Positions 1 through 42,461 of a DNA stretch of 42,461 nt are shown piece after piece (the stretch's first letter is position 1; every line of letters starts with the position of its first letter). A program made the translations under genes and the position numbers. The notes below the pieces were generated by a model. That model was not told where the DNA came from, made no database searches, and saw nothing but the letters and a program-made list of their open reading frames with translations. Origin of the DNA: Gemmatimonadota bacterium (GTDB lineage Bacteria; Gemmatimonadota; Gemmatimonadetes; Longimicrobiales; Gaopeijiaceae); the NCBI GenBank assembly GCA_003564295.1, contig PXFI01000355.1:1-42461 (forward strand), written 5' to 3'.

Positions 1-390
1 CAGGCTCCAGCCGGGGAGCGTAGCAGACCATGGATTCCACCTCCTGTTCACAGCAGTACCGAATAGACACCGAAATATAACAGGAGGGTTTTCGGCTTTC
101 GGAACCGCCCCAGGACGCACGAGGCGGGCTCGAAAGGCTTCCGGAGCTGGAAGACGGCGAGATCGGGCGGCAGACGCCAAATGAGAGGGCTCAGGAGCCG
201 GCTGCGGAGGGGGTCTCGGACTCGGGCCAGCCCGCAGCCGGAAACTTGTCAAGGCCCTCTCGGGACAGCCGCATGGCTGGTTGGGACGTGGGCTTAGCCA
301 TTTCGTGGAGCTGAAGACCTCAATTCCCCCTCGCTGCTGCTGTGCTTCTTCAGCCTCCGCAGACCCGGCCCTGAGGCCCCTGTCTCCCCG
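1..390. other. No gene recognised
   Basis: I see no convincing coding frame, promoter pair, hairpin with T-run or repeat in this stretch. It lies downstream of the minus-strand lipoprotein gene that ends at 391. The reading frames that enter it have no ribosome binding site and no recognisable protein features. Confidence 0.4.
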
Positions 391-912
391 TCACATGCCG
401 CCCGGAGTGGTGTTCGTGGCGTTGAACGTACCCTGCACGCTGACGATCTCAGGGTTCCCCACTGTTCCGCGCATGGCCTCGAAAGTGAAGGAGCCCACCA
501 CCCGTGTGGCCGATGAGGATTGGATGGTCAAGGTGCCCCCCGTGGAGGTATAGGAGGAGGTTCCCACCGCTGCCGAGAAGGAGGCGAAGAACAACGTGTC
601 CTCCGCCCCGATAGCCTGGACGCCCTCGACGATGGGATAGGTACCGGCTGGTGGCCGATCCTTGCCTGGTGTGACAAGGGTGATGGACATGGGGCCTCCC
701 GGGGGCAGAACGACGCCCCACCCGCCGGTGCTGGCGCCACCGGTGGCTGCAGCCACGCCCGAGAGGGTGGCCGAAACGTGGCCGGTCACCGTGGCGGTGA
801 AGGTTCCAGGTTGAGCGTCATTGCCATCGGCGGCGGTGGTGTTGCTGCCGCAGGCGGGAAGAAGAAGCAAGAGGGAGAGACAGGAAAGCCATGGGAGCAG
901 AGAGCGTTTCAT
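391..912 (-). CDS. Small predicted lipoprotein of unknown function
   Basis: A 173-residue protein with a clear lipoprotein signal: basic start (MKRSLL), a hydrophobic Leu-rich core and the lipobox LPAC at about residues 17-20, followed by GSNTT. The mature part is rich in Ser, Thr, Gly and Ala with alternating beta-strand-like segments, and I recognise no enzymatic motif. The frame stays open upstream to 1026, but the ATG at 912 places the signal peptide at the N-terminus, so I chose it. The ribosome binding site is weak. A good sigma70-like promoter sits upstream (964-992, minus strand) and would give a 5' UTR of about 45 nt. The protein is probably anchored in a membrane facing the periplasm. 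Its function is unknown. Confidence 0.75.
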   Translation of the reverse strand: MKRSLLPWLSCLSLLLLLPACGSNTTAADGNDAQPGTFTATVTGHVSATLSGVAAATGGASTGGWGVVLPPGGPMSITLVTPGKDRPPAGTYPIVEGVQAIGAEDTLFFASFSAAVGTSSYTSTGGTLTIQSSSATRVVGSFTFEAMRGTVGNPEIVSVQGTFNATNTTPGGM

Positions 913-963
913 TCGGCACCGGTCTGCGTGGGAAGTTGTGTGTTGAGGGGGCTCAGTAATCCC

Positions 964-992
964 AGAATACTTCCCATGGGAGGATTTGTCAA
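964..992 (-). promoter_or_regulatory. Sigma70-like promoter of the lipoprotein gene
   Basis: On the minus strand, a perfect -35 TTGACA (992-987), a 17-nt spacer and TATTCT (969-964, 4 of 6 consensus bases). The predicted start is near 957, with the lipoprotein ATG at 912. Confidence 0.55.
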
Positions 993-1101
993 CGCAAGAT
1001 TGAAATTCTTGATAAGAAAATATCAATGCATGGCGAGCATGTTTCTGGAAGGAAGAGCCCGATCCCTCCTTCTACGCTGATCACGGCCCCCCCCCGGCGC
1101 G

Positions 1102-1130
1102 TTGCACCTTGCTCCCACGCAGCCTATCCT
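1102..1130 (+). promoter_or_regulatory. Possible promoter of the glutamate dehydrogenase gene
   Basis: TTGCAC (1102-1107), exactly 17 nt, then TATCCT (1125-1130). The -35 matches consensus at only three positions and the -10 at four. It would give a leader of about 140 nt before the ATG at 1278. A run of nine C lies just upstream (1088-1096). This 365-base gap between the divergent genes otherwise holds only the lipoprotein promoter. Confidence 0.3.
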
Positions 1131-1277
1131 GAAGCTACCCGAAGGGGTCCCTTTTCCCGAGCCAGGTCCCGGGAGAAGTGTTCACTTTGATCAGGAAGCG
1201 AGCTTGGTGGTGCGCACCGGCTCCGGCCGGCCGCGAAGCCCCCCTCGACGCCGGGCACACCGAGATTGAAACCTGCC

Positions 1278-4200
1278 ATGAGCGAAAAGAAGAGCCAGCC
1301 TGCCGTCTCCCGTTCCCGGAAGGATTCGCCCACACTGGACGCGGTGTGCAGGCATCTGGAGCGGGCGCTGCCCGGCGCCGAAGCGCCCATCGTGGTGGCG
1401 TTCACCAGGAGCTTCCTGGCCAAGGCCCCGCAGGAGCTGCTCCACGAGCGGAGCGTGGACGCCCTGGCCCACCTGGCCCTGGCGTCGTTCCGGTTCCTGG
1501 AGCGGGCCCGGCCGGATCAGATTGACGTGGAGGTGGGAAACCCGGACATCGAAAACGAGGGCTGGTACGCGCCGGTCACGGTCATCCGGACGCACGTCTC
1601 GGACCGGCCCTTCATCCTGGACACCATCCGCGAGTTCCTCCACGCCCGGGATCTGGCCATCGAATACATGATCTACCCTGTGCTGGACGTGAACCGGGAC
1701 GAGGAGGGGAGGCTGCTGGCTCTGCGCCCCCGGGGGGAGGGAGAGCACAGGGAGTCGCTTGTGCACTGCGAGATCCATCAGGTCCGGGATCCGGGGAAGC
1801 TGGAGGAGCTGCGTGGTGGACTGGAGCGCCAGCTTTGGGATGTCCTTCGAGCCACCCGGGACTTTCCGCGCATGGTGGACCAGGTCAACCGTGTGGTGGC
1901 GGAGCTGGCCGAGCTGCCTGGGAAGTGGGAGGACCGGCGGGACGAGGTGGAGGAGATCCAGGCCTTCCTCAGGTGGCTGCGGGACGAGGGCCTCGTCTTC
2001 CTGGGATATTGCGGGTACGACCTGCAGGCTGGCTCGGAGGGAGAGCTTCTGGTGAGCGTGACGCCCGAGTCGGGGATGGGCGTCCTGGACGACGAGGAGA
2101 AGGAGCGCTTCCCGAGCCCGCTGCCCTTGCAGTCCCTGGAGGCGGCGCAGCGCGAGACCCTGGAGCGTGATCCCATCCTCACCGTCAGCAAGGCCGCGGC
2201 TGAGGCCACCGTGCACCGCCGGGTCCGCATGGACCACATCGGGGTCAAGAAGCTGGGGCCGGACGGCGAGGTGTTGGGGGCGCATCGCTTCGTAGGACTC
2301 TTCACGTCGAAAGCATACGCCGAAAACGCCGCCAACATCCCCATCCTTCGGCGCAAGCTCCGCACCATCCTGCACGAATCGGGGCTGGGCGAGGGTTCCC
2401 ACGACCACAAAAAGACCATCGCGATCTTCAACTCCCTGCCCAAGGAAGAGCTGTTCGTGGCCCCCGTGGAGCAGATCGGCCAGGACATCCGGACCGTCCT
2501 GACGTCGTACCACAGCGGCGACGTGCGCGTGTCTCTGCGTGAGGATCCCCTGGGCCTGGGGGCCGCAGTAATGGTGATCATCCCCAAGGACCGGTTCTCC
2601 GGAGAGATCCGCAAGCGCCTGGAGTCGGCGTTCCGGAAGATCTTCCAGGGCGAGATTCTCAACTACCACCTGGCCATGGGCTCGGGCGATCAGGCACGCC
2701 TTCACTTCCACTTATCAACGTCGGCGGAGGCGCTACGCAGCGTGGATACGGAAGGCATGAGGCGCACGGTGCAGAGCATCATCCAATCTTGGGCCGACAA
2801 GGTGCGGGAGAGACTGGAGCAGATGCTGCCGGGGGACGAGGCCCGACGCCTGGCGGTGCGGTACGGCGAGGAGTTCAGCCCCGAGTACCGGGCGGCCACA
2901 GACCCGGCCACTGCCGTGGAGGACCTGCTGGAGCTGGAGGCGATGGCGGCCGAGGGGCGGGTGATCTCCATATCCATGGCGAACCGGGGGACCGCCGCCG
3001 CCCCGGGGGTGGAGGGGGTCACCGAGCTGAAGTTGATGCTCAGGGGGGAACGGCTCATCCTCTCCGATTTCATGCCCATCCTCGAGAATGCGGGGCTGCG
3101 GGTTATGGGGGTGGCTCCCTTCAATGTGGGCGGCGTGGACGGGGGTGCCGCCATCCATGCCTTCGCCGTCCAGGACGGGTCCGGAGAGCCGCTGGACGTG
3201 GGAGGGCGGGGCACGCTCCTGGCGGAGGCGATCCTGGCTGTGCGGCGGGGCGACGCGCTAAACGACACGCTCAACTCGCTGGTGCTGAGTGTCGGGCTTC
3301 ACTGGCGGGAGGTGGACGTGCTGCGTGCCTATGTGGGCTACGCATTCCAGGCCGGGGCGGTGCCCAGCCGGCGAACGCTCCCCAACGTGCTTTCGGCGTA
3401 CCCGGGGGTCGCACGGGAGCTCTTCGACCTCTTCCGGAGCCGGTTCGACCCTTCGACGGGAGCGTCTGCCGCCGACAGGGAAGCGATCGCGGCGGACATC
3501 CGCTCCGCGTTCGTGGCCTCCCTCCAGGGCGTGTCGGCGTTGGGCGACGACCGGGCCCTCCGCCGCCTGGAGGAGCTCATTTCCGGAACGCTGCGCACCA
3601 ACTACTACCGGTGCGGGGGCCGCACGCCCACGGTCCGCTCCGGAGGGGTGCCTTATCTGTCCTTCAAGTTCTCCAGCACCGACATCGAGGTCCTGAGGCC
3701 GTCGCGCCTCCGGTTCGAGTTGTGGGTGCACTCATCCCGTATGGAGGGGGTCCACCTGAGGGGCGCCAAGGTCGCCCGGGGCGGGATCCGGTGGAGCGAC
3801 CGTCCCGACGACTTCCGCACGGAGGTACTGGGCCTGGTGAAGACCCAGGTGGTGAAGAACGCCGTGATCGTGCCCGGCGGCTCAAAGGGCGGGTTCATCA
3901 TGCGGCAGTCGCCGGAGGACCCTGAAGCCCGCTTCGCAGAGGCGCAGGACCAGTACGAGACCCTGGTGCGGGGTCTCCTGGACCTCACCGACAACCTGGA
4001 CACCGGCGGGGAGGCGGTCCCACCCCAGGACTTGGTCTGCTTCGACGAGCCGGATCCGTACTTGGTGGTGGCTGCGGACAAGGGCACGGCGACGTTCTCG
4101 GACGTGGCCAATGCCATCGCCGCCGAGTACAGCTTCTGGCTGGGAGACGCCTTTGCCTCGGGTGGCTCCAACGGATACGACCACAAGAAGGTGGGCATCA

Positions 4201-6170
4201 CGGCCCGGGGTGCCTGGGAGTGCGTCCGGCGTCACTTCCAGGAGATGGGGAAGGACATCCAGGAGGAGCCGTTCACAGTCGTGGGGATCGGCGACATGAG
4301 CGGTGACGTCTTCGGCAACGGGATGCTCCTGTCACGGCAGATTCTCCTCATGGCCGCCTTCGACCACCGCCACATCTTCATCGATCCCGACCCCGACCCG
4401 GCGAGCACGTACCAGGAGCGGAGCCGCCTGTTCGCTCTGGGCTCCTCGTCTTGGGCGGACTACGACACCGGGCTCCTCAGTCGAGGTGGGATGATCGTGC
4501 CCCGTGGCTCCAAGGAGGTGGAGCTCTCCCCCGAGGCCCGGGCGGCGCTGGCGCTGGCCGAGGACGCCCCCCAGGTGCTGGATGGCGAAGCTTTGATCAG
4601 GGCCGTGCTCCGGGCTCCCGTGGAACTCTTCTGGAACGGGGGGATCGGTACCTACGTGAAGTCGGCGCTGGAGACCCACGCCGACGCCGGCGACCCGTCC
4701 AACGACGCCGTGCGGGTCAACTCCCATGACTTGCGGTGCCAGGTGGTGGGGGAGGGTGGCAACCTGGGCTTCACCCAGCGGGCCCGCATCGAGTTCGCCC
4801 TTGCCGGTGGGCGGTTGAACACCGACGCGCTGGACAACTCGGGCGGCGTGGATATGTCGGACCACGAGGTGAACCTCAAGATCCTCCTTGCTCCTGCGGT
4901 TTCCGCAGGCCGGTTGTCTCGGGAGGGGCGGAACGCGCTCCTGGAGGAGCTCACCGAGGAGGTGGCGGAGCTCGTTCTGGACAATAACCGTACGCAGAGC
5001 CTGGCTGTATCGCTGGACGAGCTGCGGGCGAAGGAAGCTCCCGATCGCTTCCGGGATCTCATGATCTCCCTGGAGAAGTCGGGAGAGCTGAACCGGGCGT
5101 CGGAAGCATTGCCGTCCACGGACGTCATCGTGGAGCGGCTCGAGGAAAGGCGCACGCCCCTGGTCCGCCCGGAGCTGTGTATCCTGCTGGCCTACGCCAA
5201 GCTCTCGCTGAAGACCCGGCTGCGCCGGGGGGAGCTGGTGGACGACCCGGCCAACGCCCAGTACCTGGAACGGTACTTCCCGCCCCCCGCGGTGGAGGCG
5301 GTGGGCCCGGAGGTGCTTGAAGGGCACCGCCTCCGCAGGGAGATCGTGGCCGGACAAATCGCCAACGCGTTGGTAGACCTCATGGGGGCCACCTTCGTGG
5401 ATCAGATGGTCCGGGAGGCCGGACGGACCCCCGAGGAAGTGGTGCGGGGGTGGCTCGTGGCGTCCAACCTCAGGGAGTACCGCTCCGTCATGGCCAGGAT
5501 GGCGTCACAACGGCGTGGCCTCCCCGCCAGTGTGGTCTACCGGTGGCTCCTGAGGTTGGGCCGGGTGCTGGAACGCACCACCCGGTGGGTGATGCAGAAC
5601 GTGGACTCGGGGCTTCCCATCGGCGCGGTGGTGCGGGAGTACACCGACACCACAGCCCAGGTGCGGGCTGCGTTCCACGAGCTGGTCCGGGGCCAGGAGC
5701 GCGACGTCTTCGAGGACCGGGTGGCGGAGCTCCGGGAGGTGGGCGCCGGGGAGGAGTTCGCCAGGGAGCTCATCACCCTGTGCTTCTTGGACCAGATCCT
5801 GGAGGTGGCCAGGATCAGCCACGCCACCGGGGTGTCGGCCGCCCGGGCCGGGGAAGCGTTCTACCAGGTGTCCGACGCGCTGGACATCCCCGGCATCCGG
5901 GAGCTGACCGGCGTCCCCAGAGGGGGGAGTCACTGGGAGCGACGGGCGGCGCAGGCGCTGGGAGAGGAGCTGTTCCGGGCCCACCGGGCACTGGTGATGG
6001 CCACCCTCGCCAAGGGCTCGTTGGACGACCTCCTGGCCTCGGCTCCCCGGGAGCTGGGGCGCTTCCGGGCCACCGCCGGCGAGCTCAAGGCGGAAGGCGC
6101 CGGCGGGCTTGCCGGCGCCTCCGTGGCGGTTGGGGAACTCGCCGCCCTGGCGGAGCGGGTTGCCGGATAG
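1278..6170 (+). CDS. gdhB: NAD-specific glutamate dehydrogenase, large bacterial type
   Basis: A 1630-residue protein of the large (GDH-180) NAD-dependent glutamate dehydrogenase family, which oxidatively deaminates glutamate to 2-oxoglutarate and ammonium in the cytosol, mostly for catabolism. The length fits this family. The first roughly 700 residues are the regulatory part. The catalytic region shows GGIRWSDRPDDFRTE near residue 833 and KNAVIVPGGSKGGF near 860, with the substrate-binding and catalytic lysines. A Rossmann segment VVGIGDMSGDVFGNGML starts near 1001, and the C-terminus is helical. A TTG at 1266 is in frame, but the ATG at 1278 (MSEKKSQ) is the more natural start; neither has a strong Shine-Dalgarno sequence. 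It stands alone, 85 bases before the tyrosine operon promoter region. Glutamate is the amino donor for Tyr and Trp synthesis, but a regulatory link is only inference. The symbol is tentative. Confidence 0.93.
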   Translation: MSEKKSQPAVSRSRKDSPTLDAVCRHLERALPGAEAPIVVAFTRSFLAKAPQELLHERSVDALAHLALASFRFLERARPDQIDVEVGNPDIENEGWYAPVTVIRTHVSDRPFILDTIREFLHARDLAIEYMIYPVLDVNRDEEGRLLALRPRGEGEHRESLVHCEIHQVRDPGKLEELRGGLERQLWDVLRATRDFPRMVDQVNRVVAELAELPGKWEDRRDEVEEIQAFLRWLRDEGLVFLGYCGYDLQAGSEGELLVSVTPESGMGVLDDEEKERFPSPLPLQSLEAAQRETLERDPILTVSKAAAEATVHRRVRMDHIGVKKLGPDGEVLGAHRFVGLFTSKAYAENAANIPILRRKLRTILHESGLGEGSHDHKKTIAIFNSLPKEELFVAPVEQIGQDIRTVLTSYHSGDVRVSLREDPLGLGAAVMVIIPKDRFSGEIRKRLESAFRKIFQGEILNYHLAMGSGDQARLHFHLSTSAEALRSVDTEGMRRTVQSIIQSWADKVRERLEQMLPGDEARRLAVRYGEEFSPEYRAATDPATAVEDLLELEAMAAEGRVISISMANRGTAAAPGVEGVTELKLMLRGERLILSDFMPILENAGLRVMGVAPFNVGGVDGGAAIHAFAVQDGSGEPLDVGGRGTLLAEAILAVRRGDALNDTLNSLVLSVGLHWREVDVLRAYVGYAFQAGAVPSRRTLPNVLSAYPGVARELFDLFRSRFDPSTGASAADREAIAADIRSAFVASLQGVSALGDDRALRRLEELISGTLRTNYYRCGGRTPTVRSGGVPYLSFKFSSTDIEVLRPSRLRFELWVHSSRMEGVHLRGAKVARGGIRWSDRPDDFRTEVLGLVKTQVVKNAVIVPGGSKGGFIMRQSPEDPEARFAEAQDQYETLVRGLLDLTDNLDTGGEAVPPQDLVCFDEPDPYLVVAADKGTATFSDVANAIAAEYSFWLGDAFASGGSNGYDHKKVGITARGAWECVRRHFQEMGKDIQEEPFTVVGIGDMSGDVFGNGMLLSRQILLMAAFDHRHIFIDPDPDPASTYQERSRLFALGSSSWADYDTGLLSRGGMIVPRGSKEVELSPEARAALALAEDAPQVLDGEALIRAVLRAPVELFWNGGIGTYVKSALETHADAGDPSNDAVRVNSHDLRCQVVGEGGNLGFTQRARIEFALAGGRLNTDALDNSGGVDMSDHEVNLKILLAPAVSAGRLSREGRNALLEELTEEVAELVLDNNRTQSLAVSLDELRAKEAPDRFRDLMISLEKSGELNRASEALPSTDVIVERLEERRTPLVRPELCILLAYAKLSLKTRLRRGELVDDPANAQYLERYFPPPAVEAVGPEVLEGHRLRREIVAGQIANALVDLMGATFVDQMVREAGRTPEEVVRGWLVASNLREYRSVMARMASQRRGLPASVVYRWLLRLGRVLERTTRWVMQNVDSGLPIGAVVREYTDTTAQVRAAFHELVRGQERDVFEDRVAELREVGAGEEFARELITLCFLDQILEVARISHATGVSAARAGEAFYQVSDALDIPGIRELTGVPRGGSHWERRAAQALGEELFRAHRALVMATLAKGSLDDLLASAPRELGRFRATAGELKAEGAGGLAGASVAVGELAALAERVAG

Positions 6171-6218
6171 GGCGACCCGCCGGAGGCAGGCGTGGGCGCC
6201 CGGTGGATGAGCTGGTCG

Positions 6219-6247
6219 TTGACAGCCGGATCCCTCTCCCGTTAGCA
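6219..6247 (+). promoter_or_regulatory. Promoter of the tyrosine operon leader
   Basis: Perfect -35 TTGACA (6219-6224), a 17-nt spacer, then TTAGCA (6242-6247) in the -10 position. The usual distance puts the start at about 6253-6256, on the first base of the leader ORF ATG at 6255. The layout closely matches the trp leader promoter at 8941-8969 (TTGACA, 17 nt, TTAACC), which supports both. Confidence 0.6.
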
Positions 6248-6254
6248 TCGGCAC

Positions 6255-6335
6255 ATGATGCGACGCCTCAGCTATTACGCCTATTCGTATGCGACCCGTT
6301 CTGCGGGCCGCGGGGGGAGGCGTATGCGCGACTGA
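6255..6335 (+). CDS. Tyrosine-rich leader peptide of the aroF-tyrA operon
   Basis: A 26-codon ORF starting ATGATG and ending TGA, containing the run SYYAYSYA: four Tyr codons at positions 7, 8, 10 and 12. It lies directly before a terminator and a DAHP synthase / chorismate mutase / prephenate dehydrogenase operon, all of which serve tyrosine synthesis. Known attenuator leader peptides carry clustered codons of the end product so that ribosome stalling reports scarcity of that charged tRNA. Tyrosine is therefore the inferred signal. There is no Shine-Dalgarno sequence, and the ATG falls at the predicted transcription start, so it appears leaderless. The last Tyr codon ends at 6290, 7 bases before the antiterminator segment begins at 6298. 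Confidence 0.8.
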
Positions 6336-6377
6336 CGGCGCATCACAAGACCCGAGATCCCGAGCGGCCCGTGGAAT
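6298..6377 (+). promoter_or_regulatory. Antiterminator pairing of the tyrosine attenuator
   Basis: Bases 6298-6311 (GTTCTGCGGGCCGC) can pair without a break with 6364-6377 (GCGGCCCGTGGAAT): 14 pairs, three of them G-U. The second arm contains the whole 5' arm of the terminator stem, so the two structures exclude each other. A ribosome stalled on the Tyr codons leaves 6298 onward free. A ribosome that reaches the stop at 6335 covers it and lets the terminator form. A competing small hairpin (CCCG 6295-6298 with CGGG 6304-6307) could sequester the first arm. Confidence 0.7.
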
Positions 6378-6395
6378 CCCCGCGGGCCGTTTTTT
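6365..6395 (+). terminator. Intrinsic terminator of the tyrosine attenuator
   Basis: Stem CGGCCCG (6365-6371) with CGGGCCG (6383-6389), an 11-nt loop, then six T (6390-6395). It lies 29 bases after the leader stop codon and 43 bases before the aroF ATG. That position inside an operon leader, rather than after a gene, marks it as an attenuator. Confidence 0.8.
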
Positions 6396-6438
6396 CATGC
6401 ACCTCCCCCAGGGAGCACGAGAGAGAGACGGAAACTCC

Positions 6439-7494
6439 ATGATCATCATCACACGCTCCGGCATCACCGACGCGGAAATCGACCACATCCGGGAACGGGT
6501 GGAGAGCCTCGGCATGCGGACTCACATCTCCAGGGGTGAGCAGCGCACCATCATCGGGTGCATCGGTGACGAGTCCTTGTTGCACGAGGTGGCACTGCTG
6601 GCCCTCCCGGGGGTGGAGTCGGTCACTCCGGTTCTGAAACCCTACAAACTGGTCTCCAGGGAGTTCGTGGATTCCCCTAGCGTGGTGAGGGTAGGGAACG
6701 GAGCCACGGCCGTGGTGGGGGGGAGGGACCTGGCCGTAATCGCGGGGCCCTGCTCCGTTGAGGGGCGCCAGATGCTGTTCGACACGGCCAGAACGGTGAG
6801 AAGCTACGGCGCCGGGCTGCTCCGGGGAGGCGCCTTCAAGCCTCGCACCTCCCCTTACGCCTTTCAGGGCATGGGGCAAGCGGGCCTCCATCTGCTGGCG
6901 GAGGTACGGGCCGAGACGGGTCTTCCCGTGGTTACGGAGGTCATGGACACGCGCCAGGTGGAGCTGGTGGCGGAGCATGCGGACATGCTCCAGGTGGGGG
7001 CTCGCAACATGCAGAATTTCGCCCTTCTGGGAGAGGTGGGGCGGGTCCAGAGGCCCGTCCTCCTTAAGCGAGGGCTATCGGCAACCATCAAGGAGCTCCT
7101 CATGTCGGCAGAGTACATCATGGCCCAGGGGAACCGGGAGGTGGTCCTGTGCGAGCGGGGAATACGGACCTACGAAACGGCCACCCGCAATACTCTGGAC
7201 GTGGCTGCCATACCCGTTTTGAAAGCCGAGACCCACTTGCCGGTCCTGGTGGATCCAAGCCACGCTGGAGGGCGGGCCGAACTGGTTGCGCCCCTGGCCT
7301 TCGCGGCCATCGCAGCCGGTGCTGACGGACTCATGGTAGAAGTGCACCCCAACCCCGAGAATGCCCTCTCCGACGGGGACCAGTCCCTGACCTTCCCGGC
7401 GTTTCGCCAGTTCATGGAACGGCTCCGCCCCTTCGCTGAGGCGGCGGGACGCGCCCTGGCCCCGTGCAGAGTGGGGAGGGAGGTGGCAGCATGA
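6439..7494 (+). CDS. aroF: DAHP synthase, first enzyme of the shikimate pathway (tyrosine operon isozyme)
   Basis: A 351-residue 3-deoxy-7-phosphoheptulonate synthase, joining phosphoenolpyruvate and erythrose 4-phosphate. Residues 1-75 form the ferredoxin-like regulatory domain known from the Thermotoga/Bacillus type (starts MIIITRSG). The barrel follows, with the signature segments [50 protein letters not shown] and [13 protein letters not shown], which carry the PEP, sugar-phosphate and metal ligands. The frame is open 50 codons upstream, through the attenuator terminator, but the ATG at 6439 matches the family N-terminus. The stop overlaps the next start (ATGA). Its place behind a Tyr-codon leader and before tyrA suggests it is the tyrosine-controlled isozyme. 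A second copy ends the trp operon at 16270-17385. Confidence 0.95.
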
Positions 7495-7898
7495 TGGTTC
7501 ATGAGCCTGAAGACGCTGTGAAGGCCGCCGGGGGGAGCAGCGAAGAGGTGGAGGATGTCCGGGTTTCCGGAGAGACGAACACTGGACGTGGGGAGGAGGG
7601 CAGGGAAGGGCACAACGCGACGGCCCCCCGGGAGCGACTCGAGGACCTTCGGGTCGAGATCCAGGATATCGACCGGGAATTGGTCCAGCTCTTGGCGCGG
7701 CGGGTCTCCCTGGCTCGGGCGGTGGGAATCGTCAAGAGAGAGTTGGGGATGCCGGCCCTGGATCCAGCCCGGGAGGCAGCCGTGGTGCGTCATGCCGGGG
7801 CCATGGCCCGGGAAGCCGGGGTGAGAGACGAGGAGGTGCGGCACATCTTCTGGCACCTCATCGGCCTGGCTCGGCGGGCCCAATTGGAGGAGGAGTGA
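7491..7898 (+). CDS. Chorismate mutase, AroQ class
   Basis: A 135-residue protein whose residues 45-130 match the all-helical AroQ chorismate mutase fold, which rearranges chorismate to prephenate. Visible signature: [32 protein letters not shown], quoted here in parts as [19 protein letters not shown] then a Lys (VGIVK) 13 residues on. These supply the usual Arg, Arg and Lys of the active site. The first 45 residues are an acidic, low-complexity extension. The ATG at 7491 overlaps the aroF stop and has a purine-rich GGGAGG-like ribosome site upstream; an ATG at 7494 follows directly. The 3' end overlaps tyrA by GTGA, so translation is probably coupled. It supplies prephenate to TyrA. I leave the symbol blank because aroQ is used here for the dehydroquinase. 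Confidence 0.9.
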
Positions 7899-8944
7899 AG
7901 GGCCGCGGCGGGGTGGGCGAGGGCTGGCACCCTGCAGGCGCTCGAATCGGCATCGTGGGACTCGGTCTCATCGGTGGTTCTCTGGCCCGGGACCTGGCGG
8001 CTCTGGGGGCCTACGTTCTGGGCTTCGATCTGGATCCGGAGACGTTGAGGGCCGCCACAGACGGCGGCGCGGTTCACGAAGGGCTCCCCGGCGGTCTTCA
8101 TGGTGGGGGGCTCGATTCCTCTGCCCTGGCCTCGCTCCCCTTGGACGCCCTCGTCCTGGCGGTCCCGGTGCAGGCTGCCATTCCCCTCCTGGCTGCCGCA
8201 GCCCCTCATCTCGAACACGTGTCGTTGGTGATGGATGTGGGAAGCACCAAGGCCAGTATTTGGGCGACAGCCGTGCGCCTTGGCCTCGGTGGCAGGTTCG
8301 TGGGCTCCCACCCCATGGCCGGTAGCCATCTCTCAGGTTGGGAGGCTTCCCGGGCGGGGCTCTTCCAAGGAGCCCGGGTCTACCTCTGCCCGGTTCTGGA
8401 GGTGGGTGACGGGGCTGGCAATGCTGCCGACGGCGGGGCCGGTGGGGAGGCCCATGATGAGGCTGGCAACGGGATCGGCGATGAAACCGGCGGTGAGACA
8501 GGTGAGGCAGTTGTTCCCGAAGCCCTTCGCCGTGCCCAAGGCCTGTGGACCGCCGTGGGAGGGGTGCCCCAGCTCATGGATGCTGTCGCCCACGACCGCC
8601 TCCTGTCCTGGACCAGCCACCTTCCCCAGGCTGCGTCCACCGCTCTTGCCCGGGCCCTGGCCGGGGCCGGCATCCGTTCCGGCGATCTTGGCCCGGGGGG
8701 CCGCGATATGACCCGGCTGGCTGGAAGCTCGGCCTCTCTCTGGACGGGTATCACCCTGGACAACGCAAGAGCCCTGGCGGAGGGACTGAGAGCCCTGGAA
8801 GCGGAGCTGGCCCGGCTTCGGGAGTGGCTGCTTGCCGGGGATCGCGACAGAGTGGAGGAGTTTTTCGCCAAGGGGGCGTCCTGGTCGTCGTCGCCAACAC
8901 CGCATCGCACGCGGAAGGAGAGAGTCCACAGGTCCGACCCTTGA
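7895..8944 (+). CDS. tyrA: Prephenate (or arogenate) dehydrogenase
   Basis: A 349-residue TyrA-family oxidoreductase, the committed step to tyrosine. An N-terminal Rossmann motif IGIVGLGLIGGSLARDL (residues 18-34) binds NAD(P). VGSHPMAGSH (around 137-145) carries the catalytic His, and HLPQAAS lies in the C-terminal dimerisation domain. It starts with GTG overlapping the chorismate mutase stop (GTGA). Residues about 171-205 are a Gly/Ala/Glu/Asp-rich insertion with GNAADGG and GNGIGDETGG units, not usual in the family and probably a surface loop. There is no ACT domain, so regulation may rest on the operon attenuator, which is an inference. Prephenate and arogenate use cannot be separated by eye. 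Its stop codon lies inside the -35 of the trp promoter. Confidence 0.92.
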   Translation: MKGRGGVGEGWHPAGARIGIVGLGLIGGSLARDLAALGAYVLGFDLDPETLRAATDGGAVHEGLPGGLHGGGLDSSALASLPLDALVLAVPVQAAIPLLAAAAPHLEHVSLVMDVGSTKASIWATAVRLGLGGRFVGSHPMAGSHLSGWEASRAGLFQGARVYLCPVLEVGDGAGNAADGGAGGEAHDEAGNGIGDETGGETGEAVVPEALRRAQGLWTAVGGVPQLMDAVAHDRLLSWTSHLPQAASTALARALAGAGIRSGDLGPGGRDMTRLAGSSASLWTGITLDNARALAEGLRALEAELARLREWLLAGDRDRVEEFFAKGASWSSSPTPHRTRKERVHRSDP

Positions 8945-8969
8945 CATAGCCCCCTGAATGTGCTTAACC
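8941..8969 (+). promoter_or_regulatory. Promoter of the trp operon leader
   Basis: Perfect -35 TTGACA (8941-8946) overlapping the tyrA stop codon, 17 nt, then TTAACC (8964-8969). The expected start is about 8976, within 3 nt of the leader ATG at 8979. Spacing and the TTARC -10-like element match the tyrosine leader promoter. There is no terminator between tyrA and this promoter, so readthrough from the tyrosine operon would also pass the trp attenuator. Confidence 0.6.
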
Positions 8970-8978
8970 CTTCTCATC

Positions 8979-9068
8979 ATGACGAAGCGTACTCTATCTC
9001 CCGCGATGGCCGGATGGGGCTGGTGGTGGTGGCCTTGGGGGGAGGAGTGCGCCATTGCCGGTGGTTGA
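8979..9068 (+). CDS. trpL: Tryptophan-rich leader peptide of the trp operon
   Basis: A 29-codon ORF containing GWGWWWWPWGEE: six Trp codons at positions 13, 15-18 and 20, a density that cannot be chance in front of trpE. The function is ribosome-mediated sensing of charged tRNA-Trp, as in enterobacterial trpL. There is no Shine-Dalgarno sequence, and the ATG lies at or within 3 nt of the predicted transcript start, so it appears leaderless or nearly so. The last Trp codon ends at 9038, and the antiterminator arm begins at 9040. Confidence 0.88.
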   Translation: MTKRTLSPAMAGWGWWWWPWGEECAIAGG

Positions 9069-9119
9069 TGGACTGAACAAGTAGATCCGGCGACGATCCA
9101 GGGCGGGCGCGCTCTTCTC
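9040..9119 (+). promoter_or_regulatory. Antiterminator pairing of the trp attenuator
   Basis: Bases 9040-9053 (GGGAGGAGTGCGCC), inside the end of trpL, pair continuously with 9106-9119 (GGCGCGCTCTTCTC): 14 pairs, three of them G-U. The second arm is most of the 5' arm of the terminator stem, so only one structure can form. A ribosome stalled on the Trp codons leaves 9040-9053 free; one terminating at 9068 masks it. An alternative local hairpin is GCCGG 9057-9061 with CCGGC 9087-9091. Confidence 0.75.
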
Positions 9120-9150
9120 GAGACGAGAAGACGCGCCCGCCCCTTTTCTT
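9101..9150 (+). terminator. Intrinsic terminator of the trp attenuator
   Basis: A very strong stem: GGGCGGGCGCG (9101-9111) with CGCGCCCGCCC (9132-9142), continued after one bulged C by T9113-A9131 and CTTCTCG (9114-9120) with CGAGAAG (9124-9130), closing on a 3-nt loop. It is about 19 pairs in all. The following bases are CTTTTCTT. It lies before the trpE Shine-Dalgarno sequence, so it acts in the leader. Confidence 0.85.
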
Positions 9151-9184
9151 GTTGTAAGGTCAACCCGGGGGAGGAAGGTACTGG

Positions 9185-10828
9185 ATGAAGGCGGCAGAGA
9201 CTCTTGCGGAGGAATCCAGTGGGAGGGGGTCCGGGATGTCTGGTCCGGCAGGAAGTGCCCTCCAGGGCGCGGTCCTGGCGGCCCCATTGGACGCCGTGGT
9301 TCCCGTGTGGCGGTCCTTCTCGTCGGATACGGAGACACCCGTCTCAGCCTATCTCAAGCTTCGGCGGGGAGGCACGGGCTTTCTTCTGGAGAGCGGCGAG
9401 CAGGACGGCCGTTTGGGCCGGTTCTCCTTCGTGGGATCCAGCCCCGATGCTCTCCTCCGGGGGGACCTGGACAGGGGCACGGTGACCATGGAAGCGGGGG
9501 TCACTGCCTACCGCGGCTCACCCCTGGATGCGGTCCGGGGATTGGCTGGAGAGGTGGGGGTGTGGCGGGGAGGCGGTCCCCTTGGTCCCTCCCGGCTGTC
9601 CCTTCACTCCTGGGGGGTGGGAGCGGAGGGACTGCCGGGGTTCCTCGGGGGGCTGGTGGGGGCCTTCGGCTACGATCTCTCCCGGACTCTGGAGCGCCTG
9701 CCCACGGGACTCCCGGACGACACGGGGTTCCCAGCGGCTCTCTTTGCCCGCTACCAGACGGTCCTGGCCTTCGATCATGCCCAGCAGCGGATGACGGCGG
9801 TATCCCTCCTGCCGGCGGCTGCGGACGTTGGTTCTCGCCTGGAGGATCTGCGCCGGGCGGAGGGACGCATCGAGGGGGTGCTGGACGCCCTGCGGCGTGG
9901 GAGGGCTCCGGCGGCCGTGGAGCCGGGAGGAGGTGGGGCGGCTTCGGGTGCAAGGGCTTCGGGCTCAGACGCAGGCACGGCAGGGCTCGGTTCGCCGGGC
10001 TGGGTGCCGGACCACGAGACGTTCCTGGCCTCAGTGGCGGAGGCGGTGCGGCAGATCCGGGCCGGGGAGGCCATCCAGGTGGTTCTATCTCGGAGGCTGG
10101 AGCTGGGCTTCCACGGGGATCCCTTCGACCTGTACCGGGCCCTGAGGAGCGTGTCCCCGGCGCCGTACATGTTCTTCCTGGAGTTTCCGGAGGTGGCTCT
10201 GGCTGGCTCGTCTCCGGAGATGCTGGTGCGGGTGGAGGGGGACGCGGCCCAGGTCTCACCCATCGCCGGGACCCGGCGGCGCGGGGTGGATCCGGAGGAG
10301 GACGCCCAGATGGAGGCGGAGCTCCGGGCGGACGCCAAGGAGCGGGCCGAGCACGTCATGTTGGTGGATCTGGGGCGGAACGACCTTGGCAGGGTCTGTC
10401 GGCCTGGCTCTGTGCACGTGCCCCGCCTCATGGAGGTGGAGCGGTTCAGCCACGTCATGCACCTGGTGTCGGTGGTGACGGGGCGCCTCAGGGAGGACGT
10501 GGATGCTTTGGACGCCTTTGCCGCCTGCTTTCCGGCGGGGACCGTGGCGGGAGCACCGAAGATCAGGGCCATGGAGCTCATCGAGGAGCTGGAGACGGTG
10601 CGCCGGGGGGCTTATGGCGGAGCGGTGGCCCACATCGCTCCCGGGGCGGCAGCCCTGGACGCCTGCATCACCATCCGCACCATGGTGATCCGGCGGGGCA
10701 GGGTCCTGGTGCAGGTGGGGGCGGGAGTGGTGAACGCTTCGAAACCGGAACGGGAGCTGGCGGAGACGGAGGAGAAGGCGGAAGCCCTCCTGGCGGCTCT
10801 GGAGCTGACGGGGGTGGTGACATCATGA
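9185..10828 (+). CDS. trpE: Anthranilate synthase component I
   Basis: A 547-residue chorismate-binding subunit that forms anthranilate from chorismate with ammonia supplied by TrpG. The LLES motif near residue 64 (GFLLESGEQDGRLGRFSF) is the known tryptophan feedback site, so allosteric control probably adds to attenuation. The chorismate-binding half shows QVVLSRRLEL, SPIAGTRRRG, HVMLVDLGRNDLGRV and FPAGTVAGAPKIRAMELI. A Gly/Ala-rich linker of about 35 residues separates the halves (around 240-275). The ATG at 9185 is preceded by GGGGGAGGAAGG at good spacing. Its stop overlaps trpG (ATGA). PabB is a relative, but the operon context and the LLES site support TrpE. Confidence 0.96.
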   Translation: MKAAETLAEESSGRGSGMSGPAGSALQGAVLAAPLDAVVPVWRSFSSDTETPVSAYLKLRRGGTGFLLESGEQDGRLGRFSFVGSSPDALLRGDLDRGTVTMEAGVTAYRGSPLDAVRGLAGEVGVWRGGGPLGPSRLSLHSWGVGAEGLPGFLGGLVGAFGYDLSRTLERLPTGLPDDTGFPAALFARYQTVLAFDHAQQRMTAVSLLPAAADVGSRLEDLRRAEGRIEGVLDALRRGRAPAAVEPGGGGAASGARASGSDAGTAGLGSPGWVPDHETFLASVAEAVRQIRAGEAIQVVLSRRLELGFHGDPFDLYRALRSVSPAPYMFFLEFPEVALAGSSPEMLVRVEGDAAQVSPIAGTRRRGVDPEEDAQMEAELRADAKERAEHVMLVDLGRNDLGRVCRPGSVHVPRLMEVERFSHVMHLVSVVTGRLREDVDALDAFAACFPAGTVAGAPKIRAMELIEELETVRRGAYGGAVAHIAPGAAALDACITIRTMVIRRGRVLVQVGAGVVNASKPERELAETEEKAEALLAALELTGVVTS

Positions 10829-11418
10829 TCCTGGTCCTGGACAACTACGATTCCTTCACCTTCAACCTGGTGCAGCTCCTGGGGGCCCTGGGGGCGGAGG
10901 TGGAAGTGGCGCGCAACGATGCCCTGGACGCCGCAGGTCTGGAGGCCCTGAGGCCCCAGGGCCTTATCGTTTCGCCGGGGCCCTCCCACCCGGACAACAC
11001 GGGATTGGCCAAAGAATTGGTGAGGCGTGCCCTGGGGCTGGACGGCGGACACGTCCTCTGCCCCGTCCTGGGGGTATGCCTTGGCCACCAGCTCCTGGGG
11101 CGCGTCTTCGGCGCTGCGGTGGGGCCTGCGCCGGAGCCCATGCACGGCAGGCCCGCCCGCATCACCCACGACGGCCAGGGCGTGTTCGTGGATGTTCCCC
11201 TCCCCTTCCAGGCGGGGTGCTACCACTCCCTGGCGGTGGTGGAGGCCAGCCTCCCACCGGGGCTTGAGGTGAGCGCCAGGGACGAGGGGGGGGTCATCAT
11301 GGGGCTGCGGCACGCCACCCTTCCCGCCGAAGGCGTACAGTTCCACCCTGAGTCCATCATGACGGAGTCGGGGGAGCGCATCCTCCACAACTTCCTGAGC
11401 CAGAGGAGGCTGGGATGA
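10825..11418 (+). CDS. trpG: Anthranilate synthase component II, glutamine amidotransferase
   Basis: A 197-residue class I glutamine amidotransferase that delivers ammonia to TrpE. Signature: DNYDSFTFNLVQ at the N-terminus, the nucleophile Cys in VLGVCLGHQLLG, and the His-Glu pair in GVQFHPESIMTE. The long upstream open frame is a shadow of trpE; the ATG at 10825 overlaps the trpE stop and matches the family start. Such TrpG proteins can also serve PabB, which I do not see in this window. Confidence 0.96.
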   Translation: MILVLDNYDSFTFNLVQLLGALGAEVEVARNDALDAAGLEALRPQGLIVSPGPSHPDNTGLAKELVRRALGLDGGHVLCPVLGVCLGHQLLGRVFGAAVGPAPEPMHGRPARITHDGQGVFVDVPLPFQAGCYHSLAVVEASLPPGLEVSARDEGGVIMGLRHATLPAEGVQFHPESIMTESGERILHNFLSQRRLG

Positions 11419-12593
11419 ACGAGCAGAGAGAGGCCGCAATGAAGGAACGGGCCATTCGGGCCGCCCTGGGCCACCTGGCCCGGGGCGGGTCCCTCACGGA
11501 GGACCAGGCCATGGAGGCCATGGCGGTGGTCATGGAAGAGGGCCTTTCCCACACCCTCATGGCCGCCTTCCTCATGGGTCTGCGGGGGAAGGGAGAGACG
11601 GTGGATGAGATTGTGGGGTGCGCCAGGGCAATTCGGGCCCGGTCGGCTCACTTTCCCGGAGCTCGCCCGGGCCTGGTGGACACCTGTGGTACCGGGGGGG
11701 ACGGGGCGGGCACCTTCAACATCTCCACCACCGCGGCCTTCGTGGTGGCGGGGGCGGGAGTGGAGGTGGCGAAACATGGGAACCGGGCCGTCTCCAGCGC
11801 CACGGGCTCGGCGGACATGCTGGAGGCCCTGGGCGTGGAGGTGACCATGGATGGGCGGGAGGCCAGCGAAGCCCTGGACACGGCGGGGATCACCTTCCTC
11901 TTCGCCCCCGTCTTCCATGCCGCCATGCGCCATGCGGCCCTGGTCCGGAGGGAGCTGGGGGTCCGGACCATCTTTAACCTCCTGGGCCCCCTCTGCAATC
12001 CCGCCGGGGCCACGGCCCAGGTGGTGGGGGTGTTCGACGGAGAACTGGTGCGCCCCGTGGCGGAGGCCCTGGTCCGCCTGGGGGCCCGGCGGGCCATGGT
12101 GGTCCATGGGGCCGACGGCCTGGACGAGATCACGGTGACGGGGCCCTCCAGGGTGGCGGAGTGGAACGGCGCCACCATCAGGGAATGGACGGTTCAACCG
12201 GAGGAACTGGGCCTGAGCCTCCGTCGGGGGGATGAGCTGCAGGGGGGAAACGCCGCCGTCAACGCCGTCATCGCCCGGCAAGTGCTGTCGGACGGCGCTG
12301 AGCCCCAAGTGGAAGATTCCGATGGCGTGGTGGCCGGCACCCAGCCTCCCCTGGCCCATCCCCAGGCCGCCAGGGACGTGGTTCTCCTGAACGCCGCCGC
12401 GGGGCTGGTGGTGGCGGAGCGGGCTGGTGACCTCCGGGAGGGTCTGGAGCTGGCCCGAGCAGCCGTGGTTTCCGGGGCTGCTCTGGACCGCCTCGAGGCC
12501 CTGGTGGCGTTTTCCGGAAAGGTCCGGCAGCGGCGCCGGGCGCCCCGGGTGGAGCCCACCATCCCGGCCATGGGTACGGGGTGGGGCCGATGA
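11415..12593 (+). CDS. trpD: Anthranilate phosphoribosyltransferase
   Basis: A 392-residue enzyme transferring phosphoribose from PRPP to anthranilate. The glycine-rich PRPP/Mg loop DTCGTGGDGAGTFNIST lies near residues 90-106, followed by KHGNRAVSSATGSADMLEALG, which binds substrate. It is somewhat longer than the usual 330-350 residues; the excess is in the C-terminal third, with a basic tail. ATGA overlaps join it to trpG upstream and trpC downstream. Confidence 0.95.
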   Translation: MNEQREAAMKERAIRAALGHLARGGSLTEDQAMEAMAVVMEEGLSHTLMAAFLMGLRGKGETVDEIVGCARAIRARSAHFPGARPGLVDTCGTGGDGAGTFNISTTAAFVVAGAGVEVAKHGNRAVSSATGSADMLEALGVEVTMDGREASEALDTAGITFLFAPVFHAAMRHAALVRRELGVRTIFNLLGPLCNPAGATAQVVGVFDGELVRPVAEALVRLGARRAMVVHGADGLDEITVTGPSRVAEWNGATIREWTVQPEELGLSLRRGDELQGGNAAVNAVIARQVLSDGAEPQVEDSDGVVAGTQPPLAHPQAARDVVLLNAAAGLVVAERAGDLREGLELARAAVVSGAALDRLEALVAFSGKVRQRRRAPRVEPTIPAMGTGWGR

Positions 12594-13399
12594 GGAGTTC
12601 TCACGTGGGCGACTTCCTCGCTGTCCAGGCGGCGGAGGTCCGGCGCCGGCGGGGGGGCCGGGACGAAGGAGCGAACGAAGCCCTGGCGGCCCGGTGCCTG
12701 GAGCTGCCCCCCGCACCGTCCCTGATGGAAGCCCTGACGGGGGGACGCCACGTGGCGGTCATGGCGGAGTACAAGCGGAGGAGCCCCAGCGCAGGGCTTC
12801 TGGCCCAGGGGGAGGACCCGGTGGTGGTGGCGAAAGGATACCGGGACGACGGAGCGGCTGCCCTCTCCGTCCTCACGGATCCTGATCACTTCGGCGGAAG
12901 CCTGGCCGACCTGGAGGCGGTCGCGGCATTGGAGCCAAGGCTTCCGGCCCTCCGGAAGGACTTCCTGGTGGATCCAGTGCAGCTCTACGAGGCGAGACTG
13001 GCGGGAGCCGCCGGAGCCCTCCTCATCGTGGCCATGCTGGAGCCCCGGGAGTTGGCCTTGCTCCTGGCCGCCGGGGCCCGGGTGGGGCTGGAGTGCCTGG
13101 TTGAGGTCCACACGGAGGAGGAGCTGGGGGTGGCGGTGTCCGCCGGAGCTTCCCTGCTTGGGATCAACAACCGGGACCTCCGGCGCCTCACCACGGACCT
13201 GGCGGTGACGGAGCGGTTGGCTCCCCTGGTGCCACCGGGAGGGGTGCTGGTGAGCGAGAGCGGGATCCGGTCGGCGGATGACGTCCGGAGGGTCCGGGAC
13301 GCCGGGGCCCACGCCGTCCTGGTGGGGGAGGCGCTGCTTCGGGAAGAGGCTGGTGAGCGGGGGCACCGCCTCCGGGAGCTGGCAGGGGTGGAGCGGTGA
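12590..13399 (+). CDS. trpC: Indole-3-glycerol phosphate synthase
   Basis: A 269-residue TIM-barrel enzyme closing the indole ring with loss of CO2. Motifs: VMAEYKRRSPSAGLL with the catalytic Lys, LRKDFLVDPVQLYEARL with the second Lys, GLECLVEVHTEEEL, INNRDLRRLTTDL and VSESGI. A GTG at 12581 is in frame, but the ATG at 12590 overlaps the trpD stop in the ATGA pattern of the operon, so I chose it. It is not fused to TrpF, which follows as a separate gene. Confidence 0.95.
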   Translation: MRSSHVGDFLAVQAAEVRRRRGGRDEGANEALAARCLELPPAPSLMEALTGGRHVAVMAEYKRRSPSAGLLAQGEDPVVVAKGYRDDGAAALSVLTDPDHFGGSLADLEAVAALEPRLPALRKDFLVDPVQLYEARLAGAAGALLIVAMLEPRELALLLAAGARVGLECLVEVHTEEELGVAVSAGASLLGINNRDLRRLTTDLAVTERLAPLVPPGGVLVSESGIRSADDVRRVRDAGAHAVLVGEALLREEAGERGHRLRELAGVER

Positions 13400-14166
13400 C
13401 GAGGCGGACCCTCCCTCAACGGGCCCATGGCGTGGCCGTGAAGGTATGCGGCCTCACCCGGCCCTCCGACGCGGACCGGGCGGGGGAGCTGGGAGCAGCC
13501 GCCCTGGGGGTGGTGCTGGCCCCGAGTCCCAGGCAAGTGGGTGTGGCCCGGGCTGCCGAGGTACTGGAAGTGGCCCCCACCGGGGTGCTCCGAGTGGGCG
13601 TCTTCGTGGATCCGGAGCCAGGGTTCGTGGCGGAGGTGGTGGGGGCCTGCGGCCTGGATTGGGTCCAGCTCTCGGGGAGGGAGCCGCCGGAGGTGGCTTT
13701 GAAGATCATGGAAGAGGTGGGGGCGGTTTTGTCTGCCCGGGTACCGGGGGCGGTCTCGCCTCCCGCGGGGGCGGGAGCGAAGGGTCTGGAGACGGCCCCG
13801 CCCCCTCCCGGCCTCCTGAAGGCGGTCCACGTCCGGGGGCCGGAGGATCTTCGGGCCGCGGCGGACTACCCTGCCGATGCCTTCCTCCTGGATAGCCCCC
13901 CTCTGGGGGGGCGCATGGGAGGAACCGGCAGGAGCTTCGACTGGACCCTGGCGAACGCCCTACCCTGGGAGCGGCGCAGGGTGGTCCTGGCGGGGGGGCT
14001 CACGGCCCAGAACCTGGCCAGGGCCGTGGCTGCGGTGCGACCGGGCATGGTGGACGTGTCTTCCGGCGTGGAATCAGCGCCGGGCATCAAGGACGCCGCA
14101 CGCCTCAGGAGCTTCCTGGAGGCGGCGGCTCGGATCGGGTTGGAGGAAGGTTCATGGAGAGGATGA
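13396..14166 (+). CDS. trpF: Phosphoribosylanthranilate isomerase
   Basis: A 256-residue TIM-barrel isomerase. KVCGLT (residues 16-21) carries the catalytic Cys and [10 protein letters not shown] the catalytic Asp. The phosphate-binding end reads [15 protein letters not shown] and VDVSSGVES. It is roughly 45-50 residues longer than typical TrpF, mainly through a Pro/Ala/Gly-rich insertion at about 113-139. The start is a GTG overlapping the trpC stop (GTGA). Confidence 0.93.
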
Positions 14167-15368
14167 CGGGGGCGGAGACGGTGGGAGTGGCCACCGAGAC
14201 AAGGGGCCGCTTCGGGCCCTTCGGCGGACGCTACGTGCCCGAGACCCTCATGCCGGCCCTGGAGGACCTGGAGGCGGGATGGAGCCGGGCCTGGGGGGAC
14301 CCGGGCTTCCGGCGGCGCCTGGACGAACTCCTGGGGACCTTCGTGGGGCGTCCCACTCCCCTTCACCCCGCCCTTCGACTGGACGGCGAATCGGGGGATT
14401 CGGCCCGCATCTACCTCAAGCGGGAGGACCTCTGCCACACCGGCAGCCACAAGCTGAACAACGCTCTGGGCCAGGCCCTCCTGGCGGTGGAGCTGGGGCG
14501 AACCCGCCTCATCGCCGAAACGGGGGCGGGCCAGCACGGTGTTGCTTCCGCCACCGCCGCCGCCTTCCTGGGCCTCCCCTGCCGCGTCTACATGGGGACG
14601 GAGGACATGGCCCGGCAGCGCCTGAACGTGGTGCGGATGGAGCTCCTGGGGGCCGAGCTGGTCCCGGTGGAGGCGGGTTCCAGGACCCTGAAGGATGCCA
14701 CGAATGAGGCCATCCGCGAATGGATGAGCTCCTACCGGGACACCCACTACCTCATCGGTTCCGCCGTGGGGCCCCATCCTTACCCCACCATGGTCCGCTC
14801 CCTCCAGGAGGTTATCGGGACGGAGGCCCGGGCTCAGATCCTGGAAGCGGAGGGTCGGCTCCCGGATGGCCTGGTGGCCTGCGTGGGAGGGGGGAGCAAC
14901 GCCATCGGGTTCTTCAGCGCCTTCTTGGACCATGCCCATGTCCGGCTGGTGGGCGTGGAGGCCGGAGGCACCGGCCACGGCCCGGGGAGCCACGCCGCCA
15001 GCGTCTCCCGTGGGCGACCGGGGGTCCTCCACGGGGCCTTCTCCTACCTCCTCCAAGACCACGACGGCCAGATCGACCCCACCCACTCCCTGGCGGCCGG
15101 GCTGGACTACCCCGGCGTGGGCCCCGAGCACGCCTGGCTCCACGCTTCCGGCCGGGCCCGGTACCTGACGGTGGACGACGGTGCCGCCCGGGAAGCCTTC
15201 CTCGCCCTCTCCCGCCGGGAGGGGATCATCCCGGCCCTGGAGTCGGCCCATGCCGTGGCGTATGCCCTCCAGTGGGCCAGGGAGTTGGGGCCTGAAGGTG
15301 TCCTGGTGGTGTGCCTCTCGGGCCGTGGGGACAAGGACGTGGACTCGGCTGTGGCAGGTGTCCAGTGA
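14154..15368 (+). CDS. trpB: Tryptophan synthase beta chain
   Basis: A 404-residue PLP enzyme condensing indole with serine. [20 protein letters not shown] opens the protein, the PLP lysine is in [13 protein letters not shown], and GGGSNA binds the cofactor phosphate. The family length is normal and it is of the TrpB1 type that pairs with TrpA. Two ATGs are possible. 14154 has GGAGGAAGG about 5 bases upstream, and 14163 would make an ATGA overlap with the trpF stop. I prefer 14154 because of the ribosome site. The 3' end overlaps trpA (GTGA). Confidence 0.97.
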
Positions 15369-16273
15369 AAGGCGCCGAACGGCTCGCCGCCGCCTTCCGC
15401 CAGGCAAAGGAAGAGGACAGGACCGCCCTGGTGGTCTTCCTGGCCGCCGGGGATCCGGACTTCGAGACCACAGTGGAGCTGGCCCGGGCTGCCGTGGAGG
15501 CCGGGGCCGACGTACTGGAGCTGGGCGTCCCCTTCAGCGACCCCCTGGCGGACGGGCCCGTCATCCAGGCGGCCTACACCCGGGCCCTGGCCGGGGGGTC
15601 CACCACCACCGCGACCATGGACTGCGCCGCCCGGATCGCCCGGGAAACGGAGGCGCCGGTGGTCCTCATGGTGGCCCTCAACTGCGTGCTGGCCCGGGGG
15701 TTTCATGGCTTCTGTGCCGCCGCCGCCGAAGCCGGGGTGAGCGGAATCCTGATTCCCGACCTTCCGGTGGACGACGCCAGTGAGATGCGGGAGGCGGCGG
15801 AGCGGGTCGGGCTCGGAACCGTGTTCCTGGTGGGTCCCGACAGTGGCCCGGACCGGGTGGCGGCGGCAGCGGCGGCTTCCACCGGGTTCGTCTACCTCAT
15901 GAGACGCCGGGGCATCACCGGGGCCGGGAGCGGTGGGGTGGACCTGGAGCGGCGCTTGAAGGAAGTCCGGGCCGCCGGGTCGGCCCCGGTGGCGGTGGGG
16001 TTCGGCATCTCCACGCCCGAAGACGCCGCCGAGCTGGCGGGTGTGGCCGACGGGGTCATCGTGGGAAGTGTTCTGGTGGATACGGCCTTCCGGGCCCGAG
16101 CCGCTGGACGGGACGCCGGGGAAGGAATGGAGAGGGCGGTGCGGAAGGTGAAGGAGGCGGTGACGGGGCTGTCCAGGGCCCTTCATGTGGGTTCGGAATC
16201 CACGGGGGTGGCCCGGAAAAATGCGCCGGTGAGAGGTTCATCACAGAAAGCAGGGAGGCAGGACAGAGGATGA
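15365..16273 (+). CDS. trpA: Tryptophan synthase alpha chain
   Basis: A 302-residue TIM-barrel subunit that cleaves indoleglycerol phosphate and channels indole to TrpB. The catalytic Glu and Asp are in [19 protein letters not shown], loop 6 reads [10 protein letters not shown], and the phosphate site is [11 protein letters not shown]. The start is a GTG overlapping the trpB stop; the 18 upstream codons of the same frame are a shadow of trpB. About 30 C-terminal residues extend beyond the usual end. It overlaps the second DAHP synthase by ATGA. Confidence 0.95.
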
Positions 16274-17385
16274 TCATTGTCATGGAGCGGTGGGCCACGG
16301 AAGGGCAGATCGCCGACGTGGTGGCGCGCCTGGGGGAGGGTGGCGCACGGGTCCAGCGGCTGGACGGAGAGCGGGTGACCCTGGCCATCACGGGGAGCCT
16401 CAACGGCGTCGCCAGCCCCGGAGAAAGCATGGGCCCCGATGCCGTCTCGGGGATGGCGGGAGTGGCCTCGGTCCTCCGTGACATGGGGGCCACGCCCCAG
16501 GTGGCGGTGGCGGATGCCCGGGAAGGCGAGGTGCATGCCGGGGACGGAGGGGAGCCATTCTCCGAGGCCCCGGGGGCGGGCGCCGTGGCGCCGGCCCCGG
16601 AGGCCGAGCCGGGCTTCCAGGTGGGGGACCGATGGATCGGCGGCCGGGAGCTCTTCGTGGTGGCGGGGCCCTGCTCCGTGGAGGACCCGGAGACCATGGA
16701 CCGCATCGCCCGGGAGGTGGCCGCCGCCGGAGCCGGGGGCCTCAGGGCCGGTGCCTTCAAGCCCCGGAGCAGCCCCCACAGCTTCCAGGGAATGGGAGAG
16801 GAGGGCCTGGCGGTGGCCCGAAGCGCCGCGGACGCCCACGGGCTGCTCCTGGTGAGCGAGGTCCTGGACGCCACCCAGATACCCCTGGCGGCCCGATACG
16901 TGGACGTCCTCCAGGTGGGATCCCGGAACATGTACAACACCTCCCTTCTTCGGGAGCTGGGCCGGGCCCGGCGCCCCGTCCTCCTGAAGCGGGGCCTCTC
17001 CGCCACCATGGACGAGTGGCTCAGCGCCGCCGAGTACGTGGTGTCCGCCGGCAACCCCCGGGTGATCCTGTGCGAGCGGGGGATCCGGACCTTCGAGACC
17101 GCCACCCGCAACACCCTGGACCTCAACGCCCTCCCGGTGATCCGGGAGCGGAGCCGCCTTCCGGTGCTGGTGGATCCCAGCCACGGCACCGGCCGCCGGT
17201 CCTACGTCCGGGCCATGGCCCGCGCCGCCGTGGCTTGCGGAGCCGACGGGCTCCTCCTGGAGGTGCACGTGGATCCCGACCGGGCCCTCTCGGACGGTGC
17301 CCAGACCATCGATCCGGCCGGCTTGCGCCAGGTCCTCAGGGAGGCGGAGGCCATAAGAGGGGCGCTCCTGGGGGTGGAGGAGTGA
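16270..17385 (+). CDS. DAHP synthase, second isozyme at the end of the trp operon
   Basis: A 371-residue paralogue of the product at 6439, with the same barrel signatures: [71 protein letters not shown] and ALSDGAQTID. The N-terminal 75 residues look like a diverged regulatory domain. They are joined to the barrel by an Ala/Pro/Gly/Glu-rich linker at about 85-115 that the first isozyme lacks. The ATG overlaps the trpA stop, so it is the eighth gene of the trp operon and should respond to tryptophan attenuation. No T-tailed hairpin is visible in the 31 bases before the convergent aroQ gene. Confidence 0.94.
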   Translation: MIIVMERWATEGQIADVVARLGEGGARVQRLDGERVTLAITGSLNGVASPGESMGPDAVSGMAGVASVLRDMGATPQVAVADAREGEVHAGDGGEPFSEAPGAGAVAPAPEAEPGFQVGDRWIGGRELFVVAGPCSVEDPETMDRIAREVAAAGAGGLRAGAFKPRSSPHSFQGMGEEGLAVARSAADAHGLLLVSEVLDATQIPLAARYVDVLQVGSRNMYNTSLLRELGRARRPVLLKRGLSATMDEWLSAAEYVVSAGNPRVILCERGIRTFETATRNTLDLNALPVIRERSRLPVLVDPSHGTGRRSYVRAMARAAVACGADGLLLEVHVDPDRALSDGAQTIDPAGLRQVLREAEAIRGALLGVEE

Positions 17386-17416
17386 GGCAGAGGCCACGTG
17401 GAAGGGCTCAGATATC

Positions 17417-17857
17417 TCAATCGGTCCGAAGAGCTTCCAGGGCCTCCAGGGCCAAGCGGTAACCGAGCCAGCCCAGCCCCACGATCTGCCCGCGACAGAC
17501 GGGCGCGATCACCGAACGATGCCTGAACTCCTCCCGCGCATGGACGTTGGACAAGTGCACCTCCACCACGGGCAGACCGATGGCCGCCACCGCGTCGCGA
17601 ATGGCGTAGGAATAGTGCGTATAGGCACCAGGGTTGAGCACCACACCATGGGCCCATCCCCGGGCTTCGTGCAGGGCATCGATGATATGCCCCTCGTGGT
17701 TCGATTGCACACAGCGCAGTTCCAACTCCTGCTCCCGGCCCCAGTTGGTCAGTCGCTCGTTCAGCGCCGCCAGCGTCATGGAGCCGTACACCTCTGGCTC
17801 GCGGGTCCCCAGCAGGTTCAGGTTCGGACCGTGGATGATCAGGTACCGTCTACTCAT
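17417..17857 (-). CDS. aroQ: 3-dehydroquinate dehydratase, type II
   Basis: A 146-residue type II dehydroquinase, third step of the shikimate pathway. It opens with YLIIHGPNLNLLGTREPEVYG, containing the flexible-loop Arg and catalytic Tyr. LNPGAYTHYSYAIRDAV holds the Asn and His, and VEVHLSN the second His. The length is normal. It is the last gene of the minus-strand cluster aroA-aroC-aroKB-aroQ, and its ATG overlaps the aroKB stop by 4 bases. It is convergent with the trp operon. Confidence 0.96.
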   Translation of the reverse strand: MSRRYLIIHGPNLNLLGTREPEVYGSMTLAALNERLTNWGREQELELRCVQSNHEGHIIDALHEARGWAHGVVLNPGAYTHYSYAIRDAVAAIGLPVVEVHLSNVHAREEFRHRSVIAPVCRGQIVGLGWLGYRLALEALEALRTD

Positions 17858-19431
17858 GGGCGGATCCTTTCCAGTGCGCGCAGCACCTGCTCTTTGGGTA
17901 CTTCACCATCCACCGTCACATCGCCGATGGCCCGCGGCAGCACAAAGCGCAGGCTGGACCCTCGACGCTTCTTGTCGGCCCACATGGCTTCGTACACGTC
18001 GCTCGGTTGGTGTGCGGCGTACGTCGTGGGCAGATCGCGACGCTGCAACACAGCCACGATGCGCTGCCGCGTATGCTCTGTGCACAGGCCGCGCAGTTCG
18101 GCCAGGTGGGCGGCTGCAGCCATGCCCCTCGCCACGGCCAGACCGTGCGCCAACCGGTAGCCGCTCAGCAACTCGAAGGCGTGGGCGAAGGTGTGCCCCA
18201 GGTTCAGCACGGCTCGGCGACCGCCCTCGTAGGGATCCTCTTCCACGATGTCCACCTTCACCTGAATGGCCCGCTCCACCATCCAACGCAGCGGCGGATC
18301 GTCACTAGCTTCCAGGGCTGCAAACATCTCGGCATCGCCGATGACGCCGGCCTTGATGACCTCGGCCAGTCCGGCGCGCCCCTCGGCCTCCGGCAGGGTG
18401 GCCAGGACCTCCGGATCGAGCAGCACGAAGAGCGGCTCGACAAACGCCCCGATCAGGTTCTTGCCCCGGGGGTGGTCCACGGCCACCTTGCCGCCGATGC
18501 TGGCGTCCACCATTCCCAGCAGCGTGGTGGGGAGGGGTACCAACCGCACTCCGCGCATGAACGTGGCTGCGGCCAGGCCGGCCATGTCCGTGATGACGCC
18601 CCCTCCCAGTGCGATCACGGCTCCGGAACGGTCCAGCCCGCCCTCGGCAAAGCGGTCGTACAGTAGCTGGAGGGTATCAAGTGTCTTGTGCTGCTCTCCC
18701 GCCGGTAGCACGATGGGCCGGGCCGCACCATGCGCCTCGTCCATGCCGCGGCGCAAGCGCTCTCCATGGAGCGGCCAGACGTGCTCGTCACTGACGATGG
18801 CCACGTTGGGCCCCACCTCGTGGGCCCGCAGCAGCGTGCCAACCATCTCCAGCCCTCCGGGCAACAGGTGCACTGGGTAGGAGCCCCTAGGCGTGCGGAC
18901 CTCCCAGGAAACGGGTCCGGCCCGGTGTAGGGCAAGCACATCCTGGGCGATCTGTTCGGGAGAGCGGTATGTGGTGTCGATGTGGTAGGGGATGCGCGCA
19001 TAGGCGGGTTGGCGCCCAGCCAGGAGCTGCTGCAGGCGGGCGGAGGGATCCTTGCCCCAAAGCATGGGCCGCCCCTCGTCAGCCCGAAGTCGATGTGCCA
19101 ACTCCGTCGGCTCACAATCCAGGCAGACGAGCATGCCGCTGGGGCCCAGCGCCTGGCGGTTGGCATCATCCACCAGGGTGCCCCCGCCGGTGGCGATCAC
19201 CAACCCGCGGCGTCCGGCCAGCTCCTTGCAGACGGCGCGCTCGTACTCCCGAAAAGCTTCCTCGCCATCCTCCCGAAAGATGGCGGGAATGTCCTTTCCG
19301 GCGCGGGCAACAATCTCGGCGTCCATATCAATCAAGGGTCGGCCCAACGCATGGGCCACCGCCCGGGCCACCACGGTCTTGCCCACGCCCATGAAGCCGG
19401 TCAGGACGATGTTGCGATCAGGTTCGATCAT
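17854..19431 (-). CDS. aroKB: Bifunctional shikimate kinase / 3-dehydroquinate synthase fusion
   Basis: A 525-residue fusion. Residues about 1-170 are shikimate kinase: the P-loop GFMGVGKT (12-19), IDMDAEI for shikimate and Mg, REDGEEAFRE, and the GGGT segment ATGGGTLV. Residues about 178-525 are dehydroquinate synthase: IALGGGVITDMAGLAAATF, PTTLLGMVDASIGGKVAVDH, the Glu ligand in LAEVIKAGVI, and the Zn histidines in NLGHTFAHAFE. It thus covers pathway steps 2 and 5. The frame is open to an ATG at 19461, but the ATG at 19431 gives the standard kinase N-terminus with AGAGGG upstream, and overlaps aroC by 14 bases. No frameshift separates the halves. AroKB fusions are known in several bacteria. 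Confidence 0.95.
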   Translation of the reverse strand: MIEPDRNIVLTGFMGVGKTVVARAVAHALGRPLIDMDAEIVARAGKDIPAIFREDGEEAFREYERAVCKELAGRRGLVIATGGGTLVDDANRQALGPSGMLVCLDCEPTELAHRLRADEGRPMLWGKDPSARLQQLLAGRQPAYARIPYHIDTTYRSPEQIAQDVLALHRAGPVSWEVRTPRGSYPVHLLPGGLEMVGTLLRAHEVGPNVAIVSDEHVWPLHGERLRRGMDEAHGAARPIVLPAGEQHKTLDTLQLLYDRFAEGGLDRSGAVIALGGGVITDMAGLAAATFMRGVRLVPLPTTLLGMVDASIGGKVAVDHPRGKNLIGAFVEPLFVLLDPEVLATLPEAEGRAGLAEVIKAGVIGDAEMFAALEASDDPPLRWMVERAIQVKVDIVEEDPYEGGRRAVLNLGHTFAHAFELLSGYRLAHGLAVARGMAAAAHLAELRGLCTEHTRQRIVAVLQRRDLPTTYAAHQPSDVYEAMWADKKRRGSSLRFVLPRAIGDVTVDGEVPKEQVLRALERIRP

Positions 19432-20533
19432 CTCGCACCCTCTGTTGTATCGTCGCCGCATCGTCCCCCCCGTACCGCTCCATCAACGCATCGGCCAGTA
19501 CCCAGGCCACCATCGCTTCGGCCACCACGGAGGCGGCAGGCACGGCACAGACATCCGAGCGCTGATACTCGGTTTGCGTAGCCCCGCCGGTGGCCAGGTC
19601 CACGGTGGGAATGGGCGAGAGCATGGTGGGAATGGGCTTCATGGCTGCCCGCACGAGAAGGGGCTCGCCGTTGGTCATGCCACCTTCCACTCCGCCAGCA
19701 CGGTTGGTGCGGCGAACGGGGCCGTCCTCCCCGGGGTAAAGTGGGTCTTGCACCTGGCTGCCGGGCAGCTCGGCGTTCTCGAAGGCCGGCCCGATCTCCA
19801 CCCCCTTGATGGCCTGGATACCCATGACAGCCTGGGCCAGCCGGCCATCGAGACGGCGATCCCAATGCGCGTAGGTGCCCAAACCTGCCGGCAACCCGGT
19901 GGCCACGACCACGATGACGCCACCCAGGGAATCGCCTCCGTCACGGGCGCGGTCAATGGCCCGGCGCATGCGTTCGCTGGCGCCGGGATCGGGGCAGCTT
20001 ACATCGGATTCCAGAGCCCGGGCCACCCGATCGTCGAGTGAGAGGTCACCCAACTCCGCCATGATGCCCCCGATGGCCTCCACGTAGCTTCCTACGGCTA
20101 TGTCGACGGTCGCCAGCAGGAGCTTGGCCAGGGCCCCGACCGCCACAAAGGCAGCCGTGCCGCGGGCGCTGGCCCGCTCGGCCACCAATCGCAGGTCATC
20201 CAAACCGTACTTCTGCGTTCCGGGCAGGTCGGCATGGCCGGGGCGGGGTTTGGTCCACGGGGGCACCTCCCGCTCTCGCCAGTTCTCATAGTCACGGTTG
20301 GCGATGAGGAGGCTCACGGGCGCGCCGATGGTCCGCCCACCCCACAAGCCGCCCAGCACCTGCACCGCATCGCGCTCCATCTGCTGTCTGGCGCCGCGGC
20401 CATAGCCGCCCTGTCGGCGCCGCAGGTCCAGGTCAATGTCCTCCGAGCGGACCACGAGCCCCGCCGGGAGGCCCTCTACGATGGCCGTGAGGCAAGGGCC
20501 GTGCGATTCTCCTGCCGTGAGAAAGCGCAACAC
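19418..20533 (-). CDS. aroC: Chorismate synthase
   Basis: A 371-residue FMN-dependent enzyme making chorismate from EPSP. Signatures: LTAGESHG at the N-terminus, RRQGGYGRGARQQMERD, RPGHADLPG, ERASARGTAAFVAVG, and GVEGGMTNGEP near the C-terminus. The frame extends to 20584, but the start is best placed at the GTG at 20533 (product VLRFLTAGESHG). It has GGAAGGAGG 5-6 bases upstream and begins 1 base after the aroA stop. Confidence 0.96.
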   Translation of the reverse strand: MLRFLTAGESHGPCLTAIVEGLPAGLVVRSEDIDLDLRRRQGGYGRGARQQMERDAVQVLGGLWGGRTIGAPVSLLIANRDYENWREREVPPWTKPRPGHADLPGTQKYGLDDLRLVAERASARGTAAFVAVGALAKLLLATVDIAVGSYVEAIGGIMAELGDLSLDDRVARALESDVSCPDPGASERMRRAIDRARDGGDSLGGVIVVVATGLPAGLGTYAHWDRRLDGRLAQAVMGIQAIKGVEIGPAFENAELPGSQVQDPLYPGEDGPVRRTNRAGGVEGGMTNGEPLLVRAAMKPIPTMLSPIPTVDLATGGATQTEYQRSDVCAVPAASVVAEAMVAWVLADALMERYGGDDAATIQQRVRDDRT

Positions 20534-20534
20534 G

Positions 20535-21839
20535 TCAACCTCCTTCCAACGCCCCCGGTGCGAGATCGCCGAGGACGCGCTCAAAGCCGGGGTAGGAGTC
20601 GGCCACGCACTCCGCGTGCTGCACGCGCGTGCTCCCGGAGGCGACCAGCCCTGCCACAGCCAGCGTCATGGCCAGGCGATGATCGCCGTGGGAATGCACG
20701 GGTCCTCCATGCAGTGGCGTTGGCCCGTGAACGTTGAATCCGTCGGGCCGCTCTTGGATGTGCGCGCCCAGGGCAGAGAGCTCGCCTACGATGGCGCTGA
20801 TGCGGTCGCTCTCCTTGACCCGCAGTTCGGCGGCGTCGCGGACCCGGGTCACCCCTTCCGCCTGGGTGGCCGCCAGCGCCAGGATGGGGAACTCGTCGAT
20901 CATGCGCGGCACCAGGTCACCGCCCACCTCGGCGGCCCGAAGGGTGGAGGGCTCGGCCGAGAGGTCCGCCACAGGCTCTCCGCCCTCGCTCCGCAGATTC
21001 TGCAGCGTCATACGGGCGCCCATCCGATTCAGGACGCTCAACAGGCCGGTGCGTGTGGGGTTCACGCTGACACCCCGTACGACGAGCCGTCCTTCGCGAG
21101 CGAGGAGGGCCGCTACGAGCAGGTACGCCGCCGAGGAGAGGTCACCCGGTACGCGTATGTCCAGCGCGGACAGCCGCTCAACCGGCCCTGCCAAGGTGTG
21201 CTCAAACCCCCGGCTCTCCAGCGGCGCACCCCTCGCCCGCAGCATGCGTTCCGTGTGGTCGCGGGAAGGGGCCGGCTCCACCACCACCGTGGGTCCCTGG
21301 GCATACAGGCCGGCCAGCAGGACGCACGACTTGACCTGGGCGCTGGCCACGGGCAACTCGTAGCGCACACCCTGGAGAGAGCCACCGTCGATCTCCAGGG
21401 GTGGGCTGTTCTCCTCGGTCGCCCGAATGCGGGCACCCATGCGCCGTAGAGGCTCGACCACGCGGCCCATGGGCCGGCCCAGGAGTTGTGCATCGCCCGT
21501 GAGCACGCTCGGGAAGGACTGCCCGGCCAGGAGCCCGGCCAGCAGGCGCATGGTGGTGCCGGAGCGGCCGCAATCCAAGGGAGCGGCGGGAGGGCGCCAA
21601 CCGCGCAAGCCCCGCCCATGTACGATGATTTCTGCTTCTGCCACGCGCTCCACCACGATGCCGAGGCGTTCCAGGCAGGCCATGGTGGCCCGGCAGTCAC
21701 CCCCTTCCAGGTGGTCCCATATTCGCGATGGGCCATCTCCCATGGCGCCGAACAAGAGGGCGCGGTGGGTGATGGACTTGTCTCCAGGGACAGTCGTCTC
21801 CCCGGCAAGCCTCGGCGTAGCGCGTACCGTCAGGTCCAT
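20535..21839 (-). CDS. aroA: EPSP synthase (3-phosphoshikimate 1-carboxyvinyltransferase)
   Basis: A 434-residue enzyme transferring enolpyruvyl from PEP to shikimate 3-phosphate. GDKSITHRALLFGAM carries the catalytic Lys and shikimate contacts. LDCGRSGTTMRLLAG is the PEP/glyphosate loop and keeps the Gly. ASAQVKSCVLLAGL, DEFPILALAATQAEG and RVKESDRI complete the active site. I chose the ATG at 21839 (MDLTVRATPR) because of GGAGG 7 bases upstream; an in-frame start at 21863 adds eight poor residues. It is the first gene of the minus-strand aro cluster, so its 313-base upstream region probably holds the cluster promoter. Confidence 0.95.
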   Translation of the reverse strand: MDLTVRATPRLAGETTVPGDKSITHRALLFGAMGDGPSRIWDHLEGGDCRATMACLERLGIVVERVAEAEIIVHGRGLRGWRPPAAPLDCGRSGTTMRLLAGLLAGQSFPSVLTGDAQLLGRPMGRVVEPLRRMGARIRATEENSPPLEIDGGSLQGVRYELPVASAQVKSCVLLAGLYAQGPTVVVEPAPSRDHTERMLRARGAPLESRGFEHTLAGPVERLSALDIRVPGDLSSAAYLLVAALLAREGRLVVRGVSVNPTRTGLLSVLNRMGARMTLQNLRSEGGEPVADLSAEPSTLRAAEVGGDLVPRMIDEFPILALAATQAEGVTRVRDAAELRVKESDRISAIVGELSALGAHIQERPDGFNVHGPTPLHGGPVHSHGDHRLAMTLAVAGLVASGSTRVQHAECVADSYPGFERVLGDLAPGALEGG

Positions 21840-21885
21840 CCGTACACCTCCAGGCGGCGCCACCGGGCGGCGCCAGCGATCTCCA

Positions 21886-22056
21886 TCAAGCCCTCATCCA
21901 GGTCCAACCTGAAAACCCACCCTCTTGACGGTGGTGATGTGCCTCGGAGCTCCGCTCGTATCGCAAAGGGTGGACGCGGGGCGGGGTGGGTGCGGGGGTG
22001 GAAAGGTTGGGTGCACCATGGGTGGGGCCCCAAGCCACCACCTTGGTGGTGGTCAT
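21886..22056 (-). CDS. Possible leaderless small ORF upstream of aroA
   Basis: A 56-codon ORF beginning MTTTKVVAWGPTHG, rich in Pro and His, ending 47 bases before the aroA ATG. It resembles no protein I know and is not enriched in aromatic codons except Trp at 9, 51 and 53. The reason to list it is position: its ATG (22056) is one base from the start predicted for the promoter at 22064-22092, the same geometry as the Tyr and Trp leaders. A weak hairpin with a T-run inside it (CCACC/GGTGG, 21934-21917, then TTTT) might be a poor terminator. It could equally be plain untranslated leader. Nothing else is seen in the 21840-22152 gap. Confidence 0.25.
   Translation of the reverse strand: MTTTKVVAWGPTHGAPNLSTPAPTPPRVHPLRYERSSEAHHHRQEGGFSGWTWMRA
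22035..22052. repeat. 18-base inverted repeat downstream of the aro cluster promoter
   Basis: CCACCACC-TT-GGTGGTGG: perfect 8-base arms around a 2-base centre. It would lie at about +5 to +22 of the transcript predicted from the promoter at 22064-22092, a normal place for an operator. It is low-complexity, so chance cannot be excluded. Confidence 0.45.
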
Positions 22057-22063
22057 TGGCTGG

Positions 22064-22092
22064 AGTGTACTTGCATAGAGGTGAGAAATCAA
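22064..22092 (-). promoter_or_regulatory. Probable promoter of the aroA-aroC-aroKB-aroQ cluster
   Basis: On the minus strand, TTGATT (22092-22087), exactly 17 nt, then TACACT (22069-22064). Each hexamer matches consensus at four of six positions. The predicted start is about 22057, 218 bases before the aroA ATG and next to the ATG of a small ORF. Confidence 0.45.
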
Positions 22093-22152
22093 CGCGAGGG
22101 GGCGGTGGGTGGACTTTCTCCCCCCTTCCGTTCACTCATACCCACTGCCCCG

Positions 22153-22938
22153 TCAGGACTCCCTTGAGCTATTCGGCAGGCGATAGTGCCGATGCTCCCC
22201 GGACCGGCGCCCATGCCGCCATGCCAAGACGTATCCATGGGATCCGAGCCAATCGTCGATCGTTCCGCCCTCCGGCATGCGGTCGCTGTCGCCCTTGGAA
22301 TGGATCTCCAGGAGCAACTCCTGCGGCTTGCCCGACCGCAGAAGATTCCTCATGCCGCTCAGCACCTGCCCCTCCGCCCCTTCCACATCGATCTTCACGA
22401 TGTCGGGTGGTTCGCCGACCGCATGAGCGAACTCGTCCGCCGTGGTAAGAGGCACCCGGATCGAGCCCGACGAGCCCCGAGCGGTGGCGATGGAATGCCG
22501 TCCCTCCCCTTCCGCACCCCGGACATGAAGCACGGCCTCCCCCTTCTCTGCGCCGAGGGCCAGTGCATGGGCCTGTACCCGCTCACTCAGACCGTTCAGT
22601 TCAAGATTTCGTCGGAGGTGAGCGCAGTTCCTGGGTTCGGGCTCAAAGCAATGCATCCGCGCCGACGCCCCTGAGGGATGAAGAGCCGTCAGCAGGCTGA
22701 TCAGACCGATGTTCGCCCCCACATCATAGAGGGTGTCTCCAGGCCGGATGATCTCCCGAATACGTTCGATCAGCGCGGTTTCGTGCACCAGTTCGCGGGC
22801 GCGCCGGACTTCGCGATGCGCCGTTACGATCAGGCGGAACGCCTGGCCCTGGAATTCGAGCTCCAAAATGGTGTCTCGACCGCGAACGCGGTTGAAAAGC
22901 AAGTGGAGCGAACGCATGGGTGAGATGTAGGTTCTCAT
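22153..22938 (-). CDS. FkbM-family SAM-dependent methyltransferase
   Basis: A 261-residue protein with the FkbM methyltransferase pattern. The SAM site is DTLYDVGANIGLISLLTA (around residues 68-85) with the acidic ribose contact in MHCFEPEP. The family hallmark DIVKIDVEGAEGQVLSGM follows, and a LLLEIHSKGD segment near the C-terminus. FkbM relatives O-methylate natural products or surface polysaccharides, but the substrate here is unknown. An ATG at 22917 (MRSLHLLF) is an alternative start. A TAGAAT box (22962-22957) could be a -10, but no matching -35 is seen. It is a single gene between the aro cluster and the glycyl radical pair, with no sugar or secretion genes beside it. Confidence 0.85.
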   Translation of the reverse strand: MRTYISPMRSLHLLFNRVRGRDTILELEFQGQAFRLIVTAHREVRRARELVHETALIERIREIIRPGDTLYDVGANIGLISLLTALHPSGASARMHCFEPEPRNCAHLRRNLELNGLSERVQAHALALGAEKGEAVLHVRGAEGEGRHSIATARGSSGSIRVPLTTADEFAHAVGEPPDIVKIDVEGAEGQVLSGMRNLLRSGKPQELLLEIHSKGDSDRMPEGGTIDDWLGSHGYVLAWRHGRRSGEHRHYRLPNSSRES

Positions 22939-23158
22939 CCTGCACCAGAAGAGAGGATTCTACGGCACTGGCCTTGGGCGAACGGCCCTGAAGACCCTGC
23001 GAATCCCCGACGGCTGGCCTCCTGTGAGGGAGCATGATGCCAGATGCAAATCTGGGGAGGGACGTCGGTGGTGAGCAAGAAGGGGGGATGCGGGCTTTCC
23101 CATTTTTTCAATGGAGCGGGTGGTGGCCCCGCCAGTGGCTGCGCACTGAGGAACCGTG

Positions 23159-24115
23159 TCAGGAAAACCCACCACCAACCTTCACGGGAGCACCAGGGTC
23201 GAGACGGGCAAGGTAGCGGGTGCGTTCGATGATCCTTTCCCTGGATGGCGGTAGCAGGCTTTTCAAGGCGTAGTCGCGACCGAGGGCAGCATAGCTATGG
23301 CTGCCCAGCCGATGGTATGGCAGCAGCTCGACCTCCTTCAGCTTTCCCATACGCCTGCAAGAGTCTGCCACGGCCTGGAGGTTCCAGTCCGAATCATTTA
23401 CGCCCGGAACCAGGGGAATGCGGATCACGATCTCAACCGGACCCTCCCACCGGTCTGCTTTCCCGATGTTATCGAGGATCAGGGAATTGTCCGACCCGAC
23501 CCACCGCCGGTGACTTTCCCCGTCCATGTGCTTGATATCGACGTAGAGAAGATCTAGCAGAGGCAGAACTCTCTCCACAGAGTCGAAAGGGACGTGGAAG
23601 CTGGTCTCCATTGCCGTGTGGATACCGCGTTCCCTGCATTCCCGCAGCAGGTGTGCGACGAAATCCGGCTGCGCCAACGGCTCGCCCCCGCTCAGTGTGA
23701 CTCCACCCCCCGAGTGAAAGAAGAAGACCTCGTCCTTGCTTATCTCCCGGACTACTTCCTCCACCGTCATGAAGGTGCCAAATCGTCTTACGGCATCCCG
23801 TGGGCACGCCGCCACGCAGCAGAAGCACAGCTCACACCGGACGACATCCCGTATTATGGCCGATCCGCAACGGGAAGGTGTGAGGGCGCGCGCGGGACAG
23901 ATGTCCACGCAGGTGCCACACGCCGTGCAGAGCTCCGGCACATACCCTCTCTCCGGGACAGGGGCCTGCGACTCGGGCGTGGAGCACCAGGCACAACCGA
24001 GCGGACAGCCCTTGAGGAACACCACGGTTCTCAGGCCCGGTCCGTCGTGGATCGATGACCTCTCGATTCGCAGGACCGACCCGGTGAGCGCCTCCCCTGC
24101 CGGCATCCGGATCAC
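23159..24115 (-). CDS. Glycyl radical enzyme activase (radical SAM, PflA-like)
   Basis: A 318-residue radical SAM protein that would abstract H from the glycine of its partner enzyme. GCPLGCAWC (Cys 37, 41, 44) is the CX3CX2C cluster motif, preceded by IERSSIHDGPGLRTVVF as in activases. Two further ferredoxin-like motifs, CTACGTCVDICP and CELCFCCVAACP, give two auxiliary 4Fe-4S clusters, as in activases of enzymes other than pyruvate formate-lyase itself. FFFHSGGGVTLSGGEPLAQ is the SAM-binding GGE segment. The start is the GTG at 24115, overlapping the upstream enzyme's stop (GTGA); an ATG at 24106 is the alternative. The longer upstream frame is a shadow of that gene. Confidence 0.92.
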   Translation of the reverse strand: MIRMPAGEALTGSVLRIERSSIHDGPGLRTVVFLKGCPLGCAWCSTPESQAPVPERGYVPELCTACGTCVDICPARALTPSRCGSAIIRDVVRCELCFCCVAACPRDAVRRFGTFMTVEEVVREISKDEVFFFHSGGGVTLSGGEPLAQPDFVAHLLRECRERGIHTAMETSFHVPFDSVERVLPLLDLLYVDIKHMDGESHRRWVGSDNSLILDNIGKADRWEGPVEIVIRIPLVPGVNDSDWNLQAVADSCRRMGKLKEVELLPYHRLGSHSYAALGRDYALKSLLPPSRERIIERTRYLARLDPGAPVKVGGGFS

Positions 24116-26508
24116 CCCACAGAGATGCCATGGTGGACGGTCCGCCCGATGATGTCGTCCTGGACGTCCTTGCCCAGCTCCACGAAGTAGGCCGTGTAAC
24201 CAGCCACCCGCACCAGCAGGCCCCCGTATTCCTCGGGATTCGCCTGCGCCCGGATCAGCTTCTCCTGGTCTATTACGTTGAACTGCACGTGATAGACGCC
24301 GAGGCTGCACATGCTCTTGAGCAGCCCCATCATCTGGCTGATCCCGTTCTGCGTGGACAGCATGGTCGGCTCTACCTTCATATTGAGAAGCGTCCCCTGC
24401 ACGAAGCGGTCGTGGGGAAGGCTGGATACCGACTTGAGCACGGCGCCGGGACCGTTCACATCGGTGCCACCGCTGGGGCTGACGCCATCCGCCAGCGGCT
24501 TCCAGGCCTTCCGGCCGGACGGAAGGGCACCCACTTCCAGGCCGAAGGGCGTGTTCCCCGAAACGGGAAGTATGCCGGGCGTCATACGTCCGAACTTGCT
24601 GCTGTAGCTCTCGATCTCGTTCGCCATGAAGGTGAACAGCTCACTGGCAAGATCGTCCACCCACGGATCGTCGTTGCCGTACTTCGGGGCCTCGAGACAC
24701 AGCTTCCGCACCGCCTCGTGCCCTGTGAAATCGTCTTCCAGCGCGTCCAGTAACTGCTCCATGGTGAGCTTACCGGTATCGTAGACCAGGTGTCGGACGG
24801 CTACCACACTGTTGACCAGGTCGGCCACCCCGATGAGGATGATCCCGTTGCCAGTGTTGTACTTGGCGCCCCCCCAGGCATAATCGATCCCCCTCTCGAC
24901 ACACTCCCTGAAGGTCAAGGACAGAGCGGGACACGGCCGGCGCATGCAGACCTCGTCGATGACATGGCTTCCCTTGACCGCCGCACGGGTCACGTACCTG
25001 ATCTGCCCCTTCACCGCTTCCAGGAACGCTTCAAAGGTAGCGAACTCCCGGGCTGCGCCGGTCCTGGCGGAAATGTACTCGCCACTCTTCCCGTTCCTGC
25101 CGTCCAGCAACGCCAGCTCGACTATGCTGCCCAGGTTGATGTCGGCAAGTGCCGTATAATGCCGCAACCGCCCTTCCAGGTTGGTCTCGACACAGCCGCA
25201 GGGGTTCCAGTCAAGAGCTTCCCTGAGCGGGATACCCTTGTTCATGAGCATCCGGATCCCGATATCGTCATTGTGGAATGCCGGGAAGCCCGTCCCAAGA
25301 CTCATCAGCTCCACGACCTTCCTCAGGAAGCGGTTCGGGTTCTTGGCCAGGCTGTAACGTACCGATAGGGATGGCTGATAGAGCTGCACATCCATGGTCG
25401 CCTGCAGCATCATGTAGGACAGGTCGTTCACGGCATCGCGGCCAGCCTCATCGACGCCACCCACGCAGACGTTCTGGAACATGGGATAGCCGGCGGCGAA
25501 TTCGGCGGTGACCGCGTCCTGGAAGAGACACGGCTCACTTAACTTCACCCAGAGACAGTCCAGGAGCTCTTGTGCATCGTCGGGCGTGATCCGACCGGAT
25601 GCCAGGTCTGAGGCGTAATACGGCCACAGGTACTGGTCCATGCGGCCTGGGTTGTAGCTGGCCGCATTCTGCTCCATGAAGATGCACGTCTGGTAGAAGT
25701 ACAGTGACTGGAGAGCCTCCCGGAACGTCCGTGCCGGGCTCGCCGGCACGTGGCGGCACGTGCGCCCGATCTCCCGTAGCTCCTCTCGCCGCCTGTGGTC
25801 CTCCTCGACTGCGGCGAGGCGATCCGCCTCGATGGCATAGCGCTCTGAAAGCTCCACCATACCTTCCGCCACTATCAGCAGCGACCTCAGATAGCAGTCC
25901 CGCTCATATTCGCCGGGCCGGGCGGTATCCAGCTGCGCCCTCCTCGCCTCAACGAACCTGGCGATGCCCGATACGCCTTCACGGAGGAGCCACGCGTACC
26001 CCGGGGTGGTCTCGCCAAAACCTCGGACCGCCTTCCGATCGACGTATATCACACCGTGGTCCCGCAATTCGCGGGTACCCTCCGGGATTTGGGCGAGCCA
26101 TTCCTCGTAGTTGGATCGCCCCTTCCAGTAGGGTCTGATCACGTTCTCGAACAGCTCCCGATCTTCCGGTGGCAGATGGAACGGATCGTACCTGCGGTGG
26201 CTGATGGTCTCCAGTTCATCATCCAGCACTGACCAGCAGGCATCCGCGCACAGGATGCCGCCCCGGATCTTGCTGCCTGAACAGCCGACTATCAGTTCGT
26301 CCTCCCAGATGGTGACGGTCTTCTCCCGGCACTGTCTTCGAAATGCTTTCGCCTTTCGGACCACCAGCGGCTCCCCTTCCGTTTCCTGGAAAGCCTCGGT
26401 GAGTATACGTGCGTTCTCCAGGTCCATCTCCGGGCGGGTCTCCAGCACCCTGGCCTTGAGACGGTTGATCCGTGCCATGTAGTTAGGTGGTCGCGCTGCC
26501 TGGAACAT
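24112..26508 (-). CDS. Glycyl radical enzyme of unknown substrate (PFL-like superfamily)
   Basis: A 798-residue glycyl radical enzyme, hence oxygen-sensitive. The radical site is RVAGYTAYFVELGKDVQDD near the C-terminus with Gly770. The active-site loop is NPCGCVETN: Cys439 should be the thiyl residue, and Glu441 makes the C-x-E pattern. That pattern is seen in glycerol/propanediol dehydratases, choline lyase, hydroxyproline dehydratase, isethionate lyase and hydroxyphenylacetate decarboxylase, but not in pyruvate formate-lyase with its Cys-Cys pair. The preceding GFPAFHNDD segment does not decide the subclass for me. The ATG at 26508 has GAGGGAG 7 bases upstream. It is co-transcribed with its activase. 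No microcompartment, transporter or aldehyde dehydrogenase gene is nearby to name the substrate. A TTGACA at 26648-26643 may be a -35. Confidence 0.9.
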   Translation of the reverse strand: MFQAARPPNYMARINRLKARVLETRPEMDLENARILTEAFQETEGEPLVVRKAKAFRRQCREKTVTIWEDELIVGCSGSKIRGGILCADACWSVLDDELETISHRRYDPFHLPPEDRELFENVIRPYWKGRSNYEEWLAQIPEGTRELRDHGVIYVDRKAVRGFGETTPGYAWLLREGVSGIARFVEARRAQLDTARPGEYERDCYLRSLLIVAEGMVELSERYAIEADRLAAVEEDHRRREELREIGRTCRHVPASPARTFREALQSLYFYQTCIFMEQNAASYNPGRMDQYLWPYYASDLASGRITPDDAQELLDCLWVKLSEPCLFQDAVTAEFAAGYPMFQNVCVGGVDEAGRDAVNDLSYMMLQATMDVQLYQPSLSVRYSLAKNPNRFLRKVVELMSLGTGFPAFHNDDIGIRMLMNKGIPLREALDWNPCGCVETNLEGRLRHYTALADINLGSIVELALLDGRNGKSGEYISARTGAAREFATFEAFLEAVKGQIRYVTRAAVKGSHVIDEVCMRRPCPALSLTFRECVERGIDYAWGGAKYNTGNGIILIGVADLVNSVVAVRHLVYDTGKLTMEQLLDALEDDFTGHEAVRKLCLEAPKYGNDDPWVDDLASELFTFMANEIESYSSKFGRMTPGILPVSGNTPFGLEVGALPSGRKAWKPLADGVSPSGGTDVNGPGAVLKSVSSLPHDRFVQGTLLNMKVEPTMLSTQNGISQMMGLLKSMCSLGVYHVQFNVIDQEKLIRAQANPEEYGGLLVRVAGYTAYFVELGKDVQDDIIGRTVHHGISVG

Positions 26509-27199
26509 TGGCCGCTCCCTCGAGATGATCCCACACAGGCCCGACCCGCATCTTGGCGAACCCCGCCGACCCCGATATGCAGAAGCTTAAACGCTGCGCG
26601 GAATTCGGCATGGCTACACTACTTATCCCTATCGGTCCTGCCTGTCAACAGAAACCCTGTTCCGGGTAATTCGCTGAACTGCCCTTCGGTGGGCACCAGT
26701 GTTGTGGCGGCCATCGCCGCGGGGCTCAGCTCATTCGTGTTGTAGAAGGTCTGCCCTCAGGAGATGTCAACCTCCCCACCGGTCCCGGTGTCGTCGCCCG
26801 GCTGGCCCTCGCGCCATTCCAGCTCGATTTCCAGCGATTTCTTCTCCCCCGGCCGGCCCGTCTTGGTCTCGGACTCGATCTTGATCTCGAGAACGAGGTT
26901 TTGCGGGATGGCAAGTTGCACCTTCTCCAAATTACCCCTCCACGGTAACATGCTCGTCTCTCTGGTCTGCTTCAGCCTGCCAATGACCAGGATAATCCAG
27001 CCAGCCAGACGACACAATTCCAAGGGTGACAGCGTGGGCAGGCGACTGTCACGGGGGCTCCCAGCCTTCGACGACTCGGAGGTGCTGGACTCCGGGGCCG
27101 TTGGGCAGGCCCAAAGGCCCCAGGCAAGGGAGGTGCAGCTGGTACCGGATTCCTGAGAGCTACCGGGAACCCTCGCGTGGTCGAGGGTATCCCGCCTCC
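26509..27199. other. Gene-poor gap with remnants
   Basis: About 690 bases between the divergent glycyl radical enzyme and NADH dehydrogenase genes. It holds a minus-strand TTGACA (26648-26643), the small ORF listed at 26757-26951, and, in frame after that ORF's TGA, a further 45 open codons (26756-26622) reading FYNTNELSPAAMAATTLVPT in part. The continuing frame across a stop codon makes this look like a decayed gene rather than spacer. I recognise no intact function. Confidence 0.4.
26757..26951 (-). pseudogene. Possible amphi-Trp domain fragment
   Basis: The minus-strand frame encodes about 50 well-behaved residues: NLEKVQLAIPQNLVLEIKIE, then a Lys/Gly turn, then KKSLEIELEWREG. The pattern of a polar strand, a Pro, a charged beta strand and a closing ELEW resembles the C-terminal half of amphi-Trp domain proteins, small proteins of unknown role. 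The expected N-terminal helical half cannot be traced in the frame upstream, which is open but unlike the family. The only local start is an ATG at 26951 without a ribosome site. Either it is a truncated remnant or a very short protein; the family assignment is from memory of the pattern only. Confidence 0.3.
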
Positions 27200-28510
27200 A
27201 TGAGCAAGACCTCATCCCCCTCTTCGTCCCCGCCCCGGGTGGTTGTGGTGGGTGGCGGATTCGGAGGGCTCTCCGTCACCCGGACACTCCGAAACGCCCC
27301 CTGCCAGGTATTCCTTTTCGACCGACAGAATCATCACCTCTTCCAGCCCCTCCTCTATCAGGTGGCCACGGCAGCCCTCTCCCCGGCGGACATCGCCCAA
27401 CCCATCCGCAGCATCTTTCGGCGCCAGGGCAACGTCCAGGTGGTCCTGGGGGAGGTGGAGTCGGTGGGCCTGGCGCGCAGAATCATCCATGTGGGGGAGG
27501 AGGAAGTCCCTTACGATTGGCTGGTGCTGGCTCCTGGCGTCACCCACGCCTACTTCGGTAACGATGGCTGGGCGATTCGAGCCCCGGGCCTCAAGACCGT
27601 TGACGACGCTTTGGAGATCCGGAGGAGGGTGCTCCTGGCCTTCGAGGAGGCGGAGTTGGAGGATGACCTGGAGGCCCGGGAGGCCAAGCTTACCTTCGTT
27701 ATCGTGGGAGGAGGGCCCACGGGGGTGGAGTTGGCAGGGGCCCTCAGGGAGATCGCCGCCCAGACCATCCCCCGGGATTTCCGGCGGGTGGACACTTCCA
27801 CAGCCCGGATCATCCTTATGGAGGGCCAGGACCGCCTCCTGCCGGCAATGTCACGCCGAGCGTCGGCCCGGGCCCTCAGAGACCTGGAGCGGATGGGGGT
27901 GGAAGTCCGTCTGGGAGCTCTCGTCACGGACATGGATGACGACACCGTGACGGTTGGAGAAGAGCGCTTCCCGGCAGCCAACGTCATCTGGGCGGCGGGA
28001 GTCCAGGGATCGCCCCTGGCGTCCACCCTGGAGGTGGAGTTGGACCGGCAGGGACGGGTCATGGTGGAACCGGACTGCTCCGTGCCGGGGCATCCGGAGG
28101 TGTTCGTCTTAGGGGACCTGGCCAACCTCACGGATCCGAAAACTGGAAGGTCCGTCCCAGGGGTGGCTCAGGGGGCCCTCCAGATGGGGCGTTTCGTGGG
28201 CGGCGTCATCTTGGAAGCCCTGGCCCGGGGCGAGCCGGCACCGGTTCGGCGTTCCTTCCACTACGTGGACAAGGGGAACATGGCCACCATCGGCCGGGCC
28301 CGGGCGGTGGCTGACATCGGAGAGCTCAGCTTCGGAGGGTTCTTTGCCTGGGTCGTGTGGTCCACCGTTCACGTCTTTTATCTGGTGGGGTTTCGCAACC
28401 GCCTGCTGGTGATGGTGAATTGGGCTTGGCAGTGGCTCATCCAAGCCCGGGGAGCTCGCCTCATCACCGGTAATCCTCGCCCGCGCCTCACGAAACAAGC
28501 AGACCTCTAA
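27200..28510 (+). CDS. ndh: Type II NADH dehydrogenase (NAD(P)/FAD-dependent oxidoreductase)
   Basis: A 436-residue membrane-associated flavoprotein that passes electrons from NADH to quinone without pumping protons. The FAD motif VVVVGGGFGGLSV starts near residue 14, FLFDRQNHHLFQPLLYQVAT follows as in NDH-2, and a second dinucleotide motif FVIVGGGPTGVELAGAL binds NADH. The C-terminal flavin contact is FVLGDLANL, then GVAQGALQMG. The end (FFAWVVWSTVHVFYLVGFRN) is the amphipathic membrane-binding region. The ATG at 27200 fits the family; the open frame further upstream has no ribosome site. It stands alone and is divergent from the glycyl radical genes. Confidence 0.92.
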   Translation: MSKTSSPSSSPPRVVVVGGGFGGLSVTRTLRNAPCQVFLFDRQNHHLFQPLLYQVATAALSPADIAQPIRSIFRRQGNVQVVLGEVESVGLARRIIHVGEEEVPYDWLVLAPGVTHAYFGNDGWAIRAPGLKTVDDALEIRRRVLLAFEEAELEDDLEAREAKLTFVIVGGGPTGVELAGALREIAAQTIPRDFRRVDTSTARIILMEGQDRLLPAMSRRASARALRDLERMGVEVRLGALVTDMDDDTVTVGEERFPAANVIWAAGVQGSPLASTLEVELDRQGRVMVEPDCSVPGHPEVFVLGDLANLTDPKTGRSVPGVAQGALQMGRFVGGVILEALARGEPAPVRRSFHYVDKGNMATIGRARAVADIGELSFGGFFAWVVWSTVHVFYLVGFRNRLLVMVNWAWQWLIQARGARLITGNPRPRLTKQADL

Positions 28511-28686
28511 TGTGAATTCAGACGTGCCCGGTCTGGTGTGCCAGGACGGGATGCCTCCAACCCGAGGTCGTACAGGCCACGGGCCTCATCGACCTCGCCG
28601 AGCCGTGGGGTACTACGGTGCCGGAAGGGTTAAATCAACGCTTGCAGGCACCTACTGGCGAAGTCGTCGCTTCCGTTGCCCTGAAG

Positions 28687-29763
28687 TCACAAATCCGGGG
28701 ACAGCTCCGCCAAGAGCTCCACGATCCTGGGGAAGAAGTGCCGGAATGTGGGATACAGGTCGCGGTTAGCCTCGTATTCCTTCAGCCTTTCGACGAGGTG
28801 CGGAACGTACTTGAAGCCGGCCTCCAAGTCGGATTCCAGGAGCCTCTGGGCTTCCGCTTCGCTGATCTCCAGGGCGGCGAGCCTGATGTTGATGGCTCTG
28901 ACGATGTGCTCGTCCACACAGACGTCCCAGTGAGGGTAGCCGCTACGGGTCATCCTCTCCCTCATGGGCTCGAAAAGGTGGGCGTGGCGATCGATGGCCT
29001 CCTTGTGTTCCGCCACCAGGGGGCCGGTGAAGGCGTGGGCGAATTCGTGCCAGATGAGATTGCGGATCGCATCAGGGGTACCGAAGACGGGGTGACCCTC
29101 CTCATCCACCGTCTTGGGCCCGGCGATGTTGAAGATGTCCGCTTTTCCGTCCTGGCGGTTCAGCTGGGATCCGAGGTTGAAGGAGCCCAAAAGGGGATTG
29201 AGGATGACGTTATAGCTTCCCTGGGCCATTCCCAAATATGCCTCAAGTGTTTCGACATAACCCCTGCCCTCGACCTTCTCCTCGTATCTTCGGACCATCT
29301 CGTCATACAGGTCCCGGTTCTCTCTGCGGAACTCGGCAAACCGGGACTGTTCTGCGAAATCCCGAAGGAGCCGAAGAAACTCGCGGAACCCTTCCTCTCC
29401 CCCCGCTCTCCTTTCAAGCCCCTCGGGCATGGGGTGGATGAGCTGGAGCTCGGGAAGCCCGGATACGTGGAGCATGGCACCCATGGGGGCGGTGAGGGTG
29501 AAGCCGGCACGGCTCAGCTCCTCGAACCGCTGCACCGCCGGATGGTCCTTGAAGGGAAGAAAGGCTTCCTCTACACGACGGGTGTATTCGAAGTCCAGGT
29601 GGGTCTTGAGGCGCCAGCCTTCCACACGGAAGTCGCTGATGTAGTGAACGACGGAGATGAGCTCGTGCCGCGGGTCGACCTCCACCCGAAGGAGATTCGA
29701 GCCCGGGGCAGGATTCAGGGACATGACCTGCCCAAGCAGAAGCACAGTGATGAGATGAACCAT
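28687..29763 (-). CDS. Secreted DUF4932 family protein, metallopeptidase-like
   Basis: A 358-residue protein with a short hydrophobic N-terminus (MVHLITVLLLGQVMS) that probably serves as a signal peptide. WHEFAHAF contains a zincin HExxH motif (His239-Glu240, His243), and DEHIVRAINIRLAALE downstream may supply the third ligand. This arrangement matches the DUF4932 family as I know it, whose substrates are not established. The ATG at 29763 has AAAGG upstream. It is divergent from the lipoprotein gene at 30094, and no partner gene is adjacent. Metal-dependent proteolysis outside the cytoplasm is an inference from the motif. Confidence 0.75.
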   Translation of the reverse strand: MVHLITVLLLGQVMSLNPAPGSNLLRVEVDPRHELISVVHYISDFRVEGWRLKTHLDFEYTRRVEEAFLPFKDHPAVQRFEELSRAGFTLTAPMGAMLHVSGLPELQLIHPMPEGLERRAGGEEGFREFLRLLRDFAEQSRFAEFRRENRDLYDEMVRRYEEKVEGRGYVETLEAYLGMAQGSYNVILNPLLGSFNLGSQLNRQDGKADIFNIAGPKTVDEEGHPVFGTPDAIRNLIWHEFAHAFTGPLVAEHKEAIDRHAHLFEPMRERMTRSGYPHWDVCVDEHIVRAINIRLAALEISEAEAQRLLESDLEAGFKYVPHLVERLKEYEANRDLYPTFRHFFPRIVELLAELSPDL

Positions 29764-30093
29764 GTTGGACCTTTCGTGATGACCAGCTACTTGCCCGCAT
29801 CGTGCCCTGTGAGCCGGGGGCTCTGGTCAGGATCAACGCTTTGGATCAGCCTTCACTGGATTGGACGTTGGCAATCCAGGTAAAGTTCCGTCCTCTTGGC
29901 GGCTCCGTCCTCGAGCCGGCTGGTGCGGGCCGGTTCCTGGAGCTGAATTCACAAGTTTCGGATTGGAGCTCGCCTTTCCCGGCCCGGGGCCTGGAGGTAA
30001 TCTACCCTGGGGTGGCCAGCCAAGGGATTGGTGAAACGCCCCGCGCCACGCAGCACCGCCGGGCCCACGTCGACCTTCTCAGGAGGACCTGTC
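29764..30093. other. Divergent intergenic region, nothing recognised
   Basis: 330 bases between the DUF4932 gene and the beta-propeller lipoprotein gene. I find no convincing -35/-10 pair in either direction, no T-tailed hairpin and no conserved small ORF. Only the AGGAGG ribosome site (about 30079-30084) of the following gene is clear. Confidence 0.35.
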
Positions 30094-31122
30094 ATGTTGG
30101 AAAGACCTCGAAGCCGTGGGGCCAGAGAGAGGCGGATGGCTGCCCTGCTCCTCTACCTCCTCCTTCTATCTGGGGCAGGCACCCTCGCCTCCTGCGGGGA
30201 GAGGGCCGACTCCGAGACCTCTGCCCGAGAGGCGGCCACGTGGGCGGTCGGGTCCCAGGATCGGGGTGAGGGAACTGGCGGCACCGTCTGGGTCCTCAGC
30301 GCTTCCAATCGCTCCATCACTGTCATCGATGCGGAAACGGCTCGGGTCCTCCAGCGGATCCGGCTTGGCCTTCGGAGCAGCCCTTCCGACCTGCTCTACT
30401 GGGGTGGCTCTGTCTGGGTGGCGGATATGGGGGGAGCGCTGCACCGCATCGATGCGGGCACTCGCCAGCTTGTGGAGTCGATTCAAGTGGACATGAACCT
30501 CCACGGGCTGAGTGGGGCGGCCCACGGTATCTACGGGATGGATGCTGAGAGCGGGATCGTCACCCGCCACGACCCCTCCACCGGGGCCCTCCTGGCGGAG
30601 CTGGAGCGAACCGACAGGATCCATGCCATGGCGGCGGGCCCTGACGTCACCGTTGTCCTGGAGAGTGACTGGGGCCAGATGCACCTGTTTGCCCCGGGCT
30701 CCACCCAGTCCCGCAGGGTGCCCTCCGACCTGGCCTCGGGGAAGATGGTGTTCGGGTTCGGCTCCTTCTGGCTCTATCAGATCGATGGAAAGCTCTTCCG
30801 GCTCGACCCCGCCTCCGGGGCGGTGCAAGCCGCCATCGACACGCCCGAAGCCGGAAACGCCTTCGGCATCGCCGTGGGCACGGACGCCGTCTGGGTGGCC
30901 TCCCTGGAGTTCGAAGCGATCCTCAAGGTGGACCCGGCCAACGACCGGGTGGTTCAACGCATGGAGGTGGGCGGCGCTCCGGAGGACGTGGTTGAGATGG
31001 GTGGGGCGTTGTGGGTGGTTCTTCCCCAGGACGACGCCGTGATACGGATAGACCCGGCCGCCGGCGCCGAGACGACTCGGGTGGCGGTGGACTACCCCTC
31101 CAGGATCATTGCGGTGCCTTGA
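30094..31122 (+). CDS. Beta-propeller (YVTN-like) lipoprotein
   Basis: A 342-residue protein. The N-terminus is basic, then hydrophobic (AALLLYLLLLSGAGTLASC) with lipobox LASC, so it is probably exported and lipidated. The rest is made of repeats of about 40 residues such as GTVWVLSASNRSITVIDAET, DAVWVASLEFEAILKVDPAN and GALWVVLPQDDAVIRIDPAA, the WV..-I.-ID/VDP pattern of YVTN-type seven-bladed propellers. No catalytic residues are recognisable; a binding or scaffold role is likely. The ATG at 30094 follows AGGAGG at about 9 bases, which decides the start over the upstream in-frame codons. The next gene, another lipoprotein, follows after 105 bases on the same strand. Confidence 0.8.
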   Translation: MLERPRSRGARERRMAALLLYLLLLSGAGTLASCGERADSETSAREAATWAVGSQDRGEGTGGTVWVLSASNRSITVIDAETARVLQRIRLGLRSSPSDLLYWGGSVWVADMGGALHRIDAGTRQLVESIQVDMNLHGLSGAAHGIYGMDAESGIVTRHDPSTGALLAELERTDRIHAMAAGPDVTVVLESDWGQMHLFAPGSTQSRRVPSDLASGKMVFGFGSFWLYQIDGKLFRLDPASGAVQAAIDTPEAGNAFGIAVGTDAVWVASLEFEAILKVDPANDRVVQRMEVGGAPEDVVEMGGALWVVLPQDDAVIRIDPAAGAETTRVAVDYPSRIIAVP

Positions 31123-31227
31123 ACGTAAGGACGCTGCCTTGCATCCCAGGCCCGGCGGCCACATCCTGACGCGCCGTCGAGCCCACAGTTCCCGCCACGG
31201 TCCAGCAGCAAGGACGAGGAGACGAGG

Positions 31228-32124
31228 GTGCAAAGGAAGCAGTATCGCTTCGGAATACCACGCCTGACCTGCCAACCGTCCAGGGTCCCGCTCCGGGCCA
31301 CCGCTGCGGGAAGAGAGAAAACCTCTGCCGGGGGCCCGGTCCCGGTTCCTCTCTTCATCCTGATCTCCCTTGCCCCCCTCCTGGCCACTTCCTGCGTTTC
31401 CATCCCTCAGGAAGCCGTGATCCTGTCCGATCTGGTTGGCGCCGAGATCGCCGAGCACCGGGCATCCCACGAGGCCTTCGTTCGCCGCTACTATGGCCGC
31501 TCCCGGGACGTGGTGGAGATGTTCCTCCGGGACCGGTGGGTGCCGGAGTACCTGGACCGGTTCATGAGCCGGAGTGGGGTGTTCGACCTCATTACCACCC
31601 CGGAAGAGGTGTTCGGCCCGGAGAAGCTGGAGCGGCTCAGGGAGGAGCTCCTGGCCGTGCCGGGCATCGGAGAGGTGCGGGCACCCCTGGTCATGGAGGC
31701 CGTGACTCGTGTTTTCGGACACGAGGAGCGTGGCGAGATCATGCTGGATTTCGCCCAGGTGGCGTTGCGGGAGATCGAGGCCCAGCGGGCCGAGCTTCTG
31801 GAGCCCCTGAATCGACAGGAGCGGGAGGTCCTTGAGCACCTGGACCACTCCTACGGCCGGCTCCAACAGGCCCAGGGCCAGGTGACAGCGTATCTGGCAT
31901 CGGCTCGGGGCGTGACCCGGACCCAGGACGAGGTCCTGGATGCAATGGGCCTGCGGCGGGCCAGGGACGACGCCCTGGAGGGGCTGGTGCGGCTCAGCGA
32001 GGACCTGGCTGCTGCGGCGATCGCCGGCGAGTCGGCTCTGGAAGCCCTGGAGAAGATGAAGGAGCTTATCGAATCCTTCGGGTCCCTGGGGTCAAGGGAG
32101 CCTCGTGGCGGAACGGAGAGATGA
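31228..32124 (+). CDS. Lipoprotein with helical mature region, function unknown
   Basis: A 298-residue protein starting at a GTG preceded by GAGGAGACGAG. The basic first 35 residues are followed by a hydrophobic stretch VPLFILISLAPLLATSC with a lipobox-like end (ATSC near residue 56), so the signal is unusually far in, or the true start is later. The mature part is largely charged helix (EIEAQRAELLEPLNRQEREV, DDALEGLVRLSEDLAAAAIA) and may form coiled coils. I recognise no family. Its stop overlaps the ATG of the 91-residue gene, so the two are probably translated together. Confidence 0.65.
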   Translation: MQRKQYRFGIPRLTCQPSRVPLRATAAGREKTSAGGPVPVPLFILISLAPLLATSCVSIPQEAVILSDLVGAEIAEHRASHEAFVRRYYGRSRDVVEMFLRDRWVPEYLDRFMSRSGVFDLITTPEEVFGPEKLERLREELLAVPGIGEVRAPLVMEAVTRVFGHEERGEIMLDFAQVALREIEAQRAELLEPLNRQEREVLEHLDHSYGRLQQAQGQVTAYLASARGVTRTQDEVLDAMGLRRARDDALEGLVRLSEDLAAAAIAGESALEALEKMKELIESFGSLGSREPRGGTER

Positions 32125-32396
32125 TGTCATCACGAAGAGAGCGTTTCGAGAGGGTTTCCAGGGAGGCCAGGGAGTCCACGAACCGGGCTCTGGCCCGGGA
32201 GCTGGCCGCTCTTACCTTCCTCACGGAACAGGACGTGGAGCGTCTCCTTCCCCGGAAGCTGGACAAGGAACGCTTCGGTACCCTCATGGCCATCGTGGCA
32301 GCCGACACTGACGAGAACACCAAGCTGGCGGCCTTGAAGGATAACCTGGACGAGGTGGGTAGCGTTCTGATGAGGATCCTGAGGCTCTTCCTGTAG
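32121..32396 (+). CDS. Small helical protein of unknown function
   Basis: A 91-residue, charged, mostly helical protein (SREARESTNRALARELAALT, DENTKLAALKDNLDEVG) without signal or membrane segment. The ATG overlaps the preceding lipoprotein stop (ATGA), which is the main argument that it is real and functionally tied to it. No known family is recognised. Confidence 0.6.
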   Translation: MMSSRRERFERVSREARESTNRALARELAALTFLTEQDVERLLPRKLDKERFGTLMAIVAADTDENTKLAALKDNLDEVGSVLMRILRLFL

Positions 32397-32548
32397 GCAG
32401 GAAGCTGTCCGGCACTACACTCCTGGCGACGGAGAGCCGCCGAGCCAGGGCACTCCCCGGGCGGGGGCTCCAGGTTTCTCCCGGGGCCTCCGTTCCTTAC
32501 CTTGTCTCTTGGATCTCACGAGACAACCCCCATCCAAGGAGGGCCTCC

Positions 32549-34600
32549 ATGAACACGCGTCGGTTCATTCTATCCGTCGTCGCCGTGCTGGCCGTCTGGG
32601 CTCTGGTCCTCTCCCAGCATGCCCAGGCCCAGGACGCCAGGGACCTTACGCCTCTGGACGTGGTCCTCATGAAGAGCGTGAACGGCGTATTCCCGAGCCC
32701 TGACGGCTCCCTCATCGCCTTCAGCCGCTCCGAGCCCCGACCCCCGGAGGACGGCCCGGGCGCAGGTTACTCGGGTCTGTACATTCTTGACGAGGTTGGA
32801 GACGAGCGCCCCCTGGCGGTGGGCAGGAGGAGCATCGGGGGGGTGGCCTGGGATCCCGACGGAACCCGTGTAACCTTCCTGGAGGCCAGGGAAGGGGACC
32901 CGGGACGCCAGCTCTATGCCCTTCCTCCGGTGGGTGGGGAGCCCCAGCGGCTCTTCCTGGCCCCCCGGGGGATCGGCCAGTATCGGTGGCGTCCCGGTGG
33001 GGGAGCGGTGGCCTTCACGGCTTCCTTCCCGCCGCCGGAGGCCCGGGCGGCGGCCAGGGAGGCCGGGTTCCGGCAGAGCGTGCTGTACGAGGACTGGAAC
33101 CCGGTGGGGATCTTCCTGTGGGACGCCGAGTCCGGGGCCATCCGTGAGTTCCAGCTTCCGGGCAGCGTCTTCGAGATGGAGTGGGCACCCGACGGACGCC
33201 GACTGGTCCTGACCATCGCTCCTCGTCCCCTGGTGGACGACTCCTACATGTTCAAGCGCCTCCACATCCTGGACGTGGCCACGGGGGAAGTCCGCAAGCT
33301 GGTTGACAACCCCGGCAAGCTTGGCCCGTTCGCCTTCTCTCCCGACGGGGGCTCCGTGGCCTATGTGAGCGGCGTGGACCGGCGGGATCCCCATGCCGGG
33401 ATGCTCTACCTGGCGGACGTGGCTACCGGCGCCGTGACGGAGCTGACGCCTCCGGGGTGGGAAGGGATGGTACACTCCCTGGCGTGGCTGGACTCCCAGC
33501 GGCTGCGCCTGATCATCAGCCGTGGGGTGGAGAGCCGGATCAGCGACTTCGACCTGGAAAGCCGCCGCTTCACCGACCTGCCCGGAGGAGACTTCGCCTT
33601 CCTCTCGGCCCGAACCGCCGGCGAAACGGTGACCGCCCTGGTCTCAGGACCCCAACATCCCGGCGAGGTCTACACTTATTCCGGGGACGGCTGGCTGCGC
33701 CGCACCGATACGAATCCCTGGCTTGGTGAGGTCTCCCTGACCCGCCAGGCCGTCCACACCTTCCAGGCCTCCGATGGGCTGGAGATCGAAGGGATCCTCC
33801 TCTATCCGGCGGACTTCCGGGAGGGGACCCGCTACCCCATGGTCATCGTGGTCCACGGGGGCCCGGAAGTCCATTTCAACAACAGCTGGCTCACCAGCTA
33901 CTCCAACTGGGGCCAGCTCCTTTCCCGAAGGGGGTACTTCGTCTGGTTCCCCAACTACCGGGCCAGCACCGGCCGGGGCGTGGCCTTTGCCAAGGCCAAC
34001 CACGGGGACATCATGGGAGGGGAGTTCCAGGACCACCTGGACGCCATCCATCACTTCGTGGAGTTGGGGTGGGTGGACCGCAGCCGGGTGGGGATCGGAG
34101 GGGGCTCCTACGGAGGATATGCCGCAGCATGGGGCGCTACCCGGCATACGGAGCACTTCGCTGCCTCCGTCTCCTTCGTTCCCATCACCCACGTGCCCAC
34201 CAAGTGGCTCACCTCCGACATCCCCTGGGAGTTCTACCTGGTCCACTACGAGGAGGTGTGGCCCCACGAGCAGTGGGACTACCTGGAGGAGCGGAGTCCC
34301 CTGACCTATGCCCACCAGAGCAGGACCCCCCTCCTCCTGGCCGGTGGCACCCTGGACACCCGGGTCCATGCCAGCCAGCCCCACATGCTGTTCCAGGCTG
34401 TGCTGGAGACCACCCAGACCCCGGTGAGGTTCGTCCAGTATCCTGGAGAGGGTCACGGGAATCGAACCAACGTCTACCAGTACGACTACCTGCTCAGGGC
34501 CCTGCGCTGGTTCGACACGTACCTGGCGCCGGGAGACCGGCGGGGTGATCCGCTTCTCCCCCTGGACCTGGACTATGGCGAGTGGCTCATGAGGAGGTGA
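32549..34600 (+). CDS. S9 family serine peptidase, secreted
   Basis: A 683-residue prolyl-oligopeptidase-family enzyme (dipeptidyl/acylaminoacyl peptidase type). A signal peptide (RRFILSVVAVLAVWALVLSQ, then AQAQD) directs it out of the cytoplasm. Residues about 40-420 form a WD40-like propeller (SPDGSLIAFSRSE, AWDPDGTRVTF, FSPDGGSVAYVSG). The alpha/beta hydrolase domain follows with YPMVIVVHGGP, nucleophile Ser520 in GGGSYGGY, Asp603 in GGTLDTRVH and His636 in GEGHGN, giving a complete triad. The ATG at 32549 follows AAGGAGGG. It likely digests peptides in the periplasm. It converges with panD 37 bases downstream. Confidence 0.93.
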   Translation: MNTRRFILSVVAVLAVWALVLSQHAQAQDARDLTPLDVVLMKSVNGVFPSPDGSLIAFSRSEPRPPEDGPGAGYSGLYILDEVGDERPLAVGRRSIGGVAWDPDGTRVTFLEAREGDPGRQLYALPPVGGEPQRLFLAPRGIGQYRWRPGGGAVAFTASFPPPEARAAAREAGFRQSVLYEDWNPVGIFLWDAESGAIREFQLPGSVFEMEWAPDGRRLVLTIAPRPLVDDSYMFKRLHILDVATGEVRKLVDNPGKLGPFAFSPDGGSVAYVSGVDRRDPHAGMLYLADVATGAVTELTPPGWEGMVHSLAWLDSQRLRLIISRGVESRISDFDLESRRFTDLPGGDFAFLSARTAGETVTALVSGPQHPGEVYTYSGDGWLRRTDTNPWLGEVSLTRQAVHTFQASDGLEIEGILLYPADFREGTRYPMVIVVHGGPEVHFNNSWLTSYSNWGQLLSRRGYFVWFPNYRASTGRGVAFAKANHGDIMGGEFQDHLDAIHHFVELGWVDRSRVGIGGGSYGGYAAAWGATRHTEHFAASVSFVPITHVPTKWLTSDIPWEFYLVHYEEVWPHEQWDYLEERSPLTYAHQSRTPLLLAGGTLDTRVHASQPHMLFQAVLETTQTPVRFVQYPGEGHGNRTNVYQYDYLLRALRWFDTYLAPGDRRGDPLLPLDLDYGEWLMRR

Positions 34601-34637
34601 CGCTGCGGGACGGATGTTGAGCGACAGAGGGGCGCCA

Positions 34638-34976
34638 CTAAAGATCCGGGTGCACGCTCACGACGCCGGGCTCATGGTGGGCGATCTCGTCTTCGTGGAG
34701 GATGGCGTAGGTCAGAACCATGATCCGGTCACCCACCTTCCCCAGGTGGGCTGCGGGTCCGTTCAGCTCCACCGCCCCGGAGCCCCGGGGGCCCCGGATG
34801 GCGTAGGTGATGAACCGCTCGGCGTTCTCCAGGTTCAGGACCTGCACCTCCTCGTTGGGTAGGATCCCGGCCTGGTCGAGCCAGTCCTCGTCCAGGGTGA
34901 GGCTGCCCTCGTACTCGAGATGGGTGGCGGTGATGCGGATATCACGGATCTTCGCATTCAGGAATGTTCGGAACAT
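34638..34976 (-). CDS. panD: Aspartate 1-decarboxylase proenzyme
   Basis: A 112-residue PanD homologue, which decarboxylates aspartate to beta-alanine for pantothenate and CoA. It starts MFRTFLNAKIRDIRITATHL. YEGSLTLD carries the Gly-Ser pair (about residues 23-24) at which the proenzyme cleaves itself to form the pyruvoyl group. RFITYAIRGPRGSG and ELNGPAAHLGKVGD match the conserved core. The frame is open 57 codons upstream, but the ATG at 34976 gives the family N-terminus. The C-terminus is slightly short compared with E. coli. No other pantothenate gene is adjacent. Confidence 0.93.
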   Translation of the reverse strand: MFRTFLNAKIRDIRITATHLEYEGSLTLDEDWLDQAGILPNEEVQVLNLENAERFITYAIRGPRGSGAVELNGPAAHLGKVGDRIMVLTYAILHEDEIAHHEPGVVSVHPDL

Positions 34977-35227
34977 CGAATCGTCCTGGATCGGGTTTCC
35001 GGCTGCCCAGGGCCACCCTGGACCTTCCCTGACGGACGTGGGTCTCCGTTGACCGGCACTCTCACACCCAGGCGCACCGCTGTCAAGTTCAACTGACGTC
35101 CTCCTCATGGCAGGCCGGCACATTGGACCGAAGGGGGAAAAGGGCATCTCGACGCCCGCCGGAGCCCCGTCAGATTGTGGAAAATCAGGCCCTCGGCGGG
35201 AAGGAAGACGCCCGAAATACCGAGATC

Positions 35228-35256
35228 TTGCGTCCCTCGGGAGCAGCTAGTACGAT
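35228..35256 (+). promoter_or_regulatory. Probable promoter of the dehydrogenase / decarboxylase gene group
   Basis: TTGCGT (35228-35233), exactly 17 nt, then TACGAT (35251-35256). The predicted start is near 35263, 54 bases before the ATG at 35317. Confidence 0.4.
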
Positions 35257-35316
35257 ACTGCCCGGCCAAGCCGGCTCCTGCGCCTTCGGCAACGGCGAAT
35301 CACCAGGGAGATAACC

Positions 35317-36291
35317 ATGTACAAGGTCGTATTCATCAATGGGCAGCGCGAGTGGGTGGCCCAGGTCGTCCAGGAAAGAGCCCCCTCGTCCGACTTCGAC
35401 GTCGCTTGGGCTCCCTACAAGGCGCCAGAAGCGGAGAAGCTTCCCTTGCTGCGGGAGGCCGACTTCCTGGTGCTTCATCCCGCCGAGATCTCCAGCGACC
35501 TCCTGCGAGCGACCGAAAAGCTCAAACTGCTCCAGCTCCTCACCGCCGGGTACGATAAGATCGACATTCGTCTGGCCGCCGAGCTCAACGTGCCGGTGGC
35601 CACCAACGGCGGTGCCAACGCCTGGGCGGTGGCCGAGCACGCGGTGGCTCTGCTGCTCTGTCTCTACAAGCGTCTGCACCACTGCGACCGTTCCGTCCGG
35701 GAAGGCCGCTGGCGTGAGCCGGTCACGGGATTCAACACCTTCGAGGTGTCCGGCAAGACCCTGGGCCTCATCGGCGCCGGCAACATCGGCCGCAAGTTGG
35801 CCCGCAGGCTGGCCGCCTTCGAGTGCGACGTCCTCTATAACGACATCGTTGCCGTCCCGGAGATCGAGACGGACCTGGGGGCACGGCGGGTCTCCCTGGA
35901 TGAGCTGTTTGCCAAAGCCGACATCATCAGCCTCCACGTCCCCGCCACGGAGGACACCTACAGGATGATCAACCGGGAAACTATTGCCAAGCTCAAGCCC
36001 GGTGCCGTCATCTTGAACACCAGTCGCGGCGCCGCCATCGACGAGGAGGCCCTGGTGGAGGCTCTGAAGGAGGGCCGGATTGCGGGAGCAGGTCTGGACG
36101 TCTTCGATCGTGAGCCCATCCCGGCCGATCACCCGTTCCTGGACCTCGAGAACGTCGTGCTTTCGCCCCATACCGGCGGCCACTCCTACGAAGGCTGGTT
36201 CCGCAGGGCGGATTTTGCGTGGAAGAACATCCAGCGTTTGGTAAACGGGGAGCCTCTTCTCTCCGTGGTCCCGGCGCCTACACCAGAGTGA
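35317..36291 (+). CDS. D-isomer specific 2-hydroxyacid dehydrogenase
   Basis: A 324-residue NAD-dependent oxidoreductase of the phosphoglycerate dehydrogenase-like superfamily. The Rossmann motif LGLIGAGNIGRKLARRL is near residues 150-166. The catalytic set is Arg in NTSRGAAIDEEALVEAL, Glu in LDVFDREPI, and His in LSPHTGGHS. The substrate is unclear; there is no ACT domain, which argues against a feedback-controlled serine-pathway enzyme. It leads a same-strand series with an OsmC-like protein and the carboxyltransferase, spaced by 40 and 7 bases. A 2-oxoacid/2-hydroxyacid linked to the decarboxylase is a reasonable but unproven idea. Confidence 0.9.
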   Translation: MYKVVFINGQREWVAQVVQERAPSSDFDVAWAPYKAPEAEKLPLLREADFLVLHPAEISSDLLRATEKLKLLQLLTAGYDKIDIRLAAELNVPVATNGGANAWAVAEHAVALLLCLYKRLHHCDRSVREGRWREPVTGFNTFEVSGKTLGLIGAGNIGRKLARRLAAFECDVLYNDIVAVPEIETDLGARRVSLDELFAKADIISLHVPATEDTYRMINRETIAKLKPGAVILNTSRGAAIDEEALVEALKEGRIAGAGLDVFDREPIPADHPFLDLENVVLSPHTGGHSYEGWFRRADFAWKNIQRLVNGEPLLSVVPAPTPE

Positions 36292-36331
36292 ATCCCAGAT
36301 TCCATACGTGTCATTCCAGGGAGGTGAGGCA

Positions 36332-36793
36332 ATGAAGATCAAGGTTCAGCAGAAAAGCGACTTCCACTTCATCGGAACGGGCGAGGATTTCACGGGCGAG
36401 TTGCCCATCGATGCCGCCGCCCACGTGGGTGGCAAGGGCCGGGGATTTCGTCCGCCGGGGCTGATGATGTACTCGGTGGCTGCCTGCATGGGTATCCATG
36501 CCTACGAGGCCCTCGTCCACGCCGGCAAGCAGGTGGACGACGTGGTGGTTACCACCGACGGCGAGCGGAATCCGGGCTATCCCAAGGTCTACACCCACAT
36601 CGTCCTCTCCTTCAGCATGAAGGGCAAGGATCTGACCGACGAGGACGTGCGCGACGCCATCAACGATGCCCTGACCCGGACCTGCAGCATCGCCGTCATG
36701 GTCAACAAGGCCAGTCCCATCACCTGTGAGTACGAGGTGGAGATCGAAGGGGGCGCTCCCCTGAAGGGTTCGTTCACCTCCGAGGCGGCGTGA
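36332..36793 (+). CDS. OsmC/Ohr family protein
   Basis: A 153-residue OsmC-like protein. PPGLMMYSVAACMGIHAYEAL carries the first conserved Cys, and RTCSIAVMVNKAS the second. Members with both Cys reduce organic hydroperoxides; others have unknown roles. The ATG at 36332 follows GGGAGGTGAGG, which decides it over the upstream codon at 36308. It is inserted between the hydroxyacid dehydrogenase and the carboxyltransferase, 7 bases before the latter, so it is almost certainly in their operon. Confidence 0.88.
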   Translation: MKIKVQQKSDFHFIGTGEDFTGELPIDAAAHVGGKGRGFRPPGLMMYSVAACMGIHAYEALVHAGKQVDDVVVTTDGERNPGYPKVYTHIVLSFSMKGKDLTDEDVRDAINDALTRTCSIAVMVNKASPITCEYEVEIEGGAPLKGSFTSEAA

Positions 36794-36800
36794 GGATGCC

Positions 36801-38213
36801 ATGACGCTCGACGAAACTCTCGAAGGGATCGCCCAGCACATCAGAACCCTTCTCGATCAGCCGGCCGCTTCCAAGCCGCTGAAGATCACGGACCTGACGC
36901 CCCGGGACGGGCAGCAGTGCAAGCTCGCCACCCGGGTGACCACCGACGATCTTCTGCCCCTCTGCGAAGCCCTGGACAAGTGCGGCTTCTATGCGGTGGA
37001 GGTCTGGGGCGGTGCCAGCTTCGACGTCTGCCTCCGCTACCTCAACGAGGACCCCTGGGAGCGGCTACGGCGCATCAAGGAAGTGATGCCCAACACCAAG
37101 CTCCAGATGCTGCTCCGGGGCCAGCACATCCTGGCCTACCGGCCCTACTCCGACGACATCGTCCGGAAGTTCTGCGAGCGTGCATGTGCCAACGGCATCG
37201 ATGTGTTCCGGATTTTCGAGGCGACCAACGACTTCCGCAACATCGTGACCGCCACCAACGCGGTTAAGGAGTTCGGAGGCGAGGCCCACGTGGAGGTGAA
37301 CTACACGGTTAGCCCCGTGCACACCCTCGAGAAGTGGATGGAGTATGCCGATCAGCTCGTGGACATCGGTGCGGACTGGCTCTCACTGAAGGACGCCACG
37401 GGAATCCTCATGCCCTTCGACTCCTACCGGATCATCCGGGGGATCAAGGAGCGTGCCGGCGACAAGCTTCCCGTGCTCCTGCACGACCACGATATGAGTG
37501 GGGCCTCGAGCATGTGCCACTGGATGGCCATTCTGGCCGGGGTGGACATGATCGACACGGTCCTCTCGCCCCTCTCCTTCGGCTCCTCCCACCCGGCCAC
37601 CGAGACCATGATCGCCGCCCTCCAGGGCTCACCCTTCGATACGGGGATAGCTCTCAAGGACCTGGAGGAGCCCACCCGCATCACCAAGGAGATCCGGGAC
37701 AAGTACCAGAAGTATCAGACCGGCTACACGGGCGTGAACACCGATGTTCTCACCCACAAGATCCCGGGTGGCATGATCTCCAACATGGTGGCCCAGCTCA
37801 AGGAAGCCGGCCGCATGGATCTCATGGACGCCGCGCTGAAGGAGTGCCCCAGTGTGGAGCGCGACCTCGGGTATCCGCCCCTGCTCACCCCCACCAGCCA
37901 GATCGTGGGTGTCCAGGCCGTCTTGAACGTCCTGACGGGCGAGCGCTACAAGCTCATTACCCGTGAGGTCAACGACTACGTGGCGGGCAAGTACGGGCGT
38001 CCTCCCGGATCGGTGAGCCGGGAGCTCGTGGCCAAGGTCACGGGCAGCGACACCCCGCCGGACTATGCGATCCGCGCCGGGGAACTGGCCGAGCCGGGCG
38101 ATTGGGAGAAGGCTCAGGAGGCCCTCGGCCCGCTGGCCAAGAGCGACGAGGACATTCTCCTGGGAATCCTCTACCCCATGCAGGCCAAGGACTTTCTGTC
38201 TGCGAGGGGTTAG
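36801..38213 (+). CDS. Biotin-dependent carboxyltransferase (oxaloacetate decarboxylase alpha / pyruvate carboxylase B type)
   Basis: A 470-residue carboxyltransferase subunit, without the C-terminal biotin carrier domain found in classical OadA. LTPRDGQQCKLATR occupies the position of the usual RDAHQSL motif. The metal His pair is in LLHDHDMSGASS, and the Lys that is normally carboxylated is in LSLKDATG. SPLSFGSSHPATET and the C-terminal LGILYPMQAKDFL match the PYC_OADA region. It would move a carboxyl group from a 2-oxoacid to biotin on the separate carrier encoded at 39855, for release of CO2 by the membrane beta subunit at 38503. Oxaloacetate is the default substrate, but the altered first motif leaves others open. 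Confidence 0.87.
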   Translation: MTLDETLEGIAQHIRTLLDQPAASKPLKITDLTPRDGQQCKLATRVTTDDLLPLCEALDKCGFYAVEVWGGASFDVCLRYLNEDPWERLRRIKEVMPNTKLQMLLRGQHILAYRPYSDDIVRKFCERACANGIDVFRIFEATNDFRNIVTATNAVKEFGGEAHVEVNYTVSPVHTLEKWMEYADQLVDIGADWLSLKDATGILMPFDSYRIIRGIKERAGDKLPVLLHDHDMSGASSMCHWMAILAGVDMIDTVLSPLSFGSSHPATETMIAALQGSPFDTGIALKDLEEPTRITKEIRDKYQKYQTGYTGVNTDVLTHKIPGGMISNMVAQLKEAGRMDLMDAALKECPSVERDLGYPPLLTPTSQIVGVQAVLNVLTGERYKLITREVNDYVAGKYGRPPGSVSRELVAKVTGSDTPPDYAIRAGELAEPGDWEKAQEALGPLAKSDEDILLGILYPMQAKDFLSARG

Positions 38214-38241
38214 TGTCTTGTCAAGCTTGAACCGGGGTGCC

Positions 38242-38296
38242 TGAGGCCGGACCCTCCTCCCAGGGCAGAGCTCCATGGGAGGGGGGTCCGGCCTCA
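38242..38296 (+). terminator. Long hairpin between carboxyltransferase and beta-subunit genes
   Basis: Bases 38242-38262 pair with 38276-38296 over 21 positions without a bulge (one G-U), leaving a 13-base loop. The arms start TGAGGCCGGACCC and end GGGTCCGGCCTCA. No T-run follows on either strand, so a classic intrinsic terminator is unlikely. RNA processing, mRNA stability or differential expression of the two halves of the operon are options. The rest of the 289-base gap (38214-38502) has no gene. Confidence 0.6.
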
Positions 38297-38502
38297 ACTC
38301 CGGAACAAGGTGACGTTGACCGAAAGGGAGCGGGGGATGTGGGAGGATGGTTCAACCCGCGGCAAGTACGGCCCTCGGGTGCGCCTGGTGCTCTGTGTGG
38401 CTCCTGGCTGGTGACCGCGCGGTTCTTCCCCTGGGAAGCAGCTTCATCCGACTCTAAATGAACGGCATGGTACAAGGGCTCTGCCCGAGGAGGTAAAGGA
38501 CG

Positions 38503-39645
38503 TTGGAACCGATCCTGGATATCTCCGCTGAGGTATGGGGGCAATCAGGGATAGTGGCCCTCACCTGGAAGCACCCGATCATGTGGGCGGTCGGGTTGCT
38601 TTTCATCTATCTGGCCATCGCCAAGAAGTACGAACCTCTCATTCTGCTGCCCATCGGCTTCGGGATCTTCCTGGTGAACTTTCCCGCGTCGCCGCTCATG
38701 GGCACGGGAGACGAGTACCCGGAGCTCCTGAGGTTCTTCTACCAGTTCGGTCTGGCATGGCAGATCCTGCCTCCCCTCATCTTCCTCGGCATCGGGGCCA
38801 TGACGGACTTTGGGCCGCTGCTGTCGAATCCCAAGACCTTGATCATCGGTGGTGGGGCCCAGCTGGGGATGCCCATCACGTTCATTGGTGCGATCATGAT
38901 CGGGATGACGCCTGCCGAGGCGGCTGCCATCGGGATCATCGGGGGGGCGGACGGTCCCACCACGATCTTCCTGGCCCAGCAAGTGGCTCCGCACATGCTG
39001 GGCGCGGCTGCCCTGGCCGCTTACTCCTATATGGCCATGGTGCCCATCATCCAGCCGCCCATCATGAAGTTGATGACGAGCCTGGACGAGCGCCGGATCG
39101 TCATGAAGCAGACCCGCCAGGTCACCCGCGTCGAGAGGATCGTCTTCCCGATCCTTCTGGCGGGGCTGATTTCGTTGCTCGTCCCCGCCGTCATGCCCCT
39201 CATGGCCATGTTCACCTTCGGGAACCTGATGCGGGAGAGCGGCGTGGTGGACCGACTCAGTGAGACGGCCGAGGGTGCCCTGGTCAACATCGTCACGATC
39301 TTCCTGGGCATCTCAGTGGGGGCGACCATGGCGGCCGAGCAGTTCCTGACGCCCATCCCTCTCTTCGTGCTGGCACTGGGGCTCGTAAGCTTCGCGATCT
39401 GCACCGCCGGGGGCATCCTGACGGTCAAAGTGATGAACCTGTTCCTCAAGCCCGAGAACAGGATCAATCCTCTCATCGGGTCCGCGGGGGTCTCGGCGGT
39501 CCCCATGGCGGCCCGCGTCTCCCAGGCGGTCGGCGCTGAGGCCAACCCCCAGAACTTCTTGATCATGCACGCCCTCGGCCCCAATCTGGCGGGCGTGGTC
39601 GCCACCGCTACGGCGGCAGGTCTCTTTCTCGCCCTGTTCGGGTAG
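38503..39645 (+). CDS. oadB: Sodium ion-translocating decarboxylase, beta subunit
   Basis: A 380-residue polytopic membrane protein of the OadB/MmdB/GcdB family, which couples decarboxylation of carboxybiotin to Na+ export. About nine hydrophobic segments are visible, starting IMWAVGLLFIYLAIA. The conserved Asp region IGIIGGADGPTTIF and the C-terminal GNPQNFLIMHALGPN-like segment (here ANPQNFLIMHALGPN) hold the Na+ and carboxybiotin residues. GISVGATMAAEQFL and GSAGVSAVPMAARV are further conserved blocks. The start is TTG (product MEPILDIS) after GAGGAGGT at about 10 bases; I see no better start. The 57-residue gamma-like gene follows after 18 bases. Confidence 0.92.
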   Translation: MEPILDISAEVWGQSGIVALTWKHPIMWAVGLLFIYLAIAKKYEPLILLPIGFGIFLVNFPASPLMGTGDEYPELLRFFYQFGLAWQILPPLIFLGIGAMTDFGPLLSNPKTLIIGGGAQLGMPITFIGAIMIGMTPAEAAAIGIIGGADGPTTIFLAQQVAPHMLGAAALAAYSYMAMVPIIQPPIMKLMTSLDERRIVMKQTRQVTRVERIVFPILLAGLISLLVPAVMPLMAMFTFGNLMRESGVVDRLSETAEGALVNIVTIFLGISVGATMAAEQFLTPIPLFVLALGLVSFAICTAGGILTVKVMNLFLKPENRINPLIGSAGVSAVPMAARVSQAVGAEANPQNFLIMHALGPNLAGVVATATAAGLFLALFG

Positions 39646-39663
39646 AGCGCGGAGAAGCGAACC

Positions 39664-39837
39664 ATGCTGGAAGAAATGAGCGTTCTGGACGCAACCCTCC
39701 TGATGGTCGTCCGCTTCATCGCCATACTCGTCGTCCTCACCACCTTGATGGTGTGTCTGTACCTTTTCGGGTTCCTGTACCGCCTGATCAGCGAAAGACG
39801 GCAAAGGGCCTCCGGGACCCAGGAACCCTCCGGCTAG
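39664..39837 (+). CDS. Short gamma-like subunit of the decarboxylase pump
   Basis: A 57-residue protein: MLEEMSVLDATLLMVVRFIA, a single hydrophobic helix rich in Val, Leu and Ile ending in LYLFGFLYRL, then a basic and polar tail (ISERRQRASGTQEPSG). It is placed exactly between the beta subunit (18 bases) and the biotin carrier (17 bases), where OadG/MmdD-type gamma subunits stand. Gamma subunits have one membrane helix and hold the complex together. The usual Pro/Ala linker and zinc-binding C-terminus are missing, so it is a minimal form. The assignment rests on position and topology. Confidence 0.7.
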   Translation: MLEEMSVLDATLLMVVRFIAILVVLTTLMVCLYLFGFLYRLISERRQRASGTQEPSG

Positions 39838-39854
39838 GAACAAGGAGAACATCG

Positions 39855-40076
39855 ATGGCAGAACAAGTGGTCAAGGCGCCCATGCGGGCACGAGTGATCA
39901 GATACCACGCCCAGGCAGGATCAAAGGTCGCAGAGAATCAGAAGGTCTGCGACATCGAGGCCCTGAAGATGGAGATCGCTGTCTACTCTCCCGTGGCCGG
40001 CACCATCAAAGAGATCCACACAGAGGCCGGCGCCCACGTGGATGCCGACGTCCCGCTCTTTACAGTCGAGACCTAA
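39855..40076 (+). CDS. Free-standing biotin carrier protein (biotin/lipoyl attachment domain)
   Basis: A 73-residue protein that is just one biotinyl domain. VVKAPMRARVIRYHAQAGSK, then VCDIEALKMEIAVYSPVAG with the modified Lys in EALKM in place of the common EAMKM, then a symmetric second half ending PLFTVET. It supplies the carrier domain that the carboxyltransferase at 36801 lacks. The ATG at 39855 is preceded by AAGGAG at about 8 bases; the longer upstream frame is a shadow of the gamma-like gene. Confidence 0.92.
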   Translation: MAEQVVKAPMRARVIRYHAQAGSKVAENQKVCDIEALKMEIAVYSPVAGTIKEIHTEAGAHVDADVPLFTVET

Positions 40077-40104
40077 CACCTCAGGCGGAAGTCGGCTCGG
40101 CCCC

Positions 40105-40126
40105 GGCGGGTCCTCCCGGACCCGCC
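40105..40126 (+). terminator. Possible terminator after the decarboxylase operon
   Basis: A perfect 9-bp stem GGCGGGTCC/GGACCCGCC with a TCCC loop, 29 bases after the biotin carrier stop. The tail CAGGTCCCCTTT has only a short T-run, so termination may be weak. The gap 40077-40333 otherwise holds only GC-rich spacer with small CCATGG palindromes near 40155. Confidence 0.45.
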
Positions 40127-40333
40127 CAGGTCCCCTTTGCCTGCCGGCCCGATCCATGGCGAGCCATGGCATGGGGGCGGGCGGCGTGGTACCCTGGCCC
40201 CCTACCTCGCCGGAGTACCCAACATCGTTTGCGATGTTCGGCGTTCAGGCCTCCCTCCTGGGGGTCGAAGCCCGGCATGGGCCCTCTCCCCCGTCGGATT
40301 CTCACCCGGCCAAAACCACAAGGGAATAGTTGT

Positions 40334-41530
40334 ATGGCACTTCGCATCTGCATGCTCAGCCTCTGGCTCCTGGCTCCGATCCTCCTCTCCGCCTGCGGGG
40401 GAGACTGGTCCCGAGAAGCACCCTCTGGAGAGGAAACCCTCCGCTACGGTGATCTGGTCATCATCGGGGGCGGCCTTCGGGCCGACAACGCGGCGGTCTA
40501 CCAGGCTATCCTGGAAGGGCGCTCGGGGGACGGCCCCTTGTGCGTCATCCCCACAGCGTCTGCGGAGCCGGAATCGTCCATGGAGAGCGCCGTGTCCCGT
40601 TTCGATGCTCTGGGCGGCCCGGAAACGGCCCTTGGAGTGCTTCTGACGGTGGACAACCCGGAGGATGCATTCCTCCAGGAAGTGGAGGACCAGCTCCGGG
40701 CCTGCAGCGGCTTCTTCTTCACCGGCGGAGTCCAGACCCGTATCGTCCAGGTGTTCAGGCCGGAAGCAGGCGACTCCCCGGCCTTCCACGCCCTTCGGGA
40801 ACGGCACCGGGCCGGTGCGGTGGTCTCCGGGAGCTCCGCCGGGGCCGCCATCATGACGGATCCCATGACCGGCGGCGGGAGCAGCGCCGGCGCCCTCCAG
40901 GACGGGATTCGTTGGGGGGAGGAAGACGACGGTCAGGGGGTCATCCTGGAGAAGGGCCTGGGGTTCCTGGACAGGGCCTTCGTGGATCAACACTTCCTGG
41001 CCCGGGGGCGGTGGGGCAGGCTCCTGGTGGCGGTCCTGGCGATGGACGATCGGGACTTCGGCATGGGAATCGACGAGAACACGGCCCTGGTGGTGCGAGG
41101 GGATTCGGCGTGGGTGCTGGGAGAGTCGGGGGTGCTCTTCTTCGACGTCCGGGGTGCGAGCCGTGAGGAAGAAGGGCACGGAGGATCCAACGTCCTTCTC
41201 TACCTTCTTGGCTCTGGGGACGGGGTGGACCTGAAGTCGGGCTCGGTCCATCCGAACGCCACGAAGGCCCCCCTGGCGAGAACGGAAGAGGGATTCCAGG
41301 GGAGGGAGATGGACCTGTTCGACCGCTGGACCCTCCTGCACTTCCTGCATGAAGCGGCCACGGTTCCTGACTCCCTCTTCACCTTCCGGCAGGACGGCCA
41401 CCTCATGGAGTTCCGCAAGGGACCGGGCTTTGAGGCCCGGGCATGGGAGGGCGAGGGGGTAGAAGGCTCGCCTCGGGGCTTTTTCATGGGGCCCATGGTC
41501 CTCAGCGTTCGGAGGGATGGGGCCAGCTAG
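40334..41530 (+). CDS. Cyanophycinase-like S51 family lipoprotein
   Basis: A 398-residue protein. It starts MALRICMLSLWLLAPILLSA with lipobox LLSAC (Cys21), so it is probably lipidated and outside the cytoplasm. The mature part is of the peptidase S51/cyanophycinase type: LVIIGGGL, FFTGGVQTRIVQ, nucleophile Ser168 in SGSSAGAAIM, DQHFLARGRWGRLL, and GIDENTALVV. Cyanophycinases cut cyanophycin to Asp-Arg dipeptides, but extracellular relatives may act on other peptides and no cyanophycin synthetase is in this window. The ATG at 40334 gives the signal peptide; upstream frame is spacer. About 120 C-terminal residues are not explained by the core fold. Confidence 0.85.
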   Translation: MALRICMLSLWLLAPILLSACGGDWSREAPSGEETLRYGDLVIIGGGLRADNAAVYQAILEGRSGDGPLCVIPTASAEPESSMESAVSRFDALGGPETALGVLLTVDNPEDAFLQEVEDQLRACSGFFFTGGVQTRIVQVFRPEAGDSPAFHALRERHRAGAVVSGSSAGAAIMTDPMTGGGSSAGALQDGIRWGEEDDGQGVILEKGLGFLDRAFVDQHFLARGRWGRLLVAVLAMDDRDFGMGIDENTALVVRGDSAWVLGESGVLFFDVRGASREEEGHGGSNVLLYLLGSGDGVDLKSGSVHPNATKAPLARTEEGFQGREMDLFDRWTLLHFLHEAATVPDSLFTFRQDGHLMEFRKGPGFEARAWEGEGVEGSPRGFFMGPMVLSVRRDGAS

Positions 41531-41784
41531 GGTTAGGAAGGCGAGGACAGGAAGGCAGGAGAAGGCTTCTGGGGAGCTGGGAGGTTTTCTTCACTTGAGG
41601 CATGGCGAGGCGAGCCCCGCCTCACTATGTTGACCCCCAGTGTCTTTCGTTCTCGTTACGAGGCTCGCTCACGCCTTCGAGATTCGAGCACAGGGTCCAA
41701 TCGGGATGCCCACCCACTGAAATCGGACACTCTTTCTCGTTCTTCGATACATCCGAACTCTTCTCTCACGCGGGAGGACAATCA

Positions 41785-42461
41785 ATGGCAGGCATCAAGG
41801 AAACAATGGCGGCACTGGTCCCGGAAATCCAAGCCGAGATCAGGGACCTCGTGAAGAATCACGGGGACAAGGTGGTTTCGGAGGTCACCCTCAAGCAGGT
41901 CTACGGTGGAATGCGGGGCGTCAAGGGTCTGGTGTGTGACACCTCCATGGTGGATCCCATCGATGGCCTCATCATTCGCGGCATCCCTCTGGCGGAGGTC
42001 ACGGATCGGCTGGCGGAGGAGATCTTCTACATCCTCTGTACCGGAAAGCTCCCCGATGACGAGGACATCGAGGACCTGAAGGCCGAGTTCGCGAAGCGGA
42101 GCGAGCTCCCCGGGTACGCCATCGACGTCTTGCGGGCCCTCCCCAAGTCCGCTCACCCCATGGCCATGTTCATCACCGGCATCACCGCCCTGGAGGACCT
42201 GTCCTACTTCCGGAAACGGTATGACGAGGGCATGACCCGGCACGAGATGTGGGAGGCGGCCCTGGAGGACAGCCTCCAGGTCCTGGCCAAGCTCCCGGGC
42301 CTGGCTGCGGCGGTATACCGTATCAAGTACGACAAGGGCGATATCATTCCCCCGGATCCAAGCCTGAACTGGGGCGCCAACTTCGCCCACATGCTGGGCA
42401 ATGACGATCCCGACTTCTACGACCTCATGCGGCTGTACATGGTGCTGCACTGCGACCACGA
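41785..42461 (+). CDS. gltA: Citrate synthase, eukaryote-like type (5' part, cut by the window end)
   Basis: The first 225 codons are present. The product reads MAGIKETMAALVPEIQAEIR, then VTLKQVYGGMRGVKGLVCDT, DGLIIRGIPLAEV, YILCTGKLP, and ends LYMVLHCDH, where the His-containing region of the active site begins. The GGMRG...DT...GIRGIPLAEV style and the LYMVLHCDHE motif resemble mitochondrial-type citrate synthases rather than E. coli GltA. It would condense oxaloacetate with acetyl-CoA. The ATG follows GGGAGGA at about 8 bases. The 254-base upstream gap has a TTGACC near 41628 without a good -10. Confidence 0.92.
   Translation, partial: MAGIKETMAALVPEIQAEIRDLVKNHGDKVVSEVTLKQVYGGMRGVKGLVCDTSMVDPIDGLIIRGIPLAEVTDRLAEEIFYILCTGKLPDDEDIEDLKAEFAKRSELPGYAIDVLRALPKSAHPMAMFITGITALEDLSYFRKRYDEGMTRHEMWEAALEDSLQVLAKLPGLAAAVYRIKYDKGDIIPPDPSLNWGANFAHMLGNDDPDFYDLMRLYMVLHCDH

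Follow-up and report, generated by a model that had tools for sequence, protein, structure and literature searches.

Attenuators that act through a leader peptide are textbook regulators for Trp, Phe, His, Leu, Ile/Val and Thr. For tyrosine, attenuation of aroF-tyrA through Tyr-tRNA was reportedly hypothesised for E. coli by Camakaris et al. in 1980. aroF of Shewanella is listed as a predicted attenuation case (Table 3 of PMC2659441). The aroR-aroF system of C. glutamicum (Neshat et al. 2014) has a Phe-Tyr-Phe leader which reportedly responds to limitation for Phe and not for Tyr (PMC11802643). Before aroF of Acholeplasma, the uORFC-13-1 motif consists of a predicted uORF and terminator with a Phe codon and an RBS (PMC8632094), and in S. 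meliloti the transcript opens directly with the leaderless leader-peptide ORF trpL (peTrpL; PMC7298713). The open-licence literature searched describes no Tyr-specific leader-peptide attenuator, which is not proof of absence. These precedents agree with the initial annotation of the locus, which had called tyrosine attenuation rarely described.

Here we examine a stretch of 42,461 nucleotides (the window) from a Gemmatimonadota MAG that is 89% complete. Upstream of aroF–chorismate mutase–tyrA it carries what we take, with a probability of about 0.88, to be a ribosome-mediated leader-peptide transcription attenuator by which tyrosine supply would govern these genes. The attenuator type is known; its use for tyrosine has been proposed but scarcely documented.

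The putative attenuator sits in the gap between aroF and a 1634-codon ORF (1266–6170), which gave no match in an NCBIfam search and which we take to be a large NAD-glutamate dehydrogenase. On the 3' side of tyrA, trpE begins at 9185. A plasmid search with the attenuator region returned partial matches only, all of them within the coding part of aroF. The features of the locus are collected in Table 1.

Table 1. Features of the putative attenuator and its operon, in window coordinates.
Feature	Coordinates	Strand	Basis and remarks
Sigma-70-type promoter	6219..6248	+	Promoter scan; TTGACA 6219-6224, 18-nt spacer, TAGCAT 6243-6248
Leader ORF, 26 codons, Tyr-rich	6255..6335	+	Read directly; counterpart ORFs in 106/130 upstreams
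Regulatory block, four Tyr codons (TAT TAC GCC TAT TCG TAT)	6273..6290	+	Read directly; Tyr enrichment
Candidate protector, Tyr-codon block 6276-6282 with ORF tail 6318-6324	6276..6324	+	MFE folds; 7 bp, encloses arm 2
Antiterminator arm 2, within leader ORF	6298..6311	+	14 consecutive pairs with 6364-6377; covariation
Arm 3, common to antiterminator and terminator	6364..6377	+	Folds, alignment
Intrinsic terminator	6365..6395	+	Fold; homologues; stem 6365-6374/6380-6389, loop 6375-6379 (AAUCC), U6 6390-6395
aroF, type I-beta DAHP synthase (NF006421, TIGR01361)	6439..7494	+	Profile match
Chorismate mutase, AroQ-type	7464..7898	+	Matches consistent, though weaker than the curated cut-offs; translation probably begins at ATG 7491 or 7494
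tyrA, prephenate dehydrogenase family	7895..8944	+	Profile match

The leader ORF opens at ATG 6255 or ATG 6258 and stops at TGA 6333-6335, and its four Tyr codons begin at 6273, 6276, 6282 and 6288, with Phe and Trp codons absent. This 26-codon ORF with clustered Tyr codons ahead of the three genes had been reported by the initial annotation, and we find it at the same place. Also borne out was its 14-bp antiterminator, the pairs of which are consecutive, include G-U pairs and share arm 3 with the terminator, so that the two structures exclude one another. The terminator itself had been described with six T, which are present, and with a stem of 7 bp, which on our folding is 10 bp, or 12-13 bp in a fold that uses pairs with the U-tract. 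Folding of the terminator region gave z = -3.4, and the arm 2:3 duplex z = -3.1 relative to shuffled leader tails. A simple terminator scan reported nothing at 6365-6395, so it is the fold and the homologues that support the terminator assigned there. The window further contains a 14-nt inverted repeat, 86% complementary, between 6313-6326 in the leader tail and 6396-6409 just past the U-run.

The -35 element of the promoter, which the initial annotation had passed over, is a perfect TTGACA, and TAGCAT ends 6 nt 5' of the first leader ATG. Since this position puts the predicted transcription start at the leader ATG or adjacent to it, the leader ORF is probably leaderless and translated without a Shine-Dalgarno site. 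In 105 homologous Gemmatimonadota leaders, the distance from TTG[AC][CG] to the leader ATG is mostly 35-39 nt; a TA..T box stands at about -13..-7, and a Shine-Dalgarno signal is absent. This combination suggests that leader ORFs are leaderless across the whole family.

aroF loci were gathered from the contigs of the source genome, from 59 relatives and from a phylum sample, giving 149 loci, or 130 once identical upstreams had been dropped, a set which still contains a few nearly identical upstreams whose starts differ. A leader was scored where an ORF held at least three F, W or Y in eight codons. By this criterion an aromatic-codon leader is present in 106 of the 130 upstreams, nearly always ending 72–145 nt before aroF; it was not found in about a fifth of the sampled upstreams, partly where aroF lies in another operon or at a contig end. 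Of 127 upstreams, 71 held a small ORF with at least three Tyr in eight codons, where dinucleotide shuffles would lead one to expect 0.3; conservation of the Tyr codons was among the checks that the initial annotation had proposed. Phe runs were the only other residue runs to stand out in the same 127 upstreams (16, with 2.1 expected). An intrinsic terminator follows 101 of the 106 leaders, its U-run mostly 50-65 nt past the leader stop.

These counts bear directly on the possibility that the terminator just ends transcription of the upstream gene and that the Tyr-rich ORF is a chance frame. The terminator does lie between two genes on the same strand, and any intergenic stretch has small ORFs, but the recurrence of Tyr-rich ORFs at one place, a promoter at fixed distance 5' of the ORF and an arm inside the ORF that co-varies with the terminator arm make this explanation scarcely credible. 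One aroF-tyrA operon in the set (L114) has a leader frame that reads ATG ATA GAG TAA and stops after three codons, about 160 nt upstream of aroF, and keeps promoter-like and terminator-like parts; as a natural broken leader, it could reveal the default state.

The spacing of the arms is likewise conserved. Counted from the first base of the last aromatic codon, the start of arm 2 lies at a median distance of 13 nt (middle half 11-14 nt), about one ribosome edge. The arms were then compared by permutation in 68 divergent representatives, clustered at about 72% identity, in which the arm 2:3 duplex reached -19.3 kcal/mol with its own partner and -15.9 (sd 0.36) with permuted ones. In a sequence-only MAFFT alignment of 54 sequences, pairing reached 97% in the terminator, where 101 two-sided compensations were counted (shuffled 35, sd 7.5, maximum 51), and 75% in the antiterminator, where there were 90 of them (shuffled 47, sd 7.3, maximum 67). 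These counts overstate significance, because shared ancestry survives the shuffling. Both stems therefore display the covariation that the initial annotation had proposed to look for. Arm 3 positions 6371 and 6372 co-vary with arm 2 (6304, 6303) and also with arm 4 (6383, 6382), and such three-way compensation is hard to explain other than by conserved structures.

A further reading has the same terminator controlled in another way, by a T-box, a riboswitch or an arrest sequence in the nascent peptide. T-boxes commonly govern tyrosine genes in Firmicutes, and motifs in the peptide tail such as TGR and MGPG are conserved. Against this, a search with Rfam covariance models of the window and 12 related loci found no match to any family at gathering scores, and the peptide motifs 3' of the aromatic block (TGR, MGPG, GSPG, EGR) coincide with the coding of arm 2, where ACGGGCCG encodes T-G-R, and change where the arm changes. 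Arm 2 thus explains the peptide tail, and we consider a control of this kind very remote.

To compare codon identity with operon content, downstream genes were classed by iterated tblastn. Leaders before aroF–CM–tyrA (n=40; CM, chorismate mutase) have block means of 3.9 Y, 0.9 F and 0.05 W, and those before aroF–pheA (n=5) of 1.4 Y, 3.2 F and 0.8 W. The means are 2.7 Y, 1.5 F and 0.2 W where only CM was found with aroF (n=13), and 2.2 Y, 1.4 F and 0.9 W where no CM, tyrA or pheA was found within about 2 kb (n=37). In raw counts the association gives Fisher p ~1e-10 for Trp; after phylogenetic pairing the match of codons to operons is not significant, the aroF tree giving three supported independent contrasts, which are too few. 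The pattern fits selection on codon identity.

It also addresses the reading in which the leader responds to the aromatic amino acids as a group, chiefly to Phe as in C. glutamicum aroR, with Tyr codons only part of the signal. Leaders of relatives do mix Phe, Tyr and Trp where tyrA does not follow aroF, and aroR, with its FYF, is reported to answer Phe rather than Tyr limitation (PMC11802643). In the window, however, the leader holds Tyr and neither of the other two, and among the aroF-CM-tyrA leaders at least three Tyr are present in the block in 38/40 and any Trp in 2/40, so that general sensing is highly unlikely here. Three aroF leaders (L104, L110 and L111) mix Tyr, Phe and Trp codons (e.g. 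MRKFGGRFYRWWYFYPSLSGGGGGAGV), with neither tyrA nor pheA found downstream; they are candidate all-aromatic attenuators of a lone aroF.

Conservation, covariation, spacing and a codon identity that matches operon content together lend strong support to a Tyr-codon attenuator as read from sequence, and this part of the initial annotation stands. Its predicted signal is charged tRNA-Tyr.

The same annotation had placed a ribosome at the leader stop (6335) on top of the first antiterminator arm, and this part does not hold. We modelled the ribosome as a 30-nt mask at each codon, extending 14 nt upstream, and computed P(2:3), for the antiterminator pairing, on a transcript lacking arm 4. The computed mean P(2:3) was 0.78–0.89 as long as the A-site had not passed the last aromatic codon, and ~0 when it stood at +12 to +30 beyond that codon. 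With the ribosome on the stop codon, P(2:3) was 1.0 in the window and 0.45 in the mean. In the positive controls, E. coli trpL and pheL, a stalled ribosome gave values of 0.99 and 0.84, and a ribosome at the stop gave 0.0. In the model, stalling on Tyr would accordingly free the antiterminator as in classical attenuators.

A ribosome on the stop codon of the window has its A-site at 6333 and a footprint of about 6316-6345, which lies 3' of arm 2. An attenuator gated by a stop-codon ribosome that covers arm 2 would match E. coli trpL and pheL, with their P(2:3) of zero at the stop, as well as a Desulfobacterota version described below, and a footprint reaching more than 14 nt upstream would partly cover the arm. 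In the window, 22 nt lie between the end of arm 2 and the stop, which puts the arm outside the 30-nt footprint; in relatives the median distance is 20 nt. We consider this form of gating unlikely. Because a ribosome on the stop leaves arm 2 exposed, we infer that masking of the arm occurs while the ribosome crosses the 13-codon tail, and termination at plentiful tyrosine would need either timing or another structure.

A candidate protector is the helix formed by the Tyr-codon block and the ORF tail. At least five of these pairs were present in the ribosome-free leader folds of 44 of 63 relatives, with a median estimated barrier to the antiterminator of 9.7 kcal/mol, and cognate pairing of block and tail (-10.55) exceeded permuted pairing (-8.77, sd 0.30). 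These folds point, with moderate confidence, to the helix as a candidate protector that would make the untranslated leader terminate. A local 1:2 hairpin at 6289–6312, just past the last Tyr codon, was also considered as the main protector; it reaches -12.6 in the window and cognate folds there beat permuted ones, but covariation in the alignment does not support it and its barrier to 2:3 is ~3 kcal/mol, by which it would be easily displaced, and it was rejected.

The Tyr-codon attenuator would then operate as follows. Transcription would begin at the leader AUG, and the leader ORF would be translated without a Shine-Dalgarno site. When charged tRNA-Tyr is short, the ribosome would stall in the Tyr block, its leading edge reaching only the start of arm 2; it would break the pairing of Tyr block and ORF tail, arm 2 could capture arm 3, and once arms 2 and 3 are paired the terminator would be blocked and the operon transcribed. 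When tyrosine is plentiful, the ribosome would move on over the 13-codon tail and keep arm 2 masked as RNA polymerase transcribes arms 3 and 4, allowing the terminator to form and transcription to stop before aroF. If the leader is left untranslated, the protector would probably hold arm 2 closed. Within this scheme, leaderless translation, timing, the role of the protector and the response to charged tRNA-Tyr are what we infer.

As regards membership in the class of leader-peptide attenuators, the locus has the codon cluster, the terminator and an exclusive antiterminator with covariation, and by computation a stalled ribosome leaves the antiterminator arm free. Masking of the arm by a ribosome at the stop, the E. 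coli trp/phe geometry, is absent; this trait is usual and we do not take it as class-defining.

The surroundings of the operon contain further elements of aromatic biosynthesis. A Trp-codon leader, MTKRTLSPAMAGWGWWWWPWGEECAIAGG (8979-9068), precedes trpE, with a promoter-like TTGACA (8941-8946) close to its ATG and a strong terminator at ~9101-9142, followed by a T-run, between the leader and trpE; it is probably a parallel Trp attenuator, also leaderless. A second type I-beta DAHP synthase (16270-17385) lies directly after the ORF at the trpA position and is apparently under trp operon control. It thus seems that each aromatic branch in the source genome is served by a separate DAHP synthase and a separate attenuator, an arrangement that parallels the branch-specific DAHP synthase isozymes of E. 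coli. Prephenate dehydratase (PF00800) was not found in the source MAG, where at 89% completeness it may lie on a missing contig; 14/14 control genomes have it.

Tyr-rich leaders were also found at Desulfobacterota aroF loci (L038, L042, L044–L046, L049, L065 and most of L212–L219), for example MNSGLYYYWFYYYPLGGTASGMLGN. They mostly have purine-rich, Shine-Dalgarno-like sequences, and their terminator U-run lies ~50–60 nt past the stop. Where analysed, arm 2 adjoins the stop, and a terminating ribosome would cover it; these leaders seem to be a second version, one whose geometry is classical. In L217, L218 and L219, two apparent tandem terminators follow one Tyr/Phe-rich leader ORF before aroF.

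All of this can be drawn into one joint reading, to which we give an even chance: an aroF attenuator family in Gemmatimonadota (and, perhaps separately, Desulfobacterota) in which regulatory codons are exchanged to suit the operon, Tyr for aroF-tyrA, Phe for aroF-pheA and all three where aroF stands alone. In this reading the Gemmatimonadota type is leaderless and gated by an elongating ribosome that crosses arm 2, not by one parked on the stop. A Tyr version conserved in two phyla would fill a gap, the idea being decades old and aroR, the one tested aromatic leader that includes a Tyr codon, being reported as not responsive to Tyr. Because Tyr, Phe and mixed leaders replace one another naturally on a single scaffold, specificity is open to direct testing. 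The unusual position of the stop raises the question of what secures termination when no ribosome is parked on arm 2. With a second DAHP synthase after trpA, in a trp operon preceded by a Trp leader of its own, the arrangement also suggests branch-specific control of DAHP synthases by RNA.

Among described systems, C. glutamicum aroR is alike in placing an aromatic-codon leader before a DAHP synthase gene, where ribosome stalling relieves termination; it has one Tyr codon, whereas the window has four, an aroF-CM-tyrA operon and a different phylum as its host. The E. coli and Shewanella proposals share the operon idea and the signal but are proposals for which a Tyr leader peptide is not known to have been described; the upstream region of aroF in E. 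coli K-12, which we examined, lacks both a Tyr-rich leader ORF and a U-run close to the gene. Acholeplasma uORFC-13-1 resembles the window in its uORF and terminator before aroF, and differs in its Phe codon, its RBS and its phylum. The trpL leader of S. meliloti is leaderless, as proposed here, but has Trp codons and precedes trpE(G), not aroF. E. coli trpL and pheL share with the window the regulatory codons, the terminator, the exclusive antiterminator and, by computation, a stalled ribosome that exposes arm 2, whereas the window uses Tyr in place of Trp or Phe, is probably leaderless, and has its arm 2 within the ORF, uncovered when the ribosome stands at the stop.
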